From: Halosimplex litoreum
GTDB lineage: Archaea > Halobacteriota > Halobacteria > Halobacteriales > Haloarculaceae
NCBI RefSeq assembly: GCF_016065055.1
Contig: NZ_CP065856.1
Coordinates: 2,045,836 to 2,109,835 of the forward strand
Direction of reading: 5' to 3'
Length of the DNA: 64,000 nt
Shown here: piece after piece, positions 1-64,000 of the stretch
How positions within the stretch are numbered: the stretch's first letter is position 1
Layout of the letters: each line of letters starts with the position of its first letter
Made by a program: the position numbers and the translations under genes
Notes under the pieces: generated by a model
Database searches by the model: none
What the model saw: the letters and a program-made list of their open reading frames with translations, nothing else
Told to the model about the DNA's origin: nothing

Positions 1-306
1 CCCGTCGGGGATCGACAGGTCGTCGGCGACCGCCGCGGACCGCTCGACTGCGTAGCGATACCCCGCGTCGGTGTGGCGGCGGTCGTTGTTGAGCCGCGCG
101 AGGTTGTAGCCGAACGTCACGTCGTACACCCCCCGCTCCTCGAACAGTTCCCGGGCCAGCCGGTGGACCGCGAGGTGTTCGCGGCCGTCGAGCACGTCGT
201 GACCCTCGAGAAAGTCGCCGGGCGCCGGCGCGTGTTCCGGAACGAACTCGTCGTAGGCGTCGAAGGTGTCGTCGCTCCCGCCGAACGGCGACGGAACGTT
301 GACCAT
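1..306 (-). CDS. Partial hypothetical protein (N-terminal part)
   Basis: The reading frame starts with an ATG at the minus-strand end and stays open through the window edge, so 102 N-terminal codons are visible and the C-terminus is missing. The protein is acidic, as expected for a haloarchaeon, and begins MVNVPSPFGG. It has no recognisable catalytic motif or membrane segment. It lies downstream of and co-directional with the membrane protein gene at 358-822, about 50 bp away, so the two may be co-transcribed. I do not recognise the family. Confidence 0.6.
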   Translation of the reverse strand, partial: MVNVPSPFGGSDDTFDAYDEFVPEHAPAPGDFLEGHDVLDGREHLAVHRLARELFEERGVYDVTFGYNLARLNNDRRHTDAGYRYAVERSAAVADDLSIPDG

Positions 307-357
307 GTTCCGGCTTGGGTCGCCGCTCCGCTATGCGTCGTCCCGAACCGGTTCGGC

Positions 358-822
358 TCACCCGGTGGGGTCGGCCCGTCGCCCGCGCCCGGTCCGCCTC
401 CCCAGCCAGTCGCCGGCCGCCGCACCGAGGACGGCGACTAGCACCGAGAGCGCCGCGCCGAGCGCGACGACGACCGGCGCCGCGAGGACGGCGACGACGG
501 CGGCGAAACTCGCGGGACTGGTCGCGACGGTGACCGCCGCATTCGCGAGATACACGACGACGACGCCGATCGACCCGGCCAGGCCGACCCGCGTACCGAC
601 CGCTCGCGGCCCCGCTCGGCGGTCACCGTAGTAGTACCCGGCTGCGACGGCAGCTACCACCAGCGCCAGCCCCGAAACGGTGCCGCCGGCGACGACCGTC
701 GGGTCCCCGACGCCGTCCCAGGAGGCGGCGACCGTGAACGGCACGGACGCGAGGCCCGCCAGCGTCGCCGGTCGCCACCGCTCGTCGAACGCCGTCAAGA
801 GTATCCCTCGAATCGCCGTCAT
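358..822 (-). CDS. Small multi-pass membrane protein, DUF5518-like
   Basis: This 154-residue protein has a short cytoplasmic N-terminus, a WRPATLAGLASVPFT segment and about four hydrophobic stretches (roughly residues 20-35, 43-63, 76-98 and 104-135), with a short basic C-tail. The N-terminal motif and overall layout match my memory of the haloarchaeal DUF5518 family, whose function is unknown. A TATA-like agtatact at 852-859 on the minus strand lies about 33 bp upstream of the ATG, fitting a short or absent leader. It is followed by the partial gene at the window edge. Confidence 0.75.
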   Translation of the reverse strand: MTAIRGILLTAFDERWRPATLAGLASVPFTVAASWDGVGDPTVVAGGTVSGLALVVAAVAAGYYYGDRRAGPRAVGTRVGLAGSIGVVVVYLANAAVTVATSPASFAAVVAVLAAPVVVALGAALSVLVAVLGAAAGDWLGRRTGRGRRADPTG

Positions 823-933
823 CGAGCGACTGTACGCGGCCGCTGCGGAAAAGTATACTGTGCTGTCAAGTAGTCCGCTCCACCGACGGCGACGCCGCGC
901 GGGCGGCTCCTGTCTCTCGATCGGGGGTCACCG

Positions 934-1173
934 TCATTCCGCGCGGCTGATATACACGTGGACCTCGTTTTCGCTCGCGCGTTCGGTCTCGTGGTCGAAC
1001 CCGCGGTCGTCGAGCACGCCGTACAGCGGTTCCGGCTCGAAGCTGTTGACGAGTTCGAGCGTGCCCTCCGCCGAGAGGTCCTCCAGCGCGGCCACGATCT
1101 CGCCGAACGGTTCGCCGTCGATCTCCCGGGCGTCGAGCGTCCGCGTCGGCTCTCTCGATACGTCGCTGACCAT
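934..1173 (-). CDS. DUF2249 domain protein
   Basis: A 79-residue protein. I chose the ATG at 1173 because it gives a complete single domain beginning MVSDVSREP; longer in-frame extensions run into the divergent gene. The pattern LDAREIDGEPFGEI, the middle ELVNSFEPEPLYGVL and the ending EVHVYISRAE are typical of DUF2249 (TusA-like fold) proteins, which are often near redox or haemerythrin genes. The cysteine used by true TusA sulfur carriers is not visible, so sulfur transfer should not be assumed. It is divergent from the SRPBCC gene at 1285. Confidence 0.8.
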   Translation of the reverse strand: MVSDVSREPTRTLDAREIDGEPFGEIVAALEDLSAEGTLELVNSFEPEPLYGVLDDRGFDHETERASENEVHVYISRAE

Positions 1174-1284
1174 ATCCGTCCTTGGGGCTCTGCGGGCGAG
1201 CGCGTTGTGCCGAAGACGTTCGGGAATCGGCGCCCGAACCGGTGCGGCGTGACACTGACGGGGCTGGGGCGTCTCGCTCCCCGT

Positions 1285-1698
1285 ATGCAGACGGTGACGG
1301 TTTCGCGACGGCTCGACGCCTCGCCGGAGCGGGTGCGCGCCGCGATGGACGACCTGGAGGCGTTCATGCTCGCCGCAGGGTTCACCGAGGTGGCCCTCGA
1401 CGGCGAGACGATGCATCTGGAGAACCAGGTGGGGCTCGCGACGGTGACCCTCGACCTGCGACTGGTCGACGACGAGTCGGACCTCGCCTACGAGCAGGCC
1501 GACGGCTTCTTCGAGACCATGGACACCGTCTACCACGTCGAACCCGTCGACGGCGCCACCGAGGTCACAGCGACGACCGACTTCGAACTCGACGTTGCCC
1601 TCGTCGGACAGATCCTCGACGCCACGGTGATCAAACGCCAGCGACGGCACGAACTCGAATCGCAGTTCGACTGGCTGGAAGCCGAGGTCGCGGGGTAG
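1285..1698 (+). CDS. SRPBCC (START-like) family protein
   Basis: A 137-residue protein with the classic SRPBCC beginning, a beta strand with a VSRRLDASPERV motif, followed by helix and sheet and ending in a long C-terminal helix (ILDATVIKRQRRHELESQFDWLE). The family forms a helix-grip fold with a hydrophobic cavity for lipids, polyketides or other ligands. The ligand here cannot be told. Length is normal for a single domain. The start at 1285 is the first ATG that fits the fold. It points towards tiaS, with which it is convergent. Confidence 0.75.
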   Translation: MQTVTVSRRLDASPERVRAAMDDLEAFMLAAGFTEVALDGETMHLENQVGLATVTLDLRLVDDESDLAYEQADGFFETMDTVYHVEPVDGATEVTATTDFELDVALVGQILDATVIKRQRRHELESQFDWLEAEVAG

Positions 1699-1744
1699 GC
1701 CACCCGGTCGCCAGCGAGCGGTGTCGCGGCGTCGCGAACCGGAG

Positions 1745-3016
1745 CTACCGCTCGGGATGGACGGGTGCGTCGAATCCGCCGCGGACCAGCGGCTTCGCGA
1801 CGTGTCTGCGGGCGCAGGGCGGCACCTCGTACCAGCCCAGTTCCAGTTCCCGTTCGACGGGCACCTCGACCTTCCCGTCGGCGCTCGTCTCGCAGTCCCG
1901 ACAGCGGTAGCCCTGGTCGGCGCCCGCCGACCCCATCGAGCGACCGCACTCGGGACACTCCGGATTGGTCGGTTCGGTCCGCACGAGCTCCCTGACGGCG
2001 AACTTCTCCAGTTTCAGCGTCCCGTCGGACACCTCGCCGCAGACGGTCACCCGGTCGCCGGGCCGCAGCGCCCGCACGCGGTCGCGGAATCGCTTGGTCG
2101 GCTCGAAGGCGGCGATCTCGGCGTCCTCGCCGTCGGCGCTCCGGAGGGTAGCGAACACGTGGCCGCCCTCCCGGGTCTCGGGCTCGGTGACGACCTCGCC
2201 GTCGACGCGGTAGGCCCGGCCCTCGTCGGCGTCGGCGAATCCGTCGGCGTCCCGGAGGTGGGCGTCGGTCCCCTGGTTGGTGACGAACAGCGCGCGGCTC
2301 GCGACCGCTTCGCCGTCGATCGCGTCGGCGACCCGGCGGACGGTCTCGGAGTCGTCGCCGCGGATCCCGTAGAGGATGGGGCAGGGGGTGCGTGGGACAC
2401 AGACGGGGTAGCCCTCCCCCCGGTCCACGGTGTCCCAGGCGTCGGGGGAGGCCGCGTCGGCAGCGGCGAAGACGGACTCGCGGTCGACCTCCCGGTCGGT
2501 CCCCCAGCGGTCGCGCTCGCGGTAGGAGATACACTCGTAGCTCCAGTCGTCGAACGCCCGCCACGCGCCGACGGCGGCCAGCGCGCCGATGCGGCCGCGG
2601 CCGTTGCCGGCGTAGGCGGTCTGGTAGCCACACTCGGCGGCGAGGTCGACCGCGTCGTCGACGTCGTGGTAGTCCCGAACGGCCGCCCGCGCGAACGCCG
2701 CCACTTCCTCGGGAACCCGTTCGGGATCGCCCGGTGCGACGACGACGCCCGGGTTCGTCCGCGGATCCGCCGTCTCGGCCAAATCGAGGTGCTCGCGTGC
2801 GAGCGCGAGCGCGCGATCGGCGCCGAGGCCGGTGTGGACGGCGAGCGCGGCGTTGCCGCGGGTCTTGTGCTCGACACCCGGATTCAGCCGCACGAGCACC
2901 CGTCGGTCGACGCTCGCCCCCGCCGCCTCGATGCGCTCTGCGAGGCTGGCGGCGACGTAGGTGGTACACATCCCGCGTTCGCGGGAATCCGTGTCGTCGA
3001 GCCCGATGACGGTCAC
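1745..3016 (-). CDS. tiaS: tRNA(Ile2) 2-agmatinylcytidine synthetase TiaS
   Basis: This 423-residue protein begins MTVIGLDDTDSRERGMCTTY, the signature of TiaS. The enzyme joins agmatine to C34 of tRNA-Ile(CAU) using ATP, so that AUA is read as isoleucine and not AUG. Visible parts are the N-terminal DDTD domain, an OB-fold stretch near residue 325 (PGDRVTVCGEVSDGTLKLE) and a C-terminal zinc ribbon with CPECG and CRDC. Length is normal for the family. A strong AT-rich block (attatatatc near 3061-3070) lies in the upstream spacer and can serve as its TATA region. Confidence 0.95.
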   Translation of the reverse strand: MTVIGLDDTDSRERGMCTTYVAASLAERIEAAGASVDRRVLVRLNPGVEHKTRGNAALAVHTGLGADRALALAREHLDLAETADPRTNPGVVVAPGDPERVPEEVAAFARAAVRDYHDVDDAVDLAAECGYQTAYAGNGRGRIGALAAVGAWRAFDDWSYECISYRERDRWGTDREVDRESVFAAADAASPDAWDTVDRGEGYPVCVPRTPCPILYGIRGDDSETVRRVADAIDGEAVASRALFVTNQGTDAHLRDADGFADADEGRAYRVDGEVVTEPETREGGHVFATLRSADGEDAEIAAFEPTKRFRDRVRALRPGDRVTVCGEVSDGTLKLEKFAVRELVRTEPTNPECPECGRSMGSAGADQGYRCRDCETSADGKVEVPVERELELGWYEVPPCARRHVAKPLVRGGFDAPVHPER

Positions 3017-3128
3017 AGCGGTCGTTACGCGACCGTGGGCAAACGGGTTTCGGCCGCGAAATTATATATCAATCTATCGGTCGGCATGAAAAAACGGGGC
3101 GCACGCGGATTCTACCGGGGCACAACGC

Positions 3129-3134
3129 ATATAT
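3129..3134 (+). promoter_or_regulatory. TATA box for the 3159 regulator gene
   Basis: The run atatat is centred about 27 bp before the ATG at 3159, so the predicted transcript starts at or next to the start codon (leaderless). A second AT-rich block, attatatatc near 3061-3070, lies further upstream in the same 142-bp divergent spacer and could serve either gene. Confidence 0.65.
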
Positions 3135-3158
3135 GGGAAGACCTACTTACCTCTCGGT

Positions 3159-4127
3159 ATGTCACGGTCGGCACTGGTGGGCAACGTCACCGCGATGTTG
3201 GAGGACGCGGGCTTCGTGGTGAGCGAGCGCTGTGCCATCCGGCCGAAGAGCTTCGACGTCGCGGCCCGCCGCGGGGAGGAGGTCCTCCTCGTGAAGATCC
3301 TCGGCAACATCGACGCCTTCGACGGCCACACCGGCGCCGAGATGCGCCGGCTCGGCACGTATCTGGGCGCCACACCGATGGTCATCGGACTCAGAACGCG
3401 GGACGAGGAACTCAAACCGGGCGTCACCTACTTCCGCCACGGCGTCCCGGTGCTCTCGCCCGACACCGCCATGGATCTGTTCGTCGAGGGGGTCCCGCCG
3501 CTCATCTACGCGGCGCCGGGCGGCCTCTACGTCAACATCGACAGCGAAGTCCTCGCGGACGCCCGCGAGGACCGCGACTGGTCGCTCGGGCGGCTGGCCA
3601 ACGAGCTCGGCGTCTCCAGACGGACGGTCTCGAAGTACGAGGACGGCATGGACGCCTCCGTCGAGGTCGCCAGCCAGCTCCAGGAACTGTTCGACGAACC
3701 GCTCACCTCGCCCGTCGAGGTGCTGGAGGGCGCCGACGAAGTACGGGAGGACGAGGAGACGCCCGACGACCCCGAGGTCGACCCCGAGGACGAGCCCATC
3801 GTCGCCGTCCTCACCCGCGTCGGCTTCGACGTCCACCCCACGGACCGAGCGCCGTTCAAGACCGTCAGCGAGAACGAACGCCGCGAGGAAGAGATGCTGA
3901 CCGGTCACTCCGAGCTCACGAAGACCGCGGAGAAGCGCGCCCGCATCATGTCCTCGGTGGGCAGGGTCACCCGGACCCGGTCGGTGTACGTCGTCGAGCG
4001 CGCGACCAGAAAGTCCGTCGAGGGAACCGCTATCGTCGAGGAATCCGAGATGGAGAACATCCAGGAGGCCGACGAACTCCGGGACATCATCCGCGAGCGG
4101 GCCGACATCGAAGGCAGCTCCGCGTAG
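3159..4127 (+). CDS. HTH transcriptional regulator, COG1395-type
   Basis: A 322-residue protein. Residues 1-130 form an alpha/beta domain with the pattern of a nuclease-like or restriction-endonuclease-like fold ([17 protein letters not shown]). Residues about 141-165 are a clear XRE-like helix-turn-helix ([21 protein letters not shown]). The C-terminal part (about 195-322) is an acidic linker and a second conserved domain. This matches the conserved archaeal putative regulator family COG1395; its targets are not known to me. It is divergent from tiaS and has its own leaderless promoter. Confidence 0.85.
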
Positions 4128-4256
4128 GACGGCCGAGCGTCCCTGCGGCGCTCGGTCGCTGGCGCGGGTGTCGCGTTCGACGCCGGTCGCCCCCGCGGCT
4201 GCCGCGGTCGTCGCCGACCGCGTCTTTTAGACGGCGGCGGCCCTTCTCGTCGACCG

Positions 4257-5081
4257 ATGGACGTCACCCTCCTCGGGACGGGCGACACGACGGGGACGCC
4301 GACGCCCGGCTGTGACTGTGAGACCTGCGAGCGCGCCCGCGAGCGAGGCGTCGAGCGCTCGCGGTTCTCGGTTCACGTCCGCAACGAGCGCACCGGCGAG
4401 TCGCTGCTCGTCGACACCAGCCCCGACTTCCGCCACCAGTTCCTCACGTCCGACGCAGCGCTACCCGACGCCGCGGTGATCACGCACGTTCACTTCGACC
4501 ACCTCGACGGTCTGGGCCACGCCTACCGACTCCTCGACCACCTGCCGGTCCACGCCGCCGACGAGCGCGACCCCGAGACCGGCGAGAGCGTCGCCGGGAC
4601 GGTCCGCCGACGCTACGACTACCTCGATCAGGTCGAGGTGGTCGCCGAGACTCCCTTCCAGTCGTTCGAGACCTGTGGGTTCGAGGTGACGCTGGTCCCC
4701 GTCGACCACCCGCCGCTCGTCTGCTACGGCCTCGCGATCGAGGACCCCGAGACCGGCGCGAAACTCTCTCTCTCCGGTGATTCGACCTACGGCATCGGCG
4801 AGGAGTCACGCGCGACCCTCGCCGACCCGGACCTGTTGCTGGCCGACGGCATCGTCACCGCGGATCTGTGTGAACACCACCCCGCGGGCGGGAACCACTT
4901 CGACGCCGACGGCGTCGCCCGCACGTTCGGCACGAAGCACATGACCGTCGAGGGCGCGGTGGCACTGGGCGAGGACCTCGACGCCGAGGAGACCCGAGTG
5001 GTCCACGTCTCTCACTTCCTCCACGCCGACCGAGCGTTCGAGGCGCCGCTGGCCGTCGACGGCGAGCGCTACGAACTCTGA
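4257..5081 (+). CDS. MBL-fold metallohydrolase, PhnP-like
   Basis: A 274-residue protein of the metallo-beta-lactamase fold. The metal motif HxHxDH (HVHFDH) is at residues 77-82, and downstream metal ligands are seen in SGDSTYG and in the C-terminal VVHVSHF segment. The N-terminal GCDCETC cysteine cluster (about 18-24) and the LLVDTSPDFR segment resemble the PhnP phosphodiesterase subgroup, which cleaves cyclic phosphate esters. No phn genes are nearby, so the substrate is unknown. A TATA-like cttttagac lies about 30 bp upstream. Confidence 0.85.
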   Translation: MDVTLLGTGDTTGTPTPGCDCETCERARERGVERSRFSVHVRNERTGESLLVDTSPDFRHQFLTSDAALPDAAVITHVHFDHLDGLGHAYRLLDHLPVHAADERDPETGESVAGTVRRRYDYLDQVEVVAETPFQSFETCGFEVTLVPVDHPPLVCYGLAIEDPETGAKLSLSGDSTYGIGEESRATLADPDLLLADGIVTADLCEHHPAGGNHFDADGVARTFGTKHMTVEGAVALGEDLDAEETRVVHVSHFLHADRAFEAPLAVDGERYEL

Positions 5082-5159
5082 ACGGCTCCCAGAGGGACCT
5101 GAGCGACCGCGACGGACGGCCCCGGAAACTCCATACCGTTCGCGCTCGAACCACGGCCC

Positions 5160-5510
5160 ATGAGCAGTCAGGAGGGGACGGACGAGACGGCCGAACCGCT
5201 GGCCACGCGGGTCGTGCTCTCCTTCCCGGCGGACGTCGGGAAGCACGGGCGGGGCCGGATCCGATCGGACTACTACCGGAAGTATCTCACCAAGGTCCGC
5301 GACAGCGCCGCCGAGGGCGACGAGTGGGACGAGTTCACCGACGTGGGCTGCTGTGGCAGCCAGATGGACGTTCCCCTCGTCGTCGAGCGCGTCGAAGGCG
5401 GGTCGCGGGTCGATCTCGACACGGAGATCGAATACACCGAACGGGAGGCCTGCGGGATCAACCAGGGCTGGTCGGTCCAGCACGACGAACCCGAGGCGCT
5501 GGAGGACTGA
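5160..5510 (+). CDS. Conserved small cysteine-containing protein
   Basis: A 116-residue acidic protein with no membrane segment. It has a central GCCGSQMD motif and a single cysteine later in EREACGINQGW. The adjacent cysteines suggest a metal site or disulfide, but no known family motif is visible. It lies 78 bp after the MBL-fold gene and before the helicase, all on the plus strand, so co-expression is possible. I do not recognise a function. Confidence 0.65.
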   Translation: MSSQEGTDETAEPLATRVVLSFPADVGKHGRGRIRSDYYRKYLTKVRDSAAEGDEWDEFTDVGCCGSQMDVPLVVERVEGGSRVDLDTEIEYTEREACGINQGWSVQHDEPEALED

Positions 5511-5571
5511 TCGCCGTCGGTGAGCGACCGGTTGTGTCGCGGTATCACGGCCCACGAGAGTCCGAATCGCT

Positions 5572-5577
5572 GATATA
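5572..5577 (+). promoter_or_regulatory. TATA box that decides the helicase start
   Basis: The sequence gatata lies about 25 bp before the GTG at 5600. This spacing supports GTG 5600 over the in-frame GTG at 5591 as the leaderless start of the helicase gene. Confidence 0.55.
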
Positions 5578-5599
5578 GCTCGATAGCGGAGTGGGTGGT

Positions 5600-7651
5600 G
5601 TGTCACAGCAGGTCGGCGAGGTCGGGACGCTGTTCCTCCACGAGTACGGCGACGACGTGCGGGTCGCCGTCGTCAAGGACGGAGAGCGGCGTCTCCACGC
5701 GATACTGGAACTCAAGGAGACCGACGCCGGGCCGCGACCGGCGCGACTCCGCCTGAAGCAGGGCGCCAGCGAGGAGCCCCGCCCGCCCGACCTGTTCGTC
5801 GAACTCGCCCGCTCGGCCTCGCGCATCCGCATCTCCGAGCAGACCTCGAAGGCGACTCGCCGGCGCCTACAGGAACTGCTCGACGCCTACCAGCTCGAAG
5901 CCAAAGCCGTCCGCACCTGCCGCTACTGCGCCAGCGAGGGGCAGTACTCGCCGGTCACCTCCGAGACGGCCATCGAGGCCGACGGCGAGTACATCTGCCC
6001 CGACTGCGCGAAGGCCGAACTCGACCGCGAACTCGCCTACAAAGGCGAGATCACCGCCGGCGCCCGCGACCGGCTCTACGACCTGCTCACCGAGGTTCAG
6101 GACCTCGAACGCGTCTCGAACCTCCTGAAAGGCGATCTGGACCCCGATCTGACGAAGTTCGACGAGATCTCGGCGACCGTCGACGAGGTCGACCCCGTCC
6201 CGGTCGACTCGCTGGATCTCCACCCCGGTATTCAGGACCACCTCGAAGGGCGCTTCGACACGCTCCTGCCGGTCCAGAGTCTCGCCGTCGAGAACGGCGC
6301 GACCGAGGGCCAGGACCAACTGGTCGTGTCCGCGACGGCGACGGGGAAGACGCTCATCGGCGAGATGGCCGGCCTCGACCGCGTCCTGAACGGCAAGGGC
6401 AAGATGCTCTTTCTCGTGCCGCTGGTCGCGCTCGCCAACCAGAAACACGAGTCCTTCGAGGAGCGCTACGGCGACATGGTCGACGTCTCTCTCAGAGTCG
6501 GCGCCAGCCGCATCAACGACGGCGGCGGCCGCTTCGACCCCGGCGCCGACGTGATCGTCGGGACCTACGAGGGCATCGACCACGCGCTGCGGACCGGCAA
6601 GGACCTGGGCAACATCGGGACGGTCGTCATCGACGAGGTCCACACCCTCGGCGAGGACGAGCGCGGCCACCGCCTCGACGGCCTGATCTCGCGGCTGAAG
6701 TACTACTGCGGCGAGCGCTCGGACAACCGGAGCACGGACGGCACGCAGTGGATCTACCTCTCGGCGACCGTCGGCAACCCCGGCGACCTGGCCGAGCAGC
6801 TGCGCGCCCAGCTCATCGAGTTCGAGGAGCGCCCGGTCCCGATCGAACGCCACGTTACCTTCGCGGACGGCCGCGAGAAGATGCAGATAGAGAACAAGCT
6901 CGTCCGCAGGGCCTTCGACACGAAATCGTCGAAGGGGTATCGCGGCCAGACCATCATCTTCACTAACTCCCGGCGGCGCTGTCACGAGATCTCCCGCAAG
7001 CTGGAGTACGACTCGGCGCCCTACCACGCCGGGCTGGACCACCGCCGCCGGAAGAAGGTCGAGCGGATGTTCGCCGACCAGGATCTGGCCGCGGTCGTGA
7101 CGACCGCCGCACTCGCCGCGGGGGTCGACTTCCCCGCCTCGCAGGTCGTCTTCGACTCGCTGGCGATGGGCATCGAGTGGCTCACCGTCCAGGAGTTCCA
7201 CCAGATGCTCGGCCGCGCGGGGCGGCCGGACTACCACGACAAGGGCACCGTCTACGTCCTCGTCGAGCCCGACGGCAATTACCACAGCAGCCAGGAGATG
7301 AGCGAGGACGAGGTGGCGTTCAAGCTGCTGAAAGGCGAGATGGACCCTGTCATCACCCGCTACGACGAGGGCGCGGCCGTCGAGGAGACGCTCGCCAACG
7401 TCACCGTCGGGGGCAAGGCGGCCAAGCGGCTCAACGACCGGATGATCGGCGAGGTGCCGACAACACACGCCGTCGGCAAGCTGCTGGAGTACGAGTTCAT
7501 CGACGGCCTCTCGCCGACGCCGATGGGCCGGGCGGTCACCTCCCACTTCCTCTCGCCCGACGACGCGTTCCTGCTGCTCGACGGTATCCGCAAGGGGTCG
7601 GATCCCTACGACATCGTCGGGACGATGGAGCTGCGCGACGACGAGCGGTAG
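5600..7651 (+). CDS. Haloarchaeal superfamily 2 helicase, DUF5814-type
   Basis: About 683 residues. The N-terminal 220 residues are a haloarchaeal-specific domain with a four-cysteine zinc site (CRYC...CPDC). The helicase core follows: Walker A in SATATGKT, Walker B/DEAH-like box IDEVHTL, motif III LSATVGN, and the C-terminal RecA-like domain with LAAGVDFPA and QMLGRAGRPDY. It resembles Hel308/Ski2-like enzymes without the long accessory domains. I take GTG 5600 as start because of the TATA spacing. The last 36 codons have a second, diverged copy at 8645-8752, beyond an inserted toxin-antitoxin pair. Confidence 0.9.
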   Translation: MSQQVGEVGTLFLHEYGDDVRVAVVKDGERRLHAILELKETDAGPRPARLRLKQGASEEPRPPDLFVELARSASRIRISEQTSKATRRRLQELLDAYQLEAKAVRTCRYCASEGQYSPVTSETAIEADGEYICPDCAKAELDRELAYKGEITAGARDRLYDLLTEVQDLERVSNLLKGDLDPDLTKFDEISATVDEVDPVPVDSLDLHPGIQDHLEGRFDTLLPVQSLAVENGATEGQDQLVVSATATGKTLIGEMAGLDRVLNGKGKMLFLVPLVALANQKHESFEERYGDMVDVSLRVGASRINDGGGRFDPGADVIVGTYEGIDHALRTGKDLGNIGTVVIDEVHTLGEDERGHRLDGLISRLKYYCGERSDNRSTDGTQWIYLSATVGNPGDLAEQLRAQLIEFEERPVPIERHVTFADGREKMQIENKLVRRAFDTKSSKGYRGQTIIFTNSRRRCHEISRKLEYDSAPYHAGLDHRRRKKVERMFADQDLAAVVTTAALAAGVDFPASQVVFDSLAMGIEWLTVQEFHQMLGRAGRPDYHDKGTVYVLVEPDGNYHSSQEMSEDEVAFKLLKGEMDPVITRYDEGAAVEETLANVTVGGKAAKRLNDRMIGEVPTTHAVGKLLEYEFIDGLSPTPMGRAVTSHFLSPDDAFLLLDGIRKGSDPYDIVGTMELRDDER

Positions 7652-7661
7652 GCGATCGGGA

Positions 7662-8111
7662 TCAGATCGCGTCCACATCGTCGAGGTAGTCGCGGAGCTC
7701 GTGGAGAAACGCCCTGTAGCGACCGAGATCCTGAAGCGCCTCGTACACGATGTCTTGATCGAGCACGTCGCCGTATTCGTGGGCGAGCACGTTTCGAAAC
7801 ATCGCCGCCTGACCCATCTTCGAAGCGGTTTCCGCGGAGAGTACGTCGACGGTCGCGAGTCGCTCCATCACGGCGGCGTTCGAATCCGGAGCCCGACCGT
7901 CGATGTCGCGGAGGAGCATCCGCCCGATGTCGACACACGCCTGGCTCGCCTTCTCGAAACGGCGTTCGACCACGTCTCTGGTCACGGTATCCGACCGATA
8001 GGCATCACGGGTGATGGACTGGCGGGCTGCGAGAATTTCGAGACACTCTTCGACGAACTCTGCCTTCTCGACCATCGTCTCGACGCGGTCAGGACCGTGC
8101 GGGTCCGACAT
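7662..8111 (-). CDS. hepT: HepT-type HEPN toxin RNase (DUF86)
   Basis: A 149-residue all-helical HEPN protein. The catalytic RX4HXY motif is intact: R106, H111 and Y113 in RNVLAHEYGD. In characterised HepT/MntA systems this motif is the RNase active site, and the tyrosine is the residue that the partner MntA modifies with AMP. The gene lies 3 bp after the MNT gene, on the same strand, as in the classic operon. Its 3' end is only 10 bp from the convergent helicase stop codon. A second, decayed copy of its 5' end is at about 9021-9112. Confidence 0.9.
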   Translation of the reverse strand: MSDPHGPDRVETMVEKAEFVEECLEILAARQSITRDAYRSDTVTRDVVERRFEKASQACVDIGRMLLRDIDGRAPDSNAAVMERLATVDVLSAETASKMGQAAMFRNVLAHEYGDVLDQDIVYEALQDLGRYRAFLHELRDYLDDVDAI

Positions 8112-8114
8112 CGG

Positions 8115-8582
8115 TCACCCCGCGCGCTCGACGTGTCGGTCCACCCGTTCGAGCGTCTCGTCGAGCCGGTCGCGGAGCGACTGGTTCGGTTCGCGCCGTT
8201 CCGCGGCGGCTTCGAACTCGTCTCGGAGTGCGTCCGCGCGCTCTGGCGACCCGGACAGGAGAACGCCGTGCGAGAACGCCGCACGACCGACCCGCGGATC
8301 GAGGTCGTCGACGAGCGAGAGGTCGATATCGTTGCGGTCGAGTGCCACGGAGAGGTCGGCGAGCAGCGACAGGAGCGGTTCGCCGGGGTCATCGACGGCT
8401 CCCTCGAAATCGACGGCGATATCGACATCGCTGCTAGCGTCCGCGACGCCGGTGACCTGTGAGCCGAACAGAACCGCCAGACGGATCGGATACTGGTCGA
8501 GCACCGTCCGGATCCGATCGGTGTCGATAGAAACCGCGGTCTCCCGCTCCGATAGATCGGTGGGCGCCTCCCGCTCGCTCAT
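8115..8582 (-). CDS. mntA: MntA-type minimal nucleotidyltransferase antitoxin
   Basis: A 155-residue protein starting at the ATG at 8582 (the longer frame needs a TTG). The nucleotidyltransferase signature is intact: GS at residues 40-41 (VLFGSQVTG) followed by the DxD pair at 52 and 54 (SSDVDIAVD). Proteins of this family transfer AMP groups to the tyrosine of the HepT HXY motif and silence the RNase. The C-terminal helices are arginine-rich. It precedes hepT by 3 bp. Together they form an inserted cassette at the helicase 3' end. Confidence 0.9.
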   Translation of the reverse strand: MSEREAPTDLSERETAVSIDTDRIRTVLDQYPIRLAVLFGSQVTGVADASSDVDIAVDFEGAVDDPGEPLLSLLADLSVALDRNDIDLSLVDDLDPRVGRAAFSHGVLLSGSPERADALRDEFEAAAERREPNQSLRDRLDETLERVDRHVERAG

Positions 8583-8644
8583 CGTGCGTCCGAGTTGGCG
8601 GACGAGCGACAAACCTGTTGCGGTGGCCGCGACCGATCCCGGCG

Positions 8645-8752
8645 TCTCACGAGCTACCGCCCGACCACGCCTTCCTGCTGCTCGACGGCATCCGAAAGGG
8701 CGACGACTCCTACGACATCGTCGGGACGATGGAACTGCGCGACGACGAGTGA
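8645..8752 (+). pseudogene. Displaced duplicate of the helicase 3' end
   Basis: Reading frame SHELPPDHAFLLLDGIR and onward through IVGTMELRDDE and a TGA stop. By direct alignment 30 of 35 residues match the intact helicase C-terminus (7541-7651), and many third-codon positions differ. No helicase sequence lies upstream of it, so it is a fragment without a start. It sits just beyond the HEPN/MNT pair and marks the place where that pair entered or was exchanged. Confidence 0.85.
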
Positions 8753-8755
8753 GTC
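8741..8755 (+). repeat. 15-bp direct repeat, copy 1
   Basis: GACGACGAGTGAGTC, formed by the last codons and stop of the helicase remnant. An exact second copy is at 9006-9020, formed by the last codons and stop of the small membrane protein. The two copies bound a 265-bp unit. Confidence 0.8.
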
Positions 8756-8810
8756 CACTTCGTTCTCTTGAAGCTACAAGAAATACGTAGACTGACCGGC
8801 GACCCCAGAT

Positions 8811-9017
8811 ATGTCGATAGAAGTCGAGGGGTACGAGTTACTTTTCCTTTATTATCTATTGATGAGTGCACTCGTTGCTTGGTACACGAGAGACTACCAC
8901 TCCAATGGGACGTTAATCTACGTTCTATTAACCATCGGGGCGCTTTCGCTCATCTATCTCAGACAGAAGGGCCCGGAGTCGGTCCAACGGTTGATCCGCC
9001 TCTCGGACGACGAGTGA
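8811..9017 (+). CDS. Small two-helix membrane protein, unknown function
   Basis: A 68-residue protein with two predicted membrane helices (about residues 8-26 and 33-50) and a polar C-tail ending RLSDDE. The coding sequence is clearly lower in GC than its neighbours, which suggests transfer. A TATA-like gaaatacg about 28 bp before the ATG would give a leaderless transcript. The gene lies exactly between two copies of a 15-bp direct repeat, inside the HEPN/MNT island. I do not recognise the family; an association with the toxin-antitoxin island is inferred only from position. Confidence 0.6.
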   Translation: MSIEVEGYELLFLYYLLMSALVAWYTRDYHSNGTLIYVLLTIGALSLIYLRQKGPESVQRLIRLSDDE

Positions 9018-9020
9018 GTC
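9006..9020 (+). repeat. 15-bp direct repeat, copy 2
   Basis: Exact second copy of GACGACGAGTGAGTC (first copy 8741-8755). It ends precisely where recognisable HEPN remnant sequence begins on its right side. Confidence 0.8.
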
Positions 9021-9112
9021 TTCGCTCGCCGTTCTCGTCCGATGGCGTTCTCCGTGGATTCGAGACGTTCGTCGACGAATGTGGTCTTCTCGACCACTGT
9101 CTCGACGCGTTC
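9021..9112 (-). pseudogene. Decayed 5' end of a second HEPN toxin gene
   Basis: On the minus strand the sequence encodes RVETVVEKTTFVDERLES, which aligns with RVETMVEKAEFVEECLEI near the N-terminus of the intact HEPN toxin at 7662-8111. About 30 codons remain, with a small deletion. The start codon is not preserved and the fragment is cut off at the 15-bp repeat. No RX4H active site remains. Confidence 0.75.
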
Positions 9113-9187
9113 GCGACAGCGAGTAGTGCCGATCGCGGTAGGGCGACCGTACCTCGTGGTAGCTCGCCGCACGCGAGCGCCCAAGAC

Positions 9188-9193
9188 TTATAT
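9188..9193 (+). promoter_or_regulatory. TATA box for the PHP gene
   Basis: The box ttatat is centred about 26 bp before the ATG at 9217, predicting a leaderless transcript. Confidence 0.6.
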
Positions 9194-9216
9194 CGGTCGA
9201 TAGCCTGGAACAGGCA

Positions 9217-10086
9217 ATGACTGCCGGAACCGGGCCCGATCCGGCCCGAACTATCACCCTCGACGCACACGTCCACACGGACGCGTCCTACGACTGTGCG
9301 ACCCCGCCCGAACGCGTCGTCGAGGCGGCGCTCTCGGCCGGCCTCGACGCGGTCGCGGTCACCGACCACGACGCCGTCGTCGGCGCGCCACGGGCGGTCG
9401 CCGCCGCCGAGGGAACGGACCTGCTCGTCGTGCCGGGCGTGGAGGTCTCGACGGCCGACGGCCACCTGCTCGCGCTGGGGGTCGAGTGGGCGCCCGAACC
9501 GGGGCGCCCGTTCGCCGAGACGGTGACCGCGGTCCGCGAGGCCGGCGGCGTGTCCGTCGTCCCGCATCCCTTCCAGATCAGCCGCCACGGCGTCCGCCGG
9601 GCGGTCCTGGCCGGCTGCGAGGTCGACGGTATCGAGACGCGAAACGCCGTCGCGGTGACGGGGTACCAGAACCGACGGGCCAGACAGTTCGCGACCGCCG
9701 AGGGACACCCGGCGATCGGCGGCAGCGACGCACACCGGCCGGACCTGATCGGACGGGCGTTCACGAGCGTCACGCTCCCCGCCGGGGTCGACTGGACGAC
9801 GATGACGGTCGCGGACGTGCTGGCGGGGATCCGTGCGGGCCGGGCGACCGCGCAGGGGACCGTCACGACGCCGGTCGAGTTCGGGAAGACCTACGCCTGG
9901 CACGCTCGCGAGACGGCGGCGACGGCGCTCGACTCGGCGGGGACCGCCGCGTCGAACGGCCGGACGGCGGCGGGCGCCCACCCCGCGCTCGGCGCCGGTG
10001 CGGTGCTCGGCTCCGCGCTGTTGCTCGGCTCGCGAGGCGGCCGCGTCGGCCGCGTTCCCCGCCGTATCGCCGGCCGGATCCGCTAG
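9217..10086 (+). CDS. PHP-domain metal-dependent phosphoesterase
   Basis: A 289-residue protein. Metal-binding motifs of the PHP family are in order: LDAHVHTDASYDC near residue 14, VTDHD near 47, VVPGVEV near 70, VVPHPFQ near 113 and GGSDAH near 170. This set supports hydrolysis of a phosphoester with a trinuclear metal site, as in YciV/RNase AM-like or histidinol-phosphatase-like enzymes. The substrate is unknown. The last 70 residues are alanine/glycine-rich, with one hydrophobic stretch (AGAVLGSALLLG) and a basic tail, so membrane attachment is possible. Confidence 0.85.
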   Translation: MTAGTGPDPARTITLDAHVHTDASYDCATPPERVVEAALSAGLDAVAVTDHDAVVGAPRAVAAAEGTDLLVVPGVEVSTADGHLLALGVEWAPEPGRPFAETVTAVREAGGVSVVPHPFQISRHGVRRAVLAGCEVDGIETRNAVAVTGYQNRRARQFATAEGHPAIGGSDAHRPDLIGRAFTSVTLPAGVDWTTMTVADVLAGIRAGRATAQGTVTTPVEFGKTYAWHARETAATALDSAGTAASNGRTAAGAHPALGAGAVLGSALLLGSRGGRVGRVPRRIAGRIR

Positions 10087-10162
10087 CACACCGAGTATCC
10101 GGTCGCTCGCGCCCCAGAGGCGATGAGTGGCCTTTTTCCCGTATCACCGCAACACTGCGGAC

Positions 10163-12037
10163 GTGCCATTCGGGATCACCGCCGGCGCCGCCTTCGTCTT
10201 CCTCGTCATCCTCGCCGCGCTGATCCTCTTCGCCACCGAACCGGTCCCCGTCGACATCACCGCCATCGGCGTCCTCGTCGCCCTGCTGCTGGTCGAACCG
10301 CTGTCGGCGACCGCCGCCGACCTGGGCCTGCTTGCCGACCCGCTGGTCGTGTTGAGCGACCCCGCCGAGGGGCTCTCGGCCACCGAGAACGGCCTCTCCG
10401 GGTTCGCGAGTTCGGCGACGCTGACGGTCCTCGCCATGTTCGTCCTCTCGGAGGGCGTCCAGCGCACCGGGGTCGTCCAGATCCTCGGGTCGAAGATCGC
10501 CGCCGTCACCCGCGATAGCGAATCGCGCCAGCTGAGCGCCATCATCGGCGTCGTCAGCCCCATCTCCGGGTTCATCAACAACACCGCCGCCGTCGCCATC
10601 CTCCTGCCGATGGTCACCGACCTGGCTCACGAGGGCAAGACTTCCCCGTCGAAGCTACTCATTCCCCTCTCCTACGCCTCGATGTTCGGCGGCATGTTGA
10701 CGCTGATCGGCACCTCGACGAACATCCTCGCCTCGGAGCTGTCGGGGCGGCTGATCGGCCGCACGTTCACGATGTTCGAGTTCACGCAGCTGGGCGTAAT
10801 CGTCTCGATCGTCGGCGCGGCGTATCTACTGACGGTCGGTCGCTGGCTGACGCCCGCGCGCATCCCCGTCGCCGAGGACCTGACCGAGGAGTTCGAGATG
10901 GGCGAGTACCTCACCGAAGTGGTCGTCCGCGAGGACTCGCCGATGGTCGGCGAGACCGTCCGCGACGCGCTCGCCGACACCGACTTCGACGTGGATCTCG
11001 TCCAGTTGATCCGGGGCGAACGGGCGTTCACCGAACCGCTGGACCCGAAGGTGATCCAGGCAGGCGACGTGTTCGCGGTGCGGACCGACCGCGACACGCT
11101 CGTCGACCTCTCGGACGCCGAAGGACTGGATCTCCTCCCCGAGGTCGAGGTGGACGAGACCGAACTCGAACAGCCCAGCGAGCGCGAGAACCTCGTCGAA
11201 GTGGTGATCGCACCCGGGTCGAACCTCGTCGGCGAGTCGCTCGCCTCGGCGAACTTCCGCCAGCGCTACGACGCCACCGTCCTCGCGCTGCGGCGCGGTC
11301 AGGAGCTGTTCCGCCAGCGCATGGACGACGTGCGCCTGCGCGTCGGCGACACCCTCCTGATCCAGGGACCGCCCGATAGCATCGAGCGACTCAACGCCAA
11401 CCGCGACTTCATCGTCGCCCAGGAGATCGACCGCCCCGACTACCGCCGCTCGAAGATCCCCGTCGCCGTCGGCGTCGTCGGCGCCGTCGTCGGCGTCGCC
11501 GCCCTCGGCGTCCTTCCCATCGTCGTCGCCGCGCTGACCGGTGCCCTGCTGATGGTTCTCAGCGGCTGTCTCAAGCCGACCGAGGTCTACGACGCCGTCC
11601 AGTGGGACGTGATATTCCTGCTCGCCGGCGTCATCCCGCTGGGCATCGCTCTGGAGAACACCGGCGGCGCCGACCTGATCGCCGACCTGGTCGTCCAGTC
11701 GTCGACCCTGCTCCCGCCGCTGGGCGTGCTCGCGTTGATGTACCTCGTTACCGCCCTGCTCACCAACATCATCAGCAACAACGCTAGCGTCGTCCTCATG
11801 ATCCCCGTCGCCGTCGAGGCCGCCCGCCAGCTCGGCGTGAACACCTTCTCTTTTATCCTCGCCGTCACCTTCGCCGCCTCGACCGCGTTCATGACCCCCG
11901 TCGGCTACCAGACCAACCTCTTCGTCTACGGCCCCGGCGGCTACCGCTTCTCCGATTACCTCAAAGTCGGGACGCCCCTCCAGTTGATCTTCGCCGCCGT
12001 CACGACGCTCGGTATCTACGCGTTCTGGGGGCTGTGA
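10163..12037 (+). CDS. SLC13-type permease with two TrkA-C domains
   Basis: About 624 residues. Several membrane helices at each end flank two soluble RCK_C (TrkA-C) domains: VVVREDSPMVGETVRDA near residue 255 and VVIAPGSNLVGESL near 350. This is the YfbS-like arrangement of the DASS/SLC13 family, which moves dicarboxylates, sulfate or similar anions with sodium. The helical hairpin motif GTSTNI is present near residue 190. I prefer GTG 10163 over GTG 10127 because a T-rich TATA-like block lies 27 bp upstream of 10163; the choice affects 12 residues only. Confidence 0.88.
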   Translation: MPFGITAGAAFVFLVILAALILFATEPVPVDITAIGVLVALLLVEPLSATAADLGLLADPLVVLSDPAEGLSATENGLSGFASSATLTVLAMFVLSEGVQRTGVVQILGSKIAAVTRDSESRQLSAIIGVVSPISGFINNTAAVAILLPMVTDLAHEGKTSPSKLLIPLSYASMFGGMLTLIGTSTNILASELSGRLIGRTFTMFEFTQLGVIVSIVGAAYLLTVGRWLTPARIPVAEDLTEEFEMGEYLTEVVVREDSPMVGETVRDALADTDFDVDLVQLIRGERAFTEPLDPKVIQAGDVFAVRTDRDTLVDLSDAEGLDLLPEVEVDETELEQPSERENLVEVVIAPGSNLVGESLASANFRQRYDATVLALRRGQELFRQRMDDVRLRVGDTLLIQGPPDSIERLNANRDFIVAQEIDRPDYRRSKIPVAVGVVGAVVGVAALGVLPIVVAALTGALLMVLSGCLKPTEVYDAVQWDVIFLLAGVIPLGIALENTGGADLIADLVVQSSTLLPPLGVLALMYLVTALLTNIISNNASVVLMIPVAVEAARQLGVNTFSFILAVTFAASTAFMTPVGYQTNLFVYGPGGYRFSDYLKVGTPLQLIFAAVTTLGIYAFWGL

Positions 12038-12073
12038 GGTGAATCTGAGAACGACTACCGCGGCAGGTACGCA

Positions 12074-12088
12074 ACGAAACGCTTTCGT
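12074..12088 (+). terminator. Short hairpin after the permease gene
   Basis: ACGAAA and TTTCGT pair around a CGC loop, between the permease stop codon and tRNA-Pro. It may end or stabilise the permease transcript; archaeal terminators are usually just T-runs, so this is tentative. Confidence 0.3.
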
Positions 12089-12113
12089 CGGCTGCTCCGT
12101 AAGTGAGAGTCAC

Positions 12114-12184
12114 GGGACCGTGGGGTAGCGGTATCCTTCCAGCCTTGGGTGCTGGTAACCCCGGTTCGAATCCGGGCGGTCCCA
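12114..12184 (+). tRNA. tRNA-Pro (anticodon UGG)
   Basis: A 71-nt cloverleaf. The acceptor stem is GGGACCG with CGGTCCC, followed by discriminator A. The anticodon stem CCAGC/GCTGG closes the loop CTTGGGT with anticodon TGG, and the T arm is CCCCGGTTCGAATCCGGG. No intron is seen and the 3' CCA is not encoded. A TnpB gene follows 125 bp downstream, a common place for mobile DNA. Confidence 0.95.
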
Positions 12185-12309
12185 CTCCTCTCGCGTTCGA
12201 TCTCACGGATATAGGATGGCGCGTATCGACCCAAGCAAGAGAGGTCACAGAGCGTAGATCTACTGATAACACACCAACCATTAACTCGCTATCCCCTCTA
12301 TTTGACACC

Positions 12310-13590
12310 GTGGCGAGCGACGACTACGTGCGGCGCACCGCAATCACACGTCTGTCAGTGTCGTCTGAGCAAGCCGAACGGCTTGAAGACACGATTGACG
12401 AGTATCGAACGGGCGCGAACATCGCCACGAAAATCGGCTGGAATTGCCGAGAAACTGAAAGCCGAAAACTCCAGTCGCTCGCATACGACGATATCCGCGA
12501 TCAAACTGATCTCGGGAGTCAGCACGCCATACTTGCCTGCTTCCAGGCCGCAGAGGCCCTCAGAGGTGTTGCCGAACGAAAGCGACAAGACCGCCCTTAC
12601 TCGAGACCCGATTTCACTGCACCGACAGTGAAGTACGATGCCAAGACGATGACTCTGTTCGAGAATGACACAGTCTCACTCGCCACTACGGGCAGCCGTG
12701 TTAGGTGTGAGCTGGTACTGCCCGATGAGGAGGACGGATATCAGCACCAGTATCTCGACAGCGATGAATGGGAAGTGACTGAGTCTACACTTACTGCGCG
12801 TGACGACGCCTATTTTCTACATCTCGGGTTCCGAAAGCCGAAACCAGATACCGAGGGGTCTCCCGCTGAGGACAGGACAGTCCTCGGGGTTGATCTCGGT
12901 ATCGAAAACCTCGCCGTCACCAGCACCGCCCACTTCGAGTCGGGTCAAGAGTTGTTACACGATCATCGTGAGTTCGAGCGCATACGCGGCAATCTTCAGC
13001 AAACAGGCACCGAATCTGCACATCGGACGCTTCTCCAGCGAGGAGATCGCGAGGAAGGTTACAACCGAGATTACATTCACGGCGTATCTAACCAATTGCT
13101 CGCGGAAGCCGTTGGTCACGGTTGTACCCATATCGTCTTCGAGAATTTGACGCACATTGGAGACTCGATGCCGAGCAGGCGAAAGTTCCACCAGTGGGCG
13201 CATGCGAAACTCGTACAGTACGTTGAGTACAAAGCCGATGAACTCGATATCGAAGTCGGCTACGTGGATCCGAGGAACACTTCGAAGCGGTGCTGTGAAT
13301 GCGGACACATCAGCGATGAGAACCGCACGGATCGCGACAGTTTCGAGTGCGAGAAATGTGGAGCAACGGCAAACGCGGATTACAATGCGGCGAAAAACGT
13401 CGGTTGGCGGTTTGTCCGTCGGGGGCTACAGAACTCACGGCGGACGGGCGACAGTCAACTCGCCCTCAAGTCGGGGACAGTGAAACCGAATCGAGGATTC
13501 GTCTCGTACTCTGAACAAGAGGCCGAGGTAACGTCCACCGACAAGTTCCACCCACCGAGAAGCAAGCGGGCGTCAGCCCCGAGCGAGTAG
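12310..13590 (+). CDS. tnpB: TnpB RNA-guided nuclease, IS1341-type
   Basis: 426 residues from GTG 12310. The RuvC-like triad is complete: D195 in GVDLGIEN, E278 in VFENL and D357 in ANADYNAAKN. Between the last two is an intact zinc finger (CCECGH...CEKCGA). Proteins of this family use an RNA made from the element's right end to cut DNA next to a short motif and help keep IS200/IS605 elements in place. No TnpA transposase is present within the window, so this is an IS1341-type solo tnpB. Lower GC and different codon use from neighbours support recent arrival. The frame is also open back into the tRNA, but that part is not coding. Confidence 0.93.
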   Translation: MASDDYVRRTAITRLSVSSEQAERLEDTIDEYRTGANIATKIGWNCRETESRKLQSLAYDDIRDQTDLGSQHAILACFQAAEALRGVAERKRQDRPYSRPDFTAPTVKYDAKTMTLFENDTVSLATTGSRVRCELVLPDEEDGYQHQYLDSDEWEVTESTLTARDDAYFLHLGFRKPKPDTEGSPAEDRTVLGVDLGIENLAVTSTAHFESGQELLHDHREFERIRGNLQQTGTESAHRTLLQRGDREEGYNRDYIHGVSNQLLAEAVGHGCTHIVFENLTHIGDSMPSRRKFHQWAHAKLVQYVEYKADELDIEVGYVDPRNTSKRCCECGHISDENRTDRDSFECEKCGATANADYNAAKNVGWRFVRRGLQNSRRTGDSQLALKSGTVKPNRGFVSYSEQEAEVTSTDKFHPPRSKRASAPSE

Positions 13591-13600
13591 GGTGGGGCTG
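13574..13600 (+). ncRNA. Hairpin at the tnpB 3' end, likely reRNA scaffold part
   Basis: CAGCCCC (13574-13580) pairs with GGGGCTG (13594-13600) across the tnpB stop codon. In studied TnpB elements the guide RNA (reRNA/omegaRNA) overlaps the 3' end of the gene and continues past the element end. The guide would lie just downstream of 13600; the exact element boundary cannot be fixed here. Confidence 0.45.
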
Positions 13601-13927
13601 TTGATATCTGGGCGATCTCCATTCATTAACGAGGTATGGAAGACCGCCGAAAGAACTGAAATTTTACACCCTGTCGTTACGCGAGTAGCCGCAGTCGATG
13701 CGGTCGGACGGAGTACGGGACCGGAAAGTGTCACTCCCCCCGATGTTGAGGGACACGATTGACGGGAAAACACACGCTATCTACGAGTGGCCGAGTGGCG
13801 CTCGGCCGTGGGGCGACAGCGAGGGCGACCGTACCCCTGGTCTCTCTCTCTTCGGGATCGGCAGGCGGTCCGCGCTCCTAACTGGTTTGGCCGTGTGCAT
13901 TTTACGTGCGAGAGCGTCCAGATATGT
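13601..13927. other. Spacer between tnpB and the V4R-like gene
   Basis: No convincing gene. The first part should include the right end of the TnpB element. A 7-bp-stem hairpin (GGCCGAG/CTCGGCC, 13789-13807) and a TATA-like attttac near 13898-13904, about 30 bp before the next ATG, are the only structures I see. Confidence 0.5.
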
Positions 13928-14473
13928 ATGAGCTCCGCACGCGGCGACCGGCCCGACGCTGGGATGGAGGTGACCGGGGAGTGGGTCCGGGCGGTCGCCG
14001 CCGGCGTGGAGAAGTTCTCGGCCGACTCGCGGGAGTCGGCGCTGATCGTGCTCGAAGAGGCCGACCTCGCCGGGGCCGAACCCGGCGAGTGGTACTCGCT
14101 CGCGGGCTACGTCGACGCCGTGGCGGCGATCCACGACCTCGTCGGCGACCAGGCCGTCCACGCGCTCGGCCAGCGGATCGCGCGGGCGGTGCCGTTCCCG
14201 GACGGCATCGAGAGCGTCCCCGACGGCCTGGCAGCGCTCGATGGCGTGTGTCGCGCGGGCCACCGCGGGGGCGACCCGGGCGGCTACGCGTTCCGGCAGA
14301 TCGGTGACGACGACGGGCGCGTCGAGTGCCGGACGCCCTACCCCTGCGCGTTCGACCGCGGTATCGTCGAGGGCGCGGCCGTCGCCCACGCCGACGGCTT
14401 CGTCTGTGTCTCCGAGGTCGGCGCCTGCCGGACCGACGGCGCCGACCGGTGCACCTACGAGGTCAGCTGGTAA
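13928..14473 (+). CDS. V4R-like sensor domain protein
   Basis: A 181-residue soluble protein. The C-terminal half has the V4R (4-vinyl-reductase/haem-NO-like) pattern: conserved PYPCAFDRGIVEG, then VSEVGACRTDGADRCTYEV with cysteines that fit a ligand or metal site. The N-terminal half is helical. I chose ATG 13928, because the other ATG four bases earlier is out of frame and the upstream extension looks non-coding. Such proteins often bind small ligands beside regulators, but no partner is adjacent here. Function is inferred only at domain level. Confidence 0.6.
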   Translation: MSSARGDRPDAGMEVTGEWVRAVAAGVEKFSADSRESALIVLEEADLAGAEPGEWYSLAGYVDAVAAIHDLVGDQAVHALGQRIARAVPFPDGIESVPDGLAALDGVCRAGHRGGDPGGYAFRQIGDDDGRVECRTPYPCAFDRGIVEGAAVAHADGFVCVSEVGACRTDGADRCTYEVSW

Positions 14474-14629
14474 GCGACGGGAGTTCCCGACCGCCCGGGC
14501 TCGCTACCCCCACCCTCTCGTTTCCCGGTCGAACCGCGGGACTGCGACGGCGCCGCCGACCGCGCCGTTCACTTTCGCCGTGGTTTGCGAACCTTCTTAC
14601 CCGAGGGCGGGCTAAGCTGGTCTCACCCA

Positions 14630-16726
14630 ATGGCGCGCGCCGAGAACACCGAACTGATAGACTCCTTCGAGGAACTCTATCGGGACTACTACCGCAACGA
14701 GATCGGCGAGCTCGCCCAGAAGTACCCGACCGAGCAGAAGTCGCTGTATCTCGACTGGGGGGACATCTATCGGTTCGACCCCGATCTGGCCGACGACGTG
14801 CGCTCGCATCCGGAGGAGCTGCGCGACTACGCCGAGGAAGCGCTCCGCCTCTACGACCTGCCCGTCGACGTGAAGCTCGGACAGGCCCACGTCCGGATCC
14901 GGAACCTCCCCGACGCCACCGACATCCGCGAGATTCGCGCCGACCACCGTGGGCAGCTCATCGCCGTCCAGGGCGTCGTCCGCAAGGCTACCGACGTCAA
15001 ACCCAAGATCACCCAGGCCGCCTTCGAGTGCCAGCGCTGTGGCACCCTCACCCGCATCCCCCAGGAGTCTGGCGACTTCCAGGAGCCCCACGAGTGCCAG
15101 GGCTGCGAGCGACAGGGGCCGTTCCGCGTCAACTTCGACCAGTCGGAGTTCGTCGACGCCCAGAAGATCCGTGTTCAGGAGTCACCCGAGGGGCTGCGCG
15201 GCGGCGAGACGCCCCAGAGTATCGACGTAAACATCGAGGACGACATCACCGGCGAGGTGACTGCCGGCGACCACGTCCGCGTCAGCGGCGTCCTCAAGCT
15301 CGACCAGCAGGGCAACGACCAGGACCAGTCGCCCATGTTCGACACGTACATGGAGGGGTTCTCCGTCGAGATCGAGGACGAGCAGTTCGAGGAGATGGAC
15401 ATCACCGAGGAGGACAAACAAGAGATCGTCGAGCTGTCCGGCCGCGAGAACATCTACGACGAGATGGTCGGCGCCATCGCCCCCTCGATCTACGGCTACG
15501 AACGCGAGAAGCTCTCGATGATCCTCCAGCTGTTCTCGGGCGTGACGAAACACCTCCCCGACGAATCCCGGATCCGGGGCGACCTGCATATGCTCCTGAT
15601 CGGGGATCCCGGAACTGGCAAATCCCAGATGTTATCATATATCAAAAATATTGCCCCAAGATCAGTCTATACATCAGGAAAAGGAAGTTCCAGTGCGGGG
15701 CTCACGGCGGCGGCTGTCAGAGACGACTTCGGCGACGGACAGCAGTGGACTTTAGAGGCTGGTGCGCTTGTTTTGGCCGATCAAGGAATCGCTGCGGTCG
15801 ACGAACTAGATAAGATGGCAGCCGACGATAGGTCGGCAATGCATCAAGCACTTGAACAACAGGAGATTAGTGTAAGTAAAGCAGGTATTAATGCGACACT
15901 TAAATCTCGTTGCTCGTTGCTCGGCGCGGCCAACCCGAAGTACGGCCGCTTCGACCAGTACGAGCCCATCAGCGAGCAGATCGACCTAGAGCCGGCGCTC
16001 ATCTCGCGGTTCGACCTGATCTTCACGGTCACCGACCAGCCCGACGAGGAGAAAGACCGGAACCTCGCGGACCACATCCTGCGGACCAACTACGCGGGGG
16101 AGCTACACACCCACCGCGTCGAGTCGAACAAGTCGAACTTCAGCGACGACGAGGTCGAGAACGTCACCGACGAGGTGGCGCCGACGATCGAGCCCGAGCT
16201 GTTGCGCAAGTACATCGCCTACGCCAAGCGCACCTGCTTCCCGACGATGACCGAGGAGGCCCGCGCGGAGATCGAGAACTTCTACGTGGACCTGCGGACG
16301 AAAGGGACCGACGAGGACGCGGCGGTGCCCGTGACGGCCCGCAAACTGGAGGCGATCGTGCGGCTCGCCGAGGCCTCCGCGCGGGTGCGCCTGTCGGACA
16401 CCGTCACGCAGGGCGACGCCGAGCGGGTCATCGAGATCGTCCGCTCGTGTATGGAGGACGTGGGCGTCGACCCGGAGACGGGCGAACTCGACGCGGACAT
16501 GATCGAGGCCGGCACCTCCAAGAGCCAGCGCGACCGCATCAAGAATATCAAAGGGCTGATCGACGACCTCGAAGACGAGTACGACGAGGGCGCGCCGGTC
16601 GACGTGGTCGTCGACCGCGCCGAGGAGATCGGCATGGACGAGACGAAGGCGGAACACGAGATCGAGAAGCTCAAACAGAAAGGCGAGGTGTACGAGCCCC
16701 AGACGGACTACCTCCGGACCACGTGA
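14630..16726 (+). CDS. mcm: Replicative helicase MCM
   Basis: 698 residues. The order is an N-terminal A domain, a zinc finger with two CxxC pairs near residues 133 and 158 (CQRC, CQGC), an OB-fold, the AAA+ core with Walker A GDPGTGKS near 324, Walker B VDELDKM near 387, sensor 1 AANPKYG near 430 and arginine finger SRFDLI near 460, and a C-terminal winged helix. It is the ring helicase that unwinds DNA at forks. No intein is present. Bases about 15611-15920, coding for Walker A through sensor 1, are AT-rich with foreign-looking codons although the protein is fully conserved. Confidence 0.97.
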   Translation: MARAENTELIDSFEELYRDYYRNEIGELAQKYPTEQKSLYLDWGDIYRFDPDLADDVRSHPEELRDYAEEALRLYDLPVDVKLGQAHVRIRNLPDATDIREIRADHRGQLIAVQGVVRKATDVKPKITQAAFECQRCGTLTRIPQESGDFQEPHECQGCERQGPFRVNFDQSEFVDAQKIRVQESPEGLRGGETPQSIDVNIEDDITGEVTAGDHVRVSGVLKLDQQGNDQDQSPMFDTYMEGFSVEIEDEQFEEMDITEEDKQEIVELSGRENIYDEMVGAIAPSIYGYEREKLSMILQLFSGVTKHLPDESRIRGDLHMLLIGDPGTGKSQMLSYIKNIAPRSVYTSGKGSSSAGLTAAAVRDDFGDGQQWTLEAGALVLADQGIAAVDELDKMAADDRSAMHQALEQQEISVSKAGINATLKSRCSLLGAANPKYGRFDQYEPISEQIDLEPALISRFDLIFTVTDQPDEEKDRNLADHILRTNYAGELHTHRVESNKSNFSDDEVENVTDEVAPTIEPELLRKYIAYAKRTCFPTMTEEARAEIENFYVDLRTKGTDEDAAVPVTARKLEAIVRLAEASARVRLSDTVTQGDAERVIEIVRSCMEDVGVDPETGELDADMIEAGTSKSQRDRIKNIKGLIDDLEDEYDEGAPVDVVVDRAEEIGMDETKAEHEIEKLKQKGEVYEPQTDYLRTT

Positions 16727-16728
16727 CC

Positions 16729-17034
16729 ATGGACCGCATCTCCGCACTCCGCAACGTCGAGGACGCGCTCCGCCGGTTCGAGGACGGCGAGGTGGACCTC
16801 TCGGAGTTGGAGCGCGACGTGCGGGGGACGCTGCGGACGTACGCGACCGAATTCGACGGTGACCTGGCGGCCTACCGGGCCGAGCGCACCGACGCGGCGA
16901 AGAGTGGACGCGGCAACGCGGCCGTCGACGGGACGGTCGTGCTGGCGGGGTCGAAACAGGGCGCTCGCGAGCGGGTTCGCGAACTGGTCGACCGTCCGGG
17001 TCCGTTCGCTGTCGAGCGGTTCGAGCGGGACTAG
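16729..17034 (+). CDS. Conserved haloarchaeal protein next to mcm
   Basis: A 101-residue acidic protein starting 2 bp after the mcm stop codon, so almost surely in one transcript with it. Residues 1-50 are helical (NVEDALRRFEDGEVDLSELERDVRGTLRTYATEF); a variable middle is followed by a short domain ending VLAGSKQGARERVRELVD. No catalytic motif is visible. The tight linkage suggests a role connected to replication or simply co-expression; I do not know a function. Confidence 0.75.
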   Translation: MDRISALRNVEDALRRFEDGEVDLSELERDVRGTLRTYATEFDGDLAAYRAERTDAAKSGRGNAAVDGTVVLAGSKQGARERVRELVDRPGPFAVERFERD

Positions 17035-17122
17035 CGGCCGAGACCGCCACGATCGACCCGGACGTGCCGGAACGGAAGGACTTTGAGCGCGTCACGACTA
17101 CCTCGGGTGAACGGATACTGGG

Positions 17123-17704
17123 ATGACCGACCTCCATTCAGAACTGGCCGACGCCAGAAACGTCCTGTTGTGTGCGCCGTCGATGAGCGGCGGCGAGGCC
17201 GAGGCCTGTACGGACCTGCTGATCCCGTCGGACCCGGCGGGCGCGACCGCGCTGTGGGTGACCTTCCGCGGGGACGCGACCGACTGTGTCGACCAGTGGG
17301 TCGCCGAGACCGACGAGCGACCGGCCGAGGCGGCGGTCGTCGTCGTCGGCGAATCCCCGGGGAGCCGGCCCGACGGCGTCACCGTCGAACACGTCTCCTC
17401 GCCGAGTGACTTGACCGGACTGGGGATCACTATCGGCGAGTTACTCTCGGAGTGGGAGACGCCCCCGGTCGTCTGTTTCGACTCGCTGACGGCGATGCTC
17501 CAGTACGTCGACGTCGAGACGGCCTACGAGTTCCTCCACGCGATCACCGGCCAGCTGTACGCCGCCGACGCGCGGGCGCACTTCCACATCGATCCGACCG
17601 CCCACGACCGCACGACCGTCGACAGTATCACCTCGCTGTTCGACGCCGTCGTCGAATTCGGCGACGACGGTCTCGAAACCCGCAAACGACACCTCCTCCA
17701 GTAG
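17123..17704 (+). CDS. RecA/KaiC-like fold protein, degenerate ATPase
   Basis: A 193-residue protein with the strand order of RecA/KaiC-like ATPases: NVLLCAPSMSGGEAEAC where the P-loop would be, AAVVVVGES, VVCFDSLTAMLQYVD as the Walker B-like strand, and ITSLFDAVVEFGDDG near the end. The P-loop lacks the GKT/S lysine, so ATP binding is doubtful. Haloarchaea carry many such proteins beside regulators. It lies between mcm and a run of uncharacterised genes ending in a MinD-like ATPase. Confidence 0.65.
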   Translation: MTDLHSELADARNVLLCAPSMSGGEAEACTDLLIPSDPAGATALWVTFRGDATDCVDQWVAETDERPAEAAVVVVGESPGSRPDGVTVEHVSSPSDLTGLGITIGELLSEWETPPVVCFDSLTAMLQYVDVETAYEFLHAITGQLYAADARAHFHIDPTAHDRTTVDSITSLFDAVVEFGDDGLETRKRHLLQ

Positions 17705-17771
17705 GCGTCTGACACTCGTTCGTGATGTTCGTGCGATACATTTATGTCGGCTGGAGATACAATCGCCGCTC

Positions 17772-18110
17772 GTGTTGCTGGTGGTGACCTATTCGACGGC
17801 GGCGCGGGGGACGCTCCGGAATATCTGTCGGACTCACGAGGGGGTCGTCGTCCGGCGGTTCGGCCGGGTAGCGCTGCTGGTCGAGACGGAGTTCGCTGCG
17901 TTCCAGGCGCTGCGGCTCCGCGAGAAACACGGGGGGGACGTGCAGGTCGAGCGAACGCGGCCGTTCAACGAGTACGAAGCGGTCGACGACTCGATCAGAG
18001 AGGCCGCCGCGGCCTACGAGGCTCGCGAACGACCGGCGCTGCCCTACGCGACGTTCGCCGGCGAGCGCGACTACCCCGACCCCGAACGGATGCGCGACGC
18101 CGAGTTATGA
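17772..18110 (+). CDS. Conserved haloarchaeal protein (cluster gene 1)
   Basis: A 112-residue protein from a GTG start at 17772. It is a compact alpha/beta protein: LLVVTYSTAARGTLRNIC, then VVRRFGRVALLVETEFAAFQALRL, then a charged helix and a proline-rich tail. A TATA-like catttatg about 30 bp upstream supports the start. Its stop codon overlaps the next ATG by 4 bp (ATGA), so the two are translationally linked. No catalytic motif or known family is recognised. Confidence 0.7.
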   Translation: MLLVVTYSTAARGTLRNICRTHEGVVVRRFGRVALLVETEFAAFQALRLREKHGGDVQVERTRPFNEYEAVDDSIREAAAAYEARERPALPYATFAGERDYPDPERMRDAEL

Positions 18111-19000
18111 CCGAGCGGGACCGAATCGCGCTGGATCTCGCCGACGAGTCTTTGAGGGGCCGGGTCGTCGACCTGCGCGGCCGGGGGCTCGATCCGGTTC
18201 GGGTCGCCGCTGGGGTCCGTCGGACGCCTCCGACCGATGCCGGTGACGGGGTCGGGGAGGGCGGTTCGGACCGTGGACCGGTCGTCGACTGTCCGCGCCC
18301 GCGAGCGGTCCACGGATACGTCGGGTTCGTCCGTCCGTCGATGTCGATCCGGGTCCGGACCGCTCTGGCCGCCGCAGCGCGGTCGCGCGGTGGGGAGGCG
18401 CCACAGGACGAGGCGCTCGCCGACGTTCGCGACCAACTGGCCGACGTGACCGTCCCGGAACCGCCGGATCTCGCTGGCCCCAGGGAGCGGCTGGCCGGGA
18501 CCGACGACGCAGTCGACCGGATCCGCGAGCGGGTGGCGGCGCTTCGCGGGCGCGTACAGGCCGGTCGCGAGGCGGGCCGAGACGTGAGCGGTCTGGAGGC
18601 CGAGCTGGCCGAGGCGACCCGTGAACTCAGCGAGCGCGAGACCGAACGGGCCGCAGCGCGGGAAGCCGTCGAGCGCGCCGAGCGACTCGCTCGCGAGGGC
18701 CGTGACGCCCGCGAGCGACGCCGTCGCCTCGAAGACCGGCGGGCGAACCTCCAGCGGCGTGCCCGCGCGCATCTCGTCGACCGGGTCCGCGGGGAGTACG
18801 AGGACGCTCTCGTGGCGGTCCCCGGCGGCCCCGCCGAGGCCGAACGGCTTGACGACCCGTTCGCGGTCGAAGGGGTCACCGCGGCGCTGGCGGTGGGTCG
18901 GGTCGCCGAGTTCCGGGCGCCGGTCGTGCTGGCCTGCGACCGGTTCGCGAGTGCACAGGCGGCCGCCGAGTGGCTCGACGCGGCCGTGATCCGGGTCTGA
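18107..19000 (+). CDS. Coiled-coil protein (cluster gene 2)
   Basis: A 297-residue protein. Residues about 120-225 form a long charged coiled coil rich in Glu, Arg and Ala, including ELAEATRELSERETERAA. It is flanked by a short N-terminal domain (DLADESLRGRVVDLRGRGLDP) and a compact C-terminal domain (VTAALAVGRVAEFRAPVVLACDRF). It overlaps the gene before by 4 bp. The shape suggests a scaffold or a partner of the MinD-like ATPase two genes downstream, but that is inference from position. Confidence 0.7.
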   Translation: MTERDRIALDLADESLRGRVVDLRGRGLDPVRVAAGVRRTPPTDAGDGVGEGGSDRGPVVDCPRPRAVHGYVGFVRPSMSIRVRTALAAAARSRGGEAPQDEALADVRDQLADVTVPEPPDLAGPRERLAGTDDAVDRIRERVAALRGRVQAGREAGRDVSGLEAELAEATRELSERETERAAAREAVERAERLAREGRDARERRRRLEDRRANLQRRARAHLVDRVRGEYEDALVAVPGGPAEAERLDDPFAVEGVTAALAVGRVAEFRAPVVLACDRFASAQAAAEWLDAAVIRV

Positions 19001-19054
19001 CCGCCCTCCGGTGGCACACCGGTCGGTTCGGGAGCCGCGACCGACGGTCCGTGA

Positions 19055-19061
19055 CTTTATG
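19055..19061 (+). promoter_or_regulatory. TATA box that decides the 19086 start
   Basis: The box ctttatg lies about 28 bp before ATG 19086 and would give a leaderless transcript. It overlaps the alternative ATG at 19059, which argues against that upstream start. Confidence 0.5.
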
Positions 19062-19085
19062 ACCGAACGGGCGACCAGCGCCGCC

Positions 19086-19922
19086 ATGGTCACGCTCGAG
19101 TGGAGTTGCGAACGGAGCGACGGGGTGACGCTCGTCTCGCTCGTCGTCGCGGCCGCCCGTCCCTGTCGGGTGCGTGTCGAGAACCGCCTCGATGGCCCGG
19201 TGTGGCCGCCGCGGCGACGGGGACAGCCGGCGGCCGGCTGGGACGGCGACGCGTTCGTGGGGCGGGTCCCGGCCGACGGTCGACTCGCTGTCGGGTACGC
19301 GACGCCCGCCAAGCCCGCCGAGCCGCCAGCCGAGGTCGTCTCGACGGTCCCGGCCGCGGAAGTCGACGACGAGTCCGGTCCGGATGCGTCGGGGCCGGCG
19401 CCCGCGGTGGAGTCGACACCGGCCGGCGTCGTCCGCGATCTGGGCGACCCCGTCGTCCCGCGGGACAGCGTCCCGCTCCCCGAACCGAACGCCCCGACGG
19501 CGTCGCGGGCGGACGAAGGCGTGCGAACGGACGACGGTGCGCGGACGGCCGACGACGCGCCGGTGAGCGACGGCGTCCGATCGGCCGACGAACTGCAGCC
19601 GATCGACCGGGCCTCGGATCCGGAGCGGTTCGTCGTCCCGGGCGCCGTCCGTTCCTGGCTCCGTGACGTCGACGAACGGCTCGACGCGGCCCCCGACCGA
19701 GCGGGACGGTCGGGCGCCGGCGCGAACACCGGTGGGGGGCTCGGGGTGGCCGCCACGGCGGACCGGCGAGCGCTGCGGCGAGTCCGCGGCCGGATCGACG
19801 AGCTGCTCGCTCGCGCGGACGAGGGGGACAGTGACGACCTGGCGGTAGGTCGGACCGGTGAACGGGTCGGCGGGGGCGAGCACGCCGCTCGCGGGGCGCG
19901 GATCGACGGCGAGGGACCATGA
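19086..19922 (+). CDS. Beta-domain protein with acidic linker (cluster gene 3)
   Basis: A 278-residue protein from ATG 19086. The first 85 residues form a small beta-rich domain (VTLEWSCERSDGVTLVSLVV...CRVRVENRLDGPVWPP) that looks like an immunoglobulin-like or binding domain. Then comes a long disordered acidic and Pro/Ala-rich linker, and a C-terminal helical segment (DRRALRRVRGRIDELLARAD). The 3' end overlaps the MinD-like gene by 4 bp, which couples the two. No enzyme motif is visible; a role as an adaptor of the ATPase is possible. Confidence 0.65.
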   Translation: MVTLEWSCERSDGVTLVSLVVAAARPCRVRVENRLDGPVWPPRRRGQPAAGWDGDAFVGRVPADGRLAVGYATPAKPAEPPAEVVSTVPAAEVDDESGPDASGPAPAVESTPAGVVRDLGDPVVPRDSVPLPEPNAPTASRADEGVRTDDGARTADDAPVSDGVRSADELQPIDRASDPERFVVPGAVRSWLRDVDERLDAAPDRAGRSGAGANTGGGLGVAATADRRALRRVRGRIDELLARADEGDSDDLAVGRTGERVGGGEHAARGARIDGEGP

Positions 19923-20599
19923 TCCTCGCGGTCGTCGGCGGGAAGGGCGGTGTCGGCAAGTCGACGGTGGCGTACAACCTCGGGGCGGAGCTGGACGCGG
20001 TCGTCGTCGACGCGGATCTGGCGATGGCGGACCTGCCGACCGACCGGGGGCCGGACCTGCACGACGTGCTCGCCGGCCGGGCCGACGCGGTCGAGGCCGT
20101 CAGCGAGGGTGGACCTGTCGCCGTGCTGCCCTGCGGACGCTCGCTGGCCGGCGCACGGGCCTGCGAGCCGACGGCGCTGGTCGCGGCGGTCGAGGCGGTC
20201 CGCGACGAGTACGGCCGCGTCGTCGTCGACTGCCCGGCGGGGATGTGCGGCGACGTGGGACTGGGCCTGCTCGTCGCCGAGGCGTGTGTCCTCGTGACCC
20301 AGCCCGTGCCGTCGGCGCTGGGCGACGCGCTCCGGGCGCGCGCGCTCGCCCGAGAACTCGACGCGGGGCTGGCGGCCATCGTCCTCAACCGCGCGAGCGA
20401 GGCGTCGCCGACGGAGCTGGTAGCCCGGGAACTCGGCGGCCCCGTCGGGACGGTCCCCGAGTCGGCCGCGGTCGCCGACGCGCAGGCCGCCGGCGTCCCG
20501 GTGGCGGTCCACCGGCCGGACTCGCCGGCGGCCGCCGCCTTCGCGGGGCTCGCCGAGACCGTCGAGCGAGCGTGTCGGTCGCGCGGACGGGCCGTCTGA
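19919..20599 (+). CDS. MinD/ParA-like deviant Walker ATPase
   Basis: A 226-residue ATPase with the deviant Walker A GGKGGVGKST at residues 7-16, switch region DADLAMADL and Walker B-like VVVDCPAG. The family dimerises on ATP and positions or recruits other proteins, often on membranes or DNA. A C-terminal amphipathic helix of the MinD type is not obvious. Its 4-bp overlap with the preceding linker protein, and the run of co-directional genes behind mcm, suggest it works with those proteins. Confidence 0.85.
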   Translation: MILAVVGGKGGVGKSTVAYNLGAELDAVVVDADLAMADLPTDRGPDLHDVLAGRADAVEAVSEGGPVAVLPCGRSLAGARACEPTALVAAVEAVRDEYGRVVVDCPAGMCGDVGLGLLVAEACVLVTQPVPSALGDALRARALARELDAGLAAIVLNRASEASPTELVARELGGPVGTVPESAAVADAQAAGVPVAVHRPDSPAAAAFAGLAETVERACRSRGRAV

Positions 20600-20661
20600 G
20601 CCGGGCGAGAAACCGCGGGAGACGAGCGAGGAACGGACTGGATCCGGGCGGGTGCGACCGC

Positions 20662-20835
20662 TCAGTCGTCGTCGAACGCGTCGGCGCGTCGCTCGATCCG
20701 GTCGACGAACCCCTCGGGCAGCGACTGCACGTCGCCGACCTGCACCTGCCAGAGCGTGGCGTAGAGGCCGTCGCGGTCGAGCAGGTCCTCGTGGGCGCCC
20801 TGCTCGACGACTTCGCCGTCGTCGAGGACGAGGAC
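20662..20835 (-). pseudogene. Remnant of an ABC exporter ATPase, C-terminal end
   Basis: The minus strand encodes VLVLDDGEVVEQGAHEDLLD and then DGLYATLWQVQVGDVQSLPEG with a normal stop codon at 20662. This is the tail of a type-1 ABC exporter, just after the H-loop. Walker A, Walker B and all membrane helices are missing. The frame runs into the 3' end of tfb, 44 bp away. It is a truncated gene, not a short functional one. Confidence 0.75.
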
Positions 20836-20878
20836 CGGAGAGCTGCACAGGATGGGCCGGCCGGTCGCGGTCGGCCGC

Positions 20879-21745
20879 TCAGTTCTCGTCGGTCAGCGCC
20901 TGGTAGGTCGCCCGCAGCGTCACGGGCGTCACGTCGGCGGCGTCGGCGGCTTCGGCCTGGGTGAGCGGATAGGCGCGTTCGTCGGCGGCGGTGTAGAGGC
21001 AGCCGGCGGCGACGCCGGCGGGGTTGCGGCCGTCGACGTGGTTCAGGTCACGGGCGCGTTCGACCAGTTCCCGGGCACGTCCCTCCAGGTCCTGCGGGAG
21101 GTCCAGATCGCTGGCGAACCGCGCGAGGTACTCGGCGGGGTCGATCGGCCCGGTCGGGAGGCCAAGTTCGCGATTGAGGGCGTCGTAGGCGGCGGAGAGT
21201 TCGGCCTTCGACGCGCGGGCGTCGGCGACCACCTCGTCGACGGTACGGGAGACCTCGGCGGTGCGGCAGGTGGCGTAGACGGTCGCTGCGGCGAACCCCT
21301 CCAGCGAGCGCCCGCGCAGCAGGTCCTCGTCCTGGGCGGACTCGAAGAGGACACAGGCTCGGTCGCGGATGTGGTCCGACAGCCCGAGCGAACTGACGAG
21401 TCGTCGGATCTCCGTGAAGCCGTACACCTGATTGCGCTCGGCCTTCGATCCGATCTTCGTGCGGTTGTGCTGACGACGCAGCCGCGCCATCCGTCGGCGC
21501 TTGCGGCCTTTGAGACGGGTCGAGCGGCCGATCTCCGTCGAGAGTCCCCGGTCGTGGCGCGAACGGGTCAGCGGTGCCCCCGTGCGCTCGCGGTTGGTAT
21601 CGTCGTCTTCGAACGAGCGCCACTCGGGGCCGTGGTCGATGTTGTCTTCGGCGACCACGAGGCCACAGCTCGTACAGACCGTCTCGCTGTCGTCGCTTCG
21701 AAGGCGTCCCTCGCACTCGGGGCACGCAGTCACTGTCGTGCTCAT
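20879..21745 (-). CDS. tfb: Transcription initiation factor TFB
   Basis: 288 residues. An N-terminal zinc ribbon (CPEC...CTSCG, residues 9-29), a B-finger/linker region (GPEWRSFEDDD...GAPLTRSRHDRGLSTEIG) and two cyclin-like repeats of about 90 residues are visible. TFB binds TBP-DNA and recruits RNA polymerase. Haloarchaea carry several TFBs with different promoter preferences; this one is fairly short and its linker is more charged than in the main copies, so it may be a specialised paralogue. A TATA box (21771-21778) gives a leaderless start. Confidence 0.95.
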   Translation of the reverse strand: MSTTVTACPECEGRLRSDDSETVCTSCGLVVAEDNIDHGPEWRSFEDDDTNRERTGAPLTRSRHDRGLSTEIGRSTRLKGRKRRRMARLRRQHNRTKIGSKAERNQVYGFTEIRRLVSSLGLSDHIRDRACVLFESAQDEDLLRGRSLEGFAAATVYATCRTAEVSRTVDEVVADARASKAELSAAYDALNRELGLPTGPIDPAEYLARFASDLDLPQDLEGRARELVERARDLNHVDGRNPAGVAAGCLYTAADERAYPLTQAEAADAADVTPVTLRATYQALTDEN

Positions 21746-21770
21746 ACACGACGCTTCGCCCGCGAGGGGG

Positions 21771-21778
21771 TTAATAAA
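21771..21778 (-). promoter_or_regulatory. TATA box for tfb
   Basis: On the minus strand the box reads tttattaa and is centred about 29 bp before the tfb ATG. Confidence 0.65.
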
Positions 21779-21891
21779 CGGTGCGGTGGCCCCCCGTTTC
21801 GGGCCGTGAGTCGGTGGATCCACCCACCGGTTACCGGTAGGTGGCCGGGGCACGATCGGTTCGTCAGAAGGGGACCGGCGACGCCGAGGGC

Positions 21892-22293
21892 CTACTGCTC
21901 GTCGAGCCACTCGCGGGCTTCGTCCGTGCTGCCGGCCATCACGAACGTGTAGTCGAGGTGTTGGGTCTGGTCGACGAATTCCTCCATCTCCATCTCCGAG
22001 ATGACGCTGTCGCCGGTGACCGAGACGCTGTAGTCGATGCCAGCCTCGATGGTCTGGGGGATCCACTCCTCCTCAAGCCACTCCTTGTCCGCGTCGTCGT
22101 GAGCCTGGATCCCGCTCGTATCGACGAGCAGTTTCGACTTGTCGTTGCGCTCGATGACGTCCAGCAGTTCGTGACAGCCGTCGCGGAACTCCTGGCCCGC
22201 TGCGAACGCGTCCCAGGTGTGGAGTATCGCGTCGATGTCCTCGTCGATCTCGATCGTGTACTTCTCCGTGTCCGCTGCGACCTGGCGCGGCAT
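21892..22293 (-). CDS. STAS/SpoIIAA-like protein
   Basis: A 133-residue acidic protein. After an N-terminal strand (KYTIEIDEDIDAILHTW) comes a helix-strand unit RDGCHELLDVIERNDKSKLLVDTSGI, the typical centre of the SpoIIAA-like/STAS-related fold, and a C-terminal TFVMAGSTDEAREWL. These proteins usually act as protein-protein switches or lipid-binding modules. No partner kinase is adjacent. The ATG at 22293 is the only start that keeps the whole domain. Confidence 0.6.
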   Translation of the reverse strand: MPRQVAADTEKYTIEIDEDIDAILHTWDAFAAGQEFRDGCHELLDVIERNDKSKLLVDTSGIQAHDDADKEWLEEEWIPQTIEAGIDYSVSVTGDSVISEMEMEEFVDQTQHLDYTFVMAGSTDEAREWLDEQ

Positions 22294-22358
22294 AGTACAT
22301 CAACTTCGATCCCGTGTATTCAATCCATCTCTCGCAGTATCAGATTCGATAAAACGAG

Positions 22359-22391
22359 CCGTTCAGACGCTGATGTATCTGATCTGAACGG
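22359..22391. terminator. Inverted repeat between STAS-like and oxidoreductase genes
   Basis: CCGTTCAG (22359-22366) pairs with CTGAACGG (22384-22391) around a 17-nt loop in an AT-richer spacer. It lies 3' of the oxidoreductase gene and 5' of the STAS-like gene, both on the minus strand, so it may end the first transcript or regulate the second. Confidence 0.35.
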
Positions 22392-22449
22392 ACGCGCGTA
22401 GATGATATTTGACTGTACGATCGCGAGATACGGTCCCGGGCGGGCGCTG

Positions 22450-23490
22450 TCAGTCCGCTCGGACCTCGTCGAGGGCGATCCGTTCGCCGGTCTCGGCCGA
22501 GCGGTAGGCGGCGAGGACGATGTCGACGGCCGCGCGGGCCTCGCGAGCGGGCGCTTCGGGGTCACGGCCGTCGCGGACGGCGTTCACGAAGTCCCGGACG
22601 ACCCCCTCGTGGCCGTCGCCCGCCGGATGTGCGGCGCGCTCGACCGCCGGCGCTCGCGATTGGGTCTCGGCGCTCCACAGCGTCTCCTCGCCGGTACCGA
22701 CGCGGACCTCGATCCCGTCGTCGCCGAGCGCGAGCGACCCCTCGGTGCCGTTGATCTCCGTGCGGTCGGTGCCGCCCTTGGTCGCCATCGTGACGGCGAC
22801 GGTCCCGACGGCGCCGTTCTCGAAGCGCAGCACCATCGCGCCGGTGTCCTCGCACTCCAGTTCGCGGGCCAGCGCGTCCGCCTCGGCCTGCACCGATTCG
22901 ACGCCGCCCATCACCCACTGGAGGGCGTCCAGCGAGTGGATCCCCTGGTTCATGAACGCGCCGCCGTCCATCTCGCGGGTGCCGCGCCAGCCCGCCGAAT
23001 CGTAGTACGCCTGCGGCCGGAACCACTTGAGGTGGGTGTCGGCCAGCACCGGCTGGCCGATCTCCCCCTCCTCGACCGCCTGTTTCGCCCGACGGACCGC
23101 GGGGTCGAACCGCCGCTGGAAGACGCCCGCCAGCGTCACGCCCGCTTCCTCACAGGCCTCGACCATTCGGTCGACCCGCTCGGCGGTCACGTCCAGGGGC
23201 TTCTCGCAGAGGACGTTCGCGCCCGCCGCGGCGAGGTCGGTCGTCACGTCGGCGTGGGTCCCGCTCGGCGTACAGACGCTCGCGGCGTCGACGGCTCCCT
23301 CGGCGACCATCGCCGCCGGGTCCGCGAACGTCTCGGCCACGCCGTGGTCGTCGGCGAACGTCTCGGCCGCGTCGGCGTCGAGATCGGCGCAGGCGACTAG
23401 CTCGACGCCGTCGACCGCCGCGACCGCTTCGGCGTGGGTGTTCCCGATACCGGCACAGCCGACGATCCCGTAGCGGAGCGTCTCTGTCAT
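22450..23490 (-). CDS. Gfo/Idh/MocA family oxidoreductase
   Basis: 346 residues. The N-terminal Rossmann domain starts LRYGIVGCAGIGNTHAEAV, and the family motif LCEKPLDVTAE gives the catalytic lysine of the EKP triad near residue 95. The C-terminal alpha/beta domain has DGGAFMNQGIHSLDALQW with the usual histidine. These enzymes reduce or oxidise sugars and inositols with NAD(P). The substrate is not evident. A second member of the family is at 33882 in this window; the two are only distantly similar. Confidence 0.9.
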   Translation of the reverse strand: MTETLRYGIVGCAGIGNTHAEAVAAVDGVELVACADLDADAAETFADDHGVAETFADPAAMVAEGAVDAASVCTPSGTHADVTTDLAAAGANVLCEKPLDVTAERVDRMVEACEEAGVTLAGVFQRRFDPAVRRAKQAVEEGEIGQPVLADTHLKWFRPQAYYDSAGWRGTREMDGGAFMNQGIHSLDALQWVMGGVESVQAEADALARELECEDTGAMVLRFENGAVGTVAVTMATKGGTDRTEINGTEGSLALGDDGIEVRVGTGEETLWSAETQSRAPAVERAAHPAGDGHEGVVRDFVNAVRDGRDPEAPAREARAAVDIVLAAYRSAETGERIALDEVRAD

Positions 23491-23624
23491 GGACTCTCTG
23501 GGCGCGGCCACCCGTAAGTATCCCCCGTCGCCGGAGAGTCGTGCTTCGGCTTCGCTCGACCGTCCGGACGAGTGTCGTGTCCGTTCCCCAACTATTAACT
23601 CGGGGACGGGCGAAGCCGCTGGCA

Positions 23625-24131
23625 ATGGGGCTGTCGGACATCGCCGCGGGGATCGAGGTGGTCGACGAGCAGCGCGACGGCGGCGTCGCTACCGTCGACC
23701 GCACCGACGACCCGCTGGCCGACCGACTGGCGCCGTTCGCCGAGGCGCTGCCCTGTTCGCCCGCCGAGGCGGCAGCGCTCGTCGACGCCTACGCCGCCGG
23801 CAAGCACGTCGGCGCCGCCGCCCGCGTCGCCGACATCCCGCCGACCGACGGCGCGAAGACGCTGCACCTGTTCGGCGAGCACGTCTCCCCCGTCGGCCCG
23901 ATGGGTCGGGAGGTCGTCGCCGACTGGCTGGCCGGCGAACTCTCCCGTACCGAGGCCGTCGAACTCGCCGCCGTCTCCGATCGGGAGTTCGCCCTCGCCG
24001 CCTTCGTCGAGACCCACGACCCCATCGACGGCGCGATGGAAGCCGTCGAAGGGGCGCTGTCGGTCGACGATGTCGACAAACGCGAGGCGCTGGGCGAGAC
24101 GATGGACGGCCCCGGCGAGCTGGAGTTTTAA
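23625..24131 (+). CDS. Conserved haloarchaeal helical protein
   Basis: A 168-residue acidic protein beginning MGLSDIAAGIEVVDEQRDGG. Most of it is helical (SPAEAAALVDAYAAGKHVGAAARVADI, then VVADWLAGELSRTEAVELA), and the middle resembles a helix-turn-helix-like bundle. No catalytic residues are seen. A TATA-like ctattaac about 30 bp upstream supports a leaderless start at 23625. It is divergent from the oxidoreductase gene. I do not recognise the function. Confidence 0.65.
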   Translation: MGLSDIAAGIEVVDEQRDGGVATVDRTDDPLADRLAPFAEALPCSPAEAAALVDAYAAGKHVGAAARVADIPPTDGAKTLHLFGEHVSPVGPMGREVVADWLAGELSRTEAVELAAVSDREFALAAFVETHDPIDGAMEAVEGALSVDDVDKREALGETMDGPGELEF

Positions 24132-24192
24132 GCGAACCCGTTCGGCTGCGGAGCGGCGGCGCTCGACACGAAACAGGGGGGTACGCCGCAAG

Positions 24193-25569
24193 TTAGTCGA
24201 CGCGAATACCGGAGACGGCGTCGTGGAGGCGGTCGGCGAGGTCGGCGGCGCGGTCGGCCGAGCGGGCCTCGGCGTAGACGCGGACGACGGGTTCGGTGCC
24301 GGAGGGTCGGGCGAGCGCCCAGCCGTCGCCGTAGTCGAGGCGGTAGCCGTCGGTGGTGTCGAGGTCGGCGGCCGACTCCTCGGCGGCGCGCTCGATGGCG
24401 TCGAGCATGGCCTCGCGCTGGCGCTCGCTGTCGTAGGCCACGTCCCGGCGGACGTTCACGTAATCGTCGTAGCGGGCGGCGAGTTCGCTCGCCGGCTCGC
24501 CGCGGCGGGCCAGCAGTTCGCAGAACCGGGCGGCGGTGTAGGCGCCGTCGCGGGCGATCCGGTAGTCCGGGAAGAGGACGCCGCCGTTGCCTTCGCCGGC
24601 GACGGGGACCGACTCGCCGGTCGCCAGCAGGTCGCGGATGCGCGAGACGATGTACGTCGACCCGATGGGCGTCAGCGACAGTTCTGCGTCGGCCGCCGTG
24701 ACCACGTCGACGAGTCGCTGTGAGGCGTTGACGGCGGAGACGACGGTGTCGTTCTCTCCGATGGCGTCGGCGGCCAGCGCGGCCAGCGCGGCGCCGCCCT
24801 CGACGTGGTCGCCCCGTTCGTCGACGAAGATGGCGCGGTCGGCGTCGCCGTCGTGGGCCACCCCCAGGTCGGCGCCCGTGGCGCGGACGAACCGACGGAG
24901 GTCGCCGAGGTTGCCCTCGACGGGTTCGGGGTCGCGCCCGGGGAAGTGGCCGTCCGGCTGGGCGTGGATCGTCTTGACGCGACAGCCCAGCCGGCGGAAG
25001 AAGTCGGGGCTGGTGACCGCGCCGGCGCCGTGGCCGGGGTCGACGGCGACGGTCAGGCCGGCGTCGGCGACGGCCTCGCGGTCGACGGCGGCCAGCAGCT
25101 CGTCCACGTATGCGCGACCGGCGCCGTCGACGCGGCGGCCGGTCCCGGTCTCGTCCCAGCCGACGCGGTGAGGCGCCTCGTCGAGCAACCGGGACTCGAT
25201 GGCTTCGAGGCGTTCGCGCGGGAGCTCGACGCCGTCGGCGCCGACGAGCTTGATGCCGTTGTACTCGGGGGGGTTGTGCGAGGCGGTGACCATCAGACCG
25301 GGAACGGCCTCCCGTTCGGCGTAGGCCTGGAGGCCGGGCGTGGGGACGATCCCGAGGCGGTCGACGGAGACGCCGACGCTGGCGAGGCCGCTGGCGACGG
25401 AGTCGACGAGCATCGGGCCGGTTCTGCGGGTATCCCGCCCGACGGCCACGCGGTCGACGCTGCCCGCCGCCCAGACGGTTCCCGCGGCGGCCGCGACGTC
25501 CGTGGCGTCGCCTGGCGTGAGGTCGTCGTTGACCACGCCGCGCACGCCACTGGACCCGAAGACCCTCAT
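24193..25569 (-). CDS. glmM: Phosphohexomutase (phosphoglucosamine mutase GlmM-like)
   Basis: 458 residues. The phosphoserine loop [11 protein letters not shown] is near residue 95, the metal loop DGDADR near 240, the sugar-binding loop GEGNGG near 335, and the phosphate-binding loop RPSGTEP near 425. It interconverts sugar 1- and 6-phosphates, and the beginning [11 protein letters not shown] is typical of archaeal GlmM-type enzymes that make UDP-GlcNAc precursors; phosphomannomutase activity is also possible. Its 5' end is divergent from pyrE over 161 bp. Confidence 0.88.
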
Positions 25570-25730
25570 TGGGGGCTAGTCGGCGGTCAGGCCGCATAGT
25601 GGTTCCGGAGCGCGATGGTGCCCGTTCGGCCCCGCGGGCCGAGCGGCTCGCGAGCGGAGAGAGTCGCCCCGACCCCCCACTGCCGGCGCGTATCGAACCG
25701 GATAAACGGCGTGGTACCGACCGTGCGGGT

Positions 25731-26288
25731 ATGGACACCCAGGGACTCATCGACGCGCTCCGGGCGGCCGACGCCGTCAAGTTCGGCGAGTTCGAGCTCT
25801 CACACGGCGGCACCTCGAACTACTACGTCGACAAGTACCTCTTCGAGACCGACCCCGATTGCCTCGAACGCATCGGCGAGGCGTTCGCCGACCACCTCGC
25901 ACGGACGACCGACGGCGAGACGAAACTCGCCGGCGTCGCGCTGGGCGCCGTCCCGCTGGTCGCCGTCACGAGCGTCGCGTCGGAGACTCCTTACGTCATC
26001 GTCCGCAAACAACAGAAAGAGTACGGCACGGCGAACCTCGTCGAGGGCGACCTCGCCGACGGCGAGGAGGTCGTCGTGCTCGAAGACATCGCGACGACCG
26101 GCCAGAGCGCGATCGACGCCGCCGAGGCGCTGCGGGAGGCCGGCGCCGTCGTGGACCGAGTGGTCGTCGTCGTCGACCGCCAGGAGGGCGCCGCCGAGAA
26201 CCTCGCCGACCACGACCTCGAACTCCAGTCGCTCGTGACGGCCTCGGACCTGCTCGACGACGCCCCCGAGGACGTCGACGCCGCCTGA
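25731..26288 (+). CDS. pyrE: Orotate phosphoribosyltransferase
   Basis: 185 residues. PyrE forms orotidine 5'-phosphate from orotate and PRPP in pyrimidine synthesis. The PRPP-binding motif [14 protein letters not shown] is at about residues 114-127, and the [15 protein letters not shown] loop near 86-100 carries the conserved lysines. The beginning [19 protein letters not shown] is typical of the family. A TATA-like ggataaac about 28 bp before the ATG gives a leaderless transcript. Length is normal. Confidence 0.95.
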
Positions 26289-26306
26289 GACCTGAGTCGA
26301 GGACGC

Positions 26307-27347
26307 TCACTCGATATCCGACGCCGCGAGCACATCTTCGAGCGCTCGCCGGTGGAACGAGACCGACTTCTCGCGGCTCAGTTCCGGGTAGCCGGGGTTG
26401 GTCACGACGCCGTTCGAGTCGACCGCCGTCCGACAGATAGCGGCCGCGCGGTGGACCGGATCGACCGCCGGACACGGCCGGACCGACTCGTAGCCCGCCC
26501 GGAACGCCTCGCGGAGGGGTTCGGACTCCTCGACGTACCAGTCGGCGACGAGGTATTCGGCCTTCGCGAGCGACAGCGCCGGCGCCGCAGCGAGCGGCGC
26601 CTCCCAGTCGAGCACCGCGGCCAGTTCGCCGTCGGTCACCAGCGCGTTCCCCGGACGGAAGTCCCAGGGGAACAGCCGCGCCGGCGGCGCGGACTCGACC
26701 TCGGGGTCGTCGAACAGCGTCGCCAGGTCCACGCGCAGGCCGTCGAACGCCGCCGGGAGCCGCGCGAGGCCGCTGCGGCCGTAGGCGCCGAGCCACGCCG
26801 CCCAGTCCGTGCCGCCGGTCTCGGGCACGTCCTCGCCGCTGGCCGCCCCCGCGACGAGTTCGACGGCCGGCTCCGCCGCCGTGGCGTCCGGCCGCGCCGG
26901 GACGGCGACCGAGCCGTACCGTTCGAACCGGAACGCCTCGTGGAGTTCGGCGAGCGACCGCCCGAACGCGCGGGCGAGGTCGCGCCGAACCGACACGCCG
27001 AGCGCGGTGAACCGCTCGTGGAGGTCCCGGCCGTCGACGTGTTCGGTGACCAGCGCCGCCGCGTCGCCGACTCGCTCGGACGCCAGCGCGGTCGGGACCG
27101 GCACCGACGTGCGATCGGCGATCGCGTCGAGCAGCGCCCGCTCGGAGCGGACGGCCGCCGGATCGGTCGCGGCCTGGACGACGAGGTGGTCGCCGTCTGC
27201 GAGAGTCGCCAGCGCCGTCTCCTTGCGGTTGCCCCGTCCGAGCGGGCGCCACTCGGCGGCGGTCGCGTCGGGGCGGGCCGCGGTCAGCGCCGCGCGGGCG
27301 GCCTCGCGGGTCGCCGGCGAGTCGAAGGTATCGTCGAGCGCGGTCAT
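26307..27347 (-). CDS. Aminoglycoside-phosphotransferase-fold kinase
   Basis: 346 residues with the APH/choline-kinase fold. The catalytic loop reads PWDFRPGNALV near residue 231 (family pattern HxDxxxxN, here with W in place of H), and the metal motif is VLDWE about 15 residues later. The substrate is not evident; family members phosphorylate small alcohols such as homoserine, choline or sugars. The first codons overlap the end of the HAD gene at 27344 by 4 bp, so the pair is probably co-translated. Confidence 0.8.
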   Translation of the reverse strand: MTALDDTFDSPATREAARAALTAARPDATAAEWRPLGRGNRKETALATLADGDHLVVQAATDPAAVRSERALLDAIADRTSVPVPTALASERVGDAAALVTEHVDGRDLHERFTALGVSVRRDLARAFGRSLAELHEAFRFERYGSVAVPARPDATAAEPAVELVAGAASGEDVPETGGTDWAAWLGAYGRSGLARLPAAFDGLRVDLATLFDDPEVESAPPARLFPWDFRPGNALVTDGELAAVLDWEAPLAAAPALSLAKAEYLVADWYVEESEPLREAFRAGYESVRPCPAVDPVHRAAAICRTAVDSNGVVTNPGYPELSREKSVSFHRRALEDVLAASDIE

Positions 27348-28009
27348 TCCAGCACCTCCGGGAGCTCGGCCAGCGAATCGAGGACGTACTCCGGGTCGTA
27401 GGGGGTGGGATCGGCGCCGTCGTCTGCGAGCCACGCGACGGCCAGCCCGGCGGTGTGGGCGCCGGCCACGTCGTAGGCCAGCGAGTCGCCGACGTACAGC
27501 GCCCGCCCGGCGGGCACGTCGAGCGTCGCGAGCGTCCGCTCGAAGGGCGCGGCGTGTGGCTTGCGTCTGGGGTGGTCGCCCGCGTAGACGACGGCGTCGA
27601 CCCGCTCGGCCAGGCCGAGCGCGTCTACTTTCGTCACCTGGCGGTCGGCGGGACCGTTGGTCAACAGCGCGGTCGCGCCAGCGGCGGCCGCGGTGTCGAG
27701 GGCCCGGTCGGCGCCCGGCGTCAGTTCGACTTGCGTGTCGTCTACGCCGGAGACGAACGCCTCGGCGAGCGCCAGTGGGTCGACGTCACGGCCGTGCTGG
27801 GCGGCCAGGCGCGCGAAACCGGCGCCGAGATAGCCCACGCGGTCGTCGGGGTCCGGCGGCCCGTCCAGCGCCGCCCACAACTCCGACGGCTCGCCGAACG
27901 GCGCCGCCCCGGCGCGGTCGAACGCCGCCGCGAACACCGCGTCGGTGTCCTGGGTCCGCCGACAGAGCGTCCCGTCGAGGTCGAACAGGACCGCGTCGAA
28001 CCGTGTCAC
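27344..28009 (-). CDS. HAD-superfamily phosphatase
   Basis: 221 residues. HAD motif I is FDLDGTL (residues 9-15), motif II is LLTNG (about 115), the motif III lysine is in RRKPHAAPF (about 148) and motif IV is YVGDSLAYD (about 172). The cap is the helical type, as in phosphoglycolate phosphatase or beta-phosphoglucomutase relatives. It is upstream of and overlaps the APH-fold kinase, so the two may act on the same small metabolite in opposite directions; this is inference. Confidence 0.88.
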   Translation of the reverse strand: MTRFDAVLFDLDGTLCRRTQDTDAVFAAAFDRAGAAPFGEPSELWAALDGPPDPDDRVGYLGAGFARLAAQHGRDVDPLALAEAFVSGVDDTQVELTPGADRALDTAAAAGATALLTNGPADRQVTKVDALGLAERVDAVVYAGDHPRRKPHAAPFERTLATLDVPAGRALYVGDSLAYDVAGAHTAGLAVAWLADDGADPTPYDPEYVLDSLAELPEVLE

Positions 28010-28088
28010 ACCCGCGAGTTAGCGCCGACGGGCATAAACCCGCGGACGGACCGGCACGTTCGAGTCCGTCGGCACCGAAGCCGGCGCC

Positions 28089-28532
28089 ATGACGACGGCC
28101 CCGCCCTCGTTGCTCGCGTACTTCGACGCGAGCGTCCACTACGGGCCGGACAACGCCACGCCGACGTCGGCCGCGATCGGTTTCCTCGTCGAGGACGGCG
28201 TCGAGACGTGCGTCGAGCGGTCGCTGGCGGTCGAGGCGTTCGTCTCCAGCGCGGCGCTGGAACACCGCGCGCTCGTCGAGACGGTCCGCGCCGTCGCCGA
28301 CCGCTTCGACCGCGTGAGTTCGCTCCACCTCCACGGCGACGCCGACGCCGCGCTCCGCGCGACCGACCCCGCCCACCCCGCCGAGCCGACCGACCCCGTG
28401 GGACGGCGCCGCGTTCGCGAAGTACACGAGCTACTCGCCGACGTGCCCGTGGTCACCTACCGGGCGGTCGACCGCTCGCGCAACGCCCGCGCCCACGACC
28501 TCGCTCGCCGCGGCCACCGCGACCGGAGGTGA
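28089..28532 (+). CDS. RNase H-like protein
   Basis: 147 residues. A plausible RNase H fold: first strand with acidic residue LLAYFDASVHYG, then AIGFLVEDG, a helix with glutamate SSAALEHRALVETVRAV, a strand with LHLHGDADAAL, and a final helix after VDRSRNARAHDLARRG (the family pattern RNxxAD). All four acidic positions of an RNase HI-like site can be placed. It may remove RNA from hybrids; sequence similarity to standard RNase HI is weak, so call it a fold-level assignment. Confidence 0.65.
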   Translation: MTTAPPSLLAYFDASVHYGPDNATPTSAAIGFLVEDGVETCVERSLAVEAFVSSAALEHRALVETVRAVADRFDRVSSLHLHGDADAALRATDPAHPAEPTDPVGRRRVREVHELLADVPVVTYRAVDRSRNARAHDLARRGHRDRR

Positions 28533-28601
28533 GCGTCCGCCTCGTGACGACGCGCCGGCGCGCGTCGAGCGGTTCTTGCTCCGCCGGCCCCTACGACCGA
28601 C

Positions 28602-29219
28602 ATGGAGTCGGTCCTCGACGACACCGACCGCGCGAAACTCGACGACGGCGAGGACGGCGCGTTCTACGACAGCCCGCGGCTGGTCACGCACGCCGATGAG
28701 GCGTTTCTGGCGCGGCTGACCGACCTGTACGCGTCGGTCCTCGACCCCGGCGACCGCGTGTTCGACGCGATGGGCAGCTGGGTCTCGCACCTGCCGGACG
28801 ACGACTACGAGCGCGTGGTCGTCCACGGGCTCAACGCCGCGGAACTCGAACGCAACGACCGCGCGGACGAGTGGTTCGTTCAGGACTTCAACCGCGAGCA
28901 GTCGCTCCCGCTGGCCGACGACGCCGTCGACGCGGTGCTGTGTGCGCTGTCGGTCCAGTACCTCCAGTACCCCGCGGCCGTCTTCCAGGAGTTCGCCCGC
29001 GTCCTCGCGCCCGACGGGGTGCTCGTCGTCTCGTTCACCAACCGGATGTTCCCGACGAAGGCCGTCCGGGCCTGGCGGGCCGCGTCGATGGACGAGCGGG
29101 TCGACCTGGTCGCAGCGTACTGCCGCGCCGCCGGCCTGCGGGTCGTCGAGACGGTCCGCGAGCGACCGGGCGCGGACCCCTTCTACGCGGTGGTCGCCGA
29201 ACACGCCGACGGCCGATAG
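28602..29219 (+). CDS. Class I SAM-dependent methyltransferase-like protein
   Basis: 205 residues with the layout of a class I methyltransferase: VLDPGDRVFDAMGSWVSHLPD in the motif I place, EWFVQDFNREQSLPLADDAVDAVLCALSVQYL for motifs II-IV, and FARVLAPDGVLVVSFTNRMFP afterwards. The glycine-rich SAM loop (GxGxG) is missing; instead the strand reads DAMGSW. It could bind SAM in another way or have lost activity. The substrate is unknown. It stands alone between the RNase H-like gene and thrS. Confidence 0.75.
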   Translation: MESVLDDTDRAKLDDGEDGAFYDSPRLVTHADEAFLARLTDLYASVLDPGDRVFDAMGSWVSHLPDDDYERVVVHGLNAAELERNDRADEWFVQDFNREQSLPLADDAVDAVLCALSVQYLQYPAAVFQEFARVLAPDGVLVVSFTNRMFPTKAVRAWRAASMDERVDLVAAYCRAAGLRVVETVRERPGADPFYAVVAEHADGR

Positions 29220-29373
29220 CAGGTGGGGATGCCAGCGACCGGAGCGCGGGCGATCCGCAGGCCGACCGCTTCCGGTTCCCGCGAAATTCACCGGGCCACG
29301 GTCGCCGGTATCGGGCCGCTCTGCGCCTGTGAATAACTAACAAGGGACTCGGGCGCCGGCGCACGTCACAACG

Positions 29374-29380
29374 CTTTTAT
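29374..29380 (+). promoter_or_regulatory. TATA box upstream of the thrS leader
   Basis: The box cttttat is centred about 30 bp before an ATG at 29407 that opens a 13-codon reading frame, and about 145 bp before the thrS start. The thrS transcript therefore has an untypically long leader. Confidence 0.5.
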
Positions 29381-29406
29381 CCGAAAGCGCGTTAGCGGAG
29401 AGCAAG

Positions 29407-29456
29407 ATGGCAGGTGACTGCTTTACACGCGGGCTTCGCGCCCCATAACCAGTCAC
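29407..29456 (+). promoter_or_regulatory. thrS leader: 13-codon reading frame within a hairpin
   Basis: A 13-codon frame (MAGDCFTRGLRAP, stop at 29446-29448) begins where a leaderless transcript would start. The same stretch can fold: GTGACTG (29414-29420) with CAGTCAC (29450-29456), enclosing GGGC/GCCC (29431-29443). Thr-tRNA synthetase genes are autoregulated through leader structures in bacteria; whether that happens here is untested. Confidence 0.35.
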
Positions 29457-29522
29457 TGTCATGTTCTCGCGCTCGTCGTTCGCTGCTCGACAGCGACGCG
29501 TGGCGCGGTGGAGGCCAGTGAC

Positions 29523-31514
29523 ATGTCACAGCAGGAATCCTCGATCACGGTGGAACTGCCCGATGGAAGCACGCTCGACGTTCCGTCGGGCGCCACAGTC
29601 GAAGACGTGGCCTACGAGATCGGTCCGGGCCTCGGAAGCGACACGGTCGCCGGCAAGCTCGACGGCGAGCTCGTCGCCAAGGAGGAGCCGGTCTACGACG
29701 GCGCGGCCGTCGAGATCGTCACCCCCTCGGCCGACGAGTACCTGCAGGTGATGCGTCACTCGGCGGCCCACGTCCTCGCCCAGGCGATCCTCCGAGCGTT
29801 CCCCGACGCCGAGCTCGCCACCGGCCCGCCAACCGAGGAGGGGTTCTACTACGACTTCGACGGCATCGACGTCGACGAGGGCGACTTCGACGACCTGGTC
29901 GCCGAGATGGAGGCCATCGTCGATTCGGACCTCGACATCGAGCGCGAGGAGGTCTCGCTCGACGAGGCCCGCGAGCGCGTCGCCGGCGACCCCTACAAGG
30001 AAGAGATCCTCGAGGATCTGGCGGCGGGCGACCGCGGCGCCGACGACGACATCGAGACGGTTTCGTTCTACAGCCAGGGCGACTTCTCGGACCTCTGTGC
30101 CGGCCCGCACGTCGCCTCGACGGGCGAGATCGGCGCCGTCGACCTGCGGGAGATCGCCGCCACCAACTGGCGCGGCGACGAGGACCAGCCGCGGCTCACC
30201 CGCGTCTACGGCACCGCCTTCGGCTCCGAGTCCGACCTGGAGGACTACTGGGAGCGCAAGCAGGAGGCCGAACGGCGCGACCACCGCCGTATCGGCCGCG
30301 AGATGAACCTCTTCTCGATCCCCGAGCACTCTCCGGGCTGTGTCCACTTCCACCCCGACGGGATGGCCATCCGCCGGGAGCTGGAGGACTACATCCGCGG
30401 GAAGAACGACGAACTCGGCTACGAGGAGGTGTGGACGCCCGAACTCAACAAGGTCGATCTCTGGAAGACCTCGGGTCACTACGAGCACTTCTGCGAGGAG
30501 GACGAGATGTTCCACTGGGACCAGGCCAGCGCCCGCACGGAGGGCGACGACGCCGACGAGTACGGCCTCAAGCCCATGAACTGCGCCAACCACGTCCACC
30601 TCTACCAGCGCGAACGGCGCTCCTATCGCGAACTCCCGAAACGCTACTGCGAGTTCGGCACCTGCTACCGCAACGAGCGCTCGGGCGAGCTCTCGGGCAT
30701 GCTCCGCGTGCGCGGGTTCACCCAGGACGACGGCCACGCCTTCGTCACCCGCGAGGGGATCCAGGGCGAGGTCACCCGCACGCTCGAAGTCATCGACGAG
30801 GTGCTCGCCGACTTCGGTCTCGACGTGACGTTCAAGCTCGAAACCCAGCCCGACGATTCGTTCGGCGACGACGAGCTGTGGGAGCGCGCCGAGGACGATC
30901 TGCGCAGTTCCCTCGACGCTCTCGGCGAGGGCTACGAGGTCGAGGCCGGCGAGGGCGCCTTCTACGGGCCGAAGATCGCCGCCGACGCCGAGGACGCCAT
31001 CGGCCGCGAGTGGACCGTCGGCACCGTCCAGCTCGATTTCGTCCAGCCCGAGCGGTTCGATCTCGTGTACGTCGGCGAGGACAACGAGGAACACACGCCG
31101 GTGATGATCCACCGCGCGCTGCTCGGGACCTTCGAGCGGTTCATGGCCGTCATGATCGAGCACTTCGCCGGGCGGTTCCCGCTGTGGCTCGCGCCCGAGC
31201 AGGTCCGCGTGCTCCCGCTCAACGAGGAGACGCTGGGCTACGCTCACCGCGTGAAAAACGAGTTCGAGGCCGACGGCTTCCGGGCGACTGTCGCCGACGG
31301 CGACGACACGCTCCAGCGGAAGATCCGCCGCGCTCACGACGAGAACGTCCCGTACATGTGCATCGTCGGCTCCGACGAGGAGGAGGCGGGCACCCTCTCC
31401 GTCCGGGACCGCGCCGAGCGCGAGGCCCGTGACGTGGACCCCGAGGCGTTCCGCGACCACCTCCGCGCCGAGCGCGCGGAGAAACGGCTCGAACCGGACT
31501 TCCTCGACGAGTAG
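29523..31514 (+). CDS. thrS: Threonyl-tRNA synthetase
   Basis: 663 residues, the bacterial-type form with all domains. An N-terminal TGS domain (about 1-65) is followed by the SAD editing domain with HSAAHVLAQA (the HxxxH zinc/editing motif, residues 79-83), the class II catalytic core with motif 2 FGTCYRNERSGELSG near 380 and zinc ligands, and the C-terminal anticodon-binding domain (about 560-663). I chose ATG 29523 because it starts the TGS domain; it lies in a perfect 12-bp palindrome (GTGACATGTCAC, 29518-29529). It joins threonine to tRNA-Thr. Confidence 0.97.
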   Translation: MSQQESSITVELPDGSTLDVPSGATVEDVAYEIGPGLGSDTVAGKLDGELVAKEEPVYDGAAVEIVTPSADEYLQVMRHSAAHVLAQAILRAFPDAELATGPPTEEGFYYDFDGIDVDEGDFDDLVAEMEAIVDSDLDIEREEVSLDEARERVAGDPYKEEILEDLAAGDRGADDDIETVSFYSQGDFSDLCAGPHVASTGEIGAVDLREIAATNWRGDEDQPRLTRVYGTAFGSESDLEDYWERKQEAERRDHRRIGREMNLFSIPEHSPGCVHFHPDGMAIRRELEDYIRGKNDELGYEEVWTPELNKVDLWKTSGHYEHFCEEDEMFHWDQASARTEGDDADEYGLKPMNCANHVHLYQRERRSYRELPKRYCEFGTCYRNERSGELSGMLRVRGFTQDDGHAFVTREGIQGEVTRTLEVIDEVLADFGLDVTFKLETQPDDSFGDDELWERAEDDLRSSLDALGEGYEVEAGEGAFYGPKIAADAEDAIGREWTVGTVQLDFVQPERFDLVYVGEDNEEHTPVMIHRALLGTFERFMAVMIEHFAGRFPLWLAPEQVRVLPLNEETLGYAHRVKNEFEADGFRATVADGDDTLQRKIRRAHDENVPYMCIVGSDEEEAGTLSVRDRAEREARDVDPEAFRDHLRAERAEKRLEPDFLDE

Positions 31515-31611
31515 CGCGGTCGAAGCCCCCGCCCGCGGTAGCGACTCTCCGCCGCGATCCCACGGCCGCCAGTACTTCCCCGCCAACGCGACCGGGTGAG
31601 CGGGCGTGCTC

Positions 31612-32280
31612 TCACTCGGGGGCGGCCCACGGCCCGATGGGGCTCGCGGCGACCCAGGGGTCCGACCGCCAGGACATCGACGCGGCGGCGAGGGTCCCGT
31701 CCGGTTCGCGGGTGACGAAACCGGCCTCGGCCAGCGTCGGCAGGTGCGTGTGCGTCAGGGAGAGTTCGACGACTTCGGTGACGGACGGAGCCACCGCGGC
31801 CGGTGTGGCACCGCGCTCGTGGGCGGCCACGACGGCGGCCAGGTCGCGGTCGCTCGCGGGCCCGTCGGCGAGCAGTTCGTGGAGGACGACCTGTCGACGC
31901 TCGCTGGCCAGCGCGGCGAGCGTCGCGTCGTAGGTCACGTCGGGGTGGTCGGCGACCAGACGGGCGGTCCACTCGCGGTCGAAGGGCGTGTCCGAAGCGG
32001 CCGCGACCAGTCCGGTCTCGGGGTCGAACGTGATCCCACCGGCCTCCGCGAGAGTCGGCAAGTGGACGTGGTGCAGGGCGGTCTGCAGGTCCGCCCGGGC
32101 GGTCGCCACCCCGGATCTAGCGGTCCCCTGGTTCGCGCCGGCTCGGCGCTCGGCCAGCGTCTCTGTCAGCTCCCCGACGGTCGCGGTCGCACCGCTGTCG
32201 ACCAGTTCGGCCAGCGCCGCCCGTCGCGTCGCGTCGGCCAGCGCGTCCAGTACGGCCGGCGACACGGTGGGGATCTCCAT
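31612..32280 (-). CDS. Double winged-helix regulator, haloarchaeal type
   Basis: 222 residues with two similar winged-helix units: residues about 1-85 (DALADATRRAALAELVDSG...HVHLPTLAEAGGITFDPE) and 110-200 (LAALASERRQVVLHELLADG...HTHLPTLAEAGFVTREPD). Each resembles the DUF7344-like haloarchaeal DNA-binding domain in my memory. The internal duplication is plain in the HxHLPTLAEAG repeats. It probably binds DNA as a monomer with two heads or as a dimer. It ends convergently with thrS. Confidence 0.7.
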   Translation of the reverse strand: MEIPTVSPAVLDALADATRRAALAELVDSGATATVGELTETLAERRAGANQGTARSGVATARADLQTALHHVHLPTLAEAGGITFDPETGLVAAASDTPFDREWTARLVADHPDVTYDATLAALASERRQVVLHELLADGPASDRDLAAVVAAHERGATPAAVAPSVTEVVELSLTHTHLPTLAEAGFVTREPDGTLAAASMSWRSDPWVAASPIGPWAAPE

Positions 32281-32387
32281 CGTGTGTCTCCGCTCACGCC
32301 TCCGGCATAAACCGTTCCGAGACGGCTCACCGGCGCGGCGGTCCAGTTGCGGGGGGCCGATTCCGGGTCGACGTGCGTCGCCAGGCC

Positions 32388-33728
<1,341 letters not shown>

Positions 33729-33881
33729 ACCCCCCGCTTCTCGCTCGTCGCCCAAAGGCGTACCGAGGTGCGCCCACGCTTCCGGTTTGGGCGCCGGCCC
33801 GCGGTCGAACTCCCTCGCCGAGATGGCCCGACGACTTCCGCGTTCGGTGGCTTCTTGCTCCACCACGCGGTGGCGTGTCTC

Positions 33882-34913
33882 ATGCCCACGCGACTCGCGG
33901 CGATCGGCCTCGGCCATCTCGGACGGATGCAACTCGACGGCGTCTCGGCCCACCCCGACGCCGACGTGACGGTCGTCGCCGGTTCGGACGTAGCCGCCGA
34001 GGCCCGCGAATCGTTCGCCGCCGAGTACGACGCCCCCGTCTACGCCGACTACGAGGCGATGCTCGACTCCGAGGACGTCGACGCCGTCACCGTCGTCACG
34101 CCACACACCCTCCACTACGAGCAGGCCGTCGCCTGTCTGGACCGCGGGCTCGACGTGCTGCTGGAGAAGCCGATGGTCACCGAGACGGCTCGGGCCGCCG
34201 ACCTCGTGAACCGCGCCCGGGAGGGCGACTCGCTGCTGCAGATCGGCTACCAGCGCCACCTCCACCCCGGCTACCGGGCCGTCCGCGAGACCGTCCTCGG
34301 CGGCGAGATCGGCGACGTACACATGGCCGTCTGCTCTCTCGCCCAGGACTGGATCTCCGGCACCGAAGGCACCTGGCGAGTCGACCCCGAGCTGTCCGGT
34401 GGCGGCCAGCTCAGCGACTCCGGGTCGCACCTGCTCGACGCGCTGCTGTGGACGACGGACTCGCGAGCGCGCGAGGTCGCCGCCGTGACGGACGACCGCG
34501 ACCACGCCGTCGATATCAACACCGCGCTGTCGGCGACCCTGGACGGTCCGGACGGACCGATCACCGCGAGCGTCGGCGTCAGCGGCGACGGCACCGGGTT
34601 CGAGGAGTCGCTCGTCCTCTGGGGGACCGACGGCCACCTCCAGTTCGACCACGGCGGGCTCACCGTCTTCGACGGCTCGGGCGGCGAGCCCGACCACCGC
34701 GAGTTCGACGCCGGCAGCTACGCCGAGCAGACCACGAAGAAAGTCGTCGCCTTCCTCGACGCCGTCGAGGGCGAGCGCGACAACCCCGTCCCGCCGGAGT
34801 TCGGGCTACGCGTCACCGCGCTGACCGAAGCGGCCTATCGCGCGAGCGAGTCCGGCGAAACCGTCGACGTGACCGAACTGGTCGCCGAGGCGCGCGAAGA
34901 GTACGGACGGTAG
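33882..34913 (+). CDS. Gfo/Idh/MocA family oxidoreductase
   Basis: 343 residues. The Rossmann beginning is [18 protein letters not shown], the catalytic EKP triad is in [17 protein letters not shown] near residue 93, and the C-terminal domain has [17 protein letters not shown] with the conserved histidine. It is an NAD(P)-dependent sugar or polyol dehydrogenase-like enzyme of unknown substrate. I chose ATG 33882, just before the Rossmann fold; the longer open frame upstream looks non-coding. A different family member is at 22450-23490. Confidence 0.9.
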
Positions 34914-34935
34914 CGTCGCAACGAACAGTAGCGTC

Positions 34936-36318
34936 TCAGCGCGCAGTGTCCTCGGTAGGACTGGGCGCGTCACCCGCAGCGTCGCCGGACAGATCGCCGC
35001 CGTCGCCCAGCCGGGAGACGAGGACGGCCCGGATCGGCCGGGGGCTGTGTTCGCGGACGATCAGGTGCATGTTCGTCGCGAACAGCCCGAAGCCGACGGT
35101 CGCGAGCGCGCCGGAGCCGGCCGTGACGGCACTGGGGAGACCGAGAGCACTCGCGAGGACGAGCCCGGTCGCGCCGGCGAGGACGCAGGCGAAGTCGGCC
35201 GCGGCGAGGCGGTCGTCGTAGCAGTCGTCGATCGTCGGGACCGGCTCGTACCCCAGGCGGTCGCTGTAGCGGTGGACCCAGACGATGAATGGGACGACGT
35301 GGTACAGCGTCCCGAGGACGACGAAGCCGACGACGCCGAACAGGAGGAGATGCGGCGGGCCGCCGCCGAACAGCGTCGACGGGGCGAGCGGGTCGGCGAG
35401 CCAGGCGCGGCCGGCGAGGACCGCCCAGGCGGCCATCGCGACGGCGGCGACGGCGTACCGCGAGAGCATCGGCGTCCGCTCGACGCCGGTCTCGACGAGC
35501 TTGCGCGCGAGGACGACGGCGAAACCCCCGAGGGCGACGGCGACCAGGAGGCCGCCGACGCGGGCCAGCGACGCCGACCCGAGCAGCCGCCCGGTCGCGA
35601 GCGCGAGGACGCCCACGGGGTAGCCCACCTCCTCGAATCGCCGGGCGTGGACATCGACGCCGTGCAGCTCCGTCTGGGTGAACATCGTGGCGAGCTGGTA
35701 GAGCGCGCCCAGTACGGTCGTCAGGACGGCGCCGAAGACGGCCAGCGTCGCGTGGGCGCCGACCAGCCGGTAGCGAGCGACCGGCGAGCCGGCGAGGAAG
35801 GGGGTCGAGTAGTCCATCGCGAGGGCGAAGCCCATCGCGGGGACGGCGGCGAAACAGGCCAGCGCGAACGCGAAGTGCCGTTCGGTCACGTCCCACGGGC
35901 GGGCGGCCAGCAGCGTCCGACCGACGGTGTAGACGAACGTCCAGAACCCGACCAGCGCGAGGCCGCCGAAGGCGTGGACCCAGCCGAGCGCGCCGGTCGC
36001 GAAGGCGGCGGCCATCCCGCCGACGCCGACGGCGACGAGCCACAGCTGGGCGGTCGCCAGCCGACGGGAGTGCAGCGGGACGTTCGACCACACCGGGACG
36101 AACTGCACCATCGCCCCCATGATCGTCACACAGACCCATCCCGCAACCAGCAGGTGGACGTGCGCCAGGAGGGACAGCCCCGACAGCAGTCCGACGGCGT
36201 CGAGAACGCCTGCGGCGCCGCCGGCGAGCAGCAGCGCCAGTCCCACCAGAAAGTGCCGGAGCGGCACCGTCATCGGGGGCCCGCCGTCAGTGTCGACCTC
36301 GCCCGGGATCGCGCTCAT
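34936..36318 (-). CDS. Haem-copper-oxidase-like membrane protein
   Basis: 460 residues with about twelve hydrophobic helices and a short acidic C-tail. Histidines lie where haem ligands would be: HVHLLVAGW near residue 53, GAHATLAVFGAV near 195 and TLYHVVPFIVWVHRYSD near 350. This pattern resembles subunit I of haem-copper oxidases or NO reductases (the cbb3/qNOR side) and haloarchaeal proteins labelled that way. No subunit II, cytochrome c or copper centre is nearby, so whether it reduces oxygen or nitric oxide, or only senses, is open. The start at 36318 gives MSAIPGEVD. Confidence 0.65.
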   Translation of the reverse strand: MSAIPGEVDTDGGPPMTVPLRHFLVGLALLLAGGAAGVLDAVGLLSGLSLLAHVHLLVAGWVCVTIMGAMVQFVPVWSNVPLHSRRLATAQLWLVAVGVGGMAAAFATGALGWVHAFGGLALVGFWTFVYTVGRTLLAARPWDVTERHFAFALACFAAVPAMGFALAMDYSTPFLAGSPVARYRLVGAHATLAVFGAVLTTVLGALYQLATMFTQTELHGVDVHARRFEEVGYPVGVLALATGRLLGSASLARVGGLLVAVALGGFAVVLARKLVETGVERTPMLSRYAVAAVAMAAWAVLAGRAWLADPLAPSTLFGGGPPHLLLFGVVGFVVLGTLYHVVPFIVWVHRYSDRLGYEPVPTIDDCYDDRLAAADFACVLAGATGLVLASALGLPSAVTAGSGALATVGFGLFATNMHLIVREHSPRPIRAVLVSRLGDGGDLSGDAAGDAPSPTEDTAR

Positions 36319-36414
36319 ACCCGACCGTACGGCCGCCGAACTCGTCGGCCTGTGGCCGAACGTGTTCGTCCCGCTCGCCGTCCGGCTAGCGAGCAGCGAG
36401 CCGGAGACCGACCC

Positions 36415-36424
36415 GAGATATAAC
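36415..36424 (+). promoter_or_regulatory. TATA box for the 36448 gene
   Basis: The stretch gagatataac lies about 28 bp before the ATG at 36448, predicting a leaderless transcript. Confidence 0.6.
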
Positions 36425-36447
36425 TCGGCCGACGCCCACTGTCCGGT

Positions 36448-36837
36448 ATGGGAGACCGCCGCCCCAACTACGCGCTCGTCCCGGTCCAGCAACACCTCGG
36501 CCAGAACGAGGAGAGTCTCTCCGTCCCGTGGGCCGAGTTCGTCGGCGACGAGACCGACGAGCTGACCTTCGAGGTGCCGACCGACGACGCCACCGAGGCG
36601 TACCTCGAACTCCAGGCCTACGACGTCGAGGAGTACGGCCACGAGATCCGGATCAACGACGTCGCCCTCTCCGGGTTCGACATCCCGCCCGCCGACGGCT
36701 GGCAGCAGTGGATGGACACCCTCACCGGCATCGACCTCGTCGAGGGGGAAAACACCATCAGAGTCGAACGGGACACCGACACCACCGACGCGTTCGTCGT
36801 CGGCGTCGTCGTCGTCCACTGGAAGGAACCCGTCTAG
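36448..36837 (+). CDS. Beta-sandwich haloarchaeal protein, unknown function
   Basis: 129 residues, very acidic, no membrane segment. The sequence alternates short beta strands: NYALVPVQQHLG, DELTFEVPTDDATEAYLELQAYDV, EIRINDVALSGFDIPP, WMDTLTGIDLVEGENTIRVERD and AFVVGVVVVHWKEPV. This is the layout of a jelly-roll or carbohydrate-binding-like module. It is not secreted (no signal peptide). It sits divergently from the haem-copper-like gene over about 130 bp. I do not recognise a function. Confidence 0.7.
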   Translation: MGDRRPNYALVPVQQHLGQNEESLSVPWAEFVGDETDELTFEVPTDDATEAYLELQAYDVEEYGHEIRINDVALSGFDIPPADGWQQWMDTLTGIDLVEGENTIRVERDTDTTDAFVVGVVVVHWKEPV

Positions 36838-37019
36838 CCGACGCGAGGCGTTCGGACGACCGTGGCGACATCGGATATGGTATAAACCCCAGTATTCTCG
36901 CTGCGCCGACGTTGGTAACGCCTGGCACACTCGAAACGGGTAGCGGGCGCGATATGGCGGTTATCCGGTGATACAGCGGGGATCCCGTAGCCTCGCCGAA
37001 CGCCCTCGAACACCCAAAT

Positions 37020-37026
37020 TTATATA
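37020..37026 (+). promoter_or_regulatory. TATA box for the thermosome gene
   Basis: The strong AT-rich box ttatata, within aaatttatatag, is about 31 bp before the ATG at 37054. In haloarchaea thermosome genes are heat-induced; no other heat-shock element is evident to me. Confidence 0.7.
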
Positions 37027-37053
37027 GAAGCACATTCATACTCTCGGTTGAAC

Positions 37054-38724
37054 ATGAGTCAGCAGCGAATGCAGGGACAGCCCATGATCATTCTGGGCGA
37101 GGACTCCCAGCGGATGAAGGACAAGGACGCGCAGAGCCACAACATCTCGGCTGCCCGCGCGGTCGCCGAGTCGGTCCGCTCCACACTCGGACCGAAGGGG
37201 ATGGACAAGATGCTCGTCGACTCGCTCGGTGACGTCACCGTCACGAACGACGGCGTGACCATCCTCACCGAGATGGACATCGACAACCCGACCGCCGAGA
37301 TGATCGTCGAGGTCGCCGAGGCCCAGGAGGACGAGGCCGGCGACGGCACGACGACCGCGGTCGCCATCGCGGGCGAGCTGCTCAAGAACGCCGAGGACCT
37401 CCTCGAGCAGGACATCCACCCGACCTCGATCATCCGCGGGTTCAACATGGCCAGCAAGCAGGCCAAACAAGAGATCGGCGAGATCGCCACCTCCGTCGAC
37501 CCGAGCGACGAGGAGATCCTCGAGAGCGTCGCCGAGACCTCCATGACCGGCAAGGGCGCCGAGCTCAACAAGGACGTGCTCGTCGATCTGGTCGTCGAGG
37601 CCATCCAGGCGGTCACCGTCGAGGCCGAGGACGGCAGCCACGTTCCGGACCTGCAGTTCCTCAAGCTCCAGACCCAGACGGGCCGCGCCGTCTCCGAGTC
37701 CGACCTGCTGACCGGCGGCATCATCGACAAGGACGCCGTCCACAGCGACATGCCCTCGAACGTCGAGGACGCCAACGTCCTCCTCCTCGATACGCCCATC
37801 GAGGTCGAGGAGACCGAGACGGACGCCCAGCTCAACCTCGACAGCCCCGACCAGCTCCAGGACTTCATCGAGCAGGAGGAACAGCGCCTCCAGGAGATGG
37901 TCCAGACGATCAAAGAGTCGGGCGCCAACGTCGTCTTCTGCCAGAAGGGCATCGACGACATGGCCCAGCACTACCTCGCCAAGGAGGGCATCCTCGCGGT
38001 GCGCCGCGTCAAGAAATCGGACATCGAGTTCGTCTCCGAAGTGCTCGAGTCGCGCATCGTCTCGGACATCGACTCGGTCACCGCCGACGACGTCACCGAG
38101 GGCAAAGTCACCCGCGACGAGGACGACGAGCTGTTCTACGTCGAGGGCAGCGGCCACGGCGCGACCCTGCTGCTGCGCGGCTCGACCAACCACGTCGTCG
38201 ACGAGCTGGAGCGCGGCATCAACGACGCGCTCGACGTCGTCGCCTCCACCGTCGCCGACGGCCGCGTCCTCGCGGGCGGCGGCGCCACCGAGGTCGAACT
38301 CGCCGGCCGCGTCCGCGACTACGCCGACTCCGTCAGCGGCCGCGAGCAGCTCGCCGTCGAGGCCTTCGCCGACTCGCTGGAGCTCGTCCCGCGCGTGCTC
38401 GCCGAGAACGCCGGCCTCGACTCCATCGACACGCTGGTCGACCTGCGCGCCGCCCACGAGGACGGCGACGAGCACGCCGGCCTGAACGTCCACTCGGGCG
38501 ACGTGGTCGACACCTTCGAGGCCGGCGTCGTCGAGCCGGCCCACGCCAAGGAGCAGGCCGTCTCCTCGGCCTCCGAGGCCGCGAACCTCGTCATGAAGAT
38601 CGACGACATCATCGCCGCGGGCGATCTGTCCACCGAGGGCGGCGACGAGGAAGGCGGCCCCGGCGGTCCGGGCGGCGCCGGCGGCATGGGCGGCATGGGC
38701 GGCGGTATGGGCGGCATGATGTAG
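37054..38724 (+). CDS. ths: Thermosome subunit (group II chaperonin)
   Basis: 556 residues of a group II chaperonin, which folds proteins in a closed double ring without a GroES cap. ATP-binding motifs are present: TLGPKGMDKMLV, TVTNDGVTIL and DEAGDGTTTAV near residues 45-100, and GGGATEVELA near 410. The C-tail is a typical glycine/methionine repeat (GGMGGMGGGMGGMM). An in-frame TTG six bases upstream exists, but ATG 37054 is the standard start. Haloarchaea usually have two or three paralogues; which one this is cannot be decided here. Confidence 0.96.
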   Translation: MSQQRMQGQPMIILGEDSQRMKDKDAQSHNISAARAVAESVRSTLGPKGMDKMLVDSLGDVTVTNDGVTILTEMDIDNPTAEMIVEVAEAQEDEAGDGTTTAVAIAGELLKNAEDLLEQDIHPTSIIRGFNMASKQAKQEIGEIATSVDPSDEEILESVAETSMTGKGAELNKDVLVDLVVEAIQAVTVEAEDGSHVPDLQFLKLQTQTGRAVSESDLLTGGIIDKDAVHSDMPSNVEDANVLLLDTPIEVEETETDAQLNLDSPDQLQDFIEQEEQRLQEMVQTIKESGANVVFCQKGIDDMAQHYLAKEGILAVRRVKKSDIEFVSEVLESRIVSDIDSVTADDVTEGKVTRDEDDELFYVEGSGHGATLLLRGSTNHVVDELERGINDALDVVASTVADGRVLAGGGATEVELAGRVRDYADSVSGREQLAVEAFADSLELVPRVLAENAGLDSIDTLVDLRAAHEDGDEHAGLNVHSGDVVDTFEAGVVEPAHAKEQAVSSASEAANLVMKIDDIIAAGDLSTEGGDEEGGPGGPGGAGGMGGMGGGMGGMM

Positions 38725-38791
38725 GAGATTCGAGCGTAGCGAAGAATCTCCGAACTGCCGAGCGGGGAACGGAGTGACCCGCGAGGCAAGC

Positions 38792-38870
38792 CCACTTTTT
38801 GCTGAGGGGGCTTCCTCGCTCGCTCCGCTCGCTGCGGGAACCCCCGAACGAAAAACTTGGGGAAAAAGCC
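38792..38870 (+). repeat. Dispersed intergenic repeat, copy A
   Basis: About 80 bp containing a T-run, a TCCTCGCTCGCTCCGCTC segment, CTGCGGGAACCCCC, then AAAAAC and GGGGAAAAAGCC. It aligns over its whole length with 60509-60588 in the same orientation and with roughly three quarters of bases shared. Confidence 0.65.
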
Positions 38871-38893
38871 GCTCGCGCCGACGGCGCGAGCGG
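38869..38893. terminator. Hairpin 1 after the thermosome gene
   Basis: An 11-bp perfect stem, CCGCTCGCGCC with GGCGCGAGCGG, and loop GAC. It adjoins the end of repeat copy A. Confidence 0.45.
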
Positions 38894-38930
38894 TGTCTGC
38901 GGGAGTGAGCATCGCGAACGACCGCAGGCT

Positions 38931-38951
38931 CGTCAGAGCTTTGCTCTGACG
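38931..38951. terminator. Hairpin 2 after the thermosome gene
   Basis: A 9-bp perfect stem, CGTCAGAGC with GCTCTGACG, and loop TTT. Confidence 0.45.
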
Positions 38952-38956
38952 GTGAA

Positions 38957-38975
38957 CCGGCGCCTTCGGCGCCGG
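38957..38975. terminator. Hairpin 3 after the thermosome gene
   Basis: An 8-bp perfect stem, CCGGCGCC with GGCGCCGG, and loop TTC, only 5 bp after hairpin 2. Confidence 0.45.
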
Positions 38976-39056
38976 ATGCCTACCCGTCGACCGCCGCATC
39001 GTCCGCCGACCGCCGTACCGCTCGCTGACCACCTTCTTCCGTTTTCGCACCGCCAG

Positions 39057-39605
39057 CTACGCTGTCGGCGCCGATTCCTCCGACTCCTCGCCGACGCGTT
39101 CGACCTTCGTGCCGCCGCAGTTGCGACACGAGGGGATCTCCAGGTCGTCGTCGGTGTAGTACTCCTCGCCGCAGCTCCCACAGCGGTGGCTCGGGAGGTG
39201 CTGTTGCTCGCGGTCGCCGGTGACGACCACCGGCCGCTCGGCGTCCAGCGTCACCTCCTGGCTGACGCTGCCGAACAGCACCGACCCCAGCGGCGACCGC
39301 TTGCGCCCGCCGAGCAGGATCATGTCCGCGTCGTAGTCGTCGGCCGCTTCGAGGATGCCCGCGGCCGGGTCGCCGTAGCGGGTGACCGCTTCGACGTCGA
39401 CGCCGGCGTCTTCCAGCTGTTCGTAGGCGTGCTCGCCGGCTCTGAGCTGGAGCGGCGACGCCTCCTCGGCCCGGTCGGCCTCCCGGAAGACGTGCAGCAG
39501 CTTCACCGCCACGTCCTCGCTCGCGTTCGGGAGCCCGATCGCGGTCTCTACCTGCGCCGTCGCTCGGGATTCGGCCATGTCGACCGGCAGCAGGACTGTG
39601 TACAT
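39057..39605 (-). CDS. UspA-type stress protein fused to a zinc ribbon
   Basis: 182 residues. Residues 1-135 are a universal stress protein domain: YTVLLPVDMAES at the start and the nucleotide-binding pattern LLGGRKRSPLGSVLFGSVSQ near 93-112, followed by RPVVVTGD. Residues about 140-172 form a zinc ribbon with CGSC and CRNC pairs. The fusion suggests an ATP-binding sensor that contacts nucleic acid or another protein. Start ATG 39605 begins exactly at the UspA motif. Confidence 0.85.
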   Translation of the reverse strand: MYTVLLPVDMAESRATAQVETAIGLPNASEDVAVKLLHVFREADRAEEASPLQLRAGEHAYEQLEDAGVDVEAVTRYGDPAAGILEAADDYDADMILLGGRKRSPLGSVLFGSVSQEVTLDAERPVVVTGDREQQHLPSHRCGSCGEEYYTDDDLEIPSCRNCGGTKVERVGEESEESAPTA

Positions 39606-39777
39606 GGTTGGGACACCAACGTTAACATACACCGAGTAGGGTGAAAAAGCCCCGGGCTCGTGGGCCCCGCGGCGTGCATCGCGCTCGCTTCGCTCGCGTG
39701 CGCGCTGGGCGACAGCCACAGTCGGGACCGGTCACGGCGCGAACTGGGATGCGTGCGATGACGGCAACCCTAATCGT

Positions 39778-40926
39778 CTACTCGAGTGGGTCGTTGAGTA
39801 CGTCGAAGATATCGACCGCCTTGAACTCCTGATATCGTTCCTTTCCCGTGACCTCTTCGAGCACATTCTGGTCGACGAGTTCTGCAATCGCGTTCCTGGC
39901 CGATTGCTCAGACATCTCCAGAACCTCGGCTGCCTCTGGGACCGTGAGATACGGCTGCTCGAAAAGCCGCAACGCGAGTCTGTCGGCCGCGGTCTTTCCG
40001 TGCCCGTACTGTTGTTCGTAGGTCCGACGGAGGTCCTGCAGCCGTTCGGTTCGCTCCACGGCTTCGCTGGCCTGCGCCCGGATACCTTCGACGAAGAACT
40101 CTAGCCAGGGTTCCCAGTCACCGCGCTCACTGACCGCCCGCATTCGCTTCGCGTACTCGACTTTGTGCTTGTTGAAGTACGCACTCGGATACAAGTACGG
40201 TCTGGAAAGGAAGCCGTTCTGGATCAACTGCAGCGTTATCACGATACGGCCCAGACGGCCGTTCCCGTCGGCGAACGGGTGTATCGTCTCGAACTGGTAG
40301 TGGACGATACCGATGTTGACAAGATCGTGATGCTCGCTCTCGGACTGAATGAACGTCTCGAGGTTCTCCATCAGATCGTCGATGTGGGCCGGAGCTGGTG
40401 GAATGAACGGTTCGATACCCGCGTCCGGTGAGGGGATATGTGTCGGACTTGCCCGAAACTCCCCGAGCGGCTCGGCCTCACCGCGGACATCTTCGAGGAG
40501 TCCCGAATGCAGTCGTTTCAGTAACTCCACGGGTATCTCCTCCGTCTCTCCGACTTGCTCAGCGCCCTTTCGAACGGCTCGCTCGTAGTTTAGCGCCTCT
40601 TGAATGTCCTTCTCGACCGTCGAGCGTGACCCGACCTCCGAAGTCCGGAACACGTCCTCGAGCGTGAGTTGACCGCCCTCAATGAGCGTCGATTCAACCG
40701 CTTCTCTACGTACGAGTGTCGTGTACAGAAGCGGGTTGGTCGGCGACTCACGACTGATCCCATCGAGCCGTCCCAACTGGAATATCGTCTCCTGCAACAC
40801 GTCCCTGAATCCCTCGTCGAATTCGAAGTTGGCTTCCGGTGGGAGTGGATCCGGACGATAGTACGACCGACGGCCATAGGGAACATACTTGCCGGGCGCC
40901 CGGTCTGGGAGTGTCGGTGTCTCCAT
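39778..40926 (-). CDS. Fic-domain AMP transferase with HTH
   Basis: 382 residues. The Fic motif HPFADGNGRLGR near residue 202 is complete, including the catalytic histidine. An inhibitory-helix motif STLIEG near residue 75 puts it in the class II group, which keeps itself off through an N-terminal helix. The C-terminal 60 residues form a winged helix (LTVPEAAEVLEMSEQSARNAIAEL). Such proteins add AMP to a target protein. I chose ATG 40926 (METPTLPD); an ATG 39 bases upstream (40965) is also in frame. The start lies in a palindrome. Confidence 0.9.
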   Translation of the reverse strand: METPTLPDRAPGKYVPYGRRSYYRPDPLPPEANFEFDEGFRDVLQETIFQLGRLDGISRESPTNPLLYTTLVRREAVESTLIEGGQLTLEDVFRTSEVGSRSTVEKDIQEALNYERAVRKGAEQVGETEEIPVELLKRLHSGLLEDVRGEAEPLGEFRASPTHIPSPDAGIEPFIPPAPAHIDDLMENLETFIQSESEHHDLVNIGIVHYQFETIHPFADGNGRLGRIVITLQLIQNGFLSRPYLYPSAYFNKHKVEYAKRMRAVSERGDWEPWLEFFVEGIRAQASEAVERTERLQDLRRTYEQQYGHGKTAADRLALRLFEQPYLTVPEAAEVLEMSEQSARNAIAELVDQNVLEEVTGKERYQEFKAVDIFDVLNDPLE

Positions 40927-40962
40927 TTTGCTTAGCGCCTCGTTATCGGCGCTAAGCAAAAT
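40925..40962. promoter_or_regulatory. Perfect 15-bp-arm palindrome over the fic start
   Basis: ATTTTGCTTAGCGCC (40925-40939) and GGCGCTAAGCAAAAT (40948-40962) are exact inverted repeats with an 8-bp spacer. The left arm covers the fic start codon. The HTH at the C-terminus of the Fic protein, or another regulator, could bind it; the symmetric layout fits autorepression. Bases are AT-rich compared with the flanks. Confidence 0.7.
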
Positions 40963-41035
40963 CATTTATGAATGTGTTGTTCTTAAAACGAGAATCTGAA
41001 CCTGTTGTATATATTTGCATCGTTTTTGGACGGCA

Positions 41036-41046
41036 GCTAAGCAAAA
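41036..41046 (+). promoter_or_regulatory. Third copy of the GCTAAGCAAAA half-site
   Basis: GCTAAGCAAAA repeats the core of both palindrome arms, 74 bp beyond the right arm and about 77 bp before the ornithine cyclodeaminase ATG. A tatatatt stretch (41008-41015) lies about 27 bp before it. Confidence 0.6.
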
Positions 41047-41122
41047 CGGCGACCCGACCGGACCCCGTGGCTAGTCGGGCCTTGCACACCGATTGAAGTG
41101 AACTCGGGCGCATAACTCGGGC

Positions 41123-42112
41123 ATGCAGACGTTACTGTTGGATCCCGACGCCGTCGAGGAAGCCGCGGAGATGTCTGCGATCGTGTCGGCGGTCGAAGAC
41201 GCCTTCGTCGCCGACGCACGCGGTGACACGCAGATGCCCGCCAAGTCCTACATCGACCTGCCCCAGTACAACGGCGACTTCCGGTCGATGCCGGCGTATC
41301 TCGACGCCGGCGAGTGGGACGCCGCGGCGGTCAAGTGGGTCAACGTCCACCCGGACAACCCCGACGACCACGACCTCCCGACGGTGATGGGCACCGTCGT
41401 CTACTCCGACCCCGAGACGGCCTTCCCGCTGGCGCTGCTCGACGGGACGACGATCACCCGCAAGCGGACCGGCGCCGCCGCGGCCGTCGCCACGAATCAC
41501 CTCGCCGTCGAGCACGCCCGGACGATGGGGGTCGTCGGCGCGGGCGTCCAGTCGTACGCCCAGCTCGAAGCGATCGCGACCGTTCGGCCGATCGAGGCGG
41601 TCGTCGTCGCCGACCGCGACGAGGCGAAGGTCGCCGAGTTCGTCGACGCGTTCGACGACCGCTTCGACGTGCGGGGCGGGACCGTCGAGGAGGCCGCCCA
41701 GTGTGACGTGCTCTCGACGGTGACGCCGGTCGAGGAGCCGATCGTCGACAGCGTCGGCGACCACACTCACGTCAACGCCATCGGCGCCGACGCCGCCGGG
41801 AAACACGAGATCGCCGACGAGGTGCTGCTCGACTCTCTGCTGGTTATCGACGACTACGAGCAGTGTACCCACTCCGGGGAGATCAACGTCCCCTGGAGCG
41901 AGGGGGTCCTCTCCGACGACGACGTCCACGGCGAACTCGGCGAGGTGATCGTCGGCGAGAAATCCGGGCGGACGCCCGAGACCGGCGTGACGGTGTTCGA
42001 CTCGACCGGCCTGGCCGTCCAGGACGTGGCAGCCAGCCACGTCGTCTACGAGTACGCGACCGAACACGACGTGGGCGAGCGCGTCTCGCTGGTCGACACC
42101 GACGTGCTCTGA
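41123..42112 (+). CDS. Ornithine cyclodeaminase/archaeal alanine dehydrogenase family
   Basis: 329 residues. The Rossmann domain has the motif MGVVGAGVQSYAQLEA near residue 134. The N-terminal part has QMPAKSYIDLP and the lysine in AAVKWVNVHPDNP near 72, where the family has its catalytic lysine. The family includes ornithine cyclodeaminase, archaeal alanine dehydrogenase and related imine reductases; which reaction is carried out cannot be told. It is divergent from fic and shares its spacer, including one extra operator-like half-site. Confidence 0.88.
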   Translation: MQTLLLDPDAVEEAAEMSAIVSAVEDAFVADARGDTQMPAKSYIDLPQYNGDFRSMPAYLDAGEWDAAAVKWVNVHPDNPDDHDLPTVMGTVVYSDPETAFPLALLDGTTITRKRTGAAAAVATNHLAVEHARTMGVVGAGVQSYAQLEAIATVRPIEAVVVADRDEAKVAEFVDAFDDRFDVRGGTVEEAAQCDVLSTVTPVEEPIVDSVGDHTHVNAIGADAAGKHEIADEVLLDSLLVIDDYEQCTHSGEINVPWSEGVLSDDDVHGELGEVIVGEKSGRTPETGVTVFDSTGLAVQDVAASHVVYEYATEHDVGERVSLVDTDVL

Positions 42113-42146
42113 GCGGACGGTTCGTCGTTCGCACTGCCGGCCCGGC

Positions 42147-42737
42147 TCAGCGCAGCCCGTCGAGGTCCCCGGGCGTGTCCACGTCGACCCGGACGCCCGT
42201 ATCACCGGTCTCGACGACCGCGGCGTCGTCGGCCGCTTCGAACACGCCGCGGCCGCCGGTGTCGCCCTCGAGGGCGGCGAGCGCGTCGAAGTGCCGGGCG
42301 TCGAAAAGCACGGGATTACCGCGTCGCTCCTCGTATCCGGCCGCCAGCGCGGATTCGCGACCGTCTCGGTAGGCGCCGACGACTCGGTCCACGGTCTCGG
42401 CGTGGACCCGCGGCATGTCCCCGAGCGCGAACACGACCGCGTCGGCCCGCTCGCGCGCCCACGCGACGCCGCGGCGGACCGAGGTCGCCTGCCCGGCGGC
42501 CGCCTCGTAGTTCTCGACGACCGCGATGTCCAGACCGGCGAGGGCGTCGCGGACGCCCGACGATCCCGGGTCGACGACCGCGGCGACCGGACCGATGTCG
42601 GCCCCGGCGAGCGTCCGCGCGGCGTGGCGGACCAGCGGCTCGCCGTCCAGCGTCGCGAGCAGTTTGTCCCGCTCGCCGAAGCGGTCGCTGTCGCCCGCGG
42701 CCAACAGGACGCCCGCGACCGTCCCACCGGTGGTCAC
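42147..42737 (-). CDS. MobA-like nucleotidyltransferase
   Basis: 196 residues from GTG 42737; the longer frame needs TTG at 42764. The N-terminal signature VAGVLLAAGDSDRFGERDKLLATLDG is typical of the MobA/MocA NTP-transferase group, with the usual ALGDMPRVHAETV and the ending GDLDGLR. Such enzymes join CMP or GMP to molybdopterin, or activate other alcohols with a nucleotide. No moa or mob gene is nearby, so the substrate is open. Confidence 0.8.
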   Translation of the reverse strand: MTTGGTVAGVLLAAGDSDRFGERDKLLATLDGEPLVRHAARTLAGADIGPVAAVVDPGSSGVRDALAGLDIAVVENYEAAAGQATSVRRGVAWARERADAVVFALGDMPRVHAETVDRVVGAYRDGRESALAAGYEERRGNPVLFDARHFDALAALEGDTGGRGVFEAADDAAVVETGDTGVRVDVDTPGDLDGLR

Positions 42738-42838
42738 GACGCCACGTACGCCGTGGCTCGGCAAGTGCCTGCCGCACGCGGGCGTGGGACGGGGCCGAAC
42801 AGGGACCTGTGGGACGACCGAAGCCGGCTCCGGGACCG

Positions 42839-42870
42839 GTCGCCGCCGACCTCAGTCGCCGCCGACCTCA
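42839..42870. repeat. 16-bp tandem repeat over the histidine kinase stop codon
   Basis: GTCGCCGCCGACCTCA occurs twice in a row (42839-42854 and 42855-42870). The second copy contains the stop codon of the histidine kinase gene, so the 3' end of that gene has been duplicated by a short tandem event. Confidence 0.75.
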
Positions 42871-44088
42871 GTCGTCGTCGGCCGAAGGGTCGAGGAGGCC
42901 GAGGTCGAACTCGAAGGCGGCGCCGCCCGTCTCGCTCTCGGCGGCCGTGACCGTCCAGCCGTGGGCTTCGGCGACGGTCCGGACGATGTCGAGGCCGAAC
43001 CCGGTGCCGTCGGCGGTCCGGGAGACGCCGGCGTCGAACACGCGCTCGCGCTCGTCGGGTGCGATTCCGACGCCGTCGTCCTCGACGGCGAAGCCCCGTT
43101 CGGTGTCGACGACCGAGACCGTCACGCCGTCGCCGTCCGCCCCATCGGAGGACCCGTGCTCGACGGCGTCGTCGGCCCCTGGCCGACTGCTCGTGGAACC
43201 GTGTTCCACGCTGTTGCGAAAGAGGTTCGCGAACAGGCGGTCGAGCCGGTCGGGGTCGCCCTCGACGGAGGTCTGCGTGCGAACGTCCAGCGTCGCCGAC
43301 CCGGTGTCGACGGTCCCCCAGGCGTCCCGCGCGACCGCGGCCAGCGAGACCGAGGTCGGGTCTTCGAGGTCGCTGCCGTCGCGGGCGACCGTGAGCACGT
43401 CGCTGACGATCCGGTCCATGCGGTCGAGCGCACCGGCGACGCGGCCGAGTCGGTCGGAGTCGCGCTCGTCGCGTTCGAGGTCGACGAGGCCGATGGCCAC
43501 CTGTAGCGGGTTGCGCAGGTCGTGGCTGACGACGCTCGCGAACGACTCCAGGCGCTCGTTCTGTAGCGAGAGCCGCACGGACTGCTCGTGTTCGACGGTC
43601 ACGTCGCGACCGATCCCGCTGAACCCCACGACCGCCCCGTCGTCGTCGACGAGGCGGTGGCCCGTCAGCTGGAAGCGCACGGCCGGCCCGGCGGTCTCGA
43701 CCCGCGCTTCGACCGAGGTCTCGCCGCGGTCGAACACCTCGGCGACGGCCGCCTGGACCCGCTCGCGGTCCGCATCGACAAAAAACTCCTCGGCCGGCGT
43801 CCCGCGCAACTCCTCGTCGGTCCGATCGAACACGTCGTTGAGCCGCCGGTTCCAGGCGACCAGTTTCGCGTCCGTGTCGTAGACGTAGAACACGTCGTCC
43901 AGCGAGTCCAGCGCCGCCGCGACGAGCGCGGGCTGGTCCAGCACGCGGTCGAACCCGCCGTCCGCGCGGAGCCGGTCGGCGACGAGTCCCGACGGCTCCG
44001 TCCGGTCGCGGGTCACGCCACGTCGCCGCCCGACGCGTTCGCTCAGGTGTGAAGCGAGCGTTCGGACGTGTGTGCGTAGGCCGACCAT
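42868..44088 (-). CDS. PAS-domain sensor histidine kinase
   Basis: 406 residues, soluble. A PAS domain covers about residues 50-170 (SLDDVFYVYDTDAKLVAWNRRLNDVF). A HisKA helix has SVVSHDLRNPLQ with the phosphoacceptor histidine near 191, and the HATPase domain has the N box FRNSVEHG near 294, G1 EDDGVGI and G2 GTGFGLDIV. I chose ATG 44088 because upstream residues are low in similarity and basic. No response regulator is adjacent, so it is an orphan kinase. The stop codon lies in a 16-bp tandem repeat. Confidence 0.9.
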   Translation of the reverse strand: MVGLRTHVRTLASHLSERVGRRRGVTRDRTEPSGLVADRLRADGGFDRVLDQPALVAAALDSLDDVFYVYDTDAKLVAWNRRLNDVFDRTDEELRGTPAEEFFVDADRERVQAAVAEVFDRGETSVEARVETAGPAVRFQLTGHRLVDDDGAVVGFSGIGRDVTVEHEQSVRLSLQNERLESFASVVSHDLRNPLQVAIGLVDLERDERDSDRLGRVAGALDRMDRIVSDVLTVARDGSDLEDPTSVSLAAVARDAWGTVDTGSATLDVRTQTSVEGDPDRLDRLFANLFRNSVEHGSTSSRPGADDAVEHGSSDGADGDGVTVSVVDTERGFAVEDDGVGIAPDERERVFDAGVSRTADGTGFGLDIVRTVAEAHGWTVTAAESETGGAAFEFDLGLLDPSADDD

Positions 44089-44284
44089 ACTGCGAGTGTC
44101 GGCGCTGGCGTTCGGGATGGACGACCGCCGGCGCGTCCCCGCTCGCTCGTACGCGGCCGACAGAGATAACTGTTCACTCCCCCCACGAACCCGCTCGGCA
44201 CACCTGGCCCTCCCGGGCGTATGGATCCGGGTACCCGCCCGTTCGTCCGTCACCACCGCCTCGACGACGAGCTGGTAGTGGGAT

Positions 44285-44370
44285 CTATCGTAGCATTTGA
44301 AAGACATCGCTCGGACGATCGCATGATAACGTGGGATCGACCGTGCAAACGCTTTCAAATGCTACGATAG
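44285..44370. mobile_element. 86-bp element with 19-bp perfect terminal inverted repeats
   Basis: CTATCGTAGCATTTGAAAG (44285-44303) is the exact reverse complement of CTTTCAAATGCTACGATAG (44352-44370). The 48-bp centre carries no gene. It ends 2 bp before the stop codon of the GNAT gene. It looks like a MITE (non-autonomous insertion element); a bidirectional hairpin terminator is the other choice. A TA dinucleotide just inside each end would fit a TA target duplication. Confidence 0.55.
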
Positions 44371-44372
44371 GC

Positions 44373-45326
44373 TCACCGCCCGCCAGTCAGGTCGGCGGCC
44401 ATGACGAAATCGGGGTTCTCGGAGACGGCGATGCCAGCGTAGGCGGCGTCGGAGACGTGGCGCGGCGTCTCGGGGATCAGCACTCTCGTCCGGTCGGCGC
44501 CCAGGTCGGCGGCGTCGCGGGCGATGGCCGCAAAGAGCGTCTGGGCGGCGGGCACGTCGTCCCAGGCGCCGACGCCGTACTCGACCCACCGTTCGGTCGC
44601 GCCCTCGCCGTCGTCTTCGTCCCCGGCGCCCTCGCGCTCGTACTCCCGGGTCCGGACGGCGGCGCCGTGCGTGCCGTCGCTCCCCCGCACCGCGAGCGCC
44701 CCCCGCTCGTCGGCGGCGGCGCGGAACCGCTCGCGGGTCGCTTCCGAGAGCGCCCACGTCTCCGCCGGGTCGAGCGTCAGGCCGGCGAGCTGTTCGGCCG
44801 CGTCGCTCCGTTGCCAGTAGCTCCAGGCCGCGTCGGGGTCGGCGACGGCGTCCAGCCCGCTCGCACCGTTGGCGTCCGCGAGGGCGTCCTCGTCCGGGTC
44901 GGGGTGGGCCCACCGGAACTCGGCCGCGGGGTCGTATCCTACCCCGCGAGCGGCGCCGAGCCCCGGCGCGTTCCACGAGAAGACCATGTTCCTGCAGACC
45001 GTCGCGCCGCGGTCGCGCGCCCACGCGAAGCAGGCGTCGTTCATCGCCTCGGCGACCCCCTCTGCCCGGGCGTCGTCGGCGACGCGCATCCCCTGGGCCC
45101 ACGTCTCGTGGGCCGAGAGCGCGACGACCTGGCAGACGCCGATCGCCCGGCCGTCGTCCGCCTCGGCGACGACGGTGTGCTGGTCGGCCCCGTCGCTCGC
45201 GACCCACTCGGGGAACACCTCGGGGATGTAGTCGCCCCGGTCGAAGCGGTCGCTCCACGTGTCGGCTGTGAACGCGACGATATCCTCGTGGTCGTCCGCG
45301 CGGGCCTGTCGGACCTCCATCGTCAT
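44373..45326 (-). CDS. GNAT-family N-acetyltransferase, long form
   Basis: 317 residues, long for one GNAT domain. The N-terminal domain begins MEVRQARADDHEDIVAFTADTWS and has VVAEADDGRAIGVCQVVAL, then MRVADDARAEGVAEAMNDACFAWA in the acetyl-CoA-binding place (R/Q-x-x-G-x-A/G, here weakly matched). A second region after residue 165 looks like a partial GNAT repeat. The substrate is unknown. It is followed by the 86-bp inverted-repeat element and is downstream of gatD, 10 bp apart. Confidence 0.8.
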   Translation of the reverse strand: MTMEVRQARADDHEDIVAFTADTWSDRFDRGDYIPEVFPEWVASDGADQHTVVAEADDGRAIGVCQVVALSAHETWAQGMRVADDARAEGVAEAMNDACFAWARDRGATVCRNMVFSWNAPGLGAARGVGYDPAAEFRWAHPDPDEDALADANGASGLDAVADPDAAWSYWQRSDAAEQLAGLTLDPAETWALSEATRERFRAAADERGALAVRGSDGTHGAAVRTREYEREGAGDEDDGEGATERWVEYGVGAWDDVPAAQTLFAAIARDAADLGADRTRVLIPETPRHVSDAAYAGIAVSENPDFVMAADLTGGR

Positions 45327-45336
45327 CTGGCCCCCG

Positions 45337-46590
45337 TCAGGTCCACGGCACCGACCGGTCGTCGATCTCGCCGGCCAGCGACGTGGCCATGGCCTCCTCG
45401 ACGCTCTCGACGTTCGCCAGCGCCCACATCAGTTTCACCTTCGCCGTCCCCGGCAGGGTGTCCTCGCCCTCGACGATGCCCGCGTCCAGCAGGTCGCGCC
45501 CGGTGTCGTACACCCGGTCACAGACCCGCCCTTCGAGACACTGGCTCGTCATCACGACCGTCGTCCCGTCGTCGACGAGGTCCTCGATGCGCGGGATCCA
45601 GTCGGTGTGGACGTGGCCCAGTCCCGTGCCCTCCAGCACGACGCCCGACTTGCCGTCGAGGGCGTCGAGGAAGGCGGGGTCCGTGCTGGGGGTGAACTTC
45701 AGCAGGTCCACGTCGGTTTCGAGGTCGGGGTCGATGTCCAGGTCCGTCGCGCCCCGTTTCCGGTACTCGCGGCGGAACGAGACCGTCGTCTCGCCGTCGA
45801 TATCGTAGTCGACGACCCCGAGGGGCTTCGCGCCGACGGTCTCGAAGGCGTCCCGGCGGGAGGTGTGGTTCTTCCGGGCGCGCACCCCGCGGTGGAGCGC
45901 ACAGCGGTCGTCGGACTCGTTTTCGTGCATGCAGATCAGCACCTCGGCGCAGTCGGATTTGGCCGCTTCGACCGCCGAGACGGCGTTCATGACGTTGTCG
46001 GAGGACGGCCGGTCCGCCGAGCGCTGGCTCCCGGTGAACACGATCGGGACGGGCGTATCGAGCACGAACGCCATCGCCGCGGCGCTGAACTGCATCGTGT
46101 CGGTGCCGTGCATGACGACGACGCCGTCGGCGCCCGCTTCGATCTCCTCGTGGATCGCGTGTGCGAGGTCCTGCCACACCTCGGGCGTCATGTTCTCCGA
46201 GAGGATGTTCGCGACGACGCGCCCGCGGTAGTTGGCGCGGCCGGCCAGGTCCGGGACGGCCCGGAGCACGTCCTCGGCGTCGAACTGCGCGGTGACGGCG
46301 CCGGTGCGGTAGTCGACCGTCGAGGCGATGGTCCCACCGGTCGAGATGAGCGACACCGTGGGCAGGTCGTCGTCGAACTCGATGGTCGAGCGCTCGCTCT
46401 CGGCCTGGGCCGATTCCACGTCGTAGACGTCCGATTCGAGGACCTCCACGTCGGCCTCGCTCCGGTCGACGCCGACGTTGTACCCCCCGTCGAGTTTGAC
46501 GACTAGGTGCTCGCCCGTCGTCGAGGGCAGGAGTACACCCTCGTACGTCTCGTCCGCGCGGTCCACGCGGACGCGGTCTCCGGCGTTCAT
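45337..46590 (-). CDS. gatD: Glu-tRNA(Gln) amidotransferase subunit D
   Basis: 417 residues. An N-terminal beta-barrel domain (AGDRVRVDRADETYEGVLLPS) is followed by the asparaginase-like domain with STGGTIAST (catalytic Thr near residue 90), the second threonine-aspartate site in VMHGTDTMQF and a conserved lysine later. GatD releases ammonia from glutamine for GatE, which amidates Glu-tRNA-Gln; this GatDE route is archaeal. GatE is not in the window. ATG 46590 begins the barrel domain. Confidence 0.95.
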   Translation of the reverse strand: MNAGDRVRVDRADETYEGVLLPSTTGEHLVVKLDGGYNVGVDRSEADVEVLESDVYDVESAQAESERSTIEFDDDLPTVSLISTGGTIASTVDYRTGAVTAQFDAEDVLRAVPDLAGRANYRGRVVANILSENMTPEVWQDLAHAIHEEIEAGADGVVVMHGTDTMQFSAAAMAFVLDTPVPIVFTGSQRSADRPSSDNVMNAVSAVEAAKSDCAEVLICMHENESDDRCALHRGVRARKNHTSRRDAFETVGAKPLGVVDYDIDGETTVSFRREYRKRGATDLDIDPDLETDVDLLKFTPSTDPAFLDALDGKSGVVLEGTGLGHVHTDWIPRIEDLVDDGTTVVMTSQCLEGRVCDRVYDTGRDLLDAGIVEGEDTLPGTAKVKLMWALANVESVEEAMATSLAGEIDDRSVPWT

Positions 46591-46759
46591 GAGAGTCGGT
46601 TCCGCCGCGGCGGACTTGAATCCATTCGTTCGACCGGACGACTCGTCCGCTCGTCGCTCGCGCTCGACTCCCCGAAAGCGTTCGCGACGCCGAGAGAGCC
46701 CCGGACGGGAAGGAGACAGTGGCGCAACACCCATGGCCCCTCAGTACGAGGTGGCGGGT

Positions 46760-48625
46760 ATGTCCGATCTCGGGGATTTCACTGACTTCGACGGGAGCGA
46801 CGACGGCGAGGGCGACGACGCGACCGGCGCGGCGGCCGCGGAGGGCGACGCTGGCACCGACGGCGACGGATCGGCGTCCGACTCGGCAACGGTCGATACG
46901 TTCGGCGCGGACGAGGCCGACGACGACTTCGCGGCGATGGACGTGACGCCCGCCGGCGAGGACCGCGGCGTCGGCGTCGTCTCCGCGACCGAGGGGCTGC
47001 GGATCAGCGAGGACGGCGAGGAGACGGAACTGCGCGCGTACGTCACCGTGAAGAACCGCTCGGACGTGCGTATCGGCAAGTACCTGCTGATCCCCTACCA
47101 GGACGACGAGCGCCTGTTCTGTCGAATCACTGCCCTGGAGTACGCCCAGGAGTTCCGCGCCGACGACGCCACCGAGATCCACGCCCGCCGCGCGATGCGC
47201 CGGAGCGACATCGACGAACAGGACTTCAAGTTCGTCGCGACGCTCGACCCCCTCGCGGTCCTCTACTCGGAGGGCGACGAACTCAAACGGCGGATGACCG
47301 ACCGCGTCCCGAAACCCGAGACGGTCGTCCGCGAGGCCACCAACAAATCGGAGATCAAGACCGGTCTGAAGATCCCCGAAGACGGCGTCTTCCTCGGCCA
47401 CCTCTCGGTCGGCGGCGAGAAGGTCGAGACCGCCGCCGAGCCGCCTCACATCGACTACCGGCTGAAAGACGACTACGAGGACGGCGACCCGCTCGTCTTC
47501 CGCCACACGCTCGTCGCCGGCGGGACGGGGTCGGGCAAGACCCACAGCGCCAAGAACGTCCTCCGGCAGTACCTCGCCGACGAACGCACCTACCCCGTCG
47601 AGGACGGCTCTCGGGACGTCTCGCCCGGGCTCGTCATGTTCGACCCCCAGGACGAGTACGCCCAGATGCACGACGACAACCCCGACCTCGATAGCGACTT
47701 CGCCCGCCGCCTGGAGCGGGAGGGCATCGCCTACGGCGGCGTCGACGACACCATCGCGTTCGTCCCGAAGGTCCAGGGCGCCACCTACGCCACCGGCGAC
47801 CACCGCGCCGAACAGGTCGAGTTCACGATCCCCTTCTCGATGGTCCAGGACAACCCCTGGCTCATCGCCGGCGCCAACCTCAACGGCAACCAGTACAACG
47901 CCCTCCAGCTGCTCCTCGATCGCTTCTCGCGGGACTACGGCTCTGAGGGCACCTACCAGCAGTTCAAGACGTTCCTCGACGACCCGGCGCTGCGGGAGGA
48001 ACTCGACGAGACCGGGCGGGTCCACGAGGCCACGTTCAACGCGGTCAAACGGCGCGCGCTGGGCTTCGACGGCATCTTCGACCAGGACGCCCGCCCCATC
48101 ACCGAGCGGGTCCACGAGTTCGTCCGCGCGGGCGGCATTTCGGTGGTTCCGACCTACCACATCAACAACTCCCGGACCACCGTCACCGTGGTCCTCGCCC
48201 TCGCCGCGCTGATCGTGGATCAGAAACTCTCGAACGACCCCGAGTACGAGCGCATCAAAAATACGCCGCTCGTCCTGGGGCTCGACGAGGCCCATAACTT
48301 CCTCTCCGAAGTGGACAGCGTCCAGGGCGAGCAGATCATCGGGAAGTTCACCGAGGCCGCCAAACAGGGTCGAAAGGAACGGCTGGGGCTCTTTCTCATC
48401 ACCCAGGACCCACAGGACATCGCCGACCCCGTCTTCAAACAGATCAACTCGACGGTCGTCCTGAATCTCGGCGACGACGACGCCATCTCGGCGGTGAACA
48501 TCCCCGCCAACCTCGAACAGAAGGTGCCCTACATGGAGAAGGGCCAGAAGGTCGTCTACTCGCCGGACAACTCCGAGCCAGTCGAGCTGATCGGCCTCTC
48601 GAAGTGCCTGACCAACCACGAGTGA
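46760..48625 (+). CDS. HerA/DUF87-like FtsK-HerA superfamily ATPase
   Basis: 621 residues from ATG 46760; an upstream in-frame ATG at 46733 exists. An acidic, low-complexity N-terminus (about 1-75) precedes the HerA barrel domain (RAYVTVKNRSDVRIGKYLLIP), then the RecA-like motor with Walker A LVAGGTGSGKTHSAK near 253 and Walker B LVLGLDEAHNFLSE near 510, followed by ITQDPQDIADP. HerA-type proteins pump or translocate DNA with NurA/Mre11/Rad50 in end resection. Here the Mre11/Rad50-like pair is convergent and ends 30 bp away. No NurA is seen. Confidence 0.9.
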   Translation: MSDLGDFTDFDGSDDGEGDDATGAAAAEGDAGTDGDGSASDSATVDTFGADEADDDFAAMDVTPAGEDRGVGVVSATEGLRISEDGEETELRAYVTVKNRSDVRIGKYLLIPYQDDERLFCRITALEYAQEFRADDATEIHARRAMRRSDIDEQDFKFVATLDPLAVLYSEGDELKRRMTDRVPKPETVVREATNKSEIKTGLKIPEDGVFLGHLSVGGEKVETAAEPPHIDYRLKDDYEDGDPLVFRHTLVAGGTGSGKTHSAKNVLRQYLADERTYPVEDGSRDVSPGLVMFDPQDEYAQMHDDNPDLDSDFARRLEREGIAYGGVDDTIAFVPKVQGATYATGDHRAEQVEFTIPFSMVQDNPWLIAGANLNGNQYNALQLLLDRFSRDYGSEGTYQQFKTFLDDPALREELDETGRVHEATFNAVKRRALGFDGIFDQDARPITERVHEFVRAGGISVVPTYHINNSRTTVTVVLALAALIVDQKLSNDPEYERIKNTPLVLGLDEAHNFLSEVDSVQGEQIIGKFTEAAKQGRKERLGLFLITQDPQDIADPVFKQINSTVVLNLGDDDAISAVNIPANLEQKVPYMEKGQKVVYSPDNSEPVELIGLSKCLTNHE

Positions 48626-48655
48626 ACGGACGACCGCGTCCGCGACCGGACTCGG

Positions 48656-50602
48656 TCACAGCGGCGTCAACTCGGTCACGTCCGCGCCGGCGGTCTCGGC
48701 CAGCGTGTCACGGGCGTCGGGCTTGCAGGTGAGATACACGACCTGCCAGCCCGACTCGACGAGTTCGCCCAGCACCTCGGCCTGCCGCTGGAGCCGCTGG
48801 GGGTCGGCCGACAGGAACGCGTCGTCCAGCAGGAAGAAGCCGTCGCGACCCTGCATGAGCCGGCGGCCGAGCGCGACGCGGACGGCGAGATACAGCTGGT
48901 CGCGCGTTCCGCGCGAGAGCTCCGCCGGCGAGAGCCGCTCGCCGCTGGCCAGCTCGACGACCGGCCGGGAGTCGTCGTCGAGTCCCACGTCGACGTAGCG
49001 GTCGTCGGTCACTCGCCGGAACACGGCGGCGGCTTCGCCGTCGGAAAACAGCGTCGTCATCTTCTCGGTCTCGGATTCGGCCATGCGGTCGAGTACCGTC
49101 GCCGCGGCCCGCGAGACGTCGGCGTCGGTGTCGATAGCGTCGACGACCTCGTGTAGGCGCTCGGCCAGATCCCCCAGCGCGCCGAGGTTGGCGACGGCGA
49201 GATCGAGCGGCTCGCCGGTGAACGCCTCGAAGCGGACGCCGCCGGCGCGCTCGCCGAACCGCTCCAGCTGCCGGCGGTGCTCGCGAAACTGCTCCCGAAG
49301 CTCGGTCTCGCGCTCGGCGGCCGCCTCGGCGCGCTCGCGGGCGTCTTCGAGCGTCTCCTCGGTGAACTCGCGCTCGGCGCCGAAGTCGATCTCCGCTCGC
49401 CGAGCCTCCAGGGCGTCCTCGGCCTCCGTGACGACCTCGCGTGGCTCCGCGGCGTCGATGTCGAGCCACTGGCGCAGGACCTCGGTGTTGCCCTGGACGA
49501 CCTCCGCGTGGTTGTCGTGTTCCTCTCGGTAGTCGGCGATGGCGCCGCGAACGGCCGGCGGGTCGTAGGCGTCGATGCCGACTTCCGAGGCCCGCTCGAC
49601 GATCGCCTGCCGGTCGCCGTTCAGTCGGACGACGGCGTTGCTGGCCGAGCGGTAGGCCGCGAGCCCGACGAGGGCGACGACGGCGAACGCGGCGGGGCCG
49701 GCGGCGACCAGTTGCGGGTCGTCGATCCCGAGTCCCAGCGCCACCGCGCCCGCGACGACTCCCGCGGCAAGCGCCGCGAGCGTCGCCCGTCCGTACCAGC
49801 TCTTGCGTCGCTGGAGTTCGTCCTCGCTCCCGGTCGGGAGGTCGTCGAGCCGGTCGGCCAGCTCGTCCAGCTCGCGCTCGTCCGGCAGGTCGGCGCGCTC
49901 GTCGAGGCTGCGCTCCAGCGACCCCTTCGTCTTGACCAGTTGCTCGTAGTCCTCGCGGGCCTTCGCGGCCTCCAGCGCCGCGACCTCGGCCTCGGCTTCG
50001 CGGCGCTCGCGAGCGGCCTCGTAGCAAGCCACCTCGGTGCGGTCGAGACCCTCGGCGTCGGCGCGGTCGAGGTACGCCTCCACGTCGGCCAGCAGGCCCG
50101 TCGCCAGGTCGCGTTGCTCGGCGGCGTCGTCGCGGCCCGCCGAGAGCTCCCACTCGTCGGGCGTCAGGCGACCGCGTTCGAGGACCCGCTCGCGGACCGT
50201 CTCGATGTCGCCGGTCCAGATGCCGACGACGCGGTCGGTCACTCGACGGTAGAACTCGGGCTCGTCGAGGACGCGCAGGTCGCCGTCGCGGACGACGAAC
50301 ACGTTGCGGAACTCCGCCGGCGTCAGCTCGAAGTTGTACCGCTCGGCGTAGCGGTCCAGCAGCGTCTCGCCGTCGGCGAGTTCGTGTCGTTCGCCCTCGC
50401 CGTCGAGGACGACGTGCCCCCCGGGGCGCTCGTCGACCCGCGAATCGGCGACGCGTCGGTCGCCCGTCAGCGACCGCAGCAGCGCCTCGACGAGCAGCGT
50501 CTTCCCGGACTCGTTGGGGCCGTAGACGACGTGGGCGTCGCCGAGCTGCAACGTCTCCCGGAGCGGGCCGTAGCGGTCGACGTGGACCTCGCGTAGTTTC
50601 AC
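48656..50602 (-). CDS. Rad50/SbcC-like ATPase with internal membrane hairpin (YhaN-type)
   Basis: 648 residues from a GTG start. The N-terminal half-ATPase reads MKLREVHVDRYGPL...VVYGPNESGKTLLVEALLR (Walker A). The C-terminal half-ATPase has the signature LSRGTRDQLYLAVRVALGRRL and Walker B FFLLDDAFLS. Between them, in place of the zinc hook, the coiled coils enclose two hydrophobic helices (LAALAAGVVAGAVALGLGI and AAFAVVALVGLAAY, near residues 300-340). This matches bacterial YhaN rather than Rad50. Its first codon overlaps the Mre11-like stop by 4 bp. Confidence 0.88.
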   Translation of the reverse strand: MKLREVHVDRYGPLRETLQLGDAHVVYGPNESGKTLLVEALLRSLTGDRRVADSRVDERPGGHVVLDGEGERHELADGETLLDRYAERYNFELTPAEFRNVFVVRDGDLRVLDEPEFYRRVTDRVVGIWTGDIETVRERVLERGRLTPDEWELSAGRDDAAEQRDLATGLLADVEAYLDRADAEGLDRTEVACYEAARERREAEAEVAALEAAKAREDYEQLVKTKGSLERSLDERADLPDERELDELADRLDDLPTGSEDELQRRKSWYGRATLAALAAGVVAGAVALGLGIDDPQLVAAGPAAFAVVALVGLAAYRSASNAVVRLNGDRQAIVERASEVGIDAYDPPAVRGAIADYREEHDNHAEVVQGNTEVLRQWLDIDAAEPREVVTEAEDALEARRAEIDFGAEREFTEETLEDARERAEAAAERETELREQFREHRRQLERFGERAGGVRFEAFTGEPLDLAVANLGALGDLAERLHEVVDAIDTDADVSRAAATVLDRMAESETEKMTTLFSDGEAAAVFRRVTDDRYVDVGLDDDSRPVVELASGERLSPAELSRGTRDQLYLAVRVALGRRLMQGRDGFFLLDDAFLSADPQRLQRQAEVLGELVESGWQVVYLTCKPDARDTLAETAGADVTELTPL

Positions 50603-51663
50603 GCGTGGGTCACCTCGCCGGCCGCGAGCAGTTCCGCCAGCGTCTCCACGAGTCGCTTCTCGACCGCGTCCGGGTCGTCGACGCGGTCGAACTCGTCGAG
50701 GTCGAGGTCGTCGAGTCGGTCGGTGAAGTCGGCGTAGATTGGGTGGTCGAGCACGGCCGCGACGCCGCGGGTCTCGTTGACCACGGTGGCCGGCCCCGCG
50801 GCCGCGTGCAACCGTTCGTCGAAGGTGGACTCGTCGAGTTCGGTGCACCCGTCCACCCGGACCTCGAGGTCGCTGCGGTCGGTCTCCTGGCCGTCGACCC
50901 ACCCCTCGACGCGCTCGATGACGTCGTAGCCGTCGCCGGGGGAGACGGTCGCCGAGAAGCGGTCGCGGTAGAAGGTGTCGAGCGCGACCGGCTGGACGTT
51001 GGCGTCGTCGGTGTCGACGACGACGGCGTGGCGCCGGCCGAGCTCGGCCCAGGAGTGGGAGACGGGGGAGCCGGGATAGATGAACAGGCCGCCGTTGGGG
51101 AGCTTCCGCTGGTAGAGCTCGCTGTGGACGTGGCCCGCGAGGACGAACTCGTAGCCCAGTTCCCCGAGCGTCTCCGTCTGGACGGGGCAGTGCGTGGGTT
51201 CGGCCTCGTCGCCGGTCGCGCCCGTCCCGAACCCGGCGTCGAGCGTGCAGTGCAACAGGAGGACGGCCTCGTCGTGGGCGCGCTCGCGCAGGTCGAAGAA
51301 GCGCTCCTCTCCCAGTCGCTCGCAGGAGGGGACGCCGACGACCTCGCCATCGCCGACGGTCGCGACCTCGACGGGGTCTGTCGAGAGCGCTCGGAAGTCC
51401 GGGCCGAACTCGACGTTGCCGTCGAAGACCGCGGCGTCGTGGTTGCCGGGGACGACCAGCACGTCGAAGTCGTTGTCGGTGAACCGCTCGCGCAACTCGG
51501 GGCGGAGTTCGTCGGCGTCGGCCGCGGCGTCGAAGCAGTCGCCGCCGACGGTCAGCGCGTCGACGGCCTCGCGCTCGGCCGCCGCCAGGAGGGCGTCGAG
51601 CGCGGCCAGCGACCGCTCGCCGTCGCGCCCGAGGTGGAGATCCGCGGTGTGCAGTAGCCGCAT
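50599..51663 (-). CDS. Mre11/SbcD-like nuclease (YhaO-type)
   Basis: 354 residues. The calcineurin-like nuclease motifs are complete: LHTADLHLG at residues 3-11, LTVGGDCFDA near 43, VVPGNHDAAVF near 71, VLLLHCTLDA near 138, and VLAGHVHSELY near 175, which hold two metal ions. The C-terminal part is smaller than in full Mre11. It overlaps the Rad50-like gene by 4 bp and is transcribed first, so the two are a typical nuclease/ATPase pair. Confidence 0.9.
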   Translation of the reverse strand: MRLLHTADLHLGRDGERSLAALDALLAAAEREAVDALTVGGDCFDAAADADELRPELRERFTDNDFDVLVVPGNHDAAVFDGNVEFGPDFRALSTDPVEVATVGDGEVVGVPSCERLGEERFFDLRERAHDEAVLLLHCTLDAGFGTGATGDEAEPTHCPVQTETLGELGYEFVLAGHVHSELYQRKLPNGGLFIYPGSPVSHSWAELGRRHAVVVDTDDANVQPVALDTFYRDRFSATVSPGDGYDVIERVEGWVDGQETDRSDLEVRVDGCTELDESTFDERLHAAAGPATVVNETRGVAAVLDHPIYADFTDRLDDLDLDEFDRVDDPDAVEKRLVETLAELLAAGEVTHA

Positions 51664-51754
51664 GTATCCCCTCACCCGGCGGCGAGCGACTTAAGGATTG
51701 GTTACAGGCCCGACAGAACGGGATCCAGCCGGTAACCGACTGCTACCAGCCGAT

Positions 51755-52558
51755 TCAGAGCCGCAACTCCCGGGCCTCCTCCCACCGGGGCGCGAACTCG
51801 GCGGCGATGTCGGCCGCGAAATCGGGGTCCTTGAGGTCGATGACCGCCAGCGTCTCGTCCTCGGTCAGCGGGTGCGGGACCTCGATACAGACTTCCGTGT
51901 CGTCGACGATCTCGAAGGTCCCCGTGACGTTCGCGCTCGTCCGCGTCTCGAAGTGGTCGTGGGGCTGGAGCGCCTCGCGGTAGCGCTCGCCGACCGCTCC
52001 CGGGAGCGTGTCGACCATCTCCGGCGTGAGCAACACCGACACCGAGACGCCGCGCTCCAGCGCGTCCTCCAGTGCGGCGGTGACGCGGGCGGCCACGTCG
52101 TCCATGTCGAACTGCTGGACCGGTGCCGACGCGACGACGACGATCCGCTCGTCGGCCGCGGTGAGCCGCTCGACCAGCAGGTCCAGCGCCTCGCGCGGCC
52201 CGACGCTGGCCGTCCAGAACGGCTCCTCGACGGGGTCGGTCCCGTCGAGCTCGTCGGTCAGGTCGTCGACGATGTCCTCGTACTGTTCGACCTGCTGTTC
52301 GAGCTCGCGCTTTTTCGTGTCCAGCAACCGGTCCAAGGCGGTGTCGGACTCGACGGCGACGTACTTCTTCGGCCGACTCGCCGTCTGACTGCGCGCCAGA
52401 CTCTGCGTCTCCAAGCTGTTGAGCACGTCGTAGATCCGTCCCATCGGCACGTCGCTCGCCCGCGAGAGCTCCTTCGCCGTCGTGGGCCCTGCCTCCAGCA
52501 GGGCGCGGTAGGCCCGCGCCTCGTACTCCGAGAGGCCCATGTCTCTCAGACTCGCCAT
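51755..52558 (-). CDS. TrmB-family transcriptional regulator
   Basis: 267 residues. An N-terminal winged helix reads LRDMGLSEYEARAYRALLEAGPTTAKELSRASDVPMGRIYDVLNSLE, the TrmB signature, and a coiled coil (ALDRLLDTKKRELEQQVEQYEDI) follows. The C-terminal effector domain looks like a phospholipase-D-like fold with AADERIVVVASA, so a sugar may be the ligand. Targets are not visible. It sits alone between the Mre11-like and DUF255 genes, with a T-rich stretch (near 52580) about 30 bp before its ATG. Confidence 0.85.
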   Translation of the reverse strand: MASLRDMGLSEYEARAYRALLEAGPTTAKELSRASDVPMGRIYDVLNSLETQSLARSQTASRPKKYVAVESDTALDRLLDTKKRELEQQVEQYEDIVDDLTDELDGTDPVEEPFWTASVGPREALDLLVERLTAADERIVVVASAPVQQFDMDDVAARVTAALEDALERGVSVSVLLTPEMVDTLPGAVGERYREALQPHDHFETRTSANVTGTFEIVDDTEVCIEVPHPLTEDETLAVIDLKDPDFAADIAAEFAPRWEEARELRL

Positions 52559-52624
52559 TACCACTCCCTCGCGCCGGACAAACAAAAAACAACTGGTGAG
52601 TTTCTGCCCGAACCGGTCAGCCGA

Positions 52625-54253
52625 TCAGCCGGTCAGGACGGATTCGAGGTCCGCCGGGGTCGTGGCGCGCGCTTCGACGTCACCGTCGGCGAGGACGACC
52701 GCTTCGCCCGTCTCGGCGCGGTCGTCGGCGGGTGCGACGACGGTCTCGTGGTCTGCCAGTCGGAGCGCGGCGCGGTGGAGGTCGCTCCCGGCTTCGTTCC
52801 CGACGGCGACCACTCGTGGGTCGCGCAGCCGGGCGACGGCGGACGCGTAGGTCGCCACCTCGACGCCCATCCGGTCGGTCGCGCCGGCGAACGCCGACAG
52901 CGCGCCCTCGGCGGCCGCCCGGTAGCGGTCGTCGTCGGTCAGCAGCCAGGTCTCGACCAGCGCGTCCGCGGCGTCGACGTTCGTGTCCAGCGGCTTGAGC
53001 GGGCGGTCGAGCAGACCCGCGCCGTCGGTCGGGCCGTCGCGGAACGCGCCCGCTTCGCCCTGCAGTTCGTCGATGGCGTAGTCGGCCACCGCTTCCATCG
53101 GTCCCGGCTCGCCCAGCACCGACGCGCTCGTCGTCAGCCCCGACAGCACGCGGGCCTGCGAGGAGAGGAGACCCGTCTCGCCGACAGCGCCGGTCTCGGG
53201 GTCGCCGAAGTGGACGACCGCGCCGTCCTCGCCGACCAGCTCGGCCAAGACGTGGTCGCGAGCGCGCTCTGCGTAGCGGCGGGCGCGCTCGTCGTCGGTG
53301 TAGGCCGCCAGCGTGAGCAGGCCGTCGACGGCGACGCCGTTGTGGCCGGCGAAGACGGTCTCGTCGACCGGCGGGGCCTCGCTATCCTCGCGCTCGGTCG
53401 CCTCCCGACGGTAGTAGGCGTCGTCGCCGCCCTGGCTCGCCGCGAAGGCGTCGCCGGTCCACAGGTCTGTCGTCAGGTACTCGACGGTGTCCGCGGCTGT
53501 CTCGCGGTAGGCGTCCTCGCCCGTGTAGCGGTAGCCGTGAGCGAACGCGCGCACCAGCGCCGCGTTCTCGTCGACGAGCTTCTCGCGCTGGGGGGACGCC
53601 CAGTTGCGGTTGTGGGAAAACCGGTAGAAGCCGCCGTCGTAGGTGTCGAACAGTCGCGTCCGTACCGCTTCGAGCGTCCGCGTCGCCTGGTCGCGGGCCC
53701 GCACCAGCGCGAACTCGATGGTGCGAGGGAGGGGAAACTTCACGTCCGTGCCCCACCCGCCGAACTCCTCGTCGTAGGACGCGAGCAACTGTTCGACCAT
53801 GTGTTCCTCGGCGCGGGCCGACAGCTCGCCGCCCGGCGGGTCGGCGTCGCCGAGCTGTCGGGGGATCGACCCCGCCGCCGCCCCCTTCCCGTCCCAGGTG
53901 CGCCGGACGGCGTCGAGAATCTCGCGGAAGCCGTCGATCCCGAGGAACGTCGCGCCGGTGATGACCTCGCCGTCGGGCGTCGTGAACACCGTCGAGGGGA
54001 ACCCGCCCATGTTGTAGCGGTCGCGGACCCGCGGCCGGCGGTCGACGTTCACCCGCACCGGGACGAACCCGTCGTTGACGTTCGCGGCGATCCGGGGCTC
54101 CGAATAGGTCGTCTCGTCCATCTCCCGGCAGTCCTCGCTCCAGGATGCCCACAGCGACAGGAGGACGGGTTTGCCCGCCCGCTCGGCGGTCGCGAAGGCG
54201 TCCTCGCCCCACTCGCGCCACTCGACTTTCGTCGCGTCCGCTGACTCGTCCAT
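52625..54253 (-). CDS. DUF255/SPATA20-like protein with a degenerate thioredoxin fold
   Basis: 542 residues. Residues 1-120 are a thioredoxin fold of the DUF255 type (KPVLLSLWASWSEDCREMDE...NDGFVPVRVNVD...GGFPSTVF). The usual CxxC is reduced to SEDC, so classic disulfide exchange is unlikely. The rest is an alpha/alpha toroid like glycosyl hydrolase or N-acylglucosamine epimerase folds (KLVDENAALVRAFAHGYRYTG, TVFAGHNGVAVDGLLTLAAY). The function is not established; orthologues are shorter than the 600-700-residue bacterial YyaL family. Confidence 0.85.
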   Translation of the reverse strand: MDESADATKVEWREWGEDAFATAERAGKPVLLSLWASWSEDCREMDETTYSEPRIAANVNDGFVPVRVNVDRRPRVRDRYNMGGFPSTVFTTPDGEVITGATFLGIDGFREILDAVRRTWDGKGAAAGSIPRQLGDADPPGGELSARAEEHMVEQLLASYDEEFGGWGTDVKFPLPRTIEFALVRARDQATRTLEAVRTRLFDTYDGGFYRFSHNRNWASPQREKLVDENAALVRAFAHGYRYTGEDAYRETAADTVEYLTTDLWTGDAFAASQGGDDAYYRREATEREDSEAPPVDETVFAGHNGVAVDGLLTLAAYTDDERARRYAERARDHVLAELVGEDGAVVHFGDPETGAVGETGLLSSQARVLSGLTTSASVLGEPGPMEAVADYAIDELQGEAGAFRDGPTDGAGLLDRPLKPLDTNVDAADALVETWLLTDDDRYRAAAEGALSAFAGATDRMGVEVATYASAVARLRDPRVVAVGNEAGSDLHRAALRLADHETVVAPADDRAETGEAVVLADGDVEARATTPADLESVLTG

Positions 54254-54389
54254 ACCCTCGGTAGGAACTCGGCCCGGTAAGGGATCACTGATCGGGTCTT
54301 CGGGTCGAGAGGCCCGGCGTCCGCCGCCGAGTTCGGCCGCGGCGCGAAAGCGCGCGCCGTTCGGTGGCCCTGGGTTCGGTTCTGCCGCG

Positions 54390-54425
54390 CCGAACGAGCC
54401 GACGCGAAGCGTCGTCGGTTCGGCC
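54390..54425 (-). terminator. Two-tier hairpin after the enolase-superfamily gene
   Basis: GCCGAAC (54390-54396) pairs with GTTCGGC (54419-54425), and inside it GACGC pairs with GCGTC around GAA (54402-54414). It starts 5 bp after the stop codon of the gene at 54430-55623, on its strand, so it may mark that transcript's end. Confidence 0.45.
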
Positions 54426-54429
54426 CGAC

Positions 54430-55623
54430 TCAGGGTACCGGGTCGAACAACGTCTCCCCGTCGAGCATGTGCTCCGCGACGGTGTCACGGTCGACGGTCA
54501 CGCCGAGCCCCGGGTCGTCGGGCACGTCGATCCGGCCCTCGTGGAGGATGTCCGCTTCGACGACGTCGTCCCACCAGTCCACGTCGCGGGCGTGATACTC
54601 CAGCGCCAGGAAGTTCGACGCGGCGGCGCCGACGTGGGCGCTGGCCATCGTGCCCACCGGCGAGGCGACGTTGTGCAGCGCCAGCGGGATGTGGTAGGCC
54701 TTCGCCATGTCGGCCATCTTCTTTACCTCGTGCATCCCACCGTTTTTCGGCACGTCCGGGTGGAAGACGTCGACGCCCTGGTCCTCGATCAGACGACGCG
54801 CACCCTCGACGCGGTAGACGTTCTCCCCGGCGGCGACGGTCACCGTCGACTCGTCGGCGGCCTTGATCTGCACGTCGTCGTTCTCCGGCGGGACGGTGTC
54901 TTCGAGCCACCACACGTCCGTCGGGTCGAGCTGGTCGGCCAGCCGTCGGACGGTGTCGGCCGTCCAGCTCCAGTGACAGTCGAAGGCGACGTCCGCGCGG
55001 TCGCCCACGCGGTCGGTCACCGTCTCGACGATCTCCGCGCGGTACTCGATGGCCCGACCGTTGAGGTGCTTGTTCCGCGGGTCCTGGACGTGTCTGTCGG
55101 GGCTGTCGAGGTCGAACTTGACGGCGTCCCACCCCTCGTCGAGGACCGTCTCGGCCGCGTCGGCGTAGGCCTCCGGCCGGTAGGCCGACTCGTCGCCGCC
55201 CTCCATCGCGTCGTGGAGGTGCTCGCCCGCGTGGACGTCGCAGTACACGCGCACCTCCTCGCGGTGTTTCCCGCCGAGCAACTGGTGGGCGGGGACGCCC
55301 AGCAGCTTCCCCGCCAGGTCGTGTAACGCGATGTCGATACCCGACAGCGCCGTGACGCCGACGCCGTTCATCCCGCCGAGATACGAGGTCCGCTCGTACA
55401 GCTCTGTCAGCCGCGCGTCGATGTCGACGGGGTTCTTCCCGACCAGGTGCTCCTTCGCGAAGTCGATGTAGGCGTCGGCCGCCGGCCCCAGCACTGCCTC
55501 ACCGGTACCCGCCACCCCAGCGTCGGTGTATATCCGGACCAACGTCCACTCGAAGGTGGTCCCGATCTTCGTCGTCTGTACGTCCGTGATCGATACGTCC
55601 CGCGGATCCGACGGCGCTGCCAT
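54430..55623 (-). CDS. Enolase-superfamily sugar acid dehydratase-like enzyme
   Basis: 397 residues, mandelate racemase/muconate lactonizing fold. Metal-binding acids are in VAFDCHWSW near residue 210, VWWLEDTVPPEN near 235 and VAAGENVYRV near 265; a catalytic histidine is in IPLALHNVASPVG near 320, and WDAVKFDLD near 180 carries the KxD motif. Haloarchaeal relatives dehydrate gluconate, xylonate or galactonate, which fits this gene, but the exact substrate is not evident. ATG 55623 begins the N-terminal cap. Confidence 0.88.
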   Translation of the reverse strand: MAAPSDPRDVSITDVQTTKIGTTFEWTLVRIYTDAGVAGTGEAVLGPAADAYIDFAKEHLVGKNPVDIDARLTELYERTSYLGGMNGVGVTALSGIDIALHDLAGKLLGVPAHQLLGGKHREEVRVYCDVHAGEHLHDAMEGGDESAYRPEAYADAAETVLDEGWDAVKFDLDSPDRHVQDPRNKHLNGRAIEYRAEIVETVTDRVGDRADVAFDCHWSWTADTVRRLADQLDPTDVWWLEDTVPPENDDVQIKAADESTVTVAAGENVYRVEGARRLIEDQGVDVFHPDVPKNGGMHEVKKMADMAKAYHIPLALHNVASPVGTMASAHVGAAASNFLALEYHARDVDWWDDVVEADILHEGRIDVPDDPGLGVTVDRDTVAEHMLDGETLFDPVP

Positions 55624-55755
55624 GTCTCCCCATGACGAACCGCGGTATAAAACGCCCCGCATCGAGGAAGTGTCGACCGTCTTTGTTCCCGCCGGCCTCT
55701 ACGTGCTGGTCGTGACTCCGGCCGAGATCTGCCCCAGTCACGTCGGACGGGAGCG

Positions 55756-56709
55756 TTACCCGCCGAACTGTTCGGTCAGCGCCGGTACCACGTCGAACAG
55801 GTCGTCGACGATCCCGTAGTCGGCGATGTCGAAGATAGGGGCGTTGGGGTCCGTGTTGATCGCGATTATCGTGTCCGCGCCTTTCATGCCCGCCACGTGC
55901 TGGACCGCCCCCGAGATCCCGATCGCGATGTACACGTCGGGGGTGACGACCTTCCCGCTCTGGCCGACCTGGCGGTTCTTCGGGAGCCAGCCGCTGTCGA
56001 CGACCGGGCGCGACGCCGAGACGGTGGCGTCCAGCGCCTCCGCCAGGTCCCGGACGACGTCGAGGTTGTCCTCCTCCTCGATACCCCGACCGACCGAGAC
56101 GAGCACGTCGGCCTCGGAGATGTCCACGTCGCCGCCGCCGACCTCCTCGAAGCCGGTCACGGTCGAGCGCACCGCGGACTCGTCGATACTCGCGTCGAAC
56201 GGCTCGACGGCGGCGTCGCCGCCCGTCGGCGCCTGGGGCCACTCGGCCGGTCGGAGCGTCACGGCCGCTCGCTCGCTCTCGACTTCGATCGTCGTCTCGA
56301 CCTTCGAGCCGTACATCTCCCGGGTGACTTCGAGGGTCCCGTCGACCGCCATCTCGACGGCGTCGGTCACGATCGGCAGGCCGAGCCGCTCGGCGACCGC
56401 CGGCGCGTAGTCGAGCCCGTTGACCGTGTGGGGCATGAGGAGATAGTCGACGTCCAGCCCGTCTGCCAGCTGTTCGACAGCCTGGACGGACACGTCGTGG
56501 TTGAACTCCTCGCCGTGGTCGACCGTGTGGACGGCGTCGACGCCCTCACGGACGAGGTCGTCGCCGAACGCCGCCACGTCGCCACCGACGACCGCGAGGT
56601 GGAGCTCCGAATCGGTCGCGTCGGCCAGGTCCGCACCGGCGGCGGCGAGCTCGTAGCTCACGTCGCGCAACTCCCCGCGGCGGTGCTCGGCGACGGCCAG
56701 CACCGTCAT
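55756..56709 (-). CDS. etfA: Electron transfer flavoprotein alpha subunit
   Basis: 317 residues. The FAD-binding C-terminal half has SVGRGI, then ASRPVVDSGWLPKNRQVGQSG and AIGISGAVQHVAGMKGADTIIAINTDPNAPIF, the EtfA signature. With EtfB it takes electrons from acyl-CoA dehydrogenases or similar donors and passes them to the quinone pool. It overlaps the start of etfB by 4 bp and is translated after it. No FixC-like dehydrogenase is seen in the window. Confidence 0.95.
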   Translation of the reverse strand: MTVLAVAEHRRGELRDVSYELAAAGADLADATDSELHLAVVGGDVAAFGDDLVREGVDAVHTVDHGEEFNHDVSVQAVEQLADGLDVDYLLMPHTVNGLDYAPAVAERLGLPIVTDAVEMAVDGTLEVTREMYGSKVETTIEVESERAAVTLRPAEWPQAPTGGDAAVEPFDASIDESAVRSTVTGFEEVGGGDVDISEADVLVSVGRGIEEEDNLDVVRDLAEALDATVSASRPVVDSGWLPKNRQVGQSGKVVTPDVYIAIGISGAVQHVAGMKGADTIIAINTDPNAPIFDIADYGIVDDLFDVVPALTEQFGG

Positions 56710-57497
56710 TGGCCCACCCCCGCCTCGCGGAGGACCGCGGCGAGTTCACCCGCCGTCTCGTCGGCGCCGCCCTCGAAGACGGTCGCCTCGCCCTCGGTCT
56801 CGGGTTCGTCGGTCGCCGTCCAGCGCAGCGGTGTCTCCAGCGCGCTCTCGTCGAGGCCCAGACCTCCGAGCGTCCGCACCTCGAGCGGTTTGTTCTGGGC
56901 CTGGCGGATGCCGCGCAGGCTGGCGTACCGGGGCTCGTTGATCCCCGTCTGGATGGTCAACACCGCCGGAAGTTCCACGTCGGTCAGCTCTTCGACCCCG
57001 CCCTCTAGCTCGCGGTGGACCGAGGCGACGCCAGCCTCCGTATCGAGTTCGAGCTGATTGACGACGGCGGCCCACTCGGTACCCAGCTTCTCGGCGAGCG
57101 TCACTCCCGTAGCGGCGAAGCTGTCGTCGCCGCTCTGGACGCCCGAGAGTACCAGGTCGGGCTCCTCCTCGCGGGCGACCGCGGCGAGCAGCGACGCCTT
57201 CGTCTCGGCGTCGAGCAGGTCCCGCTCGGCGATGGCGTCGTCCCAGACCCTGACCGCGCGGTCGGCGCCCTTCGCCAGTGCCTTCCGGATCGCCTCCTCC
57301 GAGCGCTCGGGACCGACGGTGACGGTGACGACCTCCACCTCCTCGCCGTCCTCAGCGATCTGCACCGCCTCCTCGACGGCGTAGTCGTCCCACTCGTTGA
57401 GTTCGTAGGTGAGATACCGCTCGTCCACGTCGAGCCCGTCGATCTCGAACTCGTCGTCGACGACCGCCACGTCCGTGACTGTGACGAGGATCTTCAT
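56706..57497 (-). CDS. etfB: Electron transfer flavoprotein beta subunit
   Basis: 263 residues. It starts MKILVTVTDVAVVDDEFEIDG and has the AMP-binding segment VTVTVGPERSEEAIRKALAKGADRAVRV and PDLVLSGVQSGDDSFAATG, as in EtfB. It is the first gene of the pair and overlaps etfA by 4 bp (ATGA). A TATA-like gtttaacc about 29 bp before the ATG (57523-57530 on the minus strand) suggests a leaderless transcript. Some haloarchaeal EtfAB pairs are bifurcating, which cannot be decided here. Confidence 0.95.
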   Translation of the reverse strand: MKILVTVTDVAVVDDEFEIDGLDVDERYLTYELNEWDDYAVEEAVQIAEDGEEVEVVTVTVGPERSEEAIRKALAKGADRAVRVWDDAIAERDLLDAETKASLLAAVAREEEPDLVLSGVQSGDDSFAATGVTLAEKLGTEWAAVVNQLELDTEAGVASVHRELEGGVEELTDVELPAVLTIQTGINEPRYASLRGIRQAQNKPLEVRTLGGLGLDESALETPLRWTATDEPETEGEATVFEGGADETAGELAAVLREAGVGQ

Positions 57498-57599
57498 ACC
57501 TCCACGGTTGGCCCGCTCGGCGGTTAAACGTTTCCGAGGAAGCGACCGTTGTTGGGCGTTTTCGCGGCGAAAAACGGCTTTCCCCGGCGGACACTCGGC

Positions 57600-58952
57600 C
57601 TACTCGGAGTCGAGGTCGGTCACGTCCTCGTCGGGGAACGAGATGAGGTTCTCCCGGCCGATCCGAAGCTTGTCGATCCGGTCGTCGTCGTCCATGGCCG
57701 AGAGCAGTTGCGAGACCTTCGCGTTCGACCACCCCGTCTCCTGGACGATGGCCGCCTGCTTCATCCGGCCGCCGTTGTCCTCGATCAGCCGCTCGACACG
57801 CTCCTCGTCGCTGAGCAGTTCCTCGTCGATATCGTCGTCGGCGCCGTCGGTCTCGCCGGTCGTCTCGGCGTCCGACTCGGCGTCGGCGGTCGACCCGCTC
57901 GCTCCCGCGGACCCCGCGGCCTCCGGGCCAGCGGTCGCGGTCGCGTCGTCGGCCGGCGGCGCACCGTCTGTGGCGGCCCCGGCGGCTTCGTCGTCCGCCA
58001 GAGACCCGTCGTCGGCCGCCGCGCCGGCGCCGGGTCCGTCGCCCGAGCCGACGAGCCCGCCGAGACCGTCGTCCTCGCGCCGCATGTACGCGACGAGCAC
58101 GGCGGCGCTCGCGCCGCCGAGGACGACGACGACCACGAACGGCAGCGCGCCCGCGATGTCGTCACCGGGTCCCGTTCCCGTGCCCGTCGTGGGGCCGCCG
58201 GGGCTCTCGGTCGGCGTCACCGTCGGCGGTCGGGTCGTGGGTGTCGCGGTCTCCGCGTCGCCGGAGTAGACGATCCACGGGCCGCGCTGGCCGAAGCTCT
58301 GTGGTCCCTCCCACCTGGCGACGCCGCCCGCGAGGCTCGACGCCGCGACGGAGCCGCTCGTCGGCGCGCTGCTGATACCGTATCCGCTCGGCGGGACGAC
58401 GACCAGCGTCTCGCTCTCCGCCAGCGACGAGAGCCACACGCCAGAAGAGGTGTTGAACGCGTCGTCGACGGAGAGCAGGTCGCCGCTCGTCCGGCCGAAG
58501 TTCGTCCACGTGAACGTGACCCAGACGGCGCCGGTATCGTCGTGCAGCGCGTGATGACGCTCGACGTCCCGGACCGTCATCTCGCGGCCGGTCACGCGAC
58601 TGGCGTCGTCCGCGGCCTCGACGAACGAGTCGAGGGCGAGCGGCGACTCGGTTCCGTTGAACTCCTCGACGAAGTCGTCGAAGGCCGCCCGCTCGTCGGC
58701 GGTCGTGATCGAGTCGGACACGACAGTTTTGACGCGCCAGCGAGCGTCGCCGTCTGCGGCTACCTCGACCCGCATCTCGATCTCTCCCTGGTCGATGGAG
58801 CCGTTGTGCGGGGCGACGTTCGCACCGACCATCCCGGAGTTGGCCGCCGGACCTGTCGCTCCCGCGGCCCCGAGCGCCGCGACCGGGGCGACCCCGACCG
58901 GGAGCAGGAGGAGGAGGGCGGTGACGACGACGGCGAACGACCGCGGGGACAT
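57600..58952 (-). CDS. Membrane-anchored winged-helix protein with external domain
   Basis: 450 residues. A signal/anchor helix (about 6-27) leads to an external domain of about 230 residues (IEMRVEVAADGDARWRVKTVV...AVWVTFTWTNFGRTSGDLLS). Then come a threonine/proline stalk (TPTTRPPTVTPTESPGG), one membrane helix (PFVVVVVLGGASAAVLVAY near 277-295), a long acidic Ala/Gly linker, and a C-terminal winged helix (RMKQAAIVQETGWSNAKVSQLL). This is a one-protein sensor-to-DNA layout seen in haloarchaea. It is divergent from a secreted protein. Confidence 0.85.
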   Translation of the reverse strand: MSPRSFAVVVTALLLLLPVGVAPVAALGAAGATGPAANSGMVGANVAPHNGSIDQGEIEMRVEVAADGDARWRVKTVVSDSITTADERAAFDDFVEEFNGTESPLALDSFVEAADDASRVTGREMTVRDVERHHALHDDTGAVWVTFTWTNFGRTSGDLLSVDDAFNTSSGVWLSSLAESETLVVVPPSGYGISSAPTSGSVAASSLAGGVARWEGPQSFGQRGPWIVYSGDAETATPTTRPPTVTPTESPGGPTTGTGTGPGDDIAGALPFVVVVVLGGASAAVLVAYMRREDDGLGGLVGSGDGPGAGAAADDGSLADDEAAGAATDGAPPADDATATAGPEAAGSAGASGSTADAESDAETTGETDGADDDIDEELLSDEERVERLIEDNGGRMKQAAIVQETGWSNAKVSQLLSAMDDDDRIDKLRIGRENLISFPDEDVTDLDSE

Positions 58953-58993
58953 ACTCGACCCATTTCGGCCGGAGCGGAAAACGCTTTTCATTA

Positions 58994-59021
58994 AAACGTC
59001 TCCGTTGCTTTTGAAACGTCT
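58994..59021. promoter_or_regulatory. Repeated AAACGTCT site in the divergent spacer
   Basis: AAACGTCT occurs at 58994-59001 and 59014-59021, 20 bp apart (about two helical turns). The site lies upstream of the membrane winged-helix gene and 76 bp before the secreted protein gene. It could be where that regulator binds; unproven. Confidence 0.4.
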
Positions 59022-59096
59022 ACAGCCCTCTCCGCGCCTCGCGGCGGTATCGCGAGTAGGTGGCTTTTTGTAACTGGCGACGAAAGTGGCCATCCG

Positions 59097-60392
59097 ATGT
59101 CTCAGAACCGCCCTGTCCTCCTCGCGGTCCTGGCGCTGCTCGTCGCGGCACCGGCGACACAGGCGGTCGCCGCGGGGTCGCTCGGAACCGATTCCGCTCC
59201 CCACCCCGAGCGCGCACTCGGGGTCGACGCAGGCCCGGCGACGAGCGACTCGGTCGCCGCCCGACAGAGCGCCTCGATCGACGCGGCCGCCCAGCAGAAC
59301 ACGTCGAACTACCTCGGGATCAACGACGACGCCGTCGAGACCGCCGGCTATCAGGAGGCTGGGTTGAACGTCGGCGGCGCCGTCCAACGAGATGTGGCCG
59401 CCCTTCGGGGCGAGTACGCTTCGCTCACGTTCGAGCAGCGATACGGGAACACCACGGGCACCAGCGCTCGGACGGCGCTGCTTCGCGAGGAGGTCGGTCG
59501 CCTCGGCGAGCGCGTCCAGCAGCTCGAACTCCGGCGTAACCGGCTCCTCGACGACTACAACGCCGGAGAGATCGACGCCGAGGAGTTCCTGCGAGAACTC
59601 GCCGCGATCGACACGACCGCCCGCGCCGTCGACGACCAGTTCACTCGGATCCGCGGCGCGGCCGGGCTCGAACTGTCCTCGGATCTGGACACGAAGATGG
59701 ACAACCTCGACGGCGACCTGCTCTCGCTGCGGGGGCCCGTGCGCGGCCAGGTCGGAGCCGCGATGGCGGGCGAACGCCCGTCCGTTCCGGTCTACGCGGT
59801 CACGTCCCAGACGGGTATCGTCCTCTCCTCTGCCGAGCGGTCGCAGTACCACCGAGAGGCCTATCTCGGGCAGAACCGCGAACAGGTCGGCCCCGACCGG
59901 TTCGTCACCGACGACTCCCCCAACGGCGTCGTGACCGCCGTCAGCCGGACGACGGAACTCTACCCGTGGGTGAGTTCCAACAGCCGTTCCGGGCCGTCCG
60001 TCGAGGGCATCGGGAACACCTCGATCTACTTCGTCGAGCTTCGCCACCCGCACGGCTCGCTCAACACCTACCTCGACGGACGCACGGAGTCGCCGTTCCG
60101 TGAGGTACAGACCAAGTCACTCGAAGACGTCCCCCTCACCGCCACGACGAACTCGAGCCAGGGCGTCGACCTGACGGTCAACCGCACGCACGCGACCGGC
60201 CCGATGCAGATCTCGGTCCGGGACAACCTGACCGGCGACGCGCTCGAGGCGAACGTGACCGTCAACGGCGCCGACGTCGGATCGACCGGCGACGACGGCG
60301 ACCTCTGGACGCTCACCCCGAAACAGGCCGCTCGCATCGAGGTCACGACCAGCGACGACCGCACCGTCCGCGAGCGCTTTTTCGCCAATTAG
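59097..60392 (+). CDS. Secreted or surface haloarchaeal protein
   Basis: 431 residues. A Sec signal peptide (VLLAVLALLVAAPATQAVAA, about 7-26) is followed by an extracellular region with several N-glycosylation sequons (NTS, NTT, NTSI, NSS, NRT). A coiled-coil-like helix lies about 125-190 (LLREEVGRLGERVQQLEL), then two beta-rich stretches, the last resembling an immunoglobulin-like/bacterial Ig fold (MQISVRDNLTGDALEANVTVNGA). No membrane anchor is obvious at the C-terminus. It probably faces the cell surface. It is divergent from the membrane winged-helix gene. Confidence 0.75.
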   Translation: MSQNRPVLLAVLALLVAAPATQAVAAGSLGTDSAPHPERALGVDAGPATSDSVAARQSASIDAAAQQNTSNYLGINDDAVETAGYQEAGLNVGGAVQRDVAALRGEYASLTFEQRYGNTTGTSARTALLREEVGRLGERVQQLELRRNRLLDDYNAGEIDAEEFLRELAAIDTTARAVDDQFTRIRGAAGLELSSDLDTKMDNLDGDLLSLRGPVRGQVGAAMAGERPSVPVYAVTSQTGIVLSSAERSQYHREAYLGQNREQVGPDRFVTDDSPNGVVTAVSRTTELYPWVSSNSRSGPSVEGIGNTSIYFVELRHPHGSLNTYLDGRTESPFREVQTKSLEDVPLTATTNSSQGVDLTVNRTHATGPMQISVRDNLTGDALEANVTVNGADVGSTGDDGDLWTLTPKQAARIEVTTSDDRTVRERFFAN

Positions 60393-60427
60393 GCCCGTTC
60401 TCGAAACCGTTCTCGTCCACAATCGTC

Positions 60428-60504
60428 CGCTTCGCTCGCGAAGCGGTTACTCCGGAACGTCGGCGACGGTCGTGATCGCCACTTTCGGGCTGTAGGAGGG
60501 CCCT
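60428..60504 (-). pseudogene. Duplicate of the methyltransferase 3' end
   Basis: Matches 60591-60667 with three mismatches over 77 bp. On the minus strand it encodes the C-terminus GPSYSPKVAITTVADVPE with its stop codon at 60447-60449, and 19 bp of following hairpin (CGCTTCGC/GCGAAGCG). The rest of the gene is missing, so it is a displaced tail. Confidence 0.85.
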
Positions 60505-60508
60505 GCAT

Positions 60509-60588
60509 CCACCTTTTTCCGCTCGGGTGTCCTCGGTCGCTGCGCTCCCTGCGGGCACCCCTCGCGCAAAAACGTGGGCGAAAAAGCG
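60509..60588 (+). repeat. Dispersed intergenic repeat, copy B
   Basis: Contains CTTTTTCCGCTCGGGTG, CCTCGGTCGCTGCGCTC, CTGCGGGCACCCC and ends AAAAACGTGGGCGAAAAAGC. It aligns with copy A at 38792-38870. It lies between the intact and the duplicate methyltransferase 3' ends. Confidence 0.65.
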
Positions 60589-60609
60589 CTCGCTTCGCTC
60601 GCGAAGCGG

Positions 60610-61227
60610 TTACTCCGGAACGTCAGCGACGGTCGTGATCGCCACTTTCGGGCTGTACGAAGGCCCCATCGTCACGTGACGGAACTCTTCGTAGCCGGCC
60701 TCGCGGAACATGCGATCGGCCTCCTCCTCACCGTAGAACAGCATGAACGCGTCGGCGAGCTTCTGGAAGACGGTGTTGGACGGGTAGTTCGGGCCGACGA
60801 CGAGCACCTGTCCGCCGGGTTTCGCGATACGGCGACACTCCGCCAGGGCGGCGACTGGGTCGGGCCAGTACTCGATCGAGCCCGAGGACCACACCACGTC
60901 GAAGGTGTCGTCTTTGAACGGCAAGCGCTCGGCGTCGCCGCGGTAGAAGCTGACCGGGTCGTACTTGCCGAGTTTCTGCCAGGCCTTCTCCATCTGGTGG
61001 ACGCTCTGGTCCAGGCCGTGGACGTTGTCCGTGCGTTCGAGGATGCCCTCGGTGGCGAAGCCGGTGCCACAGCCCACGTCGAGGACGCGGTCGTCGGGCG
61101 CGATGTCCAAGAGGTCGAGCGCCTCCGTCCGCATCTCCTCGGTCCAGATGAACGGGTTGACCTGGTCGTACACCTTCGAGAGGTACTTGTAAAAGATCCG
61201 GGCACGCGTCTTGTCCTGGACGGCCAT
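60610..61227 (-). CDS. Quinone-type SAM methyltransferase (VTE3/MPBQ-like)
   Basis: 205 residues, class I methyltransferase. The SAM motif VLDVGCGTGFATEG is near residue 47. The beginning IFYKYLSKVYDQVNPFIWTEEMR and the stretches SSGSIEYWPDP and VGPNYPSNTVFQKLADAFMLFYGEEEA closely match the 2-methyl-6-phytyl-benzoquinol methyltransferase family (plant VTE3). In a haloarchaeon the likely substrate is a menaquinone precursor or ring, but this is inferred. Its 3' end has a second copy at 60428-60504. Confidence 0.85.
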   Translation of the reverse strand: MAVQDKTRARIFYKYLSKVYDQVNPFIWTEEMRTEALDLLDIAPDDRVLDVGCGTGFATEGILERTDNVHGLDQSVHQMEKAWQKLGKYDPVSFYRGDAERLPFKDDTFDVVWSSGSIEYWPDPVAALAECRRIAKPGGQVLVVGPNYPSNTVFQKLADAFMLFYGEEEADRMFREAGYEEFRHVTMGPSYSPKVAITTVADVPE

Positions 61228-61393
61228 TGGCGGACGTTGGGTCCAGATCGGCATAGTTCCCCCGTTTTCCGATGCCTCGCGGGGACGTGCCGTCGTCGGT
61301 CGTCGCTCGCTCCCGTGCGCGCGCTCTCGGTTCGGACGGGGACACTTCGCAACTTCCAAATAGGCCCTGAACGGATCTCTCCACGATTAGCAA

Positions 61394-61726
61394 ATGCCAA
61401 GGCCAGAGGTTCTCGACCGAGTCAAAGACGCCGAACAGGAGGCGGACGAGATCGTCGCCGAGGCCGAGGAGGACGCCGAGGAGACGGTCGCCGAGGCCCG
61501 CGAGGAGGCCGACGCGATCCGCGAGCAGGCCCGTCAAGAGGCCGACACGGAGGCCGAAGCGCGTCTCGAAGACGCGCGCGAAGAGATCGAGGCCGAGCGC
61601 GAACGCATCCTCGACGAGGGTGCCGAGGAGCGTGAGGCACTCGAGGCGCGCGCCGAAGGACGCGAGGAAGCGGTCGTCGAGTACGTGGTGACACAGTTCG
61701 AGGAGGCGGTGCATGCTCAGACCTAA
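61394..61726 (+). CDS. atpH: A-type ATP synthase peripheral stalk subunit H
   Basis: 110 residues, one long amphipathic coiled coil (EQEADEIVAEAEEDAEETVAEAREEADAI) ending VEYVVTQFEEAVHA. This is the AhaH/AtpH right-handed coiled-coil stalk subunit that pairs with subunit E. A TATA-like caaatagg about 30-35 bp upstream starts the ATP synthase operon. Its stop overlaps the start of subunit I by 14 bp. Confidence 0.92.
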   Translation: MPRPEVLDRVKDAEQEADEIVAEAEEDAEETVAEAREEADAIREQARQEADTEAEARLEDAREEIEAERERILDEGAEEREALEARAEGREEAVVEYVVTQFEEAVHAQT

Positions 61727-63950
61727 GCGAATGAGCAAGGTGTCCGTGACCGGGGCGCGCTCGGTCATGGGCGACGTCGTCGAGACGACCCACGACCTCA
61801 ACGTCCTCCACCTCAACGACTACGAGGGACACTGGGAGGGCTTCGACAACGGCGACCCGATGGCGGGGGGCGACGAGGCCTCCGAGATGCTCGTCACCGT
61901 CCGTTCGCTGCAGTCGATCCTCGGTGTCGAGGAGGACGACGCCGGCCCCAGCCGGATCCTGAAAGACGAACAGCTCGAGAGCGAACTCGAGGAGATCCGG
62001 ACGGAGGTCAACGAACTCGAGGACCGCCGGTCGAACCTGGAGGGCGATCTCCGCGACGTTCGCGAACGCATCGACGCGATGGAGCCGTTCGCCGACCTGG
62101 GCATCGACCTCGACCTGCTGTACGGCTACGATTCGCTGGCCGTGCAGGTCGGCGAGGGCGACGCCGACTCGGTCGAGCGCGTGTTGGCCGACGTCGAGGC
62201 CCCCTCGCAGGTCTTCGCCGGCGACGGTGTCGTCGCCGCGTTCGCCCGCACCGACGATGGGACGCTCCAGAGCGCGCTCGTCGAGGCCGACGTCTCCGCG
62301 CTGGAGGTCCCCGACGGCGAGGGCGACCCCGAGGAGTACCTCGACGAACTGCGTCACGAACGACAGAAGATCGAGTCGAACCTCTCGACGGTCGAGAGCC
62401 AGCTCGAGGACCTGCGCTACGACGTAGCCGGTTTCTTGCTGGCCGCAGAGGAGAAACTCGCCGTCGAGGCCCAGAAGGCCGAGGCGCCGCTCTCCTTCGC
62501 GACGACCGACAACGCCTTCGTCGCGGAGGGGTGGCTCCCGAGCGAACGGGTCGACGAGTTCGAGACGACCGTCAACGAGGCGGTCGACGGGCACGTCCAC
62601 GTCGAAGAGCTCGAAGTGGCCGCCTACGACCGCCACGGTCACGGCCACACCGAGGCCGCCGCGGCCGAGACCGAACAGGCTGGCGTGGTCGACGCCGAAC
62701 CGCCCGCCGACGCGCTCGACGGAGAGGAGTCGGAGTCCGAAGCTGAGTCGGACGAGCGACCCCAACAGGCCCGCGCCGACGGTGGCACGGTCACGATGGG
62801 CGCCGCCGACGATCCGCCGACGGTCCAGGACAACCCCAGCACGATCAAACCGTTCGAACTGCTGACCCGCGCCGTCGGGCGCCCGAGCTACTCCGAGTTC
62901 GACCCGACGATCCTCCTCTTTCTCACCTTCCCCCTGATGTTCGGCTTCATCATCGGGGACACCGGCTACGGGATCATCTACACCGCGATCGGCTACTACA
63001 TCTACGCGAACTTCGACTCCGACGCCTTCTCGAACCTCGGCATCATCACGATCGCCGCCGGTGTGTCGACGACGATATTCGGCGTCCTCTACGGCGAGCT
63101 ATTCGGACTGCACATCCTCGGTGAGCAGCTGTGGGTCAACGGCCTCGGCATGTCCCACCCGCCCATCGAGAAGGGCCTGTCGCCGGCCACCGGCTACTGG
63201 GCCCGCGCGTGGTTCGTGGTGACCGTGCTGTTCGGTATCCTGCACCTCAACACGGCCTACGCCCTCTCGTTCGTCGAGAACACCCAGCTCCACGGCGTCA
63301 AGGAGGCCGTCATCGAGAGCGGCTCGTGGATCCTGGCGCTCAACGGTCTCTGGCTATTCGTCTTCAGCCGCCTGTTCGACGGCGCCAAGCCCGACTTCCT
63401 CTTCGAGGTGTTCGGCAGCGGCGACACCGCCGCGTTCCACCTCGGATTCACCGGCTTCCCGACCGAGGTCGGGATGCTCGGTGGCGCGATGGTGCTGGCG
63501 GGGATGGCCCTGCTGGCGCTCGGACCGGCCCACGAACTCGTCGAGATCCACGTCGTGCTGGCCCACGCGCTGTCGTACCTGCGGATCGCCGCGGTGTTGC
63601 TCGCCAAGGCGGGGATGGCCTTCGCGGTCAACCTCCTCTTTTTCGGCGCCTACCAGCACCACGGCGAGTTCCACTACATGCTGGACTACGGCCCGCAGTA
63701 CGTCCAGAACAACTACGAGGGCGCGACGGTCATCTTCGGCGGGATGTTCCACGGCAGCCCGGCGATGTTGGTGTTCGGGGTGCTCGTGCTGATCCTCGGC
63801 CACATCGTCGTGCTCATCCTCGGGGTGACCTCCTCGGGTATCCAGTCCATCCGTCTGGAGTACTTCGAGTTCTTCGAGAAGTTCTACGACGGCGACGGCG
63901 AGACCTACTCGCCGTTCGGACGCGAGCGGGTCTACACTCGCGACCAGTAG
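61713..63950 (+). CDS. atpI: A-type ATP synthase membrane subunit I (a-like)
   Basis: 745 residues. The N-terminal 360 residues are cytoplasmic with coiled coil (KDEQLESELEEIRTEVNELEDRRSNLEGDLRDV) and contact the stalk. The C-terminal part has about eight membrane helices beginning PTILLFLTFPLMFGFIIGDTGYGII near 395, with the conserved arginine in AHALSYLRIAAVLLAKAG near 625 that works with the proton ring. An acidic insert lies between. Ion coupling to protons or sodium cannot be decided. The next genes of the operon lie beyond the window. Confidence 0.95.
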   Translation: MLRPKRMSKVSVTGARSVMGDVVETTHDLNVLHLNDYEGHWEGFDNGDPMAGGDEASEMLVTVRSLQSILGVEEDDAGPSRILKDEQLESELEEIRTEVNELEDRRSNLEGDLRDVRERIDAMEPFADLGIDLDLLYGYDSLAVQVGEGDADSVERVLADVEAPSQVFAGDGVVAAFARTDDGTLQSALVEADVSALEVPDGEGDPEEYLDELRHERQKIESNLSTVESQLEDLRYDVAGFLLAAEEKLAVEAQKAEAPLSFATTDNAFVAEGWLPSERVDEFETTVNEAVDGHVHVEELEVAAYDRHGHGHTEAAAAETEQAGVVDAEPPADALDGEESESEAESDERPQQARADGGTVTMGAADDPPTVQDNPSTIKPFELLTRAVGRPSYSEFDPTILLFLTFPLMFGFIIGDTGYGIIYTAIGYYIYANFDSDAFSNLGIITIAAGVSTTIFGVLYGELFGLHILGEQLWVNGLGMSHPPIEKGLSPATGYWARAWFVVTVLFGILHLNTAYALSFVENTQLHGVKEAVIESGSWILALNGLWLFVFSRLFDGAKPDFLFEVFGSGDTAAFHLGFTGFPTEVGMLGGAMVLAGMALLALGPAHELVEIHVVLAHALSYLRIAAVLLAKAGMAFAVNLLFFGAYQHHGEFHYMLDYGPQYVQNNYEGATVIFGGMFHGSPAMLVFGVLVLILGHIVVLILGVTSSGIQSIRLEYFEFFEKFYDGDGETYSPFGRERVYTRDQ

Positions 63951-64000
63951 GCCGCTCGGGTCTTCCGCGACCGTTCGATTTTCGGTGGTTTCGAACGACT

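Follow-up and report, generated by a model that had tools for sequence, protein, structure and literature searches.

How do small toxin-antitoxin (TA) pairs that carry no mobility gene spread between chromosomes? The question is open, and it is raised here by a locus in which a HepT/MntA pair, from a TA family that ranks among the most abundant in prokaryotes, is bracketed by copies of the 3' end of a helicase gene. This footprint offers a testable answer, namely that a host gene lends its end to the pair as an attachment site and itself remains intact. The locus lies in the window, by which we mean the whole 64,000-nucleotide stretch of Halosimplex DNA that was analysed; the host genome is a single contig of 4.16 Mb.

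The docking gene is an intact DEAD-box helicase of the Hel308/Ski2-like superfamily 2 (5591..7651, plus strand). It matches the Pfam families DEAD and Helicase_C, and its best NCBIfam matches are of the Hel308 type, below cut-off. The functional last 36 codons and the TAG stop of this gene, here called tail 1, occupy 7541..7651 on the plus strand. The recurring stretch, helicase codons 650-685, has its second copy past the HepT/MntA pair. This displaced 3' end, tail 2 (8626..8752, plus strand), has its own stop, TGA, and is clear from 8662, its 5' part being decayed. An earlier note on this DNA had claimed that the last 36 codons of the helicase recur with 30 of 35 residues identical and many silent changes, and that exactly the HEPN and MNT genes lie between the copies. 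All of this held. Positions 7541-7645 and 8645-8749 match without gaps at 88 of 105 nt (84%), 30 of 35 residues are identical, the codon differences consist of 8 silent and 5 replacement changes, and hepT and mntA, both on the minus strand, are the only genes between the two tails. A blastn comparison of the flanks gives 113 bits (E ~1e-29), which rules out a chance match. A gapped alignment stretches the similarity back to about codon 640 (7513 and 8626), with a score of 75 against a shuffle maximum of 21.

The two genes of the pair are assigned by family and by motif. HepT/MntA modules (HEPN/MNT, type VII) consist of adjacent genes for a HEPN ribonuclease with an RX4HXY motif and an MNT adenylyltransferase with a GSX10DXD motif (PMC7641770), and the window pair resembles them in both adjacency and motifs. 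The hepT gene (7662..8111, minus strand) encodes the HEPN ribonuclease toxin of 149 amino acids, which matches PF01934 with 75.8 bits and NCBIfam HepT_toxin (NF047751) with 96.8 bits, the cut-off being 60. Its residues R106, H111 and Y113 are invariant in a sequence alignment and satisfy RX4HXY. The mntA gene (8115..8582, minus strand), for the nucleotidyltransferase antitoxin, matches PF18765 and PF01909 above cut-off and NCBIfam MntA (NF047752) with 57.3 bits, just below the cut-off of 60; the GSX10DXD motif is present in its translation as GSQVTGVADASSDVD. The ATG start of mntA is at about 8582, and the open frame runs on to 8612. A conserved region upstream of mntA (GACAAACaTaTTG..GTGGCC; 8583..8625, minus strand) forms the right end of the cassette proper and is common to all four helicase-site cassettes. 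Thus the pair is a HepT/MntA module as far as its sequence is concerned, and the toxicity of HepT and its neutralisation by AMP transfer are inferred.

Beyond tail 2 lies a 68-codon orphan membrane-like ORF (8811..9017, plus strand), for which no family match was found in profile searches and no relative in the 116 genomes searched. At its end sits a third tail stub, GACGACGAGTGAGTC (9006..9020, plus strand), which comprises the final codons and the stop of the tail. The stub is an exact 15-nt match, of which 0.07 are expected in the window. It is followed at 9059..9117, on the minus strand, by a remnant of the 5' end of a second hepT, belonging to an older cassette, which shows a 78% match to 8037-8095 (E 8e-6 within its own genome). 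Neither the stub nor the remnant was mentioned in the earlier note. The ancestral helicase-PHP intergenic sequence, also found in empty-site Halosimplex, picks up again at about 9131 (9131..9216, plus strand), ahead of the PHP-domain gene (9217..10086, plus strand), which is the ancestral downstream neighbour of the helicase. The insert between the helicase and PHP totals about 1.48 kb. Because it contains a third tail stub and a second hepT remnant, it is the product of several stacked events, not of one. No RNA family was found at 7400-9300.

Helicase 3' ends together with 7 kb were compared from 80 relatives; we take the Halosimplex set to include H. pelagicum R2 and the Halorhabdus set to include Halorhabdus salina FL145. 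All six cassette-free Halosimplex relatives have a single helicase tail. The earlier reading predicted that genomes without the pair would have one tail directly followed by the PHP gene, and four of the six (G007, G003, G006 and G002) have exactly this order, with PHP after about 110 nt. In the other two (G005 and G004) the single tail is followed by other genes.

The cassette occupies the same helicase site in three Halorhabdus genomes (G008, G041 and G064), each with a displaced tail, and these genomes also contain the nearest relatives of the window HepT (69-70%), all behind this helicase. Two further close relatives, in G147 (63%) and G380 (65%), do not lie at a helicase, and no flanking repeat was seen there. 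The G041 locus carries three tails, as does the window, in the order helicase, 225-codon ORF with a Tat-like signal, tail, hepT/mntA, tail and HtpX-like gene. In G064 a shortened tail lies past mntA. In all the Halorhabdus cassette loci it is the last tail, and not the first, that runs on into the empty-site flank as it is found in the cassette-free genomes G027 and G053. Furthermore, the stop of tail 1 is TAG in G008 and G064, and the displaced tail retains the empty-site TGA. These comparisons show the tails, the empty sites and the continuity of the flanks. Halosimplex and Halorhabdus do not group as sisters in the helicase tree, and each has the cassette in only some of its genomes, so that vertical inheritance from an ancestor of the two genera would need many losses and was rejected.

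The displaced tail of G008 has a history of its own. A decayed tail stub, which by itself scores no higher than shuffled sequence in the nucleotide comparison, is followed by a transporter fragment fused to a 93-codon helicase tail. The fragment meets helicase codon 593 at a 10-nt microhomology, and the length of the tail is owed to this join. Illegitimate joins thus also occur at the helicase site.

Second tails were searched for with the last 93 helicase residues in the 140 family genomes that have the gene. Matches were obtained in G000, G008 and G041, plus G437 and G014; the short remnant in G064 was seen by direct comparison and not by this query. The double match in G437 is a whole-gene duplicate on two contigs of an assembly with 6% contamination, and the second match in G014 is weak and to another helicase. 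Weak double matches in two of the 383 order genomes with the tail (G332 and G358) are an inverted fragment and a split gene. Among the family genomes, second helicase tails accompany the cassette. Two findings would have refuted the earlier reading. One, both tails without the pair, was not met in the 140 family and 383 order genomes, save for the split gene, the inverted fragment and the duplicated whole gene just described. The other is that tail 2 is part of another complete gene; a second complete helicase gene as its source was rejected, the helicase being single-copy at such similarity in nearly all family genomes. No helicase tail was found on plasmids or phages in the plasmid and phage collections, nor was a circle or a free tail-bearing element found.

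The window does not reveal which of its tails was brought in. Tail 1 is nearest to H. pelagicum, with 71 of 75 nt matching over the last 75 nt and 101 of 105 nt matching the R2 tail, and tail 2 is nearest to G006 (73 of 75 over the last 75 nt). Both are therefore Halosimplex-type and donor and host tail cannot be told apart; naming the donor was attempted and proved impossible with the relatives at hand. The differences in the last 75 nt of tail 2 are mostly silent, which suggests selection on that part up to recent times.

A second site is more informative on this point. A different HepT/MntA pair lies behind a chlorite-dismutase/ABM (hemQ-like) gene, at its 3' end, in two Halorhabdus species (G041 and G008), with a displaced tail on the far side of the pair. 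In G041 tail 1 ends in TAG, the displaced tail retains the empty-site TGA, and the sequence beyond continues like that of G027, a genome without the pair. Empty sites, in which the NifU region comes after the tail, are present in G027, G053, G302 and G342. At the same gene G064 lacks the pair but has a second tail on its own some 90 nt past the stop; this is possibly a scar.

The background divergence between G041 and G008 at hemQ is mostly 5-12 differences per 100 nt. From position -51 of tail 1 to position -45 of tail 2 there are about 12 differences in some 1060 nt, that is, about 1% divergence compared to a background of 8%. The shared unit therefore consists of the tail end, the cassette and the start of the second tail, and both of its edges fall within the same 6-nt stretch of the two tail copies. 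This chimeric unit with matching edges is shown, and it is the pattern expected from a single reciprocal crossover with a tail-bearing circle. The evidence for such a crossover is strong but not conclusive, because it comes from one genome pair and a repeat of only about 60 nt; we estimate the chance of such agreement to be of the order of 10-20%. The proposal that the cassette carries its own replacement tail and pushes the old tail aside is thus supported: the step is seen directly at hemQ and is unresolved in the window.

On balance we lean, without great confidence, towards insertion of the HepT/MntA cassette at the helicase 3' end by recombination of a tail-bearing unit, in a single crossover that displaced the old tail. 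The cassette would travel as a unit containing a copy of the tail of its target gene. A DNA form carrying tail and cassette, most simply a circle, would recombine with the tail of the uninterrupted gene by a single crossover. Both the circle and homologous recombination as the agent are inferred. The incoming tail would complete the gene, which would stay whole, and the cassette would come next, with the old tail beyond it, beside the old neighbour. Repeated insertion would pile up several cassettes and tails. Recombination between the direct repeats could likewise excise the unit precisely, giving a circle and restoring the empty site. Cells without the cassette would then be selected against for want of the antitoxin, and addiction, an inferred stabiliser, would keep the repeat-flanked inserts in place. 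The origin of the first tail-bearing cassette is likewise a matter of inference.

The footprint is not confined to these two sites. In a sample of 92 loci with a HepT-like gene adjoining an MntA-like gene, direct repeats of at least 40 bits were sought within 700 nt on each side, with windows of the same size from other parts of these loci as the control; duplicates and helicase loci were removed. Direct repeats bracket 22 of 82 pairs compared to 21 of 730 control windows (P ~2e-12). In haloarchaea alone the counts are 22 of the 71 other HepT/MntA pairs and 13 of 655 control windows (P ~1e-15), and none of the 11 non-haloarchaeal pairs has a direct repeat. A simulation that takes one random window per locus gives a mean of 2.3 and a maximum of 8 against the 22 observed. 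These 22 loci are not all independent, since L267/L269, L173/L262, L191/L214 and L193/L202 are related, and they collapse to about 18. Inverted repeats scored 0 of 86, and VapBC-type loci have direct repeats in 2 of 40 cases (P 0.0035 against HepT/MntA). About 30% of the haloarchaeal HepT/MntA pairs tested are thus bracketed by direct repeats, and the opinion of the earlier note that docking of a TA pair at a coding 3' end without an integrase would be unusual needs correction.

The repeats range in length from 36 to more than 500 nt and occur at unrelated genes, with no common core noticed. No tRNA is present at the 22 loci, and no attC site (paired boxes RYYYAAC and GTTRRRY) was found in their repeats. 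A zinc-ribbon-like gene of 89 amino acids, intact at one end of the array, supplies its last 20 codons as the repeat in G147. The G024 repeat comprises an AAA_12 gene tail with downstream sequence, both extra tails beginning at the same codon, and that of G043 is a 36-nt tail of an amidohydrolase-like gene (named by eye). Other repeats come from the leaders of adjacent TA operons or are small genes present more than once, and the class is therefore mixed. Several loci have more than two copies of the repeat in one orientation, some with other TA genes. G397 has eight copies of a repeat of about 110 nt between cassettes that include DUF7342, ParE, HepT/MntA and PIN genes; G329 has seven copies and G024 has four.

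The HepT/MntA module, integration at coding 3' ends and archaeal integrons are known, and what appears to be new is a TA pair bracketed by gene tails. No report of such cassettes was found in the literature searched, most subscription journals being outside its scope, and the relevant sections of PMC7641770 do not mention duplicated gene tails as a genomic footprint. Archaeal elements integrated at 3' ends of protein-coding genes are described in a survey of Thaumarchaeota (PMC6563490). They share with the helicase cassette a 3'-distal coding target, restoration of the gene by the incoming end, direct repeats and recognition by empty-site comparison, and their targets include a Zn-finger gene. 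However, they are larger, typically encode their own integrase or casposase and generally have short att sites, whereas the cassette has two genes, no recombinase and repeats of tens to hundreds of nucleotides. Direct repeats, a restored gene and an empty site, as in an integrative element, are thus present at the helicase, but an own integrase or transposase is not. As to a fixed short core, the 5' edges are similar at the helicase, but lengths and sites vary elsewhere.

Integrons are also known in archaea (PMC9668308; the terms Halobacteri and haloarchae are absent from that paper). Integron arrays and CALINs resemble the haloarchaeal arrays in their tandem small cassettes, among them TA genes, with a repeated element in one orientation, as in G397, G329 and G024. 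They differ in that the haloarchaeal repeats consist of gene tails or local sequence and lack attC boxes, and no IntI was seen. In minimal mobile elements and in the C-terminal modules of polymorphic toxins, content is swapped by homologous recombination in flanking genes, and displaced 3' ends remain as orphans. Here, unlike in those systems, docking takes place at an unrelated housekeeping gene, and what is carried is a self-contained TA pair. For Sulfolobus islandicus it is reported that vapBC loci adjoin degenerate IS elements and that HEPN-NT genes form stable pairs (PMC3718332).

The main rival to a tail-bearing unit is an integrase acting in trans, which would recognise a core in the 3' region of the gene and insert a small non-autonomous cassette, as tyrosine-recombinase elements do at tRNA or protein-coding 3' ends. 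This is possible and has not been excluded. In its favour, the displaced tails of the window, G041 and G064 have similar 5' edges (about 139-149 nt ahead of the stop), as do two tail copies of the G024 array, and archaeal elements do use 3'-distal coding sites (PMC6563490). However, the helicase-site cassette contains no integrase, common edges may come from common descent, and the repeats vary in length and lie at unrelated genes, without a noticed core, tRNA or attC boxes. Homology-facilitated illegitimate recombination of linear donor DNA, in which one end is anchored by homology and the other is joined at a chance microhomology upstream, duplicating the stretch between, has clearly contributed at the G008 helicase, and it would agree with the wide variation in tail lengths. 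As a general explanation it is unlikely, because it predicts neither crossovers at the same coordinate in both tails nor several tail copies sharing one 5' edge.

The footprint could also be due to survival alone, if insertion were unspecific and repeat-flanked inserts normally reverted, so that only those carrying addiction modules persisted. The ParE and PIN genes among the array cargo and the patchy presence in both genera with clean empty sites agree with such a filter. Nevertheless it is an improbable sole cause, since VapBC, likewise an addiction module, rarely has the footprint, and inserts that are not TA genes (the 225-codon ORF of G041 and the 68-codon ORF of the window) carry tails too. 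A filter of this kind may still act as a second layer upon the movement of tail-bearing units, with which it is compatible. The least likely alternative is ordinary tandem duplication or chance, with the second tail being a paralogous gene end or a leftover of a locus duplication unrelated to the pair. Some flanking repeats elsewhere are indeed repeated small genes or leaders, but at the helicase this explanation is already contradicted by the single-copy gene, the empty sites without a second tail and the E value of the match.

The tail-bearing unit thus remains the preferred reading, and the recurrence of the footprint suggests that small TA units spread by exchanging gene ends, with no integrase of their own. 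A bolder reading is that there is a haloarchaeal class of cassettes, mainly HepT/MntA, that lack an integrase and use copies of the 3' tail of the host gene as attachment sites. Such cassettes would move as tail-bearing units, exchange within the tail and build up arrays resembling those of integrons at helicase, hemQ, zinc-ribbon and other genes, with the toxin guarding against loss. We put this forward tentatively, as rather less likely than not. A simple search rule follows from the footprint: looking for two-gene units with a gene tail directly repeated on both sides can reveal cassettes and arrays elsewhere. The arrays themselves are shown, and in G022 the order reads REP-[HEPN-MNT]-REP-[HEPN-MNT]-REP.

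The repeats in genome G397 form an integron-like array without attC, the recombination site of integrons (loci L328/L329, G397:C1, about 1843037-1855981). A repeat of ~110 nt, which is the 3' end of a gene for a small CxxC protein, occurs there eight times, with all copies in the same orientation. Diverse toxin-antitoxin genes lie between the copies, and the repeats also set apart a long segment containing Cdc6- and terminase-like ORFs, named by eye. A 68-nt repeat is present seven times in G329 (L344, G329:C29, 806-17055), flanking PIN, HepT/MntA and other genes, and CTCGAG is positioned close to each end of the repeat. The tail of an AAA_12 gene has been duplicated at least twice in G024 (L332/L333, G024:C1), with an identical 5' edge (LLTVVVCSTALFE). 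The duplicated tail stands between HepT/MntA and a MazF/PemK-like ORF, which had no Pfam match.

Three observations concern Halorhabdus. In G008 (L052, oriented 3302-3771), helicase codon 593 is fused to a transporter fragment at the microhomology GGCCGTCGAG, and the join leads into an extra helicase tail of 93 codons. In Halorhabdus salina (G064), an extra hemQ tail of 17 codons (71%) is located ~90 nt past the hemQ stop (L321). No toxin-antitoxin gene accompanies this second tail, which might be the scar of a lost cassette. The hepT gene of the same genome has an in-frame TAG close to its start (L059, about 2563), while mntA is open. Given the early TAG, the HepT toxin is probably inactive, an inference from the sequence alone.

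The genome containing the window encodes a further HepT-like gene (G000:C1:3203189-3203581; 36% identity), around which no direct repeats above threshold were found. Within the window, the final codons and stop of an orphan membrane-like ORF of 68 aa (8811-9017) coincide with the third tail stub, a 15-nt match to the helicase tail (9006-9020). A TnpB-like ORF, identified by eye (12103-13590), begins in a frame resembling a translated tRNA (NPGSNPGGP), and this region is likely to be an IS200/IS605-type insert adjoining a tRNA.

Follow-up and report, generated by a model that had tools for sequence, protein, structure and literature searches.

The locus studied here raises the question of what acts on a perfect palindrome across the start codon of an archaeal fic gene, and whether a further copy of its half-site, located between fic and the divergent ornithine cyclodeaminase gene ocd, places both genes under one regulator. 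Fic enzymes can attach AMP to other proteins, and SoFic-type proteins have been reported as abortive-infection toxins; to our knowledge, little is known about how a single-gene toxin is silenced. We analysed a stretch of 64 kb of the genome of Halosimplex litoreum, called the window below.

A palindrome at the start of a SoFic-type fic gene

The gene at the centre of the locus is:
39778..40926, minus strand: fic, SoFic-type Fic protein of 382 aa (Pfam, PADLOC, AF2 and structure match)

Its product contains a Fic_N domain (Pfam 2.3e-18), a Fic domain (Pfam 1.3e-17) and a C-terminal winged helix with a recognition helix around MSEQSARNAIAEL. The complete Fic motif HPFx[D/E]GNGRxxR is present as HPFADGNGRLGR, and the inhibitory motif (S/T)xxxE(G/N), typical of class II Fic proteins, occurs N-terminally as STLIEG (residues 79-84), with E83 invariant in 69 sequences. 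The PADLOC SoFic model matched residues 21-378 (2.2e-99), whereas the NCBIfam SoFic equivalog NF046030 gave 156 bits, below its cut-off of 550 bits, so the protein is a relative of SoFic and not SoFic itself. In the AF2 model (pLDDT 90.7), residues 6-382 superpose on SoFic of Shewanella oneidensis (3zcn; Z 40.2, 355 residues), and the predicted fold, including the winged helix, is common to the full-length SoFic structures (PDB 3eqx, 3zcn, 3zec) at an identity of only 26%. We assign the product, on these matches and the predicted structure, to the class II SoFic-type Fic proteins with a winged helix and regard it as a putative AMP transferase. CbFic2 of Coxiella burnetii (PMC10628234, PDB 8cil) is likewise a class II Fic with a C-terminal winged helix but differs by an N-terminal DUF4172 domain; its winged helix binds DNA, as measured with random sequences, and this stimulates AMPylation (PMC10628234). 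The start codon of fic agrees with that of the orthologues, and the 3' neighbour is a universal stress protein gene, in contrast to Sofic of E. coli with its AS1-like small antitoxin (PMC12249575).

The initial annotation had described two 15-bp arms over the fic start and a recurrence of their 11-bp core at 41036-41046, and we could confirm both. The arms (40925-40939 and 40948-40962) are complementary at 15 of 15 positions around an 8-nt loop, the near arm runs into the ATG at 40926 on the minus strand, taking in its A and T, and an exact further copy of GCTAAGCAAAA stands at 41036-41046. This is the longest perfect inverted repeat of the 64 kb (gap up to 20), compared with 13 bp at most in dinucleotide shuffles (n=12). 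The whole 4.16-Mb genome contains three mismatch-free copies of the 11-mer, all at the fic locus, and five with up to one mismatch allowed, versus 28 for a reversed-pattern control.

Outside the window, the same genome holds a second SoFic-type fic gene (G000:C1:2251144-2252322, locus L150; 42% identical), the upstream region of which is free of TTTTGCTTAGC sites. A third Fic-domain gene (G000:C1:528175-528411, L361) encodes a short protein of the Fic/Doc kind (162 aa; HPFVDANKR).

An array of half-sites at fixed distances from fic

Comparison with orthologues resolves the palindrome and the third copy into parts of one array:
40926..40936, minus strand: half-site D, GCTAAGCAAAATG, fic -10..0, overlapping the start codon
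40951..40961, minus strand: half-site C, TTTTGCTTAGC, fic -35..-25, inverted relative to D
40977..40987, minus strand: position of half-site B, fic -61..-51, degenerate in this genome
41008..41013, minus strand: TATA-like element TATATA, fic about -85, midway from A to B (inspection of aligned upstream regions)
41036..41046, minus strand: half-site A, TTTTGCTTAGC, fic -120..-110, the third half-site of the initial annotation

Before the orthologues the layout is fixed to the fic start, with A at about -120, B at about -60, C at about -35 and D at about -10; A and C point one way, B and D the opposite way. The spacers in the window are N14 for C/D and N48 for A/B. Every orthologue examined has half-site A, at about -119 to -122, B is recognisable in most of them as CTAACCAAAA or CTAACTCAAA, and columns -35 and -34 of C are invariant in 17 orthologue regions, whereas D keeps its position, is more diverged and is poorly kept in several. 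The orthologues are also AT-rich between A and B, at the place of the TATA-like element, which may be the fic promoter. The middle bases of the motif vary by lineage, TTTTGCTTAGC here and TTTTGGTTAGC, TTTGGGTTAGC or TTTGAGTTAGC elsewhere.

The orthologues sharing the array come from several families of the order and have 57-64% Fic identity. Such close orthologues are few and scattered, in 18 of 392 genomes of the order at E 1e-140, our own included; a protein match at E 0.001 or better was found in 78 of 146 genomes of the family. The initial annotation had suggested looking for the same palindrome before fic homologues and took its absence before close orthologues as evidence against the proposal. 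The array is present there, with layout and half-sites kept, but the perfect 15-bp form is special to this genome, the half-sites of the orthologues having diverged.

Half-sites within one locus tend to change together. For A and B, the likeness within loci was 8.53 of 11 positions versus 7.81 between loci, a value reached in 2 of 5000 permutations, and that of B and D was reached in none of 5000; A-C and B-C were weaker (365/5000 and 604/5000), and the relatedness of the loci inflates this permutation test throughout. In another haloarchaeon (L287), two SoFic-type fic genes (7-912, minus strand, and 1495-2640, plus strand; 63% and 40% identity) stand divergent side by side, so that the array there lies between two fic genes.

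A probable self-operator

We consider it probable, from the sequence comparison and by analogy, that the palindrome, along with the third site, forms the operator array of fic itself, bound by a Fic dimer that represses fic. The initial annotation had envisaged that a Fic protein with its own winged helix acts on an operator of its own gene, and this part of it is well supported by the conserved layout and by the precedent of CccR from Yersinia pseudotuberculosis. CccR is a dimer that was shown experimentally to repress its own promoter via the palindrome AGATAATCAT-N26-ATGATAATCT, which has 10-bp half-sites and an unusually wide spacer (PMC9755527). Both systems combine a Fic domain and a C-terminal DNA-binding domain with a promoter region that carries inverted half-sites (PMC9755527). 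They differ in that CccR is bacterial, T6SS-secreted and served by a single pair, whereas the window fic is archaeal and has up to four half-sites, one of which runs into the start codon, with spacers of N14 and N48 instead of N26; the window array is a predicted operator, that of CccR an experimentally shown one.

Most likely, a Fic dimer would bind inverted half-site pairs via its C-terminal winged helices. Filling of C/D would cover the start codon and leader, filling of A/B would place protein on both sides of the TATA-like element, and the two together would block transcription of fic. By such negative feedback, a potentially toxic AMP transferase would be kept low. The degenerate half-site B in this genome, the poor conservation of D in several orthologues and the departure from the N26 spacing of CccR count against the self-operator. 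In the whole genome, the 36-bp palindrome formed by the half-site pair is a single copy at up to three mismatches, so there is no sign of a regulon elsewhere in it. By its family name, this fic may have a role in anti-phage defence.

Since CccR has been characterised experimentally, the principle of a self-repressing Fic protein is already known. What our comparisons would add is the archaeal array, together with evidence that SoFic-type genes of bacteria and viral contigs have their own, differing repeats. A literature search, with subscription papers mostly outside its reach, returned no archaeal Fic self-operator; the closest findings were CccR and a proposal by Kinch et al. that fic expression may be regulated by HTH domains (PMC2686095).

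Repeats before SoFic-type genes of bacteria and viral contigs

We examined 49 non-redundant upstream regions of non-haloarchaeal SoFic-type genes, mostly bacterial. These contained 479 inverted hits (shuffles, 53), and their direct repeats at 40/41 bp numbered 25 (shuffles, 0.5), with peaks at 40 bp (12 regions) and 41 bp (13 regions; 0.25 expected each) and a further peak at 51 bp (7). Control regions 500-640 bp upstream or inside fic were near background. Among haloarchaeal homologues of <55% identity the peaks lay at 50 bp (9) and 51 bp (5). For a held-out set of 50 previously unused regions of viral contigs, the offsets 40, 41, 50 and 51 were chosen beforehand and gave 19 hits, compared with at most 2 in shuffles and 1 in control regions. 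Fic/Doc proteins without a winged helix (119-217 aa) had a smaller repeat excess and no 50/51-bp peak, a control that is imperfect because such genes often lie in operons. Peaks at 31, 41, 51 and 62 suggest helical phasing.

With slightly more confidence than doubt, we extend the self-operator to the family: SoFic-type genes of archaea, bacteria and viral contigs would as a rule carry their own lineage-specific array of alternating half-sites, with direct repeats of 31/41/51 bp (steps of one helical turn) that would let Fic dimers assemble as neighbours along one DNA face and silence their own toxin or defence module, which consists of one gene. Were the arrays indeed self-operators, the role of the winged helix would be a general one, each gene's upstream motif would offer a candidate binding site ready for use, and the CccR finding would extend to archaea and hold as a family rule.

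The array motifs differ between fic lineages and take varied forms before related bacterial and viral-contig genes. Motifs like AAAGTAAAAT or TTATTTCAAT recur in the arrays of distant bacterial SoFic-type genes (L077, L083, L095, L099, L110 and L111, and L079, L100, L102, L230 and L274); such motif groups, seen by eye, are only leads because co-variation with the protein fails among remote pairs. A partial Mantel test of recognition helix against motif was weak (r 0.05, 43/1000), co-variation was clear only where two proteins shared at least 45% core identity, there was no signal among remote protein pairs, and we rejected a recognition-helix code on these grounds.

Co-variation that is clear only among related proteins does not prove Fic to be the binder, and its absence among remote ones speaks for a separate regulator, encoded elsewhere and other than Fic, that binds the array. 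We regard such a regulator as unlikely, because the array accompanies fic into neighbourhoods and genomes that are unrelated, its motifs varying by fic lineage, and because Fic has its own winged helix and a precedent in CccR. By analogy with CccR, Fic itself would be the protein that binds the array, and its binding would repress.

The third half-site, ocd and a proposed insertion of fic

The initial annotation had placed 41036-41046 close to the transcription start of ocd and proposed one regulator for both genes. Three further features bear on these claims:
41123..42112, plus strand: ocd, ornithine cyclodeaminase / mu-crystallin family (Pfam 8.7e-85), a neighbour outside the fic unit
41094..41100, plus strand: TGAAGTG, corresponding to a TAAGTG-like box that relatives have about 22 nt ahead of the ocd start codon
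39648..41104, no strand: segment without a counterpart in sister species (blastn of the window versus L178-L183)

The gene ocd is present in 141 of 146 genomes of the family, and the TAAGTG-like box is kept about 22 nt before its ATG in six sister species; TGAAGTG, with its leaderless-type spacing, is the putative promoter of ocd itself. The third half-site lies 77-87 nt before the ocd ATG and about 50 bp upstream of that box, which does not agree with a position near the ocd transcription start.

Common control of fic and ocd by one regulator through a shared operator would fit the location of the third half-site between the two genes, but we judge it very improbable. The site occupies the conserved -120 place, and ocd was upstream of fic in none of 23 orthologue loci (about 1.5 kb each; 16 loci, L008-L023, and 7 others). 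Moreover, six congeneric species (L178-L183) have ocd close to the stress-protein gene with no fic between them, and the ocd upstream regions of these species contain no array half-site closer than 3 mismatches. In addition, the promoter-like box of ocd lies beyond the third site. Control of ocd by the third site was therefore rejected. The array accompanies fic across genomes and not the neighbouring genes, and by sequence comparison the third half-site is the -120 element A of the fic array. In 28 ocd upstream regions we counted 12 direct and 11 inverted hits versus 6.7 and 8.7 in simple shuffles.

The blastn matches of the flanks to L178-L183 stop at 39630-39647 and restart at 41105-41120, and the ends of the segment are placed only to within these match ends. 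Since the segment is absent from the sister species, the simplest history would be an insertion of fic plus its array between two old neighbours.

Could the palindrome work at the RNA level instead, folding into a hairpin that masks the start codon and controls translation? The C/D hairpin is very stable in this genome (-25.7 kcal/mol, z -8), but most orthologues show nothing unusual (z mostly -1.3 to +2.2, two near -2.2 and -2.6), and A and B share the motif yet stand outside such a hairpin. As a strong hairpin is special to this genome, RNA control is unsupported as a conserved function; we rejected the hairpin as a conserved feature and give translation control scant credence. That the repeats are mobile-element ends or a recombination site would suit the lack of fic and array at this place in sister species but is the least credible reading, as no motif copy occurs 3' of fic within the window and the sites keep fixed distances to the start codon.

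Regarding the place itself, the distance from the stress-protein gene to ocd in L179, L180 and L181 exceeds that in L178, L182 and L183 by several hundred bases, all six being fic-free, and this place may thus collect insertions.

Follow-up and report, generated by a model that had tools for sequence, protein, structure and literature searches.

The stretch of DNA analysed here (the window) comprises 64,000 nucleotides of the single-contig, 4.16-Mb chromosome of the haloarchaeon Halosimplex litoreum, and it contains a methyltransferase gene whose 3' end is present twice. The functional copy is attached to the gene and a stranded copy lies beyond a repeated element, which we named E. The features concerned are listed below in window coordinates.

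59097 to 60392, plus strand: convergent neighbour gene, downstream of the stranded tail (open reading frame)
60428 to 60503, minus strand: stranded methyltransferase tail, 76 bp (direct repeat)
60504 to 60508, minus strand: right junction, where GGTGG is followed by ATG (the target's own three bases) and then by two extra bases, CA (junction tables)
60509 to 60589, minus strand: element E, hairpin core, with TTTTTC on both strands (covariance model R1, 9.1e-17; alignment)
60591 to 60666, minus strand: functional 3' end attached to the gene, made up of 18 codons with the stop and the hairpin after it (96% direct repeat)
60610 to 61227, minus strand: methyltransferase gene, functional copy, with duplicated 3' end (open reading frame; Pfam Methyltransf_11, 2.5e-26)
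38792 to 38871, minus strand: second copy of the E family in the window, without flanking repeat (R1, 4.7e-12; best flank alignment score 12)

The stop codon of the methyltransferase occupies positions 60610-60612 of the minus strand, and the stretches 60428-60503 and 60591-60666 are identical at 73 of 76 positions. The duplication of the last 18 codons, the stop and the hairpin, put forward in a sequence-only reading of this DNA, is therefore real, all three lying within the repeat; the count of three differences in 77 positions needs correction to four, because the 77th pair (60504 T, 60667 C) differs as well, beside the three mismatches in the 76. A chance repeat was ruled out, given an E-value of 2e-28 within the window and the family-wide control with moved flanks described below. 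The stranded tail finishes in its hairpin, and the sequence past this hairpin leads to the convergent gene. The 86 bp between the two tails match positions 38792-38869 at 78% and give 26 BLAST matches genome-wide (self included), in agreement with the earlier description of this segment as nearly all a dispersed repeat that also occurs at 38.8 kb.

Element E and its flanking repeats

Judged by its sequence, E is a short hairpin element without coding capacity, found in haloarchaea and dispersed in many copies. The core of about 80 bp reads CTTTTTC(A/G)CCCAYGTTTTT, then a stem, then AAAAAGRTGG; the stem holds a conserved internal loop (CCCGCAG facing GAGGA), and its outer part, where CCAY pairs with RTGG, shows covariation (CCAT with ATGG, CCAC with GTGG). 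Two further hairpins, often found upstream of the core, extend the element up to about 180 bp, and some copies reach about 560 bp. In or beside the left part of this long form (L101, L102 and L109), tandem repeats of about 57 bp were observed. A covariance model of the core (R1), built from 18 copies, gave 93 raw matches in the genome, many of them the opposite-strand mirror of one hairpin; once mirrors and the weakest matches had been removed and two partial copies found by BLAST had been added, 58 copies were retained, the core at the methyltransferase locus corresponding to genome positions 2106344-2106424. Several of the BLAST matches occur in the genome as pairs about 100-200 bp apart. 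In Rfam, nothing in the window reached the gathering score except a tRNA, the long form of E giving sub-threshold matches only, and membership of E in an Rfam family was rejected on that score. Likenesses of the first hairpin to domain V of group II introns, and of the core to attC sites, found no support in the analysis and were set aside.

Comparison of the genome with itself revealed flanking direct repeats at many other E copies. For each of the 58 copies, 330 bases upstream were then aligned to 250 bases downstream, with a score cut-off of at least 26. A flanking direct repeat of 28-246 bp was found at 17 copies (13 loci, unrelated genes), and in all 17 the far repeat copy begins 0-6 nt past the RTGG end of E; the other 41 copies were without such a repeat. 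In a separate comparison of E copies, another three attain this score, the far repeat copy beginning later, more than 8 nt past the element end. When either flank was shifted by 500 bases, none of 57 copies gave a repeat (one of the 58 had too little sequence), and among cross pairs of E loci 40 of 3282 reached the cut-off. The genes at the 13 loci are ileS, a thiolase, a Rieske protein, a SufS-like aminotransferase, the methyltransferase, an Elp3-like gene, pheT, polC, a DinG-like helicase, purM, a dapD-like gene, nuoI (Fe-S subunit), and one gene without Pfam match; Pfam domains were found in 9 of the 10 genes scanned, and the names ileS, thiolase, polC, SufS, Elp3, nuoI and DinG are our own reading of sequence or domain, not database names.

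At all 13 loci E is oriented in the direction of the gene's transcription, and at 11 of them the stop codon lies inside the repeat. This orientation was also seen in a sample of 126 E copies, which is non-random, 58 coming from this genome and many others having been fetched as orthologs of duplicated loci: a same-sense open frame ends upstream of E in all 40 repeat-flanked copies of the sample, and none of these 40 was seen at a gene's 5' end or in reversed orientation. The sense orientation suggests a coupling to transcription or termination.

The left end of the duplication is variable, while its right end is precise. At the right joint, RTGG is followed by three target bases (those preceding the duplicated stretch), then by one or two extra bases, the first of them usually C or T, after which the target resumes with a purine; thus, GGTCG^ACA becomes GGTGG-TCG-C-ACG. 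By hand count, the exact three target bases stand beside RTGG in 17 of 28 distinct sites, the chance being 1/64 at each, and are absent in 11.

Compilation of the 126 copies revealed two classes. Copies with a repeat (n = 40) end mostly in GGTGG (32, with 5 ending in GATGG), whereas those without (n = 86) end mostly in GATGG (59, with 15 ending in GGTGG); furthermore, 29 of the 86 lie 0-5 nt from the stop of a convergent gene, as against 1 of the 40. Since the class without repeat often adjoins convergent stops, E can apparently also occupy a gene end with no duplication, and long-range duplications around this class were looked for with none found. Copies of the convergent kind (L201-L230) were observed just past the convergent gene's stop, at the same place in several species, with quite different stems. 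Examination of such copies in four relatives, where the elements are mostly at the same place and differ in their stems, did not reveal their mode of arrival. The TTTTTC motif occurs on both strands of E, each towards a gene end, and in Haloferax volcanii the T5C motif stopped 95% of transcripts in a reporter (PMC7237163); E is thus probably a bidirectional transcription terminator, a predicted role through which selection could partly account for its orientation bias.

Model R1 was also run on two sets of genomes. Of the 20 in the close group, which counts this one, 17 carry E; of 120 sampled across the phylum, 12 do, all of them in the same order. A pattern search for the repeat-associated core returned at least 80 loci, all listed titles being haloarchaeal. 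Among the matches listed, 6 of which were too near the locus end and were left out, a flanking repeat starting 0-7 bases past the element end was present in 13 of 75 usable copies, including ones from Halapricum, Halomicrococcus and Halobacterium. In the cross-pair control, equal score and start were reached by 8 of 1410 pairs, which are taken to be orthologous loci of related species. The literature searched, mostly outside subscription journals, yielded no account of E and none of duplicated gene tails in haloarchaea.

Occupied and empty sites in related species

For each of the 13 genes, the orthologous 3' end was taken from four to six relatives, the same-genus relatives compared being G003, G004, G005 and G007, and 58 of the 60 ortholog stretches were usable (L158 is cut by a contig end and L174 has a 10-base slip). 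All contrasts between occupied and empty sites are between species, none within one species. A second tail was present in 19 of 22 orthologous sites with E and in 0 of 36 without E (counted by hand; Fisher, 1.6e-12). The three sites with a single tail despite E are L140 and L176, both copies of the convergent type, and L151, which retains just the first bases of a second tail.

These empty sites bear on the possibility that an ordinary tandem duplication of the tail, together with a pre-existing terminator E, was followed by loss of the second E. Units of this kind do duplicate, as the tail-E-tail-E-tail arrays at sufS, 1072740, elp3 and dapD indicate. However, n elements at a repeat-flanked locus go with n+1 tails, E and the second tail are both missing from empty sites, and the right junction is fixed, with its target bases and pyrimidine; we therefore consider this explanation improbable.

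At the methyltransferase, E and two tails with the same junction (GGTGG-ATGCA-GG) are found in this genome and in G002, G004 and G006; G003 and G005 lack E and have one tail each, while G007 has a single tail and a broken E, a relic. The 86-bp repeat is the DNA that was placed at the gene end, as had been proposed. Because four species have the same junction, the insertion predates the species. Within a genome the two tails are 89-98% alike, versus 79-89% between genomes, and on account of this excess they are seen to evolve together, which would most simply be ascribed to gene conversion. The earlier inference of a recent event from the high identity does not hold, in view of the junction common to four species, the relic in a fifth and the joint evolution of the tails. 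Likeness of tails within genomes would also be expected if repeats gathered at gene ends as terminators and the tail copies were kept by selection on a regulatory role of the second tail; yet the second tails of purM and of dapD in G007 are decayed, and the fixed right junction and the empty sites would be left unexplained, making such selection a very improbable cause. At nuoI, sufS and the thiolase, the right joints differ between species, which means that some genes received E more than once.

Polarity is readable at two genes. The stranded copy of pheT has the same ending as the empty species G007 (CTACGAAACGACTGA), whereas the functional copy ends CTACGG-TAG, with a new stop at the junction, and the left border precedes the original stop codon. 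In nuoI, what follows the stranded tail corresponds in sequence to the empty G007 site. At both loci, therefore, the ancestral tail is the stranded one, and the tail on the gene is a copy: the gene body has been joined to a copied tail and E, with the original left outside. The C-terminus of ileS adjoining E differs from that of its relatives, and protein C-termini appear to be sometimes rewritten at E (pheT, ileS).

The fixed right end, the variable left end, the sense orientation and the gene-end specificity could together be accounted for by retro-insertion, in which a nick in the gene would prime reverse transcription of an E RNA, followed by a jump to the 3' end of the gene's mRNA and joining through homology. 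The mRNA end would then set the left border, and the nick the right one. Against this, the left border of pheT, lying before the original stop, is no plausible mRNA end, and a search for RVT_1 reverse transcriptases, positive in 3 of 14 control genomes, gave no match in this genome or in any of the 20 covered. Given this absence from the 20 genomes, the otherwise well-fitting LINE-like route was set aside as most improbable.

Duplicated tails with gene cargo

The other displaced gene tail claimed for the window, that of a helicase, is also a true duplication (7554-7645 and 8658-8749, 88%). Between these tails (window 7554-8749) lie HepT-like and nucleotidyltransferase genes, on the opposite strand to the helicase, and no E copy was found at this locus in the R1 covariance search. 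The functional tail is nearest to G003 (96%) and the displaced tail to G006 (96%); since the two are nearest to different relatives, recombination with foreign DNA, and not the E process, is suggested here, the foreign DNA having perhaps been joined through homology on one side only. The idea that one process produced both displaced tails accordingly found no support, the helicase tails resembling different alleles and enclosing a gene pair with no E.

Homology-facilitated illegitimate recombination, in which DNA of a related strain (a tail with E, or with foreign genes) is joined by homology on the gene side and by an illegitimate joint on the other, might also be invoked for E itself. It fits the helicase, with tails of different allelic affinity around the HepT-like and nucleotidyltransferase pair, as well as two more gene tails that flank gene cargo elsewhere in the genome, and it accounts for the sense orientation. 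The joint of E, however, is always at its own right end, and the two methyltransferase tails within a genome are sisters, so that this origin seems rather unlikely for E.

A direct-repeat scan for gene tails covered 332,255 bases of the genome, centred on E. In L111 (genome 378610-379761), the tail of an epimerase-like gene is repeated (88%, 103 bp) around one gene weakly like nucleotidyltransferases and one small gene. In L112 (genome 2323869-2324991), the repeated tail of a membrane protein gene (81%, 90 bp) encloses an antisense gene whose lamin-tail-like domain scores below the Pfam cut-off. L114 (genome 304276-305500) shows several direct repeats of 50-71 bp, at a spacing of 132-1141 bp and without E, and further direct repeats lie near 1.700, 3.001 and 3.320 Mb.

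A proposed mode of insertion at gene ends

The proposal of a process that inserts DNA at gene ends while the tail is rebuilt stood for E (17/58 own copies; 19/22 versus 0/36 orthologous sites; 13/75 pattern matches) and fell for the helicase. We see about an even chance that a subfamily of E inserts at gene ends by a DNA-only route which duplicates the gene tail, with later homogenisation or loss of the tails. This subfamily, mostly ending in AAAAAGGTGG, would enter a gene at its final codons or immediately after them, oriented with transcription. The target would be duplicated from within the coding sequence, starting 28 to about 245 bp upstream, as far as a left border near the stop, and owing to this duplication the gene would keep a working 3' end joined to E, with the original tail on the far side. 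The right end would be fixed by E (RTGG, three target bases, usually one extra pyrimidine, then a purine) and the left end would vary near the gene's stop. The event itself might involve staggered nicks that are then filled in, or a polymerase that switches template away from the gene and back again; subsequently, gene conversion may keep the two tails alike, and recombination between them could excise E cleanly. No transposase or other enzyme linked to E was found. Y1_Tnp occurs in 12 of 20 relatives and in none of the E-rich G005, G009 and G015, and a link of E to an IS200-type Y1 transposase seems doubtful, as Y1 counts do not track E counts.

Several known systems share features with E. 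REP/BIME palindromes go with RAYT transposases, and E resembles them as an extragenic hairpin repeat with variable stems and conserved motifs; no partner transposase was found here, however, and we know of no long target duplication of gene tails by REP/BIME. Integrative elements are known that repair a tRNA or protein gene at its 3' end, and E is similar in that the gene tail is rebuilt at one end and the original displaced to the other, but no integrase or fixed attachment core was seen for E, which measures 80-180 bp and lies at 13 different genes in a single genome. Non-LTR retroelements have a fixed 3' end, a variable 5' end and variable target duplications; E likewise has one fixed end, one variable end and a variable duplication length, yet differs from them, and from group II retroelements, in having no reverse transcriptase (RVT_1 in 0/20 genomes). 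The duplication in MITEs is short and of fixed size, unlike that of E (28-246 bp).

Closer to the host, PATE and SMR of Haloquadratum walsbyi are short non-coding repeats with palindromes or inverted ends and many copies, mobilised in trans or through unknown means, and are reported to cause no target duplications (PMC3119063). E is like PATE in its palindromic hairpin (the core being one long hairpin) and its lack of coding capacity, and unlike PATE and SMR in its flanking duplications of 28-246 bp (17/58 own copies), its gene-end position and its single orientation. E also resembles the T5C intergenic terminators of Haloferax volcanii in carrying TTTTTC near stops, here on both strands; T5C is a sequence motif, whereas E is a dispersed hairpin element (PMC7237163). 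It is possible, if somewhat doubtful, that E represents a mode of insertion not described before: DNA-only, transcription-coupled and directed at gene 3' ends, in which the gene's tail would be copied to the near side and the gene left intact, with a joint of RTGG, three target bases and a pyrimidine, and with C-termini sometimes rewritten.

For genome annotation, stranded tails should not be taken for genes, and gene ends adjoining E may be rewritten. If the proposed mode of insertion is true, DNA, whether selfish or useful, can enter compact genomes at important genes with the genes surviving, and insertion of E would be a source of new protein C-termini. The natural empty and occupied sites within one genus offer material for working out the mechanism. 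Finally, if E is a portable two-way terminator, mobile repeats would be linked to transcript boundaries in haloarchaea.
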